Made by a program: the position numbers and the translations under genes. DNA of 40,197 nucleotides. It comes from Arcobacter sp. Its GTDB lineage: Bacteria; Acidobacteriota; Terriglobia; Bryobacterales; Bryobacteraceae. The notes under the pieces are model-generated. The model was given only the letters and a program-made list of their open reading frames with translations. It did no database searches and was not told where the DNA came from. Below, one piece after another: positions 1 through 40,197 of the stretch. Every line of letters begins with the position of its first letter. Position 1 is the first letter of the stretch. The stretch is from positions 1 to 40,197 of the forward strand of contig DYJN01000007.1 of NCBI GenBank assembly GCA_020723085.1, written 5' to 3'.

Positions 1-177
1 GCCGTGCGGCGCGCCGGCGTATTCGGTGATCCGCACCGGCACGCCCGCCTGCCGGCACAGCTCGATGATCTCCTGAAGCCTCCCGCCGCCCGCCCCGCGC
101 GCAATCAGCACGCGCTCCATCGCTCGCCCCGCCCGCAGCGCCTCCCGCACCGCATGAATCCCCGCCAGTACAGCCAT
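1..177 (-). CDS. rlmB: 23S rRNA (guanosine-2'-O-)methyltransferase RlmB-like, 5' part only
   Basis: Only the first 59 codons are in the window; the gene runs off the left edge. The translation starts MAVLAGIHAVREAL, continues with ERVLIARGAGGGRLQEI and LCRQAGVPV, and matches the N-terminal substrate-binding (L30e-like) domain of SpoU/TrmH-family methyltransferases of the RlmB type, which methylate the 2'-hydroxyl of G2251 in 23S rRNA. The SAM-binding knot domain is not visible, so an unspecified TrmH-family paralog is possible. The ATG at 177 is chosen because the next upstream ATG (185) is out of frame. It is divergent from the MerR-family gene. Confidence 0.82.
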   Translation of the reverse strand, partial: MAVLAGIHAVREALRAGRAMERVLIARGAGGGRLQEIIELCRQAGVPVRITEYAGAPHG

Positions 178-511
178 AGCTCCATCCTACCCCTGCTGCC
201 CATCAGTGCCGCGGCGGAGCGCGCCGAAAGCCCGCAGCCCACCGGTCAACGAGAATCCCGCGGCCAAAGGGCCATCAGTGCCGCGTTTCCCTCGCCTTTC
301 AGACCCGCGGCGCAGCGCGCGCATCCCGCGGCTCACCAGCCAACGGCACGCCCGCATTCCATCGCGCCCTATCGCCCGCAGCCCGCCGGCAACCAGCGAT
401 GCCACAGGGCGCCTCCCCCTTGCCCCCCCGCCCCCAATAAAACATTTTCCAGCGTTTCTGTTGACGCCGCCTCCGTTCAAGTTTACGATGGCGGTAGGCG
501 CACTTACTGCA
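178..511. other. Divergent intergenic region between rlmB-like gene and merR
   Basis: A 334-base stretch separates the two divergent starts. Translations on both strands are Arg/Pro/Ala-rich without recognisable motifs, so I see no gene. The right end holds an A+T-richer patch (about 437-485) with a sigma70-like promoter for the MerR gene. Confidence 0.6.
461..489 (+). promoter_or_regulatory. Sigma70-like promoter for the MerR-family gene
   Basis: TTGACG (461-466) and TACGAT (484-489) are separated by exactly 17 bases. Transcription would start near 496. The -10 overlaps the upstream in-frame ATG at 488, so translation probably starts at the ATG at 512. Confidence 0.5.
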
Positions 512-967
512 ATGGCGACAGCCGCGGCACAGCCACAGCCCGTGGAGATCCCGGACAAGCTCTATTTCCGCATCGGCGAGGTCAGCCGCCTCACCGGCGT
601 CAAAGCCTCCGTCCTCCGCTTCTGGGAAACCGAGTTCTCCCAGCTCCACCCGAGGAAGTCCGGCGCCAACCAGCGCCTTTACCGCCGCAAAGACATCGAG
701 ACGGTGCTCGCCATCAAGCATCTGCTTTGGGAGAAGCGCTTCACCATTGAAGGCGCCCGCGCCGCTCTCGCCGAACAGCGCCACGCCCGCCGCCAGGAGC
801 GCGCCGCCCGCCCCGCCGCGGCAGCGCCTCAAGCGCCGCCCGAATCCGCCCCCCTGCCCGTCCTCCTCCTCCAGCGCCACCTCTTCGCCCCCGATCCCGA
901 GCGCGCTGCTGCGATCCTCGAACGAGTCCGGCGCGAGCTCCAAGCCGTCCTCGCCCTGCTCTCCTGA
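512..967 (+). CDS. MerR-family transcriptional regulator
   Basis: A 151-residue protein. After a short Ala-rich leader it has KLYFRIGEVSRLTGVKASVL, then RFWETEF and NQRLYRRKD, the winged helix-turn-helix of MerR-type regulators, followed by IKHLLWEKRFTIEGARAAL. This form (RFWExEF) is typical of the MlrA/HspR-like branch widespread in Acidobacteria and Deltaproteobacteria. The C-terminal half is a short Ala/Pro-rich linker and a helix ending in LQAVLALLS, with no metal-binding cysteines, so the effector is unknown. The start at 512 is preferred over the ATG at 488 because a promoter -10 overlaps 488; neither start has a strong Shine-Dalgarno. The gene stands alone, convergent with the aldolase gene. 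Confidence 0.88.
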   Translation: MATAAAQPQPVEIPDKLYFRIGEVSRLTGVKASVLRFWETEFSQLHPRKSGANQRLYRRKDIETVLAIKHLLWEKRFTIEGARAALAEQRHARRQERAARPAAAAPQAPPESAPLPVLLLQRHLFAPDPERAAAILERVRRELQAVLALLS

Positions 968-1133
968 GCTGCATTCGCGAACGCAACCCCCTTCTCCGCC
1001 CGTGCTGCCTCCATCGGCCCGTGACACAATGCTTCTCGGCGCCAATGGCAACGGTCCGCCCCGCCGCTTTTCGCGCCTGTCGCGCCGCCGGCAGCGCATC
1101 CCCTCCCCGCCTGAAAGCCCACGCCGCGGGCGC

Positions 1134-2153
1134 CTACCCGCGCCGCTTCTTCTCCAGCTCCCGGAGCACCGCCTCCGTCACCGCCGCGATCAGCTCCTCC
1201 GTCACCGCCGGGGAACGCCCGCTCGAAACCCCCGAATTCGGGATCGTCGTGATCGCTCCCGGACGCTCCGGCATGTCGCATACCGGGCAGCTCTCTTCCG
1301 CCAGCCGCGCATCCGGCAAACCCAGCCGCTGCTTGATCGCCAGCAGGTCCTCAGCCTTCTCCGCCGGAATGTGCGAGACCGGCGTCCCGAGCTGCTGCGC
1401 CAGCATCAGCGTCCAGCAGTAGGTGTCCACCACCTCCGCATACCACTCGGCGTGCGTCACCGTGTCCGCCCAGCACACGATCCCGTGATTGGCCAGCAGC
1501 ACCGTGTTGTGCGTCTTCACAAACGGCAGCACCGTCTCGGCGAACTTCTGCGTCCCCGGCGTCTCGTACGGCGATAGCGCCACCCGGCCAATGAACACTT
1601 CGTACTCGGGAATCACGCACGTCGGCGGCACGCGCCCCGTGATCGCATATGCCGTCGCGTGCGGCGGATGGCAGTGCACCACCGCCTTCGCCTCGGGCGC
1701 CGCCTTGTAAATCTCCAGGTGCAGCAGAATCTCGCTCGTCCGCGCCTTGCCCCCCGCCAGCTGCTTGCCGTCCAGATCCACCAGGCACAGGTCCGCCGGC
1801 GTCAGGTCCGCCTTGCTGCACAGCGTCGGCGTGCACAGCACCGCATCGTCCCGCAGCCGGTAGCTGATGTTTCCCCCGTTGCCGTCCACATACATCCGCT
1901 GCCACAGCTTCCGCCCCACGGCGCAGATCTCTTCCTTGAAGGGCTGCGCTTCGGCGGAATTCAACAGCGCCTCCCACCCGTCGCCGCCGTCGCGCCCGCT
2001 CAGCCGCAGCCCGTGCCGCGACACCGCCTCCGCCGCCTCCGCCGTCAGCATCGCGCCCGGCTGCAGCAGCAGCTCCACCACGCCCGCGTGCGCCGCGTCT
2101 TCCACGTCCTGCGCCGTGATGATCCGGTGCCGGCTCAGATCCCTGCGGTTCAT
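1134..2153 (-). CDS. Class II (fuculose/rhamnulose-phosphate type) aldolase with C-terminal encapsulation-like peptide
   Basis: A 339-residue protein with three parts. Residues 1-60 are an N-terminal extension (IITAQDVEDAAHAG..., LLLQPGAMLTAEAAEA) of a kind I associate with microcompartment proteins. Residues about 70-285 are the class II aldolase/adducin fold with candidate zinc ligands H160 and H162 (VVHCHPPH), H223 (ANHG) and the expected catalytic E141 (TSEILLHLEIY). After a C289-P-V-C292 pair and a Ser/Gly linker, residues 319-334 form an amphipathic helix (EELIAAVTEAVLRELE) ending in KKRRG. Known family members cleave L-fuculose-1-P or L-rhamnulose-1-P to DHAP and L-lactaldehyde; in planctomycete-type microcompartments this aldolase carries a C-terminal targeting helix. 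It lies 48 bases after the aldehyde dehydrogenase, with an AGAGAGG ribosome site. The substrate is inferred. Confidence 0.88.
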   Translation of the reverse strand: MNRRDLSRHRIITAQDVEDAAHAGVVELLLQPGAMLTAEAAEAVSRHGLRLSGRDGGDGWEALLNSAEAQPFKEEICAVGRKLWQRMYVDGNGGNISYRLRDDAVLCTPTLCSKADLTPADLCLVDLDGKQLAGGKARTSEILLHLEIYKAAPEAKAVVHCHPPHATAYAITGRVPPTCVIPEYEVFIGRVALSPYETPGTQKFAETVLPFVKTHNTVLLANHGIVCWADTVTHAEWYAEVVDTYCWTLMLAQQLGTPVSHIPAEKAEDLLAIKQRLGLPDARLAEESCPVCDMPERPGAITTIPNSGVSSGRSPAVTEELIAAVTEAVLRELEKKRRG

Positions 2154-2201
2154 CGGCGGACCTCTCTCGAATGCTCTCTCATGCTCGACAGACCTGCTCC
2201 T

Positions 2202-3662
2202 TCATAAAATCCGCAACGCCCCCGCGCCCAGCGCAATCTGCCGCTCCCGCGTGAACGTCAGCGCCGTCGTCACACCCTCCCCCGTCGGCGTCGCAATCGA
2301 ATAACTCAGGTACCCCGGCGCCCCTGATCCCAGCGCCGCCACGCTCGGCGCGTTGTGCACGAACAGCGTCGTGTTCATCGCCCGCGCCATTTTCGTTACG
2401 TGGTTCAGGTTGCGCGAGTGAAGGATCGCCGTGTGCCGGAAGCCCCGCTCCGCCTTCACCGCCGCCCGGATCCCGTCGTCGATGTCGCGTACCTTCACCA
2501 CCGGCACGAACGGCATCATTTGCTCTTCCTGCACGAACACATGATCCTCCTGCGTCTCGCCGAACAGCAGCTCCGTCCCCGCCGGCGCGTCCACGCCCGC
2601 CGCCCGCGCCAGCACCGCCGCGTCCTTCCCGATCAGGTCTTTCTTCAGATGCCCGTGCGCGCAGCTCTTTCCTTCGTGCTCCAGATCGAACGCCGCCCGC
2701 GTCAACCGCTCGATCGCGTCCGGCTTCAGCTCGTACGCCTTCGCGCGCCGCATCGCCGCCATGAACCCGTCAAACACCTGCGCCGCCACGAACACTTCCT
2801 TCTCGCCGATGCACAGCAGGTTGTTGTCGAACCCCGCCCCCAGCACCACGGACCGCGCCGCCAGGTCCACGTCCGCCGTCTCGTCCACCACCACCGGCGG
2901 ATTGCCCGGCCCCGCCGCAATCACCCGCTTGCCGTGCTTCATCGCCGCCCGCACCACCGCGGGTCCGCCCGTCACGCACAGCAGCGCGATCCCGGGATGC
3001 CGGAACACCTCCTCCGCCGTGCGGATGCTCGCCGTCGCGCACATCGTCAGCGCATTCCGCACGCCTGTCGCCTCAGCGATCGCGCGGTTGAAATGCTGCA
3101 ACGCGCGCATGGCGATCTTCGCTCCCGCCGGATGCGGGCTGAACACCGCCGCATTGCCCGCCGCCAGCACGTTGATCGCATTCGAAGCCAGCGTCGGCGC
3201 CGAGTGCGTCGCCGGCAGCACCATCCCCACCACCCCCCACGGCGCGCGCTCGATCAGGCACAGCCCGTCCTTGTCCGTCCGCGCCCGCGCCTGCAACGCC
3301 TCCACGCCCGGCACATTGCGGATGATGCGCAGCTTCTCGATCTTGTGGTCCAGCCGCCCGAGCCCCGTCTCCTCCAGCTCCAGCCGCCCCCACTCCTCCG
3401 CGTGCCGCTCGCACAGGTCCTTGATCAGATCCACTATCCGCTCGCGCTCAGCCAGGCTCATCGCGGCGATCTTCGGCTGCGCCTCCGCCGCCGCCTCGGC
3501 TGCTTCGTCCACCGTCGCGAACACGCCGTCGCCCGTGGCTGCGCCTTCCTGCGCCGGCGCAGCAGCGCGCGCGCCGCCGTCCCGTCCCGCCAGCCTGCCC
3601 TCAAGCCGCTCGAGCACCTCGCGCGCGATCTCGGCCACCAGCTTCTCTTGCTCGCTTGTCAT
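2202..3662 (-). CDS. CoA-acylating aldehyde dehydrogenase, EutE/PduP type, with N-terminal encapsulation-like peptide
   Basis: A 486-residue protein. Residues 1-20 are an amphipathic helix (EKLVAEIAREVLERLE), followed by a Gly/Ala/Pro linker to about 46 and then the catalytic body. It contains ERAPWGVVGMVLPATHSAP (residues 138-156), the NAD/CoA-fold segment VTGGPAVVRAA, PGNPPVVVDETADVD, and the active-site stretch FDNNLLCIGEK with C284 as the nucleophile. EutE/PduP enzymes oxidise short aldehydes to acyl-CoA inside microcompartments; next to a class II aldolase the likely substrate is L-lactaldehyde (inference). The open frame extends to 3758, but the ATG at 3662 places the helix at the very N-terminus as in PduP, and the extra 32 residues look non-coding. 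The 201-base gap upstream suggests it may have its own promoter. Confidence 0.9.
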   Translation of the reverse strand: MTSEQEKLVAEIAREVLERLEGRLAGRDGGARAAAPAQEGAATGDGVFATVDEAAEAAAEAQPKIAAMSLAERERIVDLIKDLCERHAEEWGRLELEETGLGRLDHKIEKLRIIRNVPGVEALQARARTDKDGLCLIERAPWGVVGMVLPATHSAPTLASNAINVLAAGNAAVFSPHPAGAKIAMRALQHFNRAIAEATGVRNALTMCATASIRTAEEVFRHPGIALLCVTGGPAVVRAAMKHGKRVIAAGPGNPPVVVDETADVDLAARSVVLGAGFDNNLLCIGEKEVFVAAQVFDGFMAAMRRAKAYELKPDAIERLTRAAFDLEHEGKSCAHGHLKKDLIGKDAAVLARAAGVDAPAGTELLFGETQEDHVFVQEEQMMPFVPVVKVRDIDDGIRAAVKAERGFRHTAILHSRNLNHVTKMARAMNTTLFVHNAPSVAALGSGAPGYLSYSIATPTGEGVTTALTFTRERQIALGAGALRIL

Positions 3663-3863
3663 CGCATTCGTTCCCGCGTCGTTCGCGCTTCCTTCTATTC
3701 TGCGACAATTGGCGCGCCCCCATCCGGCCATTGCCGGATATCGCGGCTCCGGCCGCAAACCACCCTGCCTCCTGCCGCTCCCGGCTCGCCGTACGTCCGC
3801 TCCCCGCCGTGCCGCCCCTGCCCTCCGGCTCCCCCGGCTGCGAACGCAGCCCGGCGCGCCCCC

Positions 3864-5009
3864 CTACAGATCCACCCCCGTCTCCACCCACCGGCCTTCC
3901 CGTGCGCTTCTGAGCACCGCCTCGCACACCTTCTGCGTCTGCAAGGCACAGCGGAAGTCCGGCTGCACCCGCTCCCCGGTCTCCAGCCCCCGCACAAAAT
4001 CCGCCAGCGTATTCAGGAACGTATGCTCGTATCCGATCACCAGCCCCGGCACCCAGTAGCGGTCCATGTACGGATGCTCGGCGTTGGTCACATGAATCCG
4101 CCGCCAGCCCCGCACATGGCCCGGCACGCCCGGATACTCGAAGTAATCCAGGTACTCCATCTCCTCGAGATTGAACCGGAGCGACCCCTCCGCGCCGTTC
4201 AGCTCCAGCGTCTTCAGCGCCTTGTGCCCCCGCGCATAGCGCGTCGCTTCAAACAGCCCCAGCGAGCCGTTGGCGAACTCCGCAATAAACAGCGCCGCAT
4301 CGTCGATCCCCACCGGCTCCGTCCTGCCCGTCAGCGCATGCACGCGCTCTTTCACGAATGTCTCCGTCCGCGCCACCACGCGCGTGATCGCGCCGTTCAG
4401 GTACATCGCCGTGTCGATGTTGTGCGCCAGCAGGTCCCCCGTCACGCCGCTGCCCGCCGCGTGCACGTCCAGCCGCCACAGCGCCGCGCCGCCCTGCGGC
4501 ACGTCCGGCGAAATCGTCCAGTCCTGCAGGAAGTTCGTGCGGTAGTGGAACGGCTTTCCGATGCGCCCCTCGTCCACCAGCTGCTTCGCCAGCGCAATCG
4601 CCGGCACGCGCCGGTAGTTGTACCACGCCATGTTCGCCACGCCCGCCCGCTCCACCGCCTCCACCATCTGCTCCGCCTCGCCCAGCGTCCGCGCCAGGGG
4701 CTTCTCGCACAGCACCATCTTGCCGGCGCGCGCCCCTGCGATGGCGATCTCCGCGTGCACGTCGTTCGGCGCGCAGATGTCCACCAGATCGATGTCCGGC
4801 GCCTCCACCACACGCCGCCAGTCGGTCTCCACGCGCGCATAGCCCCACGTCCGCGCGAACGCCCGCGCCTTCTCCTCATTCCGCCCGCACGCCGCCTGAA
4901 GCGCCGGACGCCAGGAAACCGGAAAGAAATCCGCCAGCCGCTTGTACGCGTTCGTGTGCGTACGCCCCATGAAGCCGTAGCCGATCATCCCCACGCGCAG
5001 CTCTTTCAT
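3864..5009 (-). CDS. Gfo/Idh/MocA-family NAD(P)-dependent oxidoreductase
   Basis: A 381-residue protein with the N-terminal Rossmann motif G10-Y-G12-F-M-G15, the conserved E102-K103-P104 (VLCEKPLA) and the catalytic-region segment GDLLAHNID (D192, H196) of the C-terminal alpha/beta domain. The family oxidises or reduces sugars, inositols and their derivatives. Its ATG overlaps the stop of the upstream TIM-barrel gene by four bases (ATGA), so the two are translationally coupled. Such a pair is common in Acidobacteria and Planctomycetes, where the epimerase/isomerase and dehydrogenase act on the same carbohydrate. The specific substrate cannot be read from the sequence. Confidence 0.92.
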
Positions 5010-5950
5010 GACGCATGCCTCGCCACGAGTTCATCCACCCGCTTCTTGCAGCTCGCCGTCGCCTCCCATGCGTCGGGCCAGAAACAGAGATCGATCGTCA
5101 CCCAGCCGTGCTTCAGCCGCGCCGCCTTCAGCAGGGCGGGGAAGAGCGTGTCGAAGTCGAGCACTCCCATCCCGAACGGCGGATGCGCGGACGTCTCCTC
5201 ATTCCCCGCGGCGTCCCTGTGGCATGTGTTGTCGCTGTCAATCAGATGAATGTGCCGGATGCGCCCGTCCAGCATCTCGATGAATTCCAGTTGCGACGCG
5301 AACACTTCCTTCTCCCCCTCCTGCCGCGCGCCCGCCACCCCCGTCATCTGCCCGTGGCAGGTGTCGTACAGCAGTCCGAAGTTCGGACGGTCCACCGCAT
5401 CATGAATGCGAACGATCTCCGACGGCTTGTTGAACGCGAACCCCGGCTCGAACTCCCACGCCACGTCCAGCCCGAACTCCGCCGCGATGCCGCAGCACGC
5501 CTGCCACGCGCGCGCCACCCTTCCTGCCGCCGTCTCCGCGTCCACCTCCCGCAGGATCGTCGGCGGCTGCACCGTGTCCACCCGCACAACCGGGATCTCC
5601 AGGTCGGCGGCAAATTCCGCATTGCGCCGGAATTCCTGTATATATTTCGAAGGATCATCCGTATTGATCAGCTTTTCTCCCCATAGATTCGCCGCAATTC
5701 CGCTGAATTTCAGCCCCGCTTCCTTCATCCGCGCCCGCAGCTCCGCCCGTTGCGCCCTCTCCGGCATCGCCCCCGGCCACTCGCTGTCCGGGCCGTTCGG
5801 ATTGCCCGGATTCGGATGCGGCGGGAACGCCCCCAGCTCCACGCCGTCGAACCGCAGCTCCTTCAGCTTCCCGATCACCGTGTCGAACGGCACCGGATGC
5901 GCCGCCCACGGCCCGATCGTGTACGCCCAGCTTCCAATCGAGATCTTCAT
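5006..5950 (-). CDS. Sugar phosphate isomerase/epimerase (xylose-isomerase-like TIM barrel)
   Basis: A 314-residue AP-endonuclease-2-type TIM barrel. It starts [13 protein letters not shown] and has [33 protein letters not shown] with a candidate metal-binding Glu, [20 protein letters not shown] and [14 protein letters not shown]; these acidic and His residues at strand ends match the metal site of the family. In-frame TTG (5965) and ATG (5959) codons lie upstream, but the ATG at 5950 has the best ribosome site (GAGG, 9 bases ahead) and gives the usual family N-terminus. Its 3' end overlaps the oxidoreductase start. The substrate is unknown. Confidence 0.9.
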
Positions 5951-5961
5951 GGCGCTCATCC

Positions 5962-7173
5962 TCAATGCACCAGCGGCGCCGCGTCCGGATTGCCCGGCCC
6001 GAAATGCTTCAGCATCACCAGCGGCTCCCGGTCGCTGCGGTTCGTGATCCGCACCCCGGCTTCCGCCGCCGCCCGCGTGACGAAGAATTCGTCCTTCGTC
6101 ATCTGCCCGAACCGGATCAGCGCTGGCGTCTCGGCTTCATGCACGCCCGCCTGCCCGTGGCCCTGCGTCAGGATCATTCCGTACGCCGCCGCGTCGCGGA
6201 TCACGGCGCTGCGCCCCGGCAGCACCGTCAGTTCCTTGGCCGAATACCACGGCTTTCCGTACGTCACCCAGACCTCGCGGTAGCCCGCCTCCGCCATCTC
6301 CGCCTCGCTGCGCACGGGCACAGGGAACACCTTGTTGTGCCTGCCGAATTCCGGGTCCACATTCTTGTCCCAGTCCAGCATCGACACGATGTAGTCGAGA
6401 TCCCGGTGGTGCTCCGGCGGAACGTCTTTCACCAGCAGCTCCCACGGCACCGCCCGGCCCTCCACCATCGACTGGAACATCCCGAACACGTCCGAGTTCA
6501 CCTGCGGTTCGTACGTCACAAGCGACCCCGGCGCGTGCAGCACGCCCGCATCCACCCGCCAGCCCGTGCCCGGCTCCAGCTTGTACGCGCGCGACAGGTA
6601 CAGAATCCCGTTGTCGCCCTCGTTCCACCGCTCCAGGCAGCGCCGCACGTCGTCCTTTGTCGTGCCCGGCTCCAGCCCCATGAATGTGTACGGGAAATTG
6701 TTGCCGTGGAAATTATATTGCGGCGGGAAATAATACGCTTCCGGCTTCCCTTTCCGCCCCACTTTCGCCGCATGCTCGTCCATTTGATGCATGTGGTGCG
6801 GGATGGGCCCGAGGTTGTCGAAGAACTTGCACAGGATATTGAACCCGCCGTGCTCGCGCATCACGTCAGGGCCCAGCAGTTCATCGCCGATCTCTTCCAC
6901 GGCCTCCTTCAGCTGCACGCGGCGGCCCCCAATGTCGATGTAGCTCAGCCCCTCGTCCTCCGGCGTCCCGGGCCCGTTATCGGCGCGCGTCGTCGAAGAA
7001 AACCACCGCTCGTCGATCCCTCCTCGATGCGCGCCGAGCGCGTACAGATCGTCCGGATGCAGCTTCAGCCGTCCGCCGGGCATCAGAAACGAGCGCGGCA
7101 CCCAGCAGGGCGCCATGCGCAGGATTCCCTCGCCGGCGGCCAGCGCCTCTCGAACCAGGCCAGCATGGGACAT
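5962..7173 (-). CDS. Cupin-type protein, class I phosphomannose-isomerase-like
   Basis: A 403-residue protein with a metal-site-like segment GPIPHHMHQMDEHAAKVG (residues about 124-141) and a second cupin-like region near the C-terminus (MILTQGHGQAGVHEAETP, then FGQMTKDEFFVTRAAAE). This two-part layout is like the type I mannose-6-phosphate isomerase fold. The first part has W/H/R-rich sugar-binding-like segments (APCWVPRSFLMPGG). It is the first gene of the cluster, with a textbook ribosome site (AAGGAGGT, 7179-7186) and a TATAGT -10-like element just upstream. The role is presumably ketose/aldose interconversion in the same carbohydrate pathway as the downstream genes; this is inferred from fold and context only. 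A few bases separate its stop from the isomerase start. Confidence 0.75.
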   Translation of the reverse strand: MSHAGLVREALAAGEGILRMAPCWVPRSFLMPGGRLKLHPDDLYALGAHRGGIDERWFSSTTRADNGPGTPEDEGLSYIDIGGRRVQLKEAVEEIGDELLGPDVMREHGGFNILCKFFDNLGPIPHHMHQMDEHAAKVGRKGKPEAYYFPPQYNFHGNNFPYTFMGLEPGTTKDDVRRCLERWNEGDNGILYLSRAYKLEPGTGWRVDAGVLHAPGSLVTYEPQVNSDVFGMFQSMVEGRAVPWELLVKDVPPEHHRDLDYIVSMLDWDKNVDPEFGRHNKVFPVPVRSEAEMAEAGYREVWVTYGKPWYSAKELTVLPGRSAVIRDAAAYGMILTQGHGQAGVHEAETPALIRFGQMTKDEFFVTRAAAEAGVRITNRSDREPLVMLKHFGPGNPDAAPLVH

Positions 7174-7193
7174 GCGGAACCTCCTTGCAGCGC

Positions 7194-7199
7194 ACTATA
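7194..7199 (-). promoter_or_regulatory. -10-like element upstream of the cupin-led cluster
   Basis: TATAGT on the minus strand, with a predicted start site near 7187, directly before the strong ribosome site AAGGAGGTT (7178-7186). No convincing -35 was seen at 16-18 bases. Confidence 0.35.
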
Positions 7200-7246
7200 T
7201 CGCACCACCCCGGCGAAAGCACCCGCCGCCCCGCGCCTCTTCCGGA

Positions 7247-8206
7247 TCACTGCCTGAGCCATCGAGCCGCCGCCCGCCGCGCCCGCCGGACGAATTGCAG
7301 CACCCGGTATGACTCCGGCAAGTCCGGTTCCTCCTGCGCCCCTCGCCGCCACCCGGCTTCCTGCAGCCGCTTCTGATACAGCCGGAACAGCGCCTCCCCC
7401 GCGCCCGTCTCCTCCACTCTCCACCCCGGCCGGAATCTCGTCACAAACTCCGGCGCCTCGGGCTGATATCCGCTGAAGTGGAACAGCCGCACCGGCTCTC
7501 CCCCCAGCAAGAACGCCTCGCCCCGCTGCTCCAGCCTCATCCGCCCCAGCCGCCAGTACGCCGCGTTGCAGCCGGCATGCCGGCACACGTGCAGGTCCGC
7601 CACAAATCCCGGCGCCAGATCCAGCCACCGCTGATCATAGTGGATCCCCGCTTCCACGTATTCATAACAGTGGCGCCGCAGCCGCTCCCCCCACCACCGG
7701 AGAAACCGCCGCGCCTCCACGCAATCGCTCGCCCCGATGTACCCGCCATTGAACATCCCCGCCATCAGCAGCGCCCTCTCCAGCTCTTCCTCCGGCCGTT
7801 CAGCCTCCTCCGGCCCGATGTGCGGCGTCAGCGTCAGCGCGTGCGCCGACGCTTCCCGGAAACAGGGCTCCAGCGTGTCCAGCACCAGCATGTCCGGATC
7901 CACGAACACAACCGTGCGGTGGCCCGCGTCCAGCGCCATTTCAATCGCAATAGGCTTCAAGGCCGCGCACAGCTCCTTGCATCCGTACCGCAGCATCATC
8001 CCCCGCAGCCCCTCCACCCGCAGCTCGTCCGGTGAAACCACCCTCGCTCCCAGCCGCTCCAACGCCGGCGCGCGCCTCCGCGTCCCGGCCAGCACCACGT
8101 ACAGCGGCGTCTCCGCGTGGAAGCGCCGAAGTGAGGCCGCCATCGCCGCCGCCTGCGGCATGTAGTTCATGGCCGCCACCGTCGCCACCGCCGGCGCTTC
8201 AGCCAT
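7247..8206 (-). CDS. Glycosyltransferase, GT8-like nucleotide-sugar fold, DxD intact
   Basis: A 319-residue cytosolic protein. It has a Rossmann-type start (VATVAAMNYMPQAAAMAASL), LCAALKPIAIE, the D103-P-D105 metal/nucleotide-sugar motif inside VVFVDPDMLVLDTLEP, then LTLTPHIGPEE, MFNGGYIGAS, HYDQRWLDLAPGF, a HAGCNAAYW segment and RLFHFSGYQPE. This set is characteristic of a bacterial family of glycosyltransferases often found in polysaccharide or protein-glycosylation loci. Donor and acceptor sugars cannot be predicted. It overlaps the upstream paralog by eight bases, so the two are probably co-translated and may act as a pair. Confidence 0.85.
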   Translation of the reverse strand: MAEAPAVATVAAMNYMPQAAAMAASLRRFHAETPLYVVLAGTRRRAPALERLGARVVSPDELRVEGLRGMMLRYGCKELCAALKPIAIEMALDAGHRTVVFVDPDMLVLDTLEPCFREASAHALTLTPHIGPEEAERPEEELERALLMAGMFNGGYIGASDCVEARRFLRWWGERLRRHCYEYVEAGIHYDQRWLDLAPGFVADLHVCRHAGCNAAYWRLGRMRLEQRGEAFLLGGEPVRLFHFSGYQPEAPEFVTRFRPGWRVEETGAGEALFRLYQKRLQEAGWRRGAQEEPDLPESYRVLQFVRRARRAAARWLRQ

Positions 8207-9248
8207 GCCCGCCTCCTTCGAGCGCCGCGGGATGCTCCCGGCTCAGCCAGGCGTAAAATGACTCCCCTGCCGTGCGGAACGGATCGCCGAACCGGCGCGC
8301 CGCCTCCCCCAGCTCCCGGTACAGCCGCCGAGCCTCGCCTGAAATGCGCGCGCCGTTGTCGTAAACGCCCCAGGCGTACGGCAGCGCCCGCGTCTCCCGC
8401 CACCCGCACTCCTCCAGCAGCCGCTGATAGCGCGCGAACACCTCCGCCGCTCCGCCCGCCTCCGCCACCTTCGCCCGGCTGTAGCGCGAGATCCTGTCCG
8501 GGCGCTCCGGCTCATACCCGCTGAACCGGAAGATCCGGCACGGCTCGCCGCACGCCGTCACCCGCCCCTCCCGCGCCTCGATCCTCCGCTCCGGCAGGTT
8601 CCAGTGGCCCACATTCACGCCCGGGTCCCGCACGATCCCGCACCGCGGCGCAATGCTCGGCACGAAGTCCAGCCATCGCTGCTCGTAATGCAGCCCGTGA
8701 TCCACATCCAGAAGGCACAGCCGCCACGTCTTCTGCTTCCACCACTCCAGCACCCGCCGCGCCTCCTCGCATTGCGCAAAGCCCAGCACGCCCCCATTGA
8801 ACACCCCCGCGCGCAGCACATTGCGCGCGCGCTCGAACTCTCCCTCGCCTTCCGGCGGCGACAGCAGATGCGGCGTCAGCAGCACCGAATGGCGCCGCAG
8901 CATCTCCAGCAGCCCGTCCACCCGGTCCAGCACCATCGTCTCCTGCTTCAGAAACAGCACGCCTTCGAAACCCGATTCCAGCAGGTGAGCGACGAGAAAC
9001 GGCGTCGCCGCGTAACTCAACTCCATCTCCCCATAACGGAAACGGAAACACTCGTCATCCGGCGCCGCCAGCGCGTCGAACCGGACCATCTCGAACGGCT
9101 CGCGGTCCGCCCGGATCTCCTCATGCTCGCCATCGGCCAGCAGGCAATAGAAAGGGACTTCCGGATGCTGCCCGCGGAAAGACCGCGCCGTCGCCCGCGC
9201 CAGCGCAACGCGCGAGCGGGAAACGATCGTGGCGGCGGCAACCCTCAT
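8199..9248 (-). CDS. Glycosyltransferase-family paralog with degenerate DxD motif
   Basis: A 349-residue paralog of the downstream gene; the two share MFNGG/VFNGG, HYDQRWLD/HYEQRWLD, NAAYW/NVGHW and FHFSGYQPE/FRFSGYEPE. Where the partner has FVDPDMLVLD, this protein has FLKQETMVLD: both Asp of the DxD are replaced (K101 and E103), and the conserved Lys-Pro upstream (ALKPIAI) reads AATPFLV. It is therefore either inactive, metal-independent, or a regulatory/acceptor-binding partner. The frame is intact over its full length, so it is not a decaying pseudogene. The C-terminal ~60 residues extend beyond the partner. The ATG at 9248 has an AGGGA ribosome site. Confidence 0.82.
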   Translation of the reverse strand: MRVAAATIVSRSRVALARATARSFRGQHPEVPFYCLLADGEHEEIRADREPFEMVRFDALAAPDDECFRFRYGEMELSYAATPFLVAHLLESGFEGVLFLKQETMVLDRVDGLLEMLRRHSVLLTPHLLSPPEGEGEFERARNVLRAGVFNGGVLGFAQCEEARRVLEWWKQKTWRLCLLDVDHGLHYEQRWLDFVPSIAPRCGIVRDPGVNVGHWNLPERRIEAREGRVTACGEPCRIFRFSGYEPERPDRISRYSRAKVAEAGGAAEVFARYQRLLEECGWRETRALPYAWGVYDNGARISGEARRLYRELGEAARRFGDPFRTAGESFYAWLSREHPAALEGGGHG

Positions 9249-9816
9249 CAGGCGTCCCTGAATGCCCGCAGGCTAACCAGCGGGACGGCGACACGAGCAT
9301 AGCACCGCCGCATCCTGCCCGCCGGCCGCGTCCGCAGCTCTTCGCCCGCGCCCCCCGCCCGTTCCGGTGCGCCGGATCTTGGCCGGAACGCAGCATTCCA
9401 GCCCGTCCCGGCGCGCCGGCTTGTGCTCCGGCAACTGCACGCCTCCAAAGCCCGCCCCCGCCCGGCAAGCATCGGGCCGCGGCGCCGCCGCGCCGCTCAG
9501 CCCCACTCTCGCCCCGCCGGAACCGGAAACTGCGCTCATCCGGCTGCCGCAGCCGGCGGCGCGCCGCCCGGGCGGACGCTTCGTCGCCGGCCGGTCCACC
9601 GGGCCCGGCGCACGGAAAAACGGAACGGCGCATGCGGGCCCCTGGCGCCGGAGCGATGCAATCGGGCGGGCCGGAATTCGCGGATTTCGTCGCCGGCTCA
9701 AACGAAGCCTTCGGGATTTCAAGCCGGAACATTTCGTGGCAACTTTGCAGTATTGGGAGACGTCTTTGTGGTTGCAGGTGGGAACTTCACCAGAACGCCC
9801 AGGAGGCTGCGTCCCC
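9249..9816. other. Gene-free 568-base stretch upstream of the glycosyltransferases
   Basis: Open frames exist on both strands, but their translations are Arg/Ala/Pro-rich without motifs and I support none as a gene. The last ~120 bases (9690-9816) are less G+C-rich. I saw no tRNA-like fold, CRISPR or transposon end. Confidence 0.5.
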
Positions 9817-10293
9817 ATGAATGAGACACTAGGTCAGTCCGAGCAATTCCGCTTCCCATTGCCCCATGAGATTGGCTTGCCGGGTGCGCCATTCCCCTCA
9901 GGACGGCATCGGGTCCCAGTTTTGCGGCGAGGCGGGCGGCATATCCCGGAGAGGCGCCCCGCCCGGCTTCTGCGTGGCGCCCGCGGCGGCGGAAATTCCC
10001 GTCTTGCGCCGCCCCGCCGGTTCCGCTCCTCCGCCGGCAGCCTGCTGCCCGTCTGCACGAATGGAGACCGCGCCGGACGGTGGAGCCATGCGCGCCGGCT
10101 GCCGTTGGACCGGTTGGAGAATGATCCGGAGTCCCGCACCGGTTCCGGCTTCCAGGCGCCATGGACTCGGTTCATCAGCGCCCGCCCGGGCGCCTCGCTC
10201 CTCCTGCCCGCTCCGGATCCCGGAGGATTCGTATCTCATCTGCAAGAAGCGCAGATCGTGAGTCTCCGCGGGCGGACGGCCCCGCGATCCTGA
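9817..10293 (+). CDS. Doubtful Pro/Arg-rich ORF of unknown function
   Basis: A possible 158-residue protein starting MNETLGQSEQFRFPLP. In favour: a good ribosome site (AGGAGG, ten bases before the ATG), G/C-biased third codon positions, and a position 36 bases before the next gene on the same strand. Against: after about 35 ordinary-looking residues the translation becomes low-complexity Arg/Pro/Gly, and the neighbouring frame also stays open and ends in a plausible IPEDSYLICKKRRS. A frameshifted remnant is therefore possible. No domain was recognised. Confidence 0.3.
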   Translation: MNETLGQSEQFRFPLPHEIGLPGAPFPSGRHRVPVLRRGGRHIPERRPARLLRGARGGGNSRLAPPRRFRSSAGSLLPVCTNGDRAGRWSHARRLPLDRLENDPESRTGSGFQAPWTRFISARPGASLLLPAPDPGGFVSHLQEAQIVSLRGRTAPRS

Positions 10294-10329
10294 TCCTCAG
10301 GGCCGGAACCGTATCAGGAGGTGGAAGAG

Positions 10330-11238
10330 ATGTTCAAAAGAGAAGGGATATGGACACGCTTCAACGGCGAAAAAGTCCGGCGGATGCTGCGGGAAAAATG
10401 CGACAGAGTTCTGTACGTCTGCCAGCCGCCGGGCAAGGTGCGGCTCTTCTCCGAGTCGGTCAAGGTTTTTGATCTGCTGTTGGAAGGAATGCCAAAACAA
10501 CTGCGGGGCAGAGCGTATGAGGAGATAAAGGATGAAGAATATGGCCCTGCCTCCGAGCTGTTGCCGGCGCTGCTCGATGGCGGCATATTGCAGGAAGATC
10601 TGACTTTTGGATTTAGTGTCCTCGGCCTTTCGTTGGCCAGCGCTTGGAGTCTCGGGGAGGTGCATACGCCCCTGCGCGGTTACCTGATCACCAACGATGG
10701 CGGCGACCTGAGCGCCGAAGATGCTCGCCTTCTTTTGGGCGCATGGGAGCCTGCGGCCAATTCCGTGGCCCGGCGGCGCTGCATTGCGCGGTGTTACGCA
10801 GACCATGCGGATTCGTTTGGATTTCCGCCCTTTGCCGGAAACTCTGTGGGTGGCGATCCGGAACTGCTCATGGAGTGCATTCAGGAGCTGGTGTCCGGGA
10901 GTCCTGGAATATTGGAGCGCATCTGCCGTCAGACTCTGCTGCAAAATCCTCTGACCTCCGAACGGCGGGACTATGTCCGTCAGCTGTCCGGCATTTCCGG
11001 CAGGCGGATCGACGAGCTCTTTGCCGAAGCTGGGTTCAAAAGCATCTTGGCAAAGGCCGGGAATGCGGACGCCTGTGAGATGCAAAACAGGGAAGATGAA
11101 GAAGTATTGGCGGAAGCGGAAGATTGCATCGACATCATCACTCCGGCGGCGGCTTTCGATCCCGAGACCGCCCAGTTTGTCCTCGCGAATTACTGCTATT
11201 TCCTGATGTTCGATCCCCACGGCATCGAACTCTCCTGA
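10330..11238 (+). CDS. Unrecognised 302-residue protein of lower G+C
   Basis: It starts MFKREGIWTRFNGEKVRRML and looks like a soluble, mostly helical, cytosolic protein with scattered cysteines (for example CDRVLYVCQPP) and an acidic C-terminal part (REDEEVLAEAEDCIDIITPA). No signal peptide, membrane segment or known motif was seen. The ATG at 10330 is chosen over the GTG at 10321 because AGGAGGT lies seven bases before it. Codon use contains many A- and T-ending codons, visibly unlike the surrounding genes, which suggests recent acquisition. It sits between the doubtful Pro/Arg-rich ORF and flagellin; a functional link to motility is not supported by sequence. Confidence 0.72.
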   Translation: MFKREGIWTRFNGEKVRRMLREKCDRVLYVCQPPGKVRLFSESVKVFDLLLEGMPKQLRGRAYEEIKDEEYGPASELLPALLDGGILQEDLTFGFSVLGLSLASAWSLGEVHTPLRGYLITNDGGDLSAEDARLLLGAWEPAANSVARRRCIARCYADHADSFGFPPFAGNSVGGDPELLMECIQELVSGSPGILERICRQTLLQNPLTSERRDYVRQLSGISGRRIDELFAEAGFKSILAKAGNADACEMQNREDEEVLAEAEDCIDIITPAAAFDPETAQFVLANYCYFLMFDPHGIELS

Positions 11239-11402
11239 ACGGCCCAGCCCCTCCTTGCGCCCGGCGGGCCGCTGCTTCGGGCCGTGAGTCCGCCGGAAGC
11301 CCGCCTGTGCTTCTGCCGGACATCTCTCCAGCCGGCGCCCGCGAACCCGGCCGCAAGCCCCCCTTGGCCTCCCGCATCCATGCCTCCTCCGGATTTTTTT
11401 CT

Positions 11403-11430
11403 TCAAGCCCCCGCGCGGGCGGACCGATGA
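11403..11430 (+). promoter_or_regulatory. Possible flagellar sigma28-like promoter before flagellin
   Basis: TCAA (11403-11406) followed after 16 bases by ACCGATGA (11423-11430) resembles TAAA-N15-GCCGATAA with 3/4 and 6/8 matches and one extra spacer base. It lies about 90 bases before the flagellin start. Confidence 0.3.
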
Positions 11431-11519
11431 GCGAGGGTGAAGCCGGAGCGCAGGATCGCAAGCGGTCCCGGCTGGAACGACTCCAGCCGAAGCCTCGGCC
11501 CACAAAGGAGAGAAGGATC

Positions 11520-13142
11520 GTGGCGTTTACGATTAACACCAACATCGCCTCCCTGCAGGCGCAGGAATACCTGCGCGTCACGCAGGAGTTCCAGACCAAG
11601 ACCATCAGCCGGGTCACTTCCGGCCTGCGCATCGTCAGTTCCGGCGATGACGCCGCCGGACTGGCCATTGCCAACGGGTTCCGCAGCGACCAGGCGGTGC
11701 TGTCGCAGGGCGTCCGCAATGCTAACGACGGCTTGGCGACGCTGCAGACCATCGACAGCGGCATCAACAACATCAGCAAGCTGCTCGACCGGGCGCGCAC
11801 GCTGGCCACCCAGTCGGCCTCGGGCACGTTCAACGGGGACCGCACGGTGCTCAACAGCGAGTTCCAGAGCGTGATCGAAGAGATCAACCGCCAGGCGCAG
11901 GCCATCGGCCTCAATCAGGGCGGCGATTTCGCCAAGGACCTGAGCGTCTTCATCGGCGGCGGGCGCGGCAGCACAAGCAGCGAGGTCATCACCAACGGCA
12001 GCGTCAGCGTCGACCTGCGCCAGTCCACCGTCGACGCCCGCAGCCTCGGCCTCTCCGGCTATTCGGCGGCCAGCGACTCCACCTACGACATGAGCGTCTA
12101 CAACAACGGCACCGCGGCCGACCTCGAAAGCGCCATCGGCGGCGCCACCTCGATGACGTTCAACCTCTCCGGCGTCGGCTTCGACGACCAGACCATCACC
12201 GTCAACCTGACGGGCGTGCAGGATCTCAATGGTCTCGTCGGGGCCATCAACGCCGGCATCGAGAGCGCCGCGGGCGGCACATCCGCGGGCGCCGTCGCGC
12301 TGCGCAACGCCAACATCACCGCGCAGATCAACGCCGACGGCAAAGGCTTCTCCCTCGTCTCCTCCTCGAGCGCCTTCGCCGTGGAGGCGGGCGCTGACAC
12401 GGCGGCGCAGCGCATGTTCGGACTCACTGCGGCAGCCAACGTGAAGGCCGCCGGCGGCCTGGAGGCGCGTTCGTTCTCCTTCACCGCCGTCTCGACCGGC
12501 AACTCGCAGATCGTCACCATCTCCGCCATCGGCGCCGATGGCTCCCTCCAGTCGGTCGACGTCACCCTCAACAACTCCAACGCCGCCACCGCGGAAGACG
12601 CCGCCGATGCCATCAACACCGCCCTGCTCGCCAGCAACAAGGACGGCCTCATGAAGATCGCGGCTGCCGAAGCGGGCAGCGGCGCCGACAGAGTCGTCTT
12701 CGCCAGCACCGGCGCCTTCAAGGTCGTGGTCCAGACCGCTACCGCCGCCGTCGGCCTCAACGGCGGCACCGCCGTCACCTCCGATTCCACCACCGACAGC
12801 TCGTCGGAAACCACGCTCGACTCCAGCGGCGGCGCCAACCTCTCCATCTCCACCCAGGAGACCGCCGAGCAGGCCGTCAACGCTCTGGCCCAGGCCGTCG
12901 AAGAACTCGGCCAGGCTCAGGCTGTCGTCGGCAAGGGCCAGAACCAGTTCAACTTCGCCGTCAGCCTCGCCGCTACCCAGCTCACCAACCTCGCCGCCAG
13001 CGAGTCCCGCATCCGCGATGCCGACCTCGCCTTCGAAGCGGCCAACCTCACCAAGGCCCAGATCCTCACCCAGGCCGGCGTCGCCGCCCTGGCTCAAGCC
13101 AACGCCGCCCCGCAGGCCGTCCTCAGCCTGCTCCGCGGCTAG
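11520..13142 (+). CDS. fliC: Flagellin
   Basis: A 540-residue flagellar filament subunit. The N-terminal D0/D1 region has AFTINTNIASLQAQEYLRV, SRVTSGLRIVSSGDDAAGLA and NDGLATLQTIDSGINNISKL. The C-terminal D1/D0 region has NLAASESRIRDADLAFEAAN, LTKAQILTQAGVAALAQAN and ends in AVLSLLRG. The middle ~280 residues are a Ser/Thr/Ala/Gly-rich variable region with two flagellin-IN-like segments (INLTGVQDLNG type near 225-245; VTLNNSNAATAEDAADAIN near 350). It would be exported by the flagellar type III system. The GTG at 11520 is chosen because it gives the canonical N-terminus and follows AAGGAGAGAAGG. No other flagellar gene is nearby, so it is a monocistronic orphan bounded by a strong hairpin. 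Confidence 0.95.
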   Translation: MAFTINTNIASLQAQEYLRVTQEFQTKTISRVTSGLRIVSSGDDAAGLAIANGFRSDQAVLSQGVRNANDGLATLQTIDSGINNISKLLDRARTLATQSASGTFNGDRTVLNSEFQSVIEEINRQAQAIGLNQGGDFAKDLSVFIGGGRGSTSSEVITNGSVSVDLRQSTVDARSLGLSGYSAASDSTYDMSVYNNGTAADLESAIGGATSMTFNLSGVGFDDQTITVNLTGVQDLNGLVGAINAGIESAAGGTSAGAVALRNANITAQINADGKGFSLVSSSSAFAVEAGADTAAQRMFGLTAAANVKAAGGLEARSFSFTAVSTGNSQIVTISAIGADGSLQSVDVTLNNSNAATAEDAADAINTALLASNKDGLMKIAAAEAGSGADRVVFASTGAFKVVVQTATAAVGLNGGTAVTSDSTTDSSSETTLDSSGGANLSISTQETAEQAVNALAQAVEELGQAQAVVGKGQNQFNFAVSLAATQLTNLAASESRIRDADLAFEAANLTKAQILTQAGVAALAQANAAPQAVLSLLRG

Positions 13143-13174
13143 CCACCCGGCTGAACCTGCTCACGCTCAACCCC

Positions 13175-13208
13175 TCAGGCTCCGGGCGCCCCGGCGTCCG
13201 GAGCCTGA
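13175..13208 (+). terminator. Strong hairpin after flagellin
   Basis: A perfect 11-bp stem (TCAGGCTCCGG, 13175-13185, with its complement at 13198-13208) around a 12-base loop, 33 bases after the flagellin stop. There is no T tract, so it may act as a 3' stabilising or factor-dependent terminator structure. Confidence 0.65.
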
Positions 13209-13334
13209 ATCATATGCCGCGCTAGCGCCAGATCCCCCGCCTCGCCCTCCCCGTCCCGTTCCGATCCATGCCCGCCGTGACGGTATCGGCACACCGCCAG
13301 GCAAGCCCGCTTCCAGGCAGCCGCCATGCCGCAT

Positions 13335-13363
13335 TTGACGCGGAAGGAAGACTGGGATAGAGT
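13335..13363 (+). promoter_or_regulatory. Sigma70-like promoter for the sulfatase
   Basis: TTGACG (13335-13340) and TAGAGT (13358-13363) are separated by 17 bases. Predicted start near 13370, about 38 bases ahead of the ATG at 13408. Confidence 0.5.
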
Positions 13364-13407
13364 ACGGCGTAGCTGGAAACCAGAAGTCCGAATCCCGAAC
13401 CTCGCCC

Positions 13408-14895
13408 ATGCAGACCCTGTCCCGCCGCCAGTGGATGGCCGCGTTCGGCGCTGCGGCAGCTCGCGCCGCCGGTTTCAGCGATTCGTCCGGAAGACCGAAT
13501 CTCCTGTTCCTTTTCGCAGACGATCAGCGAGCCGACACGATCGGCGCGCTCGGCAATCCTTGCCTCAAGACCCCGAACCTCGACAGTCTGGTGGCCTCCG
13601 GCGTCACCTTCCGGAACAATTACATTTTCGGCGGCAACAGCGGTGCGGTGTGCGTTCCCAGCCGCGCCATGCTGATGAGCGGAAAAACCTGGTTTCGTAT
13701 TGATACTGCCGGGCTGGAAAACGAGAAATTATTCCCTGAAGTGCTGGCCGAAAACGGCTATGAGACTTTCGCCACCGGCAAGTGGCACAACAGGCAGGCT
13801 TCCTGGCTGCGGTGTTTCCAGAGGGGCAAGGCCGTCCGGTTTGGCGGCATGGCGGATCATACGGCGGTGCCGGTCCGTGACTTGGCCCCGGACGGGAAGC
13901 TCAGCCCGGAGCGGATCGGCGGGAAATTCTCGAGCGAGCTGTTCGCCGACGCCGCCATTGAATTCCTGAAAAACCACGACCGCAAGCGGCCGTTCCTGGC
14001 TTACGTCGCCTTTTCCGCGCCCCACGACCCTCGCAACCCGCCCTTGCGCTACCGGCAAGCGTATTATCGAAGCCGCCCTCCGCTGCCGCCGAACTTTCTG
14101 CCGCAGCTGCCCTTCGACAACGGTGCGATGCGCGGAGTGCGCGATGAGAATCTGGCGCCCTGGCCGCGCACTGAAGCCGTGATCCGGGACCAACTGGCGG
14201 AGTACTACGGCCTCATCACTCACCTGGATGAGCAGATCGGCCGCATATTGGCCGAACTGAAGCGCGCCGGAGAGCTGGACCGCACGATCATCATTTACGC
14301 CGCCGACAACGGCCTCGCCCTGGGCAGCCACGGGCTGCTTGGCAAACAGAACGTGTTCGAGCACAGCATGCGCGTCCCGCTGATCATCGCCGGCCCGGGC
14401 ATCCCGAAGGGCAGGGCGGTGACCGCCTTCACCTATCTTCTCGACCTGTTCCCGACGATCTGCGACTTGGCCAGCGTCCGGTGTCCCCCCGGTCTGGACG
14501 GCGAGAGCCTGAGGCCGTTGTGGGAAGGGAAGAAAACCAGAATCCGGGACTCCGTGTTCTTGCCATACATGCAGACTCAGAGAGCGGTGAGGGACGAACG
14601 GTGGAAATTGATTGCCTATCCCGAGATTGGCCACTTGCAGTTGTTCGACCTTCAGAAGGATCCGCATGAAACCAGGAATCTGATCGACCGGCCGGAATAC
14701 GCTCGCCACGTCACGCGGCTTCAGAGGCTCATGAAACAGTGGCAGGAAAAGGTGGGCGATCGCGTGCAGATCCCGCTCCGCGGCACAACGCCCGAAAGAG
14801 TGGACCTGACCGGGAAAGAGCGCATCCCCGACAAGTGGCAGCCCGGCTGGATCGTGGAAAAATACTTCCGGGGAGTGCGCGCCCCGTCGAAGTGA
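13408..14895 (+). CDS. Sulfatase (type I, formylglycine-dependent), Tat-exported
   Basis: A 495-residue alkaline-phosphatase-superfamily sulfatase. The metal site starts with D38-D39 (FLFADDQRADTIG), and the maturation motif C82-V-P-S-R86 identifies the Cys converted to formylglycine. ATGKWHN, APHDPRNPP and IYAADNGLALGSHG supply the other active-site Lys, His, Asp and Asn. The N-terminus has a twin-arginine-like SRRQWM followed by an Ala-rich hydrophobic stretch, consistent with Tat export to the periplasm. It is like sulfatases acting on sulfated polysaccharides or aryl/choline sulfates; the substrate is not deducible. A dedicated promoter precedes it, the ribosome site is weak, and no maturase gene is in the window. 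Confidence 0.93.
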   Translation: MQTLSRRQWMAAFGAAAARAAGFSDSSGRPNLLFLFADDQRADTIGALGNPCLKTPNLDSLVASGVTFRNNYIFGGNSGAVCVPSRAMLMSGKTWFRIDTAGLENEKLFPEVLAENGYETFATGKWHNRQASWLRCFQRGKAVRFGGMADHTAVPVRDLAPDGKLSPERIGGKFSSELFADAAIEFLKNHDRKRPFLAYVAFSAPHDPRNPPLRYRQAYYRSRPPLPPNFLPQLPFDNGAMRGVRDENLAPWPRTEAVIRDQLAEYYGLITHLDEQIGRILAELKRAGELDRTIIIYAADNGLALGSHGLLGKQNVFEHSMRVPLIIAGPGIPKGRAVTAFTYLLDLFPTICDLASVRCPPGLDGESLRPLWEGKKTRIRDSVFLPYMQTQRAVRDERWKLIAYPEIGHLQLFDLQKDPHETRNLIDRPEYARHVTRLQRLMKQWQEKVGDRVQIPLRGTTPERVDLTGKERIPDKWQPGWIVEKYFRGVRAPSK

Positions 14896-15570
14896 GGGCG
14901 CAGGGGGCTCTCCCGAAGACCGTTGTCGAACGCCTTATCCCATGCGGTCTCCGGCGCAAGGACTCCCAAGGGGGCGTCGCCTCGCCGGTTCCGCATCCCC
15001 GCCGCGAATCAGTCAGCCTGACCGCTTCGAGTTCTCCTTGATCCCGCCGGCCTCTTCACGCCCCGCCCGCCGCCATTTGGATCCCTCCCGGTCCGCTACC
15101 CCTTATGCGCTGCAGCCGGAATTGAGCCCTTCGCCACGACGCTGAAACGGCGGAGCGGAAGGGCGCCTTCTTCACTTTCGGACGGTCGCGTCGATCAGTC
15201 GCCGCACGGCTGAGCGAGCCCGGCAGCGGGCAGGGGGAGGACGAAGACTCCACCGGTAGGGCGGCACTTGCCCTGCAAAGGCTTCGCCCGCCGGGAAACC
15301 CGTCAAGGCGCGTCATTTGTCCTCACGGGCAGCCACTGAGTTGGAAATGCCACCACAAGCCGGCCGGCGGATCTGGCAGGCGCCAAACCGTCCGTCGTGA
15401 CCGTCTTTCCTGGCTCAAAACGCGAAAGTCTCGTTTCAGGCCGCCTCTCTCGAAAGTGGGGGGCGAGGAATCGTCAGAAGGACCAGGCCGGCAGCGGTCT
15501 CCAGCGCCACCGCGCCCCCTGCCTCAAGTTCTCCCGCCCCTCCGCCGATCGCTCCTCAGAGGGATCCCCG
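14896..15570. other. 675-base stretch without a supported gene
   Basis: Both strands were read in all frames. The open frames are short and give low-complexity Pro/Arg-rich translations. There is no tRNA, rRNA, CRISPR or clear insertion-sequence end. The stretch around 15130-15340 looks somewhat more structured than its surroundings and could be a degenerate repeat or decayed gene, but I could not identify it. Confidence 0.5.
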
Positions 15571-15912
15571 ATGACGCACTCAGATTCCACCCTCCCTTCC
15601 ACTTCGGCAGAGTGCCACCTCGCCGGCCTCGAATTCCTGGAATCCGGCCGCGTCCTCGATGCCGTCCGCCTCCTCCGCCGCGCCCTCGATCTCGACCCCG
15701 CCCGGGCGGCTGCCTGGAACGACCTCGGCGTCATCCTGGAGGCTTTGGGCAATCCCCGCGACGCGGTCTACTGTTACCGGCGCGCCCTCCTCGCCCTCCC
15801 GCAAATGGAGGAGCCCCGCCGCAACCTCTTCGCCCTCGCTATGCAGGCCGCGGCCGCCCCTCCCCCGCCTCCCTCTGCGCGCCCCCGGGTCACCGTCGCC
15901 GTCGCGCGCTGA
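15571..15912 (+). CDS. Small TPR-repeat protein
   Basis: A 113-residue protein with about two tetratricopeptide repeats: LAGLEFLESGRVLDAVRLLR...DPARA and AWNDLGVILEALGNPRDAV.YCYRRAL. A Pro/Ala tail ([13 protein letters not shown]) follows. It has no signal peptide, so it is probably a cytosolic protein-protein adaptor. The ATG at 15571 has a GAGGGA ribosome site six bases upstream. It stands alone between two non-coding stretches, about 370 bases before the CarD gene; its partner is unknown. Confidence 0.72.
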   Translation: MTHSDSTLPSTSAECHLAGLEFLESGRVLDAVRLLRRALDLDPARAAAWNDLGVILEALGNPRDAVYCYRRALLALPQMEEPRRNLFALAMQAAAAPPPPPSARPRVTVAVAR

Positions 15913-16279
15913 GCCGGTCCCAAATTGCCGCGCCGCGGCCTCTGTCCCCCTTGCCGCTCCTTGCGCCCGGTCTCTCCCGCGAACGCCACCTGCCTTGCCG
16001 GACACCGCGGATGAGGCAAACTTGGGAAACCAGCGTCTTTTCAGTTGAGTGAAGTCCACCACCGCCGGGTGGCAACGGCTTCTAAATCAGACTCTGTTAC
16101 TGGAATTTCGCTCCCCTTCCCCCCTCTGACGCAATCTCCATTAAGGACACTAAATGCCGTTGCATCATGGTGTTGCCGCCCGTGAAGGGTTGACATGCGG
16201 CCCGTTTCAGGTTACCCTTGGACAACACCCTGATGTAGAAGAACATACTACTTCTGAATAGTGGCAGCGAGGTCCCGGA
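15913..16279. other. 367-base upstream region of the CarD-like gene
   Basis: No coding signal was seen. The right half is unusually A+T-rich for this genome and holds the TTGACA promoter of the CarD-like gene plus a weak 5-bp inverted repeat (AGAAG 16237-16241, CTTCT 16251-16255) inside the expected 5' leader. Confidence 0.55.
16190..16218 (+). promoter_or_regulatory. Promoter for the CarD/CdnL-like gene
   Basis: A perfect TTGACA (16190-16195) is followed after 17 bases by TACCCT (16213-16218), a weak -10. A strong -35 paired with a weak -10 is the sort of promoter that CarD-family proteins stabilise, so autoregulation is conceivable (inference). The leader would be about 55 bases. Confidence 0.5.
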
Positions 16280-16789
16280 ATGACCTTTCAAATCGGTGAG
16301 AAGGTTGTCTACCCGAACCATGGGGTGGGCACAGTCGAGAACATCAGTTCCCGTACCTTCGGCAATCAGACCGAAAAGTTTTATCTCCTCCGGCTCTCAA
16401 CGAACAACATGACCGTCATGGTCCCCTTCTCGCACGTCGAGCAGGTAGGGCTGCGCAAGGTCACGCGCAACGGCGATATCCACAAGGTGCTCACCTACCT
16501 CGCCAACGGGTGCGGCAGGATCTGCCAGGACTGGAAGGACCGTTTCAAGGAGAATTCCGCCAAAATGCAGAGCGGAAGTCTGCTCGAAATCGCCGAAGTC
16601 CTGAAGTGTCTCGTCGAGATTCAGGCTCACAAGCCTCTCTCGTTCCGTGAGAAAAAAATGCTGGAGCGCGCCCGCCTGATGCTGGTATCGGAGCTTGCCA
16701 CTTCCCGTGGCGTCTCCGAGCAGGACGCCGTGGAATTGCTCTCCCGGTCGCTCGCCAAGGCGAGCCTGCAATTCCCCGAGCCGCTCTGA
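16280..16789 (+). CDS. CarD/CdnL-family transcription regulator
   Basis: A 169-residue protein. The N-terminal ~65 residues are the Tudor-like RNA-polymerase-interacting domain (FQIGEKVVYPNHGVGTVENI, then KFYLLRLSTNNMTVMVPFSH, VGLRKV), and the remaining ~100 are the helical DNA-binding domain (DWKDRFKENSAKMQSGSL, LSFREKKMLERARLMLVSEL). CarD/CdnL proteins bind the beta subunit of RNA polymerase and stabilise open complexes, notably at rRNA and growth promoters. Length and layout are standard for the family. The ribosome site AGCGAGGT precedes the ATG by about seven bases. It is probably monocistronic with its own promoter. Confidence 0.93.
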   Translation: MTFQIGEKVVYPNHGVGTVENISSRTFGNQTEKFYLLRLSTNNMTVMVPFSHVEQVGLRKVTRNGDIHKVLTYLANGCGRICQDWKDRFKENSAKMQSGSLLEIAEVLKCLVEIQAHKPLSFREKKMLERARLMLVSELATSRGVSEQDAVELLSRSLAKASLQFPEPL

Positions 16790-17008
16790 CGGAACCTCAT
16801 CCTCCGCCCCGCGCCATTCTCGAGGCGCTCGCCAGGGTCTTTGTCCGCCTCCTGCATAGCGCCATGCGCCCGGGCTGCCCTCCCTTGCAGGGCTCCCGCT
16901 CCCATTCGGCTGCTTTCCGAATCAGGAGCCGATTCCCCTTGGACACAGCCACAGTTTGAGCCTCTTCCCGATTGGCGAAATACCTTAGTACGACCCGCTG
17001 CACATGAC

Positions 17009-17014
17009 TATAAA
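17009..17014 (+). promoter_or_regulatory. -10-like element for the Zn-ribbon/LamG gene
   Basis: TATAAA (17009-17014) lies in a locally A+T-rich patch, with a poor -35 (TTAGTA, 16985-16990) 18 bases upstream. It would start transcripts near 17021, giving a leader of about 65 bases. Confidence 0.4.
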
Positions 17015-17086
17015 TTCGGTGAATTCCCGCATGGTGTTCCCTCGCGCGTTGGCCGAACATTACAGGTGAAGGATCACACTCGCCGC

Positions 17087-19771
17087 ATGCGGTGTCTATA
17101 CTGCGGGAACAAACTGTCGCTCCTGCGCCGAATCGCGGACGGAATGTTCTGTTCCGAGGCACACCGTGAAGCCCATCAGCGGCTGCAGGACGAACTGGCG
17201 CTCACCCGCCTCGCCGACACCCGCTCCAGCCGCACAGCTCATCAGCCCGCCGCGCAGAAGCGGGCCGACGTGCGCGCGTCCGGCCAGCCTCCCCATGCCC
17301 CGCTGCTTCCACAGGCAGCCGTCTGGATTGACTGCCGCAGAGTCGTTGCGCCGCCCATCCAGCCGCCGGTCTTTTCTCCTGTCCACTTCCTTCCCGAGTC
17401 CAGCCTCCGCACCATCGCCCGGGGAATGCCTGCGCCGTCCGCCGCATCCTGGCAGACGGCTGTCGCGCCCGAAGCTGACACCGCCGCGCCGCTCCAACTC
17501 CTACCGGTTGATCCTCTGCCGCCGGATTTCGTCCTTCCGCTGGAGAGCTGCCGGCCCTTGGCGGATCCGGTGGCGCCGCCTCAGCCTTTGATCCCTCTGG
17601 CCGCCGGCTTCTGCCGTCCCGCTGGCCTTCCTGCCCTCGAATCACGTGCACTCCATCGCCGTAAGCTCGTCATCATCGTGCCCAAGTCCGGCTTGGTTCT
17701 CCAGTCAGGCCGCTCCGCTGCAACGCCCGCTGTTGTTCGGAGTCCGGAGCCAAAACCGGCCCGCAGTCCGGAAGCTGGCCTTCTCCGGATCGTGCCCTCC
17801 CGCCTGACTTCGGACCCCGGCCGGACCTTGCCGGCTCCGCCCCTGTCTCTGGATCCTCCAGAATGGCTGAAGCCGCCTGTACCAGCGGAGGTCGAGGTTC
17901 CGGTTCGTCTTGAGCAGCCATCTGAGCCGCCCATCCGGCTCTTCCTGCTCCCCTTGGCCCCGCCGCCGCCCGTGCCCGCCGCCAGCCGGGCGCCTGCCGG
18001 AATCGTCAGTCTGTACTCCTGTGACCGCCAGGCGGCTTTGCCATCCGGTTCGCGCGCGTCTGCGATCCATGCTCCTTCCCCGCGCCTCCAGGCGCAGGTC
18101 ACAGTCGGATCCCCCGCGCTTCCGCCGGTTCCCGCGGCCCTGCCCGTGGCGGTTTCAACCGGCGGGCCTCTCGACTCGCCTGAACTGGAGTTGCCCCGGC
18201 TATGCCGGACAGACGCCACCCGCCGGGCATCGTGGCCCGAGTTCGCGGCCTTGGCGGCCGTGGACACGCCGCCAGCTCGGTGGTCAGTGGCGCCGTGCGA
18301 GGTTTCCCCGCTGCCGGTGCACGTCTCCCCGCCGGACGCTCCCGCTCCGGCCGTGTCCCGGGCGCTCCCGCTCCGGCAGCTCCGCCCTGCCCGCCGGATG
18401 CTCCCTGTCGGACTGCCCGATCCCGCCGCGCTCCCGCTGCCGCATTCGGCGCCCCCTCTCAAGCCCGGATGGGCCGATCCGCCTGCTGCGCCGCCCCCGC
18501 TCGCTCTCGACTTGCAGCCGCCCGAGCCCCTTTGTCCTGCGCCTGATCCATCGGATCACGCCCCTGACCCGGAACTCCACGCCCTCGGCCGCGCCGTCGC
18601 ATTCGGCCATGCCGGCGCCGGCCCGGATCTCGCCGCTGTCCAGCCGGAGCCCCCGGCGCCGGCGCAGGATCAGGAACTCACACCGGTGTTCCAGGCCGGC
18701 GCCGGATCCCAGCCCGCCTTCGAGCCTCCCCCCGACTTGTGTGGCCGGCTGCCGATGATGCCCGCCCGCCCGGTGGATTCCGCCGGCAAGTCCAGCCGCA
18801 CCTGCTCCGGCTCCGTCCTCTCCTGCTGGGCCGCTCTCGATGATCTCCGCCCGGCCCAGCCATTCCTGCGCCTTGAACTGGACCACGCCGACGGCTCAGG
18901 CCCCAGGCGCCACCCCGGTCCGAAAACCTTCAGAAACAAGTTCTCCAAACTCCGCAGGAACAGGCGCTTTTGGCTTCACGCTCCTTCCGATCTCAAATGG
19001 ATCGCCGTCGCCCTGCCCCTGCTCCTTGTGGTCGTGGTCTACAGTTTCTATGGCAAGAAGCCGAACAATCCGGCAGGGGATTCCGCCATGGCCTCCACTG
19101 CCACAGCGCCTGCCGCCAGCAATTCCGGGCAGCCCTGGATCAAGGCCAACGCCATTCAGCGCTTCATCATGCGCCGGGCCGGCGTGCGCCTGTTCGATGA
19201 TTTCCGCGGCGGTCTTGGCGCCTGGCAGGGCAAGGAAGGCTGGTCCAAAACCTGGCGCTATGGCGACGCCACCTTCGTCCAGCCCGGCGAGCTCGCCCTG
19301 CTCTCTTCCAGCCTTGGACTCAGCGATTACACGCTCACCTTCCTCGGCCAGATCGAGCGCCGCAGCTTGAATTGGGTCTTCCGCGCCAAAGATCTCGGCA
19401 ACTATTACTCCATGCGTATCGCCGTCACCCGGGCCGGTCCGCTCCCGGAGGCCGTCCTCGTGCGCACCGTCGTGCTCAACGGCAGGGAGCGCGAGGTCAA
19501 AACCCTGCCCATCCCCTTCCCAGTCCAGGCCGATACCCTCTATCTCGTCCGGATGGAAGTGCACGGCCGCGATTTCACGACTTACATCCAGAACCAGATC
19601 GTCGATCATTTCACTGACAGCCGCCTCAACTCCGGTGGCGTCGGCTTTTATAGCCCCCGGGGAGACCGGGCGCTGTTGCGTTGGGTGGAAGTCTCCCACC
19701 AGTACGACTATCTGGGCAGGCTCTGCGCGCTGTTGTCCCCGTATGGCGTGCAGGGGCTGCCCGCCGATTAG
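17087..19771 (+). CDS. Zn-ribbon / Pro-rich / single-TM / LamG-like membrane protein
   Basis: An 894-residue protein with four regions. Residues 1-30 form a treble-clef or ribbon motif C3-x2-C6-x15-C22-x3-H26 (MRCLYCGNK, MFCSEAHREAH). Residues about 50-620 are a very long Pro-rich, probably disordered region. A Lys/Arg-rich stretch precedes a transmembrane helix at about 638-658 (WIAVALPLLLVVVVYSFYG). Residues about 700-890 are a concanavalin/LamG-like beta domain (RLFDDFRGGLGAWQG, NWVFRAKDLGNYYSMRI, VDHFTDSRLNSGGVGFY). By the positive-inside rule the Zn-ribbon and Pro-rich parts are cytoplasmic and the LamG-like part is outside. The ATG at 17087 is chosen because upstream codons give unlike sequence. 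A TPR protein follows after 20 bases and is probably co-transcribed. The function is unknown. Confidence 0.85.
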   Translation: MRCLYCGNKLSLLRRIADGMFCSEAHREAHQRLQDELALTRLADTRSSRTAHQPAAQKRADVRASGQPPHAPLLPQAAVWIDCRRVVAPPIQPPVFSPVHFLPESSLRTIARGMPAPSAASWQTAVAPEADTAAPLQLLPVDPLPPDFVLPLESCRPLADPVAPPQPLIPLAAGFCRPAGLPALESRALHRRKLVIIVPKSGLVLQSGRSAATPAVVRSPEPKPARSPEAGLLRIVPSRLTSDPGRTLPAPPLSLDPPEWLKPPVPAEVEVPVRLEQPSEPPIRLFLLPLAPPPPVPAASRAPAGIVSLYSCDRQAALPSGSRASAIHAPSPRLQAQVTVGSPALPPVPAALPVAVSTGGPLDSPELELPRLCRTDATRRASWPEFAALAAVDTPPARWSVAPCEVSPLPVHVSPPDAPAPAVSRALPLRQLRPARRMLPVGLPDPAALPLPHSAPPLKPGWADPPAAPPPLALDLQPPEPLCPAPDPSDHAPDPELHALGRAVAFGHAGAGPDLAAVQPEPPAPAQDQELTPVFQAGAGSQPAFEPPPDLCGRLPMMPARPVDSAGKSSRTCSGSVLSCWAALDDLRPAQPFLRLELDHADGSGPRRHPGPKTFRNKFSKLRRNRRFWLHAPSDLKWIAVALPLLLVVVVYSFYGKKPNNPAGDSAMASTATAPAASNSGQPWIKANAIQRFIMRRAGVRLFDDFRGGLGAWQGKEGWSKTWRYGDATFVQPGELALLSSSLGLSDYTLTFLGQIERRSLNWVFRAKDLGNYYSMRIAVTRAGPLPEAVLVRTVVLNGREREVKTLPIPFPVQADTLYLVRMEVHGRDFTTYIQNQIVDHFTDSRLNSGGVGFYSPRGDRALLRWVEVSHQYDYLGRLCALLSPYGVQGLPAD

Positions 19772-19791
19772 CGCCAACGACGAGGTGATTT

Positions 19792-21387
19792 ATGCGAGAA
19801 GACAACCGCCTGTTGGAGGAACTCAAGCCTGAAAAGGGCACCGCTCTGGCCCGCGCGGTCGCCTTGCATCTCGAAGGCAAGGGCCGCGAGGCCCTCCAGG
19901 AACTGGACCGCGCCCTCGAGTCCGGCGACCCGCCCCGCGAGGTCTATGCCGCCCGCGGCCATATCCAGTTCGAACTGGAACTCTACGACGAGGCCGTCAA
20001 GAGCTACGAGTCCCTCACCACCATCGACCCCAACGCCCAGTCGGCTTTCTTCAACCTCGCCGTCTGCCAGGAAAAGCTCGGCCGCTGGGCCGAAGCCGCC
20101 GCCAACTTCGAGCGCGTCCTCCAGCACGACCCTGCGCGCCATGACGCCCGCCTTGGCCTCGGCATCTCGCTGCTCCACCTCAAAAAGGCCGAGCACGCCC
20201 TCGAAGCCTTCAACCAGTGCCTCAAAGCCGAGCCTGCCAATGAAACCGCCATCTTCGGCAAGGCCGTCGCCCTCGAGCTGCTCAGCCGTTTCGACGATGC
20301 CCTCAGCCTCTACCGCCAGATCCTCGCCTCCAACCCCAACGCCGAAGAGCCCATGTCAAACATGATCCACATCGGCATGCGCCGCGGCGACCAGGCCCTC
20401 GTCTCCGAGATCAGCGAACGCCTCCTCGCCCTCCGTCCCTTCTCCCAGACCGCCTTCGAAGGCCTCGCCTGGTGCGCCTTCCACCGCGAAGATTACGAAG
20501 CCGCCTCGCGCTATTGCGCCAAGCTCGTCGAACTCACTCCGGAGCATTTCGAGCGCCGTTACAACCTCGGCGTTGCTCTCCAGAAACTCGAGCGCTTCGA
20601 GCAGGCTGAAAAGTCCTACGAAGAAGCTGCCCGCCTCCGCTCCGACCACGTCCAGACCTGGGCCAGTCTCGGCATGGTCCGCCAGTTGCTCGGCAACGCG
20701 CGCGGCGCCCGCGAGGCCTACGAAACCTCGCTCCGCCTCAATCCCGAGCAGCCCGAAGTCACCGCCAACCTCGCCGGTCTGCTCGAAGCCCAGGGCCAGA
20801 CCGAAGAGGCCGAATCCCTGTACGCGCGCCTCTCCGCCAGGCACCCCGAGCTCGCCGACGCCCACTTCCGCCTCGGCTACATCCGCCTCTGCCGCGGCGA
20901 CGCTCTCGGCGCCATCGAAGCCTTCGAACAATGTGTCCACGCCAACCCCGAGTGGGTTGAGGCCCTGATCAACCTCGGCCTTGCCTATAAGCAGACCGGC
21001 GAGTCCGACCGCGCTCTCGAGCATCTCCAGCGGGCGCTCGCCCTCAAGCCCGACTCCATCGAAGCTCTTCGCGCCTTGGCCGCCCTCGCCGTCGAGCAGG
21101 GCGACGACCCGCGCGCCTTGGAATTGCAGGGCAAGCTCATCGACCTCGGCGAACGTTCCCCGGAGCTGTTCTACAACACCGGCCTCCTCCTCCACCGCCG
21201 CGGCCAGCTCGATGACGCCGTCGCCCTCTACCGCGAGGCCATCGTCCTGCGCCCCCAGTTCCCGGAAGCTCTCCTCAACCTCGGCCACGCCCTCAAGGCT
21301 CAGGGCCGCACCGAAGAGGCCAAGAGCTACTGGCGCCAGGCCCTGGAAATCAAGCCCGAACTCGCCGAGGGCTACTTCGGCGACTGA
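19792..21387 (+). CDS. Large TPR-repeat protein
   Basis: A 531-residue protein made of about 12-14 tandem tetratricopeptide repeats across its whole length, for example AFFNLAVCQEKLGRWAEAAANFERVLQHDP and ALINLGLAYKQTGESDRALEHLQRALALKP. No signal peptide or membrane segment was seen, so it is probably a cytosolic scaffold. GAGGTGAT precedes the ATG. It lies 20 bases after the Zn-ribbon/LamG protein, whose long cytoplasmic Pro-rich region would be a natural ligand for TPR grooves (inference). It is convergent with cinA, 41 bases away, with no obvious hairpin between them. Confidence 0.9.
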   Translation: MREDNRLLEELKPEKGTALARAVALHLEGKGREALQELDRALESGDPPREVYAARGHIQFELELYDEAVKSYESLTTIDPNAQSAFFNLAVCQEKLGRWAEAAANFERVLQHDPARHDARLGLGISLLHLKKAEHALEAFNQCLKAEPANETAIFGKAVALELLSRFDDALSLYRQILASNPNAEEPMSNMIHIGMRRGDQALVSEISERLLALRPFSQTAFEGLAWCAFHREDYEAASRYCAKLVELTPEHFERRYNLGVALQKLERFEQAEKSYEEAARLRSDHVQTWASLGMVRQLLGNARGAREAYETSLRLNPEQPEVTANLAGLLEAQGQTEEAESLYARLSARHPELADAHFRLGYIRLCRGDALGAIEAFEQCVHANPEWVEALINLGLAYKQTGESDRALEHLQRALALKPDSIEALRALAALAVEQGDDPRALELQGKLIDLGERSPELFYNTGLLLHRRGQLDDAVALYREAIVLRPQFPEALLNLGHALKAQGRTEEAKSYWRQALEIKPELAEGYFGD

Positions 21388-21428
21388 GCCGCTTGCCCGC
21401 GCCGCCTCGTGCGCATCGCGCCGCGCCC

Positions 21429-22667
21429 TTAGCTCGCCTTGAGCTTCCTCCACAGCAGGTGCAGCGCAGTCTGCACCGCATACCGCCGTACCCGTTCCCG
21501 TCCCGTGGGAAACCGGTACAGCCGCGCCGACGCCTCCGACGGCGCCGCCAGCCCAATCCACACCGTGCCCGGTTCCATGCCCGGCGTCGACACCTCCGGT
21601 CCAGCCTCCCCCGTGATCGACAGCGCGTAAGTCGCTCCCGTCCGGTCCCGCGCCGACTCCGCCATCGCCACCGCCACTGCCTCGCTTACCACTCCGTGCT
21701 GCTTCACCAGCGCTTCGTCCAGCCCCAGCAGCTTCGTCTTCATCGTCTCCCCGTACACGACGAACCCCCCGGCGAACCACCCCGACGCCCCGGGCGCCTC
21801 CGTCAGCCGAGCCGCCAGCAGCCCCGCCGTGCAGCTCTCCGCCACCGCCACCGTCTCGCCTCGCGCTAGAACCGCCCGCCCCACCACAGCCTCCAGCGGC
21901 GTGCCGTCCGTCGAATACACGCTGTCGCCCAGCTCCGCCAGGATCTTCGCCCCCAGCTCCTCGGCCAGTGCTTCCGCTTCCTGCTCCGTCGCCCCCCGCG
22001 CCCGCAGGTGGATTTGCACGTCTCCCTCCGCCGCCAAGATCGTCGTCACCGGGTTCCCATAGGGCTTATAGATCGGCGCGATCCGGTTGTCGAGATCAGA
22101 CTCCCCCATGCCCGCCACCCGGAAAAAGCGCGTCCGGATGAACGCCTGCGGCAGCCGCTCCCGCAGCAGCGGCAGGCAGTGGTTCTCGAACATCGGCTCG
22201 AGTTCGCGCGGCGGCCCCGGCAGCAGCACTATCATCCCGCCCGGCAGATCCAGCCACTGCCCCGGCGCCGTCCCGTGCGGATTCGGCAGCGGCATCGCCC
22301 CCTCCACCAGAAACGCCTGCCGCCGGTTGTTCGGCGCCATTTTCCGCCCCAGCCGCCGGAACCGTTCTTCGATCCCCTTCAGGATCTCCTCGCTGAACAG
22401 CAGCCGCCGCTTCAGCGCCTGCGCCACCGCCTCCCGCGTCACATCGTCTTCCGTCGGCCCCAGCCCCCCGGTGATCAGCAACAGCGGCGCCCGGTTCAGC
22501 GCCGCCGCCGCCGCTTCCGCCAGCAGGTTGCGCTCGTCGCCCACCACCGTCTTCCGGATCACTTCCACGCCCAGCCCGTTCAGCTTCGCTGTCAGCCACA
22601 GGGAATTCGTGTCGATCCGGGCGGGCGTCAGCAGTTCGCTGCCTACAGCGATGATTTCCGCGTTCAT
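21429..22667 (-). CDS. cinA: CinA-family protein (MoCF-like domain plus NMN amidohydrolase-like domain)
   Basis: A 412-residue protein. The N-terminal domain (about 1-170) is molybdopterin-binding-like: NAEIIAVGSELLTPARIDTN and LLLITGGLGPTEDDVTREA, then LPGPPRELEPMFE. The C-terminal domain (about 250-412) is the PncC/CinA deamidase: VAVAESCTAGLLAARLTEAP, GWFAGGFVVYGETMK and SITGEAGPEVS. In the family these parts act as ADP-ribose pyrophosphatase and nicotinamide-mononucleotide deamidase in pyridine-nucleotide salvage. The ATG at 22667 is chosen for the standard start MNAEIIAVG; the frame stays open far upstream but that part reads as non-coding Gly/Arg-rich sequence. It is the last gene of the rimO-to-cinA operon, five bases after the propeller gene. 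Confidence 0.93.
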   Translation of the reverse strand: MNAEIIAVGSELLTPARIDTNSLWLTAKLNGLGVEVIRKTVVGDERNLLAEAAAAALNRAPLLLITGGLGPTEDDVTREAVAQALKRRLLFSEEILKGIEERFRRLGRKMAPNNRRQAFLVEGAMPLPNPHGTAPGQWLDLPGGMIVLLPGPPRELEPMFENHCLPLLRERLPQAFIRTRFFRVAGMGESDLDNRIAPIYKPYGNPVTTILAAEGDVQIHLRARGATEQEAEALAEELGAKILAELGDSVYSTDGTPLEAVVGRAVLARGETVAVAESCTAGLLAARLTEAPGASGWFAGGFVVYGETMKTKLLGLDEALVKQHGVVSEAVAVAMAESARDRTGATYALSITGEAGPEVSTPGMEPGTVWIGLAAPSEASARLYRFPTGRERVRRYAVQTALHLLWRKLKAS

Positions 22668-22672
22668 GGCTT

Positions 22673-23701
22673 TCAATAGGGCCACCAGCCGCGGATGCCC
22701 GTGGGCGCCCGGTACAGCGCGCCGGTGGTCGTGATGTACATGTCGCCGGAGGGCGCAAAGGCCAGCCCCACGATGTTCGGACCCGACAGGAAGTGCGAGA
22801 TCTCCGCCTTCGGATTCAGCTTCAGAATTCCCTTCCGCCCCCGCCACGACCCCGCCACATACAGATTGCCCTCCTCGTCGAACGCCAGCCCCTGCGGGCG
22901 CCCAAGCCCCCGGAAAAACGTCTCCACCTCGCCCGCCGGCGCCACCCGGTAAATGCAGTCGTAGCTCGACGTCGTCGGCCCCGTCACATACAGATGCCCG
23001 TCCGGGCCGAACGCCAGGTGATAGGCCGCTACCGACGGCTCCAGCGTCGTGAATACGTAAATCTGCCGGCTCCGGCTGATCTTGAAAATCGTCCCCGACC
23101 GGTCCCCCACGAACAGGTTCCCCTCGCCGTCGAAGGCCAGCCCTGTCGCCACCCCCATGCCCTCCACATACACCGTCATGATCGCCGCTTCCGACACCTG
23201 ATACACGATCCCGTCGAAACGCGACGACACGTGCAGCACGCCCTCGGCATCGAACGCCAGTCCCGTCGCGTTCGTCAGATCGGAAAGGAACGGGGTCACC
23301 TCTCCCGCCGGATCGATCTTGTACAGGCTCACCGGCGTCTTCTGCCCGCGCGAGCCGCTGAATGTCGTGAAGACGTTCCCCTCGCGGTCGATCGCCGGAT
23401 TCGCCACCGGATGCAGGTTGTCCGCCACCAGCGTCGCCACCACCACCTCCGCTGCTTCGCTGCCTGCATCGCCGTCGCGCACCAGCACTTCGCCGTATGC
23501 CGCCTCCTGCGGCACGCGCGCCACGATGTACTGGCTCGACGACACCGTCAGCGGCGCCGCGCAGCCGCCGATCGTCACCACCGGCCGCGGCGCCGTGGGA
23601 AAATTCTTGCCCCGGATCTGAATCTCGCCGCCCGCCATCGCCGCCGGCGGCGCCACCGATTCGATCACCGGCTTGTTCGTTGAGTTCCTCATGGAAGGCA
23701 T
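22673..23701 (-). CDS. IPT/TIG domain plus NHL-type beta-propeller protein
   Basis: A 342-residue protein. Residues about 10-90 are an IPT/TIG immunoglobulin-like domain (PVIESVAPPAAMAGGEIQIR, GKNFPTAPRPVVTIGG), and about 95-340 are NHL/SMP30-like propeller blades with repeated A-x-D-x-EGN/G-x-L-x-V-type units (GLAFDGEGNLFVGD, GLAFDEEGNLYVAG, GLAFAPSGDMYITT). No export signal is apparent, which is unusual for this domain pair. The ATG at 23701 follows GGAG by five bases; an in-frame ATG at 23692 is possible. It sits between pgpA and cinA with short gaps (18 and 5 bases). The ligand or reaction is unknown. Confidence 0.85.
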   Translation of the reverse strand: MPSMRNSTNKPVIESVAPPAAMAGGEIQIRGKNFPTAPRPVVTIGGCAAPLTVSSSQYIVARVPQEAAYGEVLVRDGDAGSEAAEVVVATLVADNLHPVANPAIDREGNVFTTFSGSRGQKTPVSLYKIDPAGEVTPFLSDLTNATGLAFDAEGVLHVSSRFDGIVYQVSEAAIMTVYVEGMGVATGLAFDGEGNLFVGDRSGTIFKISRSRQIYVFTTLEPSVAAYHLAFGPDGHLYVTGPTTSSYDCIYRVAPAGEVETFFRGLGRPQGLAFDEEGNLYVAGSWRGRKGILKLNPKAEISHFLSGPNIVGLAFAPSGDMYITTTGALYRAPTGIRGWWPY

Positions 23702-23719
23702 CCCGTCTCCGGCTTCTCC

Positions 23720-24199
23720 TTACGATTGAACCATGTTTATCACCACCGCTCGCCCTGCGCCCAGCGCCGCTGCGGCGTATATCCCCGCCAGCACATCGTC
23801 GGCCACGATGCCCCACCCCCCAGGCAGCCGCTCGGCATCCCGCACCGGCCACGGCTTGAAAATATCGAACAGCCGGAACAGCACGAACGCCGCCGCGCCC
23901 TCCGTCCATGTGAACGCGCCCGCTGCGGCAAGCGCAATCCATTGCCCCAGCACTTCGTCGATCACCACCATCCCCGGATCTTCCACCCCGCGCGCCCGCG
24001 CCACTTCGCCCGCCGCCCACACGCCCGGCAGCAGCAGCACTGCCGCCAGCGCCGCGTGCCACCCCATCCCGTAGCCCAGCCACCGTTGCAGCGCCCACGC
24101 CGCCGCCAGCGCTCCCAGCGATCCCGCCGTCCCCGGCCCCAGCGGCCAGTACCCGCAGCCGAACCACGTCGCCAGCGCCAGCGCCGCTTTACTCTTCAT
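23720..24199 (-). CDS. pgpA: Phosphatidylglycerophosphatase A
   Basis: A 159-residue membrane protein with the PgpA hallmark motifs: [20 protein letters not shown] near the N-terminus, [32 protein letters not shown] and [17 protein letters not shown], whose acidic residues bind metal. It dephosphorylates phosphatidylglycerol-phosphate to phosphatidylglycerol in the inner membrane. About four hydrophobic segments are visible. Its 5' end overlaps the yacG-like gene by 11 bases, so the two are translationally linked. Confidence 0.94.
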
Positions 24200-24377
24200 C
24201 CGGCGCCTCTCGCTTCTCCTCCGCCGGCTCAGCCGCCGGTTCGCCCGGAATCCGGTACTCTCCCTCGGCCCATTTGCCCAGATCGATCAGCCGGCACCGT
24301 TCGCTGCAAAACGGCATCTCCGGCGCTCCGAACGGCACCTCTTTCCGGCAGATCGGGCATCTTAGCTTCAGCGTCAT
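24189..24377 (-). CDS. yacG: YacG-like zinc-ribbon protein (DNA gyrase inhibitor family)
   Basis: A 62-residue protein with the four-cysteine zinc motif C7-x2-C10-x13-C24-x3-C28 ([25 protein letters not shown]) and [10 protein letters not shown], all typical of YacG, which in E. coli binds GyrB and inhibits gyrase. An acidic/basic tail ([10 protein letters not shown]) follows. Its ATG overlaps the rimO stop (ATGA) and its 3' end overlaps pgpA by 11 bases, so it is embedded in the operon. That it inhibits gyrase in this organism is inferred only from the family. Confidence 0.9.
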
Positions 24378-25807
24378 GAGTGCACGTGCGGCCTTCCGGC
24401 TGTCCCCTGAATGATCCGGAACGGATTCGCCGCCGCCCGCGCCGCCCCGGCAGGAGGCGAGTCCGTCAAGTCTCCCACCAGATCATAATCGTACGCCTTG
24501 CGGATTTTCATCCGCCGGAATTCGCCCGCCTGCGGCGCCCGCGGCCCCGGATCGCCCACGTAGCAGACTCCGTCGATCTCCGGCGCCTGCGCCGCCAGCC
24601 GCGCCTGCCACACCAGCGCGCTGTCCGCCGACGGCCCTTCGATCAGCACGGGCAGCTCCCGCCCCGCCAGCTCCCGGTTGCGCCTCCTCGAGATCTTCCG
24701 CTGCAGCGCCATCAGCCGCCGCCTGCGGTTGTAAATCGTCCGTCCGTCCACCTTCCCGTCCAGGTGGAAACTCTCGCTCGTTTCTTCGTCCGAGTAGCCG
24801 AATACTCCAAGCCGGTCGAATTCCGCCGCCTGAATAAACTGGCACAATTCCTCGAAATCCTGCTCCGTTTCTCCCGGAAATCCCACAATCATCGACGTCC
24901 GCACCGCCACGCCCGGCACGGTTCTCCGGATCTTTTCGAGCAGCTTCAGGAAGATTTCGCCCGACGCGCCCCGCTTCATCCGCTTCAGAATCTTCGCCGA
25001 GGCGTGCTGCAGCGGCATGTCGATGTATTTCACCAGCGGTTCGTGCGCCGCCAGCGTATCCAGCAGCTTCGGCGTGATCCGGTTCGGATAGCAGTACAGG
25101 AACCGGATCCATTTGCCCTGCGGCGCCTCGATCCCCGCCAGCCGCTCGAGAAGCCCCGCGAGCCCGTCCTTCAGCCCCAGGTCCTCCCCGTACGCCGTCG
25201 TGTCCTGCCCGATCAGATTGAGCTCCCGCACCCCCTGCGCCAGCAGCGCCCGCGCCTCCGCCTCCACGCTCTCCGGCTGCCGGCTCCGGAACCGCCCCCG
25301 GAACTGCGGGATCACGCAGAACGTGCACGGATGGTCGCAGCCCTCGTTGATCTTGATGTAGGCGTAATGGCGCGGCGTCGCCAGCACCCGCGGCGTCAGC
25401 TCGTGATACAGGTACGGCGCCGCCCCCGCTCCGCCCGCCTCCCGTCCCTCGCAGACGTCCGCGATCCGTTCGATCTCGTTCGTGCCCACCACCGCGTCCA
25501 CTTCCGGCAACTCCTGCCGGATGTCTCCGCGGAAACGCTCCGCCAGGCATCCTGCCACGATCAGCTTTTTCGCCCGTCCCGTCTTTTTGAATTCCGCCAT
25601 CTCCAGAATGGCGTCCACCGATTCCTGCTTCGCCGGTCCGATGAACGAGCACGTGTTCACCACGATCGCGTCCGCCTCCCGCGCGTCCGCCGTCAGCGTG
25701 TGCCCGCGCGCCGCCAGCGTCCCCATCATCACTTCCGTGTCCACCAGGTTCTTGGGGCAGCCCAGGCTGACAAATCCGATTTTCAGGCTTTTCTTTGCGG
25801 AATTCAA
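24374..25807 (-). CDS. rimO: Ribosomal protein S12 (aspartate) methylthiotransferase RimO
   Basis: A 477-residue radical-SAM enzyme. The UPF0004 domain carries the auxiliary cluster cysteines C17 ([12 protein letters not shown]), C53 and C87. The radical-SAM motif is C157-x3-C161-x2-C164 ([17 protein letters not shown]). A C-terminal TRAM domain includes [31 protein letters not shown] favours RimO, which adds a methylthio group to the S12 aspartate, over MiaB. The frame continues upstream without a plausible ATG, so the TTG at 25807, with GGAG 11 bases ahead, is the likely start. The preceding gene ends 32 bases upstream. Confidence 0.93.
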
Positions 25808-25839
25808 CGGAGTTTTCGCTCCAATTCGCCGCCCGCCGG

Positions 25840-26598
25840 CTACTGGTCTTCCGGAAATACCGCATATGTCGGCGGCGGAGGATACAGCGTCTTCAGCGCC
25901 TGCAGCCTCTTCCGCAGCCAGTTCGAGGGTATCTGCCGCGGTCCCGGCTCCACGTCGATATCGCAGCAGATGCCGTGCAGGTACAGCGTCAGCGTGTCGA
26001 TGAAACTCTGCCGGATGTACTGCTTCAGCCGCTCCGTCGGACGCCTGAAATTGCGGTCCCGCCGCGTCAGCTCGTTCTTCAGCCGCCACCCCCCGTCATC
26101 CACCTCCCCGTGCACGCCCGCCTTCAGCTCCTCCTCGAGCAGCGCCGCATACTCTTCCGGCGCTCCCCCCGGCAGCGAGTCCGCCGTCAGCTCCGCGATC
26201 GCCCGGTAAAAGCGGTAATGATGGTCCGCCACATCGGCGCCCTTCACTGCGAACGCCAGCACCGCGCCGTCCCGCGCCATCATCGTGCTCGATTCCACCT
26301 GCTCCCGGCTGTCCGGCGGTTCCGTCGAGATGAACGTCTCGTCCGCCTCCCGCCGCCGGTGCGCCCGCGTCCGGCACAAGTACGGCACCAGCAGGATCCG
26401 CATCTCCGGCAGCAGCGCCGCAATCGCCGGCGGCAGCGCCGCCACCGGCTCTTCCAGCAGCTCCCGCCGGTCTTCCTCGCTCAGAGGCACGGCGGCCGCG
26501 AAATAGGAGATCCGGTTTCCCAGCGGCACCATTTCCTGGCGGAAATGGTCCGCGAATTGGGAGACCTGCAGGCGGGACGGAAGGGTGGGCGAAGACAT
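25840..26598 (-). CDS. Conserved-looking hypothetical protein, first gene of the rimO operon
   Basis: A 252-residue soluble protein I do not recognise. It starts MSSPTLPSRLQVSQFADHFR and includes VPLGNRISYFAAAVPLSEED, LLPEMRILLVPYLCR, VKGADVADHHYRFYRAIAEL and a Cys pair in LYLHGICCDIDVEPGPRQIP. No signal peptide, membrane segment or catalytic signature was seen. The ATG at 26598 is chosen over upstream ATGs because GGGGA precedes it by five bases. It is divergent from lpxB and leads the operon. Confidence 0.75.
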   Translation of the reverse strand: MSSPTLPSRLQVSQFADHFRQEMVPLGNRISYFAAAVPLSEEDRRELLEEPVAALPPAIAALLPEMRILLVPYLCRTRAHRRREADETFISTEPPDSREQVESSTMMARDGAVLAFAVKGADVADHHYRFYRAIAELTADSLPGGAPEEYAALLEEELKAGVHGEVDDGGWRLKNELTRRDRNFRRPTERLKQYIRQSFIDTLTLYLHGICCDIDVEPGPRQIPSNWLRKRLQALKTLYPPPPTYAVFPEDQ

Positions 26599-26614
26599 CA
26601 ATCCCCGTATTTTC

Positions 26615-26623
26615 AGCATACCA
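26615..26623 (-). promoter_or_regulatory. Extended -10 promoter for the rimO operon
   Basis: On the minus strand TGGTATGCT is an extended -10 (TGnTATGCT), about 17 bases ahead of the ATG at 26598. It lies in the short divergent gap with lpxB. Confidence 0.45.
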
Positions 26624-26678
26624 GAGCCGCACGCCGTCCATCGGCGTCCCCGCGTCTCATGGCACACTGGTGTGTGGC

Positions 26679-27827
26679 GTGAAGATCCTGGTTTCCGCGG
26701 GCGAGCCGTCGGGCGACCGCTACGCCGCCGGCGTCGTGCGCGCCCTCGCGCGCCTGCTGCCGCAAGCGGACTTCTTCGGCTGCCCAGGCTCCGAAATGCG
26801 CGCAGCCGGCGTCCGCGCCGCCGCCGATCAGTCCGCCCTCTCTGTCGTCGGTCTCGTCGAGGTCCTCGGTCACATCCCCGCCATCTGGCGGGAGTTCCGC
26901 CGCCTCGCCGCCGCCGCGCGCGCCGAACGCCCCGCCGCCGCCCTCCTCACCGACAGCGCTGCCTTCCACCTGCGCCTCGCGGCGCGCCTCCGCGCGCTTG
27001 GCATCCCCGTCTTCCACCTCGTCGCCCCGCAGGCATGGGCCTGGCGCGAAGGCCGCGTCCGCCAACTCCGCCGAAACGTGACCGAACTCCACTGCATCTT
27101 CCCTTTCGAGGAGGATTTCTTCCGCTCCCGCGGCGTCAACGCGCACTACATCGGCCACCCGCTGGCGCGCGTGGTGCGGCCGTCGCAGGAGCGAAATGCA
27201 TTTTTCTCCCGCCACCGCATTCCGGCCGGCCGGCCTCTGGTCACTCTCTGCCCGGGCAGCCGCCGCGGCGAAATCGCCCGCCACCTGCCCGTGCTCCGCG
27301 GCGCCGTCGAGCGCATCTCCTCGGCCCGCGCCTGCACCTTCCTGCTGGCCGCCCCGGCAGGCAGCGAGGAGAGGTTCGGCCATGCTTTCTTTGAACCCAT
27401 TTGCGGGGCGGGCGATGTCCGATATTGTGAGGGAGAAACCTGGGACGCCATGGCTCACGCCGATCTCACCCTGGCCGCCAGCGGCACGGTCGCCACGGAG
27501 GCCGCCTTGCTCGGCTCGCCCATGGTCATCTTCTACCGCGTCCACCCGCTTACCTGGCGCATCGGCCGCCCCTTCGTCCGCGTCCCGTTCTTCTCCATCG
27601 TCAACCTCGTCGCCGGCCGCGAAATCGCGCCCGAACTCATCCAGCACCGCTGCAACCCCGCGGCGCTCGCCGCCGAAGCCCTGCGCCTGCTCGCCAGCGA
27701 GGAGGCGCGCCGGCGGATGCGCGCCGGTCTCGGCCGCGTCCGCGCCGCGCTCGCCACACTCCGTGATCCCTATGAAGTCTCCGCGGCGCGCATCGCCGCC
27801 TTCCTGAATCGTGAGGTTTCTGCATGA
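26679..27827 (+). CDS. lpxB: Lipid-A-disaccharide synthase
   Basis: A 382-residue GT19-type glycosyltransferase. It starts KILVSAGEPSGDRYAAGVV, with FFGCPGSEMRAAG, FHLVAPQAWAWREGR, FPFEEDFFRSRGVNAHYIGH, VTLCPGSRRGEIARHLP and the donor-site region LTLAASGTVATEAALLGSPM. LpxB joins UDP-2,3-diacylglucosamine and lipid X to the lipid A disaccharide at the inner membrane, so this indicates a Gram-negative outer membrane with LPS. A GTG at 26679 gives the usual family start; a GTG at 26670 would add three residues. Its stop overlaps the M1-like gene start (ATGA). Confidence 0.94.
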   Translation: MKILVSAGEPSGDRYAAGVVRALARLLPQADFFGCPGSEMRAAGVRAAADQSALSVVGLVEVLGHIPAIWREFRRLAAAARAERPAAALLTDSAAFHLRLAARLRALGIPVFHLVAPQAWAWREGRVRQLRRNVTELHCIFPFEEDFFRSRGVNAHYIGHPLARVVRPSQERNAFFSRHRIPAGRPLVTLCPGSRRGEIARHLPVLRGAVERISSARACTFLLAAPAGSEERFGHAFFEPICGAGDVRYCEGETWDAMAHADLTLAASGTVATEAALLGSPMVIFYRVHPLTWRIGRPFVRVPFFSIVNLVAGREIAPELIQHRCNPAALAAEALRLLASEEARRRMRAGLGRVRAALATLRDPYEVSAARIAAFLNREVSA

Positions 27828-29779
27828 TGGGCCGTACCCTGTCTTCTTCCCTGTTCCTGGCCTCCGCCTTCCTCCTGGCCGCCGCCGCCCAGCCGCGCCG
27901 CGGCGCCATCGACGTCGACTCCTACCGCATCGAGCTCGACGTCGAGCCCTCCCAGCAGACGCTCAGCCAGCGCGCCGCTGTCACCTTCATACCCGGCGAA
28001 GACCGCGTCCAGACCGTCGCCTTCGAGCTGCACAACTCGCTCAACGTCATCGCTGTCACCGGCGCCGATGGCCAGCCCCTCCAGACCAACCGCCGCTTCA
28101 ACGAGAACCTCGTCGAAATCTTCCTGCCCCAGCCGCTCGAACGCGGCAAGCCCGTCACCCTCACTTTCCAGATCAGCGGGCGCCTCGGCGGCGAGGAGGA
28201 ATCGCCCGTCTACGGCATCACCTTCGCCGCCATCAAGCCCACCCACGCCTGGCTTCTGTACCCCGCCCGCTGGTTCCCTGTCAGCGGCTACACCACAGAC
28301 CGCTATCAGATGGAATTGACCGTCCGCTTGCCCGCCGGCTTCCGCGCCGTCTCGAGCGGCGTCGCCCTCTCCCAGGACGGCGGCCAGTCGGTCGCCATCC
28401 GCTCCACGTCCCCGGGCTTCTACGGCAGCCTCGCGATTGTGCAGGGCGAGCCGCGCACCGTTCAGGCCGAGGGCAGCACGAGCGAAATCTGGTTCCGCGG
28501 CTCCAACGCCGCCCGCGCCCAGGCATGGGGCGAGGAAACCGGCAGGGTGATGGCGTTTCTCTCCGGCGTGTTCGGCATACCGCCCTACCGCAATCTCTCC
28601 ATCATCGAGACCGGCGACGGCGCGCCCAACGGCTATTCCGCCCCCGGCCTTCTCTTCATCTCCTCCTCTGCCGCCTCCGGCAAGCCGAACCAGCGCCTCC
28701 TCGCCAACCAGATCGCCCGGCAGTGGTACGGCGGGCTCTTCTCGCCTTCCAGCCGCAACCACATCTGGATCACCAACGGCATGGCACGCTACGCCGAGAT
28801 CCTTTATCTCGAGCATCTCAACGGCGCTCAGGCTGTGGAACCGGAAGTCCGCGACCTCTACGTCGACGCCCTCACCGTCACCGATGCCCCCGTGCTCCAG
28901 GCTGCCCGCTTCGAAGACTACAGCCCCGAGTTCTTCGCCGTCACCGGCAGCAAAGGCGCCGCCGTCTATCACATGCTCCGCTGGGTCGTCGGCGAAGAGC
29001 CCTTCCGCAAGTTTCTGAAAGCCGCCGCCGACCGCTTCGCCAACCGCGCGATCGCCACCGGCGACGTCCGCAAGCTCGCCGAAGAGATCAGCGGAGAAAA
29101 TCTCCAGGGCTTCTTCATCCAGTGGCTCGAGTCCACCGACGCGCCCGAGTTCCGCCTCAAGTACACGATCTACCGCACGCAGAAGGGCTTCCGCGTCATG
29201 GGCACGATTGCGCAGGATCTCGACACCTTCCGCATGCCGGTCGAGCTCCGCATCGACACCGAAGGCAATCCCGAATTCACCCGCGTCATCGTCGTCGGTC
29301 CGTCTACGGATTTCTCCGTCGACACCTTCGGCAAGCCGAAAAAAGTCGTCATCGATCCCAACGGCCGCGTCCTCCGCTTCAGCCGCGATATGCGCGTCGC
29401 CGTCGCCATCCGCCGCGGCGAACAGTTCGCCGAGATCAGCCAGTACAACGACGCCCTGAAGGAATATCAGAAGGCGCTTGAGGTCAACTCCATCAGCTCG
29501 CTCGCCCACTACCGCGTCGGCGAGGTGTTCTTCCTTATGCGAAATTACCAGAGCGCCGCCAATTCTTTCCGCGAAGCCCTCAACGGCGACCAGGAGCCCG
29601 CATGGACCGTCGTCTGGAGCCACATCAATCTCGGCAAGATCTTCGACATCACCCAGCAGCGCGAGCGCGCCCGCAACGAATACCAGCAGGCTCTGCGCAC
29701 CAAAGACAACACCCAGGGCGCACTGGAAGAGGCTGCCAAATACCTCCAGCAGCCTTACCAGCGCCAGGACCAGCAGTAA
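27824..29779 (+). CDS. M1-aminopeptidase-like protein with destroyed zinc site, plus TPR domain
   Basis: A 651-residue protein with a signal peptide (LSSSLFLASAFLLAAAAQP), an N-terminal beta-sandwich like M1 peptidases (RIELDVEPSQQTLSQRAAVT), a catalytic-fold region (about 230-430) and C-terminal TPR units (about 545-640). Where active M1 enzymes have HEXXH-x18-E, it has N295-Q296-I-A-R299 and N318 (LLANQIARQWYGG, then IWITNGMARYAE), with 23 residues between N295 and N318 exactly as expected. All three ligands and the catalytic Glu are gone, so it is not a zinc peptidase. It is probably periplasmic, with a binding or chaperone role. Its ATG overlaps the lpxB stop; GAGG lies about seven bases upstream. 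Confidence 0.86.
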   Translation: MMGRTLSSSLFLASAFLLAAAAQPRRGAIDVDSYRIELDVEPSQQTLSQRAAVTFIPGEDRVQTVAFELHNSLNVIAVTGADGQPLQTNRRFNENLVEIFLPQPLERGKPVTLTFQISGRLGGEEESPVYGITFAAIKPTHAWLLYPARWFPVSGYTTDRYQMELTVRLPAGFRAVSSGVALSQDGGQSVAIRSTSPGFYGSLAIVQGEPRTVQAEGSTSEIWFRGSNAARAQAWGEETGRVMAFLSGVFGIPPYRNLSIIETGDGAPNGYSAPGLLFISSSAASGKPNQRLLANQIARQWYGGLFSPSSRNHIWITNGMARYAEILYLEHLNGAQAVEPEVRDLYVDALTVTDAPVLQAARFEDYSPEFFAVTGSKGAAVYHMLRWVVGEEPFRKFLKAAADRFANRAIATGDVRKLAEEISGENLQGFFIQWLESTDAPEFRLKYTIYRTQKGFRVMGTIAQDLDTFRMPVELRIDTEGNPEFTRVIVVGPSTDFSVDTFGKPKKVVIDPNGRVLRFSRDMRVAVAIRRGEQFAEISQYNDALKEYQKALEVNSISSLAHYRVGEVFFLMRNYQSAANSFREALNGDQEPAWTVVWSHINLGKIFDITQQRERARNEYQQALRTKDNTQGALEEAAKYLQQPYQRQDQQ

Positions 29780-29803
29780 CGGCGCCCCAACGGAGCTGAG
29801 ACA

Positions 29804-29836
29804 GGGAAAGCCTTTCCCGTCCGCCGCCAGGCGGCG
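29804..29836 (+). terminator. Tandem hairpins after the lpxB operon
   Basis: GGGAAA (29804-29809) pairs with TTTCCC (29813-29818), and CGCCGC (29822-29827) pairs with GCGGCG (29831-29836), each with a 3-base loop. They lie 25 bases after the M1-like stop. There is no long T tract. Confidence 0.45.
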
Positions 29837-29926
29837 CGTGCTTTGCGAATCTGCCGCGCACTACGCTCTTTGCAACGTGTCCACCCGCGAATCGCTCAGC
29901 ATCGCGCCCCACTGACCCCTCTGAAG

Positions 29927-29949
29927 AAAAACCGGCGGTTCACCCCCGG
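29927..29949 (-). terminator. Intrinsic terminator of the NADH dehydrogenase gene
   Basis: On the minus strand a short G+C-rich stem (29932-29949, CCGG pairing with CCGG plus inner GG/CC) is followed by TTTTT (29931-29927). It lies about 55 bases after the stop at 30004. Confidence 0.55.
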
Positions 29950-30003
29950 CGGCTGTCTTCGCCATCGGTCAACCCCGCCCCCCAACGCGCTTGCCCCGAA
30001 GCC

Positions 30004-31341
30004 TCACCCCTCCACCCGTGCCGCCTTCGGCGCCTCCACCGCCTCCCCGGTGATCAGCCTTGCCCGCGGATTGAACGTCACATACTTCAGCGCCCATTGC
30101 AGCAGCACCAGCAGCCGGTTCTGATACCCGACCAGATACAGAATGTGGATGAACAGCCACGCCAGCCACGCCCACACTCCCCCAAACCGCAGCCGCCCGA
30201 ACCACGCCACCGCGGCATGTCGGCCGATCACCGCCAGGCTTCCCTTGTCCCGGTACCGGAACCGCCCCGCATCCTCCCGCCGTATCCGCCTCTTGATCGC
30301 CTCCGCCGCAAAGATCCCCATCTGAATCGCCGCCGGCGCCACCCCCGGCACTGCCCTGCCGTCGTCCATTTCCACGTGTGCCAAATCCCCGGCAACGAAG
30401 ATCTCCGGGTGCCCCGGCAGGCTGAGATCCTCTTCCACCCGTACCGCTCCCCTCCTGTCCAGCTCCGCCCCCGCCTCCTCACGCAGAATCTCGCCCGCAC
30501 CAGTCGCCCGAACCCCGGCTGCCCAGAGCACCGTCTTCGCCCCGATCCACTCCCGCTCCCCGTCCCTGTTCCTCACCCAAACCCCGTCGCCGGTCACCTC
30601 CTCCACCCGCAGCCCGCACCACGCCCTCACCCCAAGCCCGATCAGGTGCCGTTCCGCCTTCGCCGACAGCTCCTCCGGATACCCAGCCAGCACCCGTTCC
30701 CCCGCATCCAGCAGAAGAATCCGCGCCTGAGACGGATCTATACTACGAAAATCGTTTTTAAGCGTTTGACGCGCAATCTCACCCAAGGCGCCTGCCAACT
30801 CTACACCTGTCGGTCCAGCACCGATCACGACAAATGTCATCCAATTTACCCGCTCCTCTGCGCCCGACTCCCGCTCCGCCCCCTCAAATGCCGCCAGGAT
30901 CCGCGCCCGCATCGCCGTCGCATCCTCCACCGTCTTCAGCCCAGGCGCAACTTCCTGCCATTCATTACGACCAAAGTAGTCGTTCTCCGCCCCAGTCGCC
31001 ACGATCAGATAGTCATACTCCACCCAGCCGTTGTCCAGGATCACGCGCCGCTGCGCCGTGTCCAGTCCCACCATCTCCCCCATCAGCACCCGCGTGTTCT
31101 TCTGCTTCCGCAGAATCCTCCGCAACGGGCTTGCCACGTCCGAAGGCGATAACCCGCCCGTCGCCACCTGATACAGCAGCGGCTGGAACAGATGGAAATT
31201 CCTCTTGTCGATCAGCGTCACCCGCACCGGCGCATTCCGCAGCCTCCGCGCCGCATACAGCCCCGCAAATCCGCCGCCCACAATCACGACTTTCAGCACA
31301 CGCCCCGCCTCGCCGTCCATTGTTGACCGATCCATACTCAT
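30004..31341 (-). CDS. ndh: Type II NADH:quinone dehydrogenase
   Basis: A 445-residue FAD enzyme. It has the first dinucleotide-binding motif VVIVGGGFAGLYAARRL, the NDH-2 segment FHLFQPLLYQVATGGLSP, IVATGAENDYFG, the second Rossmann motif VVIGAGPTGVELAGAL, IFVAGDLAHVE and the quinone-site-like region GVAPAAIQMG. A C-terminal hydrophobic segment (WAWLAWLFIHILYLVGYQNR) provides membrane attachment. It transfers electrons from NADH to quinone without pumping protons. The start is uncertain: ATG codons at 31341, 31335 and 31320 are in frame, and a GTG at 31299 has the best ribosome site (GAGG, about eight bases). It is a single gene with its own terminator. Confidence 0.92.
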   Translation of the reverse strand: MSMDRSTMDGEAGRVLKVVIVGGGFAGLYAARRLRNAPVRVTLIDKRNFHLFQPLLYQVATGGLSPSDVASPLRRILRKQKNTRVLMGEMVGLDTAQRRVILDNGWVEYDYLIVATGAENDYFGRNEWQEVAPGLKTVEDATAMRARILAAFEGAERESGAEERVNWMTFVVIGAGPTGVELAGALGEIARQTLKNDFRSIDPSQARILLLDAGERVLAGYPEELSAKAERHLIGLGVRAWCGLRVEEVTGDGVWVRNRDGEREWIGAKTVLWAAGVRATGAGEILREEAGAELDRRGAVRVEEDLSLPGHPEIFVAGDLAHVEMDDGRAVPGVAPAAIQMGIFAAEAIKRRIRREDAGRFRYRDKGSLAVIGRHAAVAWFGRLRFGGVWAWLAWLFIHILYLVGYQNRLLVLLQWALKYVTFNPRARLITGEAVEAPKAARVEG

Positions 31342-31480
31342 TCGATGCGCCCGTCTCCCTCGACGGTGCGCCCCGGTCACCTGCCACAGAACTATTTATC
31401 CCCCAAAATATCAAGGACTTGCGGTTCTCTCCTCGCGGCGCCTGCGGCTCCCCGTGCATCCTCGCGCCGGAGGTTCTCCG

Positions 31481-32377
31481 ATGGCATCTCAAACGACGAA
31501 CGTCAGAAAATCACGCCCCCTCTCCGAAAGTCAGCTTGCCGCCCGGCGCGCCAGTGCTCAGAAGTCCACCGGTCCAAAGACCCCCGAGGGCAAGGCGCGC
31601 TCTTCTCAAAACGCCCTCAAGCACGGCTTCTTCGCCCAGACTGCGCTCCTCTACTACGAGTCGCCGGAAGACTTCGTCGCCCTTCGCGACGCCTACCTCG
31701 CCGAATACTCGCCCCAGGGTCCGACCGAAGTGCACTTCGTGATGGAAATGGCCAACGCCCAGTACCGCCTCCGCCGCGTCCGTGGCATGGAAGCCGACCT
31801 CATCCAGAAACTCATCACGCGCGATCTCCCCGCCCGGGGTCTTTCCACCGGCGAAATTCAGGCGGAAGCCCTCCGCACCCTCGCCGACTCCTCCCACGTC
31901 CTCCTCCTTCTCCAGCGCTACGAAGTCATGTTCCGCCGCCAGTACGAGCGTGCCCTCCGACTCTTGTGGGAGCACCGCGACCGCGTCCGCCGGCTCGCCC
32001 CCTCCCGCGCCTCGCGCCGCCAGTCCAGCCGCGAACCCTCCCCGGAAGCCCTTCAGACCCTCCAAGCCATCCACTCCCTCCTCCTCGCCCCCACCCCCGA
32101 TCCCTCTGCCGCTCCGGCAAACACGGGCGTCGCATCAGCTGCCGATAGCTCCCCTCGCCCTCTCGTGCACAACATCCAATCCCCCTTCAGCGATGGCTGC
32201 CCCCCGGAACCAATCTCCGGCTCTCCCATGTCCTCCCCGCCCGCAGCCCCCGGACTCCCGTCCCAACCCGCGATTTTGCGAAACGAACCGAAACCCGCCC
32301 CATCTCCCGCGGAAGCCGCCGCTTCCCCAACCCCCAACCGGCGCCTCGCCCCGCCGAAAGCCCGCCCCCGGCGCTAA
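31481..32377 (+). CDS. KSTGPKTPEGK-type conserved hypothetical protein
   Basis: A 298-residue protein. It starts MASQTTNVRKSRPLSESQLA and contains KSTGPKTPEGKARSSQNALK followed by HGFFAQTA, a signature I recall from a large Acidobacteria family of unknown function. A helical middle region (VMEMANAQYRLRRVRGMEAD; LLLLQRYEVMFRRQYERALR) and a long Pro/Ser/Ala-rich, probably disordered tail follow. The ATG at 31481 has GGAGG seven bases upstream. It heads a four-gene cluster, 16 bases before the methyltransferase. No function is known to me. Confidence 0.8.
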   Translation: MASQTTNVRKSRPLSESQLAARRASAQKSTGPKTPEGKARSSQNALKHGFFAQTALLYYESPEDFVALRDAYLAEYSPQGPTEVHFVMEMANAQYRLRRVRGMEADLIQKLITRDLPARGLSTGEIQAEALRTLADSSHVLLLLQRYEVMFRRQYERALRLLWEHRDRVRRLAPSRASRRQSSREPSPEALQTLQAIHSLLLAPTPDPSAAPANTGVASAADSSPRPLVHNIQSPFSDGCPPEPISGSPMSSPPAAPGLPSQPAILRNEPKPAPSPAEAAASPTPNRRLAPPKARPRR

Positions 32378-32393
32378 CCTGATCGGTGAAACC

Positions 32394-33128
32394 ATGCACT
32401 CGGATCCCAAGCAGCGCCTCGCCGTCGTCCTCGTCGACACGCGCAACCCCCTCAACATCGGCGCCGCCGCCCGCGCCATGAGCAACTTCGGCTTCTTCGA
32501 CCTCCGCCTCGTCCGCCCCTACTCCGCCGCTTACGAGGAAGCCGTCAGCGCTGTCGGCGCAGCGGATCTCCTCCGCCGCGCCCGTGTCTTCGACAATCTC
32601 TCCAGCGCCGTCTCCGGCTGCTCTCTCATCGTCGGCGCCACCGGTCTCGGCCACCGTGTCTTCGAGCACCCCCTCCACCGTCTCGAGCGCGCCGGACGCC
32701 TCCTCCGCCGCCACCTCCAGTCCGCCCGCGCCGCCATCCTCTTCGGCAGCGAGAAATTCGGCCTCTCCAACCACGACATTTCCCACTGCCACTGGCTCCT
32801 CCATATCCCCACCCGCCCCGAACACGACTCCATGAACCTCGGCCAGGCTGTCGCCGTCACCCTCTACGAACTCGCCCGCTCCCCCGCTGCCGCCCGCCGC
32901 CTCCCCGAAGCCGCCGAACGCGCCACCGAAGAGGAACTCGAACGCCTCTCCCTCCTGCTCGAGCAGGTCCTCTCCCTCAGCGGCTACTCCGACTTCTCCC
33001 GCGAGACCTCCGCCCAGGACAAGACCCGCCGCTTCGTCCGCCGCCTCTCCCTCGCCTCCCGCGACGCCGCCATCTGCGCCGGCATGCTGCGCCAAATTCT
33101 GTGGAAACTCTCCCACCCCGGCCAGTGA
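32394..33128 (+). CDS. TrmJ-like tRNA/rRNA 2'-O-methyltransferase (SpoU/TrmH family)
   Basis: A 244-residue SPOUT methyltransferase. The three knot motifs are visible: VVLVDTRNPLNIGAAARAMS (motif 1), AILFGSEKFGLSNHDI (motif 2) and IPTRPEHDSMNLGQAVAVTL (motif 3). A C-terminal helical extension (TEEELERLSLLLEQVLSLSG to AICAGMLRQILWKL) is like TrmJ, which methylates the ribose at position 32 of tRNA. The ATG at 32394 gives the standard N-terminus; GGTGA lies five bases upstream. The exact target nucleotide is inferred from similarity. Confidence 0.88.
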   Translation: MHSDPKQRLAVVLVDTRNPLNIGAAARAMSNFGFFDLRLVRPYSAAYEEAVSAVGAADLLRRARVFDNLSSAVSGCSLIVGATGLGHRVFEHPLHRLERAGRLLRRHLQSARAAILFGSEKFGLSNHDISHCHWLLHIPTRPEHDSMNLGQAVAVTLYELARSPAAARRLPEAAERATEEELERLSLLLEQVLSLSGYSDFSRETSAQDKTRRFVRRLSLASRDAAICAGMLRQILWKLSHPGQ

Positions 33129-33144
33129 TATTCTGGCAATTGCG

Positions 33145-33384
33145 ATGTCCAGGGTCGAACTGCACTACGAATTCCTCGCGCCTTTTCAGGATTCGTGGGC
33201 CGAGGCCATCGATCGCCTCCACGCCGTCTACGGCTTCCATGCTCTGAAGCTCTCCCCCCAACTCGACCGCCTCGCCGTCGTCTACGATGCCAGCCGCCTC
33301 ACGCCCGCTGACGTAGAACGCCATCTCCGCATGGCAGGGCTGCCCGTCCGCCGCAGCCTCCCGCAGACGGTTCACGCCTCATGA
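33145..33384 (+). CDS. Small HMA-like (ferredoxin-fold) protein without CxxC
   Basis: A 79-residue protein with a beta-alpha-beta-beta-alpha-beta pattern (VELHYEFLAPF; AIDRLHAVYGFHALKLSP; DRLAVVYDASRLTPADVERH; LRMAGLPV) like heavy-metal-associated domains, but with no cysteine at all, so it is unlikely to bind copper. Its stop overlaps the mscS-like start by four bases, which couples their translation. The function is unknown; it may be a small ligand or protein sensor for its partner. Confidence 0.7.
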   Translation: MSRVELHYEFLAPFQDSWAEAIDRLHAVYGFHALKLSPQLDRLAVVYDASRLTPADVERHLRMAGLPVRRSLPQTVHAS

Positions 33385-34499
33385 ACCTCGCCCTCAACCT
33401 GTTCGAATTCTCCACCGGCTGGCACCCCGCTTGGCGCTTCCTGCTCGTCGCCGCCGCCGGCGCCGCCGCTATCGCCCTCGCCATTTGGATCGCTCTGCGC
33501 GCCCTGCACCGGATCGCCCGGCGCACCAGCACCTCCCTCGACGACGAACTCCTTCACGCCCTCTGCTGGCCCGCCCAGTGGACCGCCGTCGCCGTCGCCC
33601 TCCTCGTCGCCCTCAAGGACGTCGAAGAACGCCACCTCTCCCGCCGCCTCGAGCACAACCTCACCATCCTCATCGCCGCCCTTATCCTCCTGCCCCTCAC
33701 CATCGCCCTCGCCCGCGCCACCATCATCCTCCTCCGCTACTCCTTCGCCAAGAGCGCCACGGGTTGGCACGTCACCACCCTCACCGCCGCCACCATCCGC
33801 ATCCTCTGGGCCATCCCCGCCCTTCTCGTCATCCTCAACCTCCTCGACATCTCCCTCGCTCCCGCCCTCACCGCCCTCGGCGTCGGCGGCATCGCCGTCA
33901 GCCTCGCCCTCAAAGACACCCTCGCCAACCTCTTCTCCGGCTTCTACGTCTCCATGGCCGGCAACATCCACAAAGGCGACTACGTCCGCCTCGATTCCGG
34001 CCAGGAAGGCTTTGTCGAAGACGTCACCTGGCGCATCACCACCCTGCGCACTCTCGATGACAACCTCGTCGTCATCCCCAACTCGAAGCTCAGCGAAGCC
34101 CTCGTCACCAATTTTTCCTATCCCAAAAAGCGCCTCGCCGTCCGCATTCCCATCGACGTCAGCTACGATGCCGACGTCGATCACGTCGAGCGCATCATCC
34201 TCGAAGAGGTCGAAGCCGCCCGCGGGCTCGACGGTCTGCTCTTCGACCCGCCCCCCGTCGTCCGTTTCAATCCCGGTTTCGGCGACTCCTCTCTCAAACT
34301 CGCCCTCTTCGTTCACGTCGACGAGTTCACCAAACAATTCCCCGTCCAGGATCACCTCCGCCGCCGCATCCTCGCCCGCTTCCGCCGCGAGGGCATCGTC
34401 ATCCCGTTCCCCATCCGCACCCTCGACATCCCGCCCGGCGCCCTCAAGCGCGCCCTCGATCCCGGCTCCAACGCCCCTCAGCCCCCCGCCCAAGCCTGA
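33381..34499 (+). CDS. MscS-family mechanosensitive channel
   Basis: A 372-residue membrane protein. Hydrophobic segments lie near residues 18-42, 65-82, 93-118 and 135-152, then the MscS pore helix ALTALGVGGIAVSLALKDTL with Gly/Ala packing residues. The beta domain contains IHKGDYVRLDSGQEGFVEDV, TTLRTLDDNLVVIPNSKLSE and a C-terminal alpha/beta region to IPFPIRTLDIPPGALKRALD. Family members open under membrane tension to release solutes on hypo-osmotic shock. It is the last gene of the cluster and is translationally coupled to the HMA-like protein. Confidence 0.92.
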   Translation: MNLALNLFEFSTGWHPAWRFLLVAAAGAAAIALAIWIALRALHRIARRTSTSLDDELLHALCWPAQWTAVAVALLVALKDVEERHLSRRLEHNLTILIAALILLPLTIALARATIILLRYSFAKSATGWHVTTLTAATIRILWAIPALLVILNLLDISLAPALTALGVGGIAVSLALKDTLANLFSGFYVSMAGNIHKGDYVRLDSGQEGFVEDVTWRITTLRTLDDNLVVIPNSKLSEALVTNFSYPKKRLAVRIPIDVSYDADVDHVERIILEEVEAARGLDGLLFDPPPVVRFNPGFGDSSLKLALFVHVDEFTKQFPVQDHLRRRILARFRREGIVIPFPIRTLDIPPGALKRALDPGSNAPQPPAQA

Positions 34500-34824
34500 G
34501 CCCCCCATCGCGCGCGCCTCTGCCGCATACGCCGGTCTTCACGCCCGCCTGATCGAAGATTCCCCGGTCACCTTGCCGCCCGGCACGAAAATTCCGCAAG
34601 CCTTCTCCGCCGGCATCGGGACCGCGCGGATCCCGGGAGCATACGGACCCTGCTCGCGGCGGAATGGCATGGTCCTCGTGCAGCGGTTGGCGGCGGGGAA
34701 TGCGGGCGGCGGGTTCTCGCGGAAGCCGGACGAGAGCCCCCCGGGGAAGCGCGCCGCGGGCGGCGATCTGCGGCGATCGCCGTCTTCGCGGGCTCGCCGA
34801 TCCGCTGAGGGGCTCAGCCGGCAA
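34500..34824. other. 325-base convergent gap without a supported gene
   Basis: It lies between the 3' ends of the mscS-like and BNR-repeat genes. Open frames on both strands have Arg/Pro-rich translations without motifs. I saw no clear terminator hairpin with a T tract. Confidence 0.5.
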
Positions 34825-35988
34825 TCAGCGGGACGGAGGCGTGGCGAACTCGAGCATCTTTCCCGCCTTGCGGAAATTGCGGATGCGGTGAAAAGTGAGG
34901 TAATTGGCGTCATGCGCGCGGGGCGGACCTCCGAAGGCGTCGTCATAGGCGGTGCGCACCACGGCGATCAGGTCCCGCCCATCGAACTGCCAGTCGGCGT
35001 ACTGAAAGCCGTGCTTCTCGGAATCCGCGTGCTGGAGAACGACGCGGCGCACCGTCCAGCGCCGCAGATCAGGCGAAGAGATCAGCGCCAGGGTGTTGCG
35101 CACGGTAGCGGCGTGAGCGCTGCGGAAGACGTCCGGCGCCCAGTTGGCAAGCGACCAGTAGAGGCGCGAGGCGGCATCGTAACGGATGGTGAATTTCTTT
35201 GCCCCGCCCGGAAAGGCGATAAATCCCGTCCTGGGATCGAACCGCGCCTGCCTGCCATCGGCTGATATCTCCACCATCGCGGCGGTGCCGCCCTGCGGCA
35301 CATCCACGCGGAGGATGTCCCAGACAGTGCCGTCCGGCGCCGCGGCGGCGTTGCCTTCCAGCCAGCCATGCATCTGCCCGCCGAGCCAGGCGGGATCGCT
35401 GGGCAGACGGTTGGAGAAGGTCCACGACGACGCCCGGAGCAGATCGGCATCCACCGGCGCCGACATCATGAAGGCGAGGAACTGCCGGCCCCAGCCGCCG
35501 GGTCCGGATGCGTCTTCCATGGCGCGCCAGAGCCGTCCGTTGTGGACCAGGACAGGCTGCGGCGCGCAGTGATAGCGCCCCCGCAGCAGCAGCCCGGTCT
35601 CTTCGTCGAGCGGCGCCGTCCAGCTCTCGCCGCCATCGTTCGAGCGGCGGATGACCGTATCGCCGTTCTCATGCGTGGTTCCCAACAGGTACAGCGCGCC
35701 GCGGTGGACGAACAGCGTCGACCAGAAGGCGGGCCGGATTTCAGCCACCATCCGCCAGGAGCGTCCTCGGTCGCTCGAGCGGAAGATGCGCGTGAGCGCG
35801 GCTGCCCGGTGGCCGGAATTCGGCCCGAAGAAGTCATGCGAGGCCACGTAGCGGCCATCGGGAACAATGGCGATCGACGGGGAACCGATGTACTGGCCTG
35901 TGGAGGCTGGACAGTGGTCGATCACCGCGCCGGGCGGCGCCGGTCCGGCCAGCCAGAGAGCGAGAAGGACGGTCGACGGGCTTATCAT
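34825..35988 (-). CDS. BNR-repeat (sialidase-like) secreted protein
   Basis: A 387-residue beta-propeller protein. It has a hydrophobic N-terminal signal (ISPSTVLLALWLAGPAPPGA) and two clear Asp boxes at residues 71-78 (SSDRGRSW) and 116-123 (SNDGGESW). Later propeller motifs include LYLLGTTHENGD, HCAPQPVLVHNGRLW, WDILRVDVPQGG and LISSPDLRRW. It is like GH33-type sialidases or BNR glycan-binding proteins, but the Arg triad is not convincing by eye, so 'sialidase' remains tentative. A perfect TATAAT lies nine bases before the ATG, implying an almost leaderless transcript; no ribosome site is needed or seen. Confidence 0.8.
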   Translation of the reverse strand: MISPSTVLLALWLAGPAPPGAVIDHCPASTGQYIGSPSIAIVPDGRYVASHDFFGPNSGHRAAALTRIFRSSDRGRSWRMVAEIRPAFWSTLFVHRGALYLLGTTHENGDTVIRRSNDGGESWTAPLDEETGLLLRGRYHCAPQPVLVHNGRLWRAMEDASGPGGWGRQFLAFMMSAPVDADLLRASSWTFSNRLPSDPAWLGGQMHGWLEGNAAAAPDGTVWDILRVDVPQGGTAAMVEISADGRQARFDPRTGFIAFPGGAKKFTIRYDAASRLYWSLANWAPDVFRSAHAATVRNTLALISSPDLRRWTVRRVVLQHADSEKHGFQYADWQFDGRDLIAVVRTAYDDAFGGPPRAHDANYLTFHRIRNFRKAGKMLEFATPPSR

Positions 35989-35997
35989 TGGGGAGAC

Positions 35998-36003
35998 ATT
36001 ATA
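35998..36003 (-). promoter_or_regulatory. Perfect -10 (TATAAT) for the BNR gene
   Basis: Consensus TATAAT on the minus strand. The start codon begins ten bases downstream, so the expected start of transcription falls within about 0-4 bases of the ATG. No good -35 is seen at 16-18 bases; a TTGCAG lies 24 bases upstream. Confidence 0.55.
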
Positions 36004-36337
36004 CCCGAATCCACCCGCGGAGACCGCCTGCAACGGGCGCCAGCCGCGGCAACGGGGACGAAACGAAACGGCAAGCACATGCCGCCCGGGCGCTCCCATC
36101 CACTACTGTGCATAGGGAAGATCGCCCTACGCGCTGTCCGAAGCCGGGCATGGCGGTTCCGGGACCGCGGAAGACATTTGAGGCGAGGCGCCATCTCCGC
36201 CGTGTCAACGATTGTCCCTCCATCGCTGATCTTGTCGGGCCGGCGCGGCGCGCCTTGAGAGCCGAATCAGCCTGGCGACCGCGGATGGAGACGCCTCCCG
36301 GCGCCATGCCGCGGGCGCGCAAGCGCGCCGGATTGAG

Positions 36338-36382
36338 GAAAACCCGGCCAGGACCTTCCGCCAGGGGAGGCCTTGGCCGGGT
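36338..36382 (-). terminator. Intrinsic terminator after pnp
   Basis: On the minus strand a 9-bp stem (ACCCGGCCA, 36382-36374, with TGGCCGGGT, 36350-36342) and a further interrupted inner stem are followed by TTTT. The hairpin begins 24 bases after the pnp stop. Confidence 0.75.
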
Positions 36383-36406
36383 GTGGATCCGGCGTTGTCC
36401 GGGGCA

Positions 36407-38605
36407 TTAGCGGCGCGGACCGCGGCTGCGCCCGCCGCCCGGCTGCGGCGCCTTCGAGCTAGGCTCGGCCTTCTTCTCTTCGCCCGCCGGGTCCGCCGCC
36501 TTGCCGCCGTTCTTCAGCCGTTCGCGCTGCTCCCGCAGCACGGCGCGCCGGCTCAGCTTGATCCGGTTGCCCTCGAGCGCCAGCACCTTCACCAGAATCT
36601 GGTCGCCCTCGTTCAGCTCGTCCCGCACACTCTTCACGCGGTTCTCGCTGATCTCGGAGATGTGCAGCAGCCCGTCCGTGCCGGGGAACAGCTCGACGAA
36701 CGCGCCGAAATCGGCGATGCGCACCACCTTGCCCAGATACGTCTTGCCCACTTCGGCCACCGCCGCGATCTCGGAGATCATCTTCAGCGCGCGCGCCGCC
36801 GAATCGCCGTCGGCGGCGAACACGTTCACCGTGCCGTCGTCGTGGACGTCGATCTTCACGCCCGTCTGATCGATGATGCCCCGGATCACCTTGCCGCCCG
36901 GCCCGATGATCTCGCGGATCTTCTCCGTCGGCACCGTGATCGTGTAGATCCTCGGAGCATACGGGCTCAGCTCAGCCCGCGGCGCGGAGATCGCCTCGTC
37001 CATCTTGTCCAGAATGAACATCCGTCCGCGCCGCGCCTGCTCAAGCGCCTCGCGCATGATCTGCGGGCTCACGTTCTGCACCTTGATGTCCATCTGCAGC
37101 GCCGTGATGCCGGCGCGCGTGCCCGCCACCTTGAAGTCCATGTCGCCGTAATGGTCTTCCGCCCCGGCGATGTCGGTCAGGATCGCGTACTTCCCGCCGC
37201 CGGTCACCAGGCCCATCGCGATGCCCGCCACCGGCGCCTGGATCTTCACGCCCGCGTCCATCAGCGACAGGCTCGCGCCGCACACCGTCGCCATCGACGA
37301 CGACCCGTTCGACTCCAGAATGTCGCTCACGATCCGCAGCGTGTACGGAAATTCGCTCTCCGCCGGAATCATCGGCGCGATCGCCCGCTCAGCCAGCGCG
37401 CCGTGCCCGATCTCGCGCCGCCCGGGACCGCGCATGAAGGCCACTTCGCCCACCGAAAACGGCGGGAAGTTGTAATGCAGCATCAGCCGCTTCGACGTCT
37501 CCAGCAGGTTCAGCGTCTCCAGCCGCTGCTCGTCTTCCTTCGTGCCCAGCGTCGTCGTCACCAGCGCCTGCGTCTCGCCGCGCGTGAACAGCGCCGAGCC
37601 GTGCACCCGCGGCAGCACGCCCACCTCGATCGAGATCGGGCGGATCTCGTCGAACGCGCGCCCGTCGGGACGCTGCCGCAGCTCGAGAACTTCGCGCCGG
37701 AAAATCCGCTCGCGCAGCAGCTCGAAGCACGCCGCCGCCTCCTGCTGATCGGCTTCCTCGGTGAACGCCTCCACCGCCTCTTTCTCAAGCGCGTCCACCC
37801 GTGCGTAACTCTCCGTCTTGCCGTAATTCTGCGTGTTCAGAGCATCGCTCAGCCGCTCCCCCACCAGCTGCTCGACCTTCGCGTAAATCTCCTCGTTGCG
37901 CTTCGGCGGCGTGAACTCGCGCTTCGGCTTGCCCGCCAGCTTCACCAGTTCGCGGATGCCGTGATTGATCTTCCGGCAGCAATCGAACGCGAAATCGATG
38001 GCGGCGAGCACCTCGTCTTCCGTGGCTTCGCTCGCGCCCGCCTCCACCATCACGATCCCCTGATCGGTGGCGGCGACGACAATGTTCACCTTCGACTGAT
38101 TCTGCTGCTCGTAAGACGGGAACGGGATGTAGTCGTCCCCCACGCGGCACACGCGCACGCCGCTCACCACATGCTCAAACGGGATGTCGGAAATGGCCAG
38201 CGCCGCGCCCGAGCCGACAATCGCCATCGCCGACGGATCGGTGTCCGGCGATGCCGACAGCACCAGGCTGATGATCTGCGTCTCGCACGTGTAACCTTCG
38301 GGGAACAGCGGCCGCAGCGGGCGGTCCACCAGCCGCGCGGTCAGAATTTCCCGGTCGCTCGGCCGGCCTTCGCGCTTCAGATAGCCGCCCGGAATGCGCC
38401 CTGCGGCGTAAGTATATTCGCGGTAATCGACGGTCAGCGGAAAGAACGCCGCGTTCGGTTTCGGCTCCGTGTTCGAGCACGCGGAGCTCAGGACGACGGT
38501 GTCTCCAATGGTAACGACCACGGCGCCGTGGGCCTGCTTGGCCATGCGGCCCGTTTCCAGTGTCAGGATGCGACCCCCAAGGTCGACTTCAACGGTCTGC
38601 TTCAT
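36407..38605 (-). CDS. pnp: Polyribonucleotide nucleotidyltransferase (PNPase)
   Basis: A 732-residue enzyme with the full PNPase layout: two RNase-PH domains (VVVTIGDTVVLSSACS; FPLTVDYREYTYAAGRIPGG; RPDGRAFDEIRPISIEVG; HGSALFTRGETQALVTTTLG; VAGIAMGLVTGG; AGAEDHYGDMDFKVAGT), a helical linker, a KH domain (IREIIGPGGKVIRGIIDQTG) and an S1 domain (GKTYLGKVVRIADFGAFVEL) with a basic Gly/Arg tail. It degrades RNA 3'-to-5' by phosphorolysis. It is downstream of rpsO in the conserved rpsO-pnp order, 230 bases apart, with a 10-bp hairpin right before its ribosome site. Confidence 0.97.
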   Translation of the reverse strand: MKQTVEVDLGGRILTLETGRMAKQAHGAVVVTIGDTVVLSSACSNTEPKPNAAFFPLTVDYREYTYAAGRIPGGYLKREGRPSDREILTARLVDRPLRPLFPEGYTCETQIISLVLSASPDTDPSAMAIVGSGAALAISDIPFEHVVSGVRVCRVGDDYIPFPSYEQQNQSKVNIVVAATDQGIVMVEAGASEATEDEVLAAIDFAFDCCRKINHGIRELVKLAGKPKREFTPPKRNEEIYAKVEQLVGERLSDALNTQNYGKTESYARVDALEKEAVEAFTEEADQQEAAACFELLRERIFRREVLELRQRPDGRAFDEIRPISIEVGVLPRVHGSALFTRGETQALVTTTLGTKEDEQRLETLNLLETSKRLMLHYNFPPFSVGEVAFMRGPGRREIGHGALAERAIAPMIPAESEFPYTLRIVSDILESNGSSSMATVCGASLSLMDAGVKIQAPVAGIAMGLVTGGGKYAILTDIAGAEDHYGDMDFKVAGTRAGITALQMDIKVQNVSPQIMREALEQARRGRMFILDKMDEAISAPRAELSPYAPRIYTITVPTEKIREIIGPGGKVIRGIIDQTGVKIDVHDDGTVNVFAADGDSAARALKMISEIAAVAEVGKTYLGKVVRIADFGAFVELFPGTDGLLHISEISENRVKSVRDELNEGDQILVKVLALEGNRIKLSRRAVLREQRERLKNGGKAADPAGEEKKAEPSSKAPQPGGGRSRGPRR

Positions 38606-38621
38606 GTTTGTAAATCTCCAG

Positions 38622-38649
38622 GTTCCGGCGCACGCAAACGCGCCGGAAC
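38622..38649 (-). promoter_or_regulatory. 10-bp hairpin in the pnp 5' leader
   Basis: A perfect inverted repeat, GTTCCGGCGC (38622-38631) and GCGCCGGAAC (38640-38649), with an 8-base loop. On the minus strand it ends just before the GGAG ribosome site of pnp. In E. coli a stem-loop in this position mediates RNase III/PNPase autoregulation; the same role here is inference. Confidence 0.6.
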
Positions 38650-38814
38650 GGCTTTTGTTTTGGCTGTTTGGGAAAGCGGTCGGACAGCGGAGGGGAGCAA
38701 GCGGCGCAGTCCCGCGGCGCAGTTCAGGCGCTCAAAGTGGAAATGACAGTGGGATTGTCCCATGAGCGGGCATCCTGCGCCTGCCTCTCCCGCCCATTCC
38801 GGGCAGCAGTGGCG

Positions 38815-38833
38815 GCGGCCGGCTGGAGGCCGC
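38815..38833 (-). terminator. Small hairpin directly after rpsO
   Basis: GCGGCC (38815-38820) pairs with GGCCGC (38828-38833) around a 7-base loop, starting two bases after the rpsO stop. There is no T tract, so it is more likely an attenuator or processing structure than a full terminator. Confidence 0.35.
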
Positions 38834-38835
38834 GC

Positions 38836-39105
38836 CTACCGGCGCAGCCCGAGGCTGACAATCAGCCCCTTGTATCGCTCAGGGCTCTTCCGCTTCAGAT
38901 AATCCAGCAGCTTGCGGCGGCGGGCTACCAGGGTCAGCAGACCGCGCCGGCTGTGATGATCCTTCTTGTGAATCTTGAAATGCTCGGTCAACTGGGCGAT
39001 GTTCTGCGTCAAAAGCGCAATCTGCACTTCCGGCGAACCCGTGTCGGTCTTGTGCTGCCGGTACTTCGAGATCAGCTCGTTTTTGGCTTCCTGGGCCAGC
39101 GCCAT
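38836..39105 (-). CDS. rpsO: 30S ribosomal protein S15
   Basis: An 89-residue protein with the canonical S15 sequence: [39 protein letters not shown] and [20 protein letters not shown]. It binds 16S rRNA helices 20-22 early in 30S assembly. The ATG at 39105 has AAAGGGAA upstream and gives the standard length; the frame continues upstream without homology. It is followed by pnp in the usual order. Confidence 0.97.
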
Positions 39106-39156
39106 TCGATTCCCTTTGCGCTCCTTTAAGTTACCTTCCTCTTTCTTTACCCCATC

Positions 39157-39165
39157 AGGATAACA
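39157..39165 (-). promoter_or_regulatory. Extended -10 promoter for rpsO
   Basis: TGTTATCCT on the minus strand fits an extended -10 (TGnTATCCT). Transcripts would start near 39150 with a leader of about 45 bases containing AAGGAG and AAGGGA. Confidence 0.45.
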
Positions 39166-39214
39166 CACTCCCTCGCCGCCCCGGCGCCCCGGCATCTCCG
39201 CCTCTGCCGCCTTT

Positions 39215-39664
39215 TCAGCCTTCCTCGTGCGTCATCCCGCAGGCGCGCTCGTAGCCCCGCGCCAGGTGAAACGTCAACAGGTCGAAGAACCTCCCCAGCT
39301 GAAGCTCGAGCTCTTCCTCGGCGTACAGGTCGACGCTGGTCTGCACGAACGCCTCGTCCCGGATGTAGCCGAGCGCCGCCTCTTTCAGCAACTGCACCGC
39401 GCGGATGCTCTCGCTGAGAGGCATTGCCTGAACGTAACGGTCGTGGCCCACTTTCTGATAAAAAGTCGCGATCTCTTCTTCCGAACTCGACACCAGCCAG
39501 TGGCCGAGATTCCGGAGCAGCTTCCGGCAGCTGTCCGTGATCTCCGACTCCGGCATGCGGCTGATGTGCGCCAGACCGTGCTGCTGGCGGAGCCGGCGCA
39601 GAAATCTTGCGGTGATGGCCTCCCAGTGATCCTCGATCTGATGAACCAGCTTGGCCGATACCAT
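39215..39664 (-). CDS. RsbRD_N-like small sensor/regulator domain protein
   Basis: A 149-residue all-helical cytosolic protein: [74 protein letters not shown] and an acidic [20 protein letters not shown]. This pattern is like the N-terminal domain of RsbRD-type stressosome proteins and some histidine kinases (globin-like fold), but it stands alone with no STAS or kinase domain. The ATG at 39664 has GGGAGG five bases upstream. It is divergent from the enolase-superfamily gene. Confidence 0.7.
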
Positions 39665-39757
39665 GGCTGCCTCCCGTCCACCCTCTAGGTACGCTGATTC
39701 ACCTTCGGAGTCAAGGGTTCATCGCCCCGCGCAGAGAGGCCATAGAATGAGAGGGCC

Positions 39758-40197
39758 ATGAAAATCGAGAAAATCGAAACCGTGCAGGCCGCGCCCCGCT
39801 GGGGGCTGCTGCGGGTGCTGACCGATGAGGGCGCGGAAGGCTATGGCGAATACACGCTCGAGGGCCAGCTCGCCGCTTCCGGCGCCGCCGTGCATGAGCT
39901 CGGCGAATTCTTCCTCGGCAAAGACCCGGCGCGCGTGAAAGCGCTCGTGCGCGCCTGCTACGACCGCAATTTCTATCACGGCGGCGCCATTTACATGAGC
40001 GCGCTGGGCGGCATCGAGATGGCTCTGTGGGACCTGGCGGGCAAGGCGGCGGGTCAGCCGGTTCACCGCCTGCTTGGCGGGCGCGTGCGCGACCGGGTCA
40101 AGGTTTACCGCTGGGCGGGCGGCAACAACAACCCTCCGGAAGAGGCGGCGCGGGAGGCGGCGGCTGTCGTGGCGGCGGGCGCAAAGGCGCTCAAAAT
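39758..40197 (+). CDS. Mandelate racemase/muconate-lactonizing (enolase superfamily) enzyme, 3' truncated by window
   Basis: The first 146 codons are present. The N-terminal capping domain begins MKIEKIETVQAAPRWGLLRV, with GYGEYTLEG, and the barrel starts with GGIEMALWDLAGKAAGQPVH, RLLGGRVRDRVKVYRW and AAAVVAAGAKAL. These are family hallmarks; the catalytic Lys and metal-binding acids lie beyond the window. The closest subfamily by eye is galactonate/gluconate dehydratase-like (acid-sugar dehydration), but this cannot be settled from the fragment. The ATG at 39758 is preceded by GAGAGGG; the next ATG upstream is closed by a stop after four codons. Confidence 0.9.
   Translation, partial: MKIEKIETVQAAPRWGLLRVLTDEGAEGYGEYTLEGQLAASGAAVHELGEFFLGKDPARVKALVRACYDRNFYHGGAIYMSALGGIEMALWDLAGKAAGQPVHRLLGGRVRDRVKVYRWAGGNNNPPEEAAREAAAVVAAGAKALK

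Follow-up and report, generated by a model that had tools for sequence, protein, structure and literature searches.

AgmX/GltJ of Myxococcus, which belongs to an envelope machine, is a membrane protein with a cytoplasmic zinc finger. ZitP of Caulobacter, in the available portions of its two reports, has an N-terminal cytoplasmic zinc finger, a linker, one membrane helix and a periplasmic domain, with halves that act separately, the finger binding PopZ inside and the outer domain (DUF3426) recruiting CpaM outside (PMC5182065; PMC5182063); the former also names AgmX/GltJ as having an N-terminal zinc finger. O-GlcNAc transferase (OGT), as presented in the available text of PMC10164912, contains a long TPR superhelix that reads disordered peptides: its asparagines, at a fixed repeat position on the inside (PDB 1w3b), contact the backbone of the peptide, and Ala, Val and Pro are reported to be favoured.

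Here we describe a gene pair from a stretch of DNA of 40,197 nucleotides (the window, meaning the whole stretch that was analysed) that invites comparison with both. The first product, P0001, has the same order of parts as ZitP, but its finger follows the pattern C-x2-C-x15-C-x3-H in place of CXXC-X19-CXXC (PF13719), its linker runs to about 570 residues against about 70 in the available description of ZitP, its outer domain is CBM66-like rather than DUF3426, and it is accompanied by a TPR gene whereas the available text of the two ZitP reports mentions no such partner (PMC5182065; PMC5182063). The 34 finger members match 16 families at E 0.1, none of them zinc_ribbon_5 (PF13719), and DUF3426 finds no match in P0001 nor in 46 outer-domain members. 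Since finger and outer domain belong to other families, P0001 is not a ZitP, although it may work like one. The second product, P0002, shares with OGT a long TPR superhelix in which Asn recurs at one set place of the repeat, on the inside, but is without a glycosyltransferase domain, its 531 residues being filled by TPR matches among the best 25 of 46 families; like MamA it is all-TPR. The nearest solved fold of the P0001 outer domain is the CBM66 of Bacillus levanase (PDB 4azz, 4b1l, 4b1m), from which it differs in being anchored to a membrane and not attached to an enzyme. A scan of the ten other window proteins named no magnetosome gene and no type III secretion gene. Literature searches returned no published description or name for the finger-tail/TPR pair; a sequence-only reading of the window had likewise found no familiar name for the combination of parts in P0001.

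Organization and coding reality of the locus

The features discussed below, all on the forward strand, are as follows.

16280..16789, + strand: CarD-family gene, an upstream neighbour and not an obligatory part (Pfam CarD_C and CarD_TRCF_RID above cut-off)
17087..19771, + strand: P0001 gene (ATG at 17087, stop codon 19769–19771 included), encoding a zinc finger–tail–membrane helix–CBM66-like protein of 894 aa
17087..17239, + strand: head of P0001, aa 1–51, predicted C2CH treble-clef-like zinc finger and helix (invariant Cys3, Cys6, Cys22 and His26; helix 24–51 in the model)
17240..18946, + strand: disordered Pro/Ala/Leu-rich tail, aa 52–620, 20.6% Pro (pLDDT, secondary structure, composition and dN/dS)
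18878..18907, + strand: conserved element LDHADGSGPR, aa 598–607, identical in five genus members
18965..19006, + strand: juxtamembrane element RFWLHAPSDLKWIA, aa 627–640, with the pattern W..AP.D
18986..19045, + strand: predicted membrane helix, aa 634–653 (model, hydropathy of 2.23 and charge bias)
19133..19735, + strand: CBM66-like jelly-roll domain with flanking helices, aa 683–883 (structure model and fold search)
19724..19726, + strand: codon of Cys880, a conserved single Cys, predicted to be exported (motif conservation in long members)
19792..21387, + strand: P0002 gene (ATG at 19792), encoding the all-TPR partner of 531 aa with 15 repeats and no signal peptide seen

The coordinates and sizes first read from the sequence (894 codons, 531 aa and a gap of 20 bases between the P0001 stop and the P0002 ATG) hold. 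The AlphaFold2 model of whole P0001, built with 25 aligned sequences, is mostly confident over the head (1–51), lies almost wholly below pLDDT 50 without secondary structure over residues 52–620, and presents a helix at 634–653, corresponding to the membrane helix, and a confident sandwich with strands spanning 701–871. The roughly 570 residues of Pro-rich disorder and the one TM helix proposed in the sequence-only reading are both recovered in this model.

Across five pairs of genus members, for which synonymous sites are partly saturated (dS 0.4–2.0), dN/dS is 0.05–0.10 for the TPR protein, 0.055–0.083 for CarD, 0.10–0.12 for the outer domain, 0.08–0.23 for the finger/head and 0.36–0.59 for the tail, measured on aa 47–590. 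The tail is a genuine protein stretch under weak constraint; the possibility that P0001 is an overlapping-frame or GC artefact is ruled out by open frames in relatives together with these ratios.

Of 75 long-linker genes, 22 are preceded by a CarD gene at a distance of up to 450 bp, 13 by one at 1–1.6 kb and one by a CarD gene farther away; in 32 none is visible within at least 1.8 kb, and seven have too little upstream sequence. Although common upstream, CarD is missing at 32 of the 68 long-linker loci that either show a CarD match or have sufficient upstream sequence; it was rejected as a third part of the module and is treated as synteny, noting that for the paralogous pairs in L253, L254 and L305–L310 it was looked for within the loci as read. 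A defence system was likewise rejected, PADLOC giving P0002 generic TPR models only (E 1.7e-5 to 1.5e-8) and P0001 nothing.

Pairing of the long tail with a TPR gene

Among 116 loci, a TPR gene is found within 400 bp downstream of 73 of the 75 complete long-linker genes (linker of 100 aa or more) that carry both finger and outer domain, and adjoins none of the nine complete short-linker genes (50–81 aa) with the same two parts; these 84 come from 102 unique rows, the 18 others having an incomplete gene or one part missing. The two exceptions are L040, the first of a tandem pair, and L217, which lies 70 bp from a contig end. Rare adjacency in relatives, which would have spoken against the proposal of the sequence-only reading, is not what the long-linker genes show, and the tail and TPR genes overlap translationally (gap of −4) in 19 of the 75.

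A wider tally of the 118 unique zinc-finger genes in the examined loci, which omits outer-domain genes without a finger, gives 99 with a TPR gene next door and 19 without. A TPR gene adjoins 99 of 101 evaluable long-tail finger genes (tail of 138–1879 aa), though this is not a blind sample since most loci were picked by a match to the outer domain or the TPR protein; the two remaining genes (L040, L045) stand first in tandem arrays whose last member is a TPR gene. None of 13 short-tail finger genes (12–122 aa) has a TPR gene beside it, and four more genes end at contig ends. A search of three whole genomes (G000, G001 and G002) with the finger model, a small count but free of selection by partner, found a TPR gene with nine of nine long genes and with none of three short ones. 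Chance neighbourhood is ruled out by these adjacency counts (73/75 and 99/101).

The window's own genome (G000) holds three finger-tail/TPR pairs (C41, C69 and C100) and one short form (C106), and between one and four pairs occur per genome among the genomes read. The long tail with a TPR gene and the short tail without one offer a natural comparison. The neighbours of the short form gave no clear lead. TPR and outer-domain distances correlate over the 75 pairs (r 0.82), which is expected because of shared ancestry.

The TPR partner and the disordered tail

P0002 is TPR throughout by Pfam (best 25 of 46 families), as the earlier description of an all-TPR protein had it, with 15 repeats as read, and its family is conserved along the whole length. 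Positions lining the groove carry 2.75 bits against 2.24 at other non-core positions, a value reached in none of 20,000 permutations, the register of the N-terminal repeats in this analysis being unsure. At repeat position 6 an Asn is present in 28–31 of 31 sequences for eight of the 15 repeats; in the window's P0002 it is found at residues 88, 190, 258, 326, 394, 462 and 496, with a Ser in the remaining one of these repeats. The general TPR consensus also has an Asn at position 6, and the match of P0002 to the TPR structure of OGT (PDB 1w3b; E 1.2e-41) is not specific, engineered consensus TPR proteins matching P0002 better.

P0002 also exceeds the cut-offs of two named models, that of MamA (NCBIfam NF040959; 207.7 versus 200 bits), with a match spanning only the repeats at 371–521, and that of LcrH/SycD (TIGR02552; 120.9 versus 104.8 bits), whose best stretch covers only 52–151. 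As it passes both, such TPR models are loose and do not discriminate, and automatic names such as ‘magnetosome protein MamA’ would mislead for these proteins.

Across members the tail is composed of 16.1% Ala, 14.6% Pro, 9.5% Leu and 6.8% Val. Within 64 non-redundant linkers, four-residue patterns related to LDHADGSGPR occur in 11–12 (about 0.2 expected) and the pattern W..AP.D of the juxtamembrane element in 20 (0.3 expected); beyond these two elements beside the membrane helix, the linker motif search found no recurrent tail motif for TPR binding.

We consider it probable, with some reserve, that the pair forms a dedicated two-protein scaffold: a Pro/Ala-rich tail that evolves fast would be held by a TPR superhelix through an asparagine ladder, with the anchor and outer domain as optional additions. 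Both the physical binding of the tail by the TPR protein and the mode of that binding are suggested here from sequence comparison. In such a scaffold the C2CH finger of P0001 would serve for cytoplasmic docking, the groove of the TPR superhelix would hold the tail largely via backbone contacts made by the asparagine ladder, and the membrane helix with its exported CBM66-like domain would act as an optional targeting device that attaches the complex to the envelope, where a disulfide bond at Cys880 may link it into a dimer. Contacts of this kind to the backbone would leave the sequence of the tail free to drift as long as the tail retains its composition and the TPR protein its groove.

A more far-reaching version, which strikes us as possible but doubtful, is that the strongly conserved 15-repeat superhelix reads composition rather than sequence, clamping motif-poor, fast-evolving Pro/Ala-rich tails by backbone contacts, and that gain and loss of the helix and of an exported CBM66-like domain dimerising through one Cys have brought the pair into use several times over, both in the cytoplasm and at the membrane. 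Were this so, the pair would organise multivalent assemblies in bacteria of a single order, with the short-tail paralogues as built-in controls. The comparison of long and short tails bears on the general question of how conserved repeat proteins can retain disordered partners with almost freely drifting sequences.

The TPR protein could instead be a dedicated chaperone that solubilises the tail or escorts it to the membrane, in the manner of the small TPR chaperones for type III translocators, with no lasting scaffold being formed. Gene order and translational overlap would suit a chaperone and its client, P0002 scores above the LcrH/SycD cut-off and the short-tail paralogues need no TPR gene. 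We nevertheless judge this unlikely, given that the non-discriminating models place P0002 above the MamA cut-off as well, that P0002 is four times the length of LcrH-type chaperones (model length 136), and that a full 15-repeat superhelix with a conserved groove would seem to exceed the need of a holder for one segment.

Zinc-finger head, membrane helix and outer domain

The ligand positions of the head are invariant in all 34 aligned members. Leads to known families are weak: the treble clef DUF2116 is reached in six of the 34 (best E 0.009), and TniQ is the only match among PDB sequences (E 0.012 over 23 residues). Of the cytoplasmic zinc ribbon named in the sequence-only reading, the small Cys/His finger head is retained, but the ribbon label gives way to a C2CH treble-clef-like assignment; bound zinc and the cytoplasmic side of the head are both predicted. 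Lys and Arg are more frequent N-terminal to the membrane helix in 46 of 72 long members and less so in 10, a bias that would put the sandwich outside the cell membrane and leave head and tail on the cytoplasmic side. Hydropathy, the structure model and charge bias together thus predict a topology of finger inside, one helix and domain outside.

Modelled alone, the outer domain reaches a mean pLDDT of 84.6. The CBM66 of B. subtilis levanase superposes on it with Z 18.9 and an rmsd of 2.2–2.5 Å over 149–153 residues at 20–21% identity, with the next fold matches close behind (galactocerebrosidase, Z about 17.6), and comparison with the CBM66 profile gives E 0.15–0.19 over 56 residues. No Pfam LamG or laminin G match is found at E 0.1 in any of 46 outer-domain members, nor any in P0001, so that the outside LamG-like domain seen earlier is right in its broad jelly-roll class but is better described as a CBM66-like fold. 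The 3-keto-disaccharide hydrolase family PF06439 is matched neither by P0001 nor by the 46 members at E 0.1; two f3 relatives, of the family described below, reach it at E 1.4e-4 and 2.2e-3, both below cut-off, a sign of distant kinship.

Cys880 is situated in the helix that follows the sandwich. Its motif is found in 66 of 80 long members but is missing from all 11 short ones and from all six without a predicted membrane helix, and in 50 of 69 long helix-bearing members the equivalent of Cys880 is the only Cys after the membrane helix. That the protein would form a disulfide-linked dimer outside through this residue is a fair guess from such conservation.

The outer half is optional

The TPR gene is kept with tails that lack the outer domain, the predicted membrane helix, or both. 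In the 118-gene tally, 21 rows have a TPR gene beside a finger-tail protein without an outer domain. Six TPR-accompanied proteins (L266–L271) have an outer domain and no predicted helix as judged by a hydropathy window only, L267 and L268 reaching 1.34–1.35 against a line of 1.4; the assignment of a helix without an outer domain (L255, L256) is weak, depending on one mid-protein window of 1.63–1.69. Outer-domain proteins without a finger are mostly without a TPR gene, L315 being an exception. Thus, the TPR gene tracks the finger-headed tail. On a tree of TPR proteins, made by a quick method with some long branches from 95 of the 99 pairs, those with a TPR frame of at least 400 aa, the four partner types require at least nine changes against a shuffled mean of 24.5, and as low a number arose in none of 200 shuffles; a few labels were set by hand, L049, L165 and L203 counting as having a helix (windows of 0.93–1.30) and L309 as tail-only though it reaches 1.47.

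The boundaries of the module are marked by a few unusual genes. Four genes of family f3 encode a disordered-looking N-terminal part of about 190–250 aa, a helix and the outer domain, with no finger and no adjoining TPR gene, the same three genomes having a finger-tail and TPR pair located elsewhere. A tail alone is therefore not enough. L315, in which a tail and outer domain without a finger precede two TPR genes in a row, shows conversely that the finger is not always needed. The occurrence of the parts in separate genes, which the sequence-only reading would have taken for a sign of a fusion artefact, is seen in part, namely in f3. In L272 (genome G504) the outer domain and helix are attached to an ATPase head; the finger is missing, and the 2.7 kb downstream contain no TPR gene. 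This head resembles the XrtA/PEP-CTERM-associated ATPase (E 2.5e-58, below the cut-off of that model). In this fusion the outer half behaves as a module that can be exchanged.

These arrangements bear on the earlier proposal that the pair links an outside ligand to a cytoplasmic TPR assembly. That the genes form a true, conserved pair is borne out, but such a link is not supported as its essence and can fit the membrane-anchored variant only. As a transmembrane sensor, P0001 would bind an envelope or extracellular glycan through its outer domain and signal via the tail to the TPR protein, and the conservation of this CBM66-like domain and the placement of Lys and Arg, which fits a finger inside and a domain outside, are both in keeping with that role. 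We regard it as quite unlikely, since TPR genes persist with tails devoid of outer domain and/or predicted helix, short finger–helix–outer domain proteins exist without a TPR gene, and a disordered tail of 570 residues would be a poor conductor of conformational change.

An envelope tether of the ZitP kind, with finger and TPR protein recruiting cytoplasmic clients and the outer domain recruiting or gripping an envelope part to mark a site in the cell, would find its precedent in the two-sided recruitment of PopZ and CpaM by ZitP, and L272 joins the same outer domain and helix to another head. We think this very unlikely, as finger and outer domain differ from those of ZitP and purely cytoplasmic versions are predicted to exist; the idea overlaps with the two-protein scaffold that we favour, differing from it mainly in purpose.

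Distribution

In 257 genomes of the window's order, surveyed at E 1e-10 for the outer domain and E 1e-60 for the TPR protein, the outer domain is present in 166 and the TPR protein in 169; 164 have both and 86 neither (Fisher test 2e-59, a figure overstated by the inclusion of related genomes). The outer domain occurs without the TPR protein in two genomes (G401, G436), where the short form stands alone where read, and the TPR protein without the outer domain in five (G356, G429, G430, G031 and G551). Of 17 genomes searched for the finger, the seven lacking outer domain and TPR protein lack it too.

The TPR protein is found at E 1e-70 in 29 of 200 genomes of a class sample, all of the window's family, and in three of 297 genomes of a phylum sample. 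The outer domain is matched at E 1e-6 in 12 of the latter 297, three matches being strong (the genome of the window and two others from the same family) and nine weak (E 5e-13 to 9e-7). At the thresholds used, the module was not found outside the window's order of Acidobacteriota in the class and phylum samples. The pair is a conserved module of this one order, and represents a multi-copy system specific to a widespread and little-studied group, which includes genera with cultured strains such as Bryobacter and Paludibaculum. Among 56 relatives that bear a name, most go under Bryobacteraceae, Bryobacterales, Solibacter or Acidobacteria.

Variants of the finger and outer-domain genes

The CBM66-like domain predicted outside the membrane in the window finger protein is also carried by a different head, and at a further locus an outer-domain gene lacking the finger is followed by two TPR genes.

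L272 (G504:C6), 3587-6796: ATPase-outer domain fusion, 1069 aa
L315 (G030:C16), 5119-8662: two consecutive TPR genes

In the fusion, a membrane helix and the outer domain follow an AAA ATPase head. This head resembles the XrtA/PEP-CTERM-associated ATPase, matching TIGR03015 at E 2.5e-58 but scoring below its cut-off. The window finger type also occurs in two very short proteins, both without a TPR neighbour, the longer having a single hydrophobic segment.

L311, 1375-1881: finger protein, 168 aa
L312, 3259-3504: finger protein, 81 aa

Bryobacterales-type genes are present in records labelled Armatimonadetes (UBA8783; L169), Acetobacteraceae (SJ470; L187) and Acidimicrobiia (L211), whose bins look mislabelled; the L169 outer domain is 93% identical to that of the window.

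The window TPR protein (19792-21387) passes the NCBIfam cut-offs for MamA (207.7, cut-off 200), LcrH/SycD (120.9, cut-off 104.8), SctY (73, cut-off 70) and TPR_END_plus (42.8, cut-off 32), and automatic naming of its family would give misleading labels.

Neighbouring genes

At four loci a gene of about 380 aa, which by eye resembles an enolase-superfamily enzyme, separates the CarD-family gene from the finger gene.

L171, 2119-3261
L173, 2824-3966
L043, 8505-9644
L048, 10484-11623

The distance to CarD fits such an intervening gene at 13 of the 75 loci with complete long-linker genes encoding both finger and outer domain. Two further frames stand out in the window.

Window, 15397-15912: short TPR frame upstream of CarD, Pro-rich at its end
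Window, 11124-13142: frame with N- and C-terminal parts of flagellin type

The former matches only PilW/Tgl, weakly. Every NCBIfam match of the latter is below cut-off (best E 8e-45), and use of its first start codon would place about 134 additional residues ahead of the flagellin-type parts.
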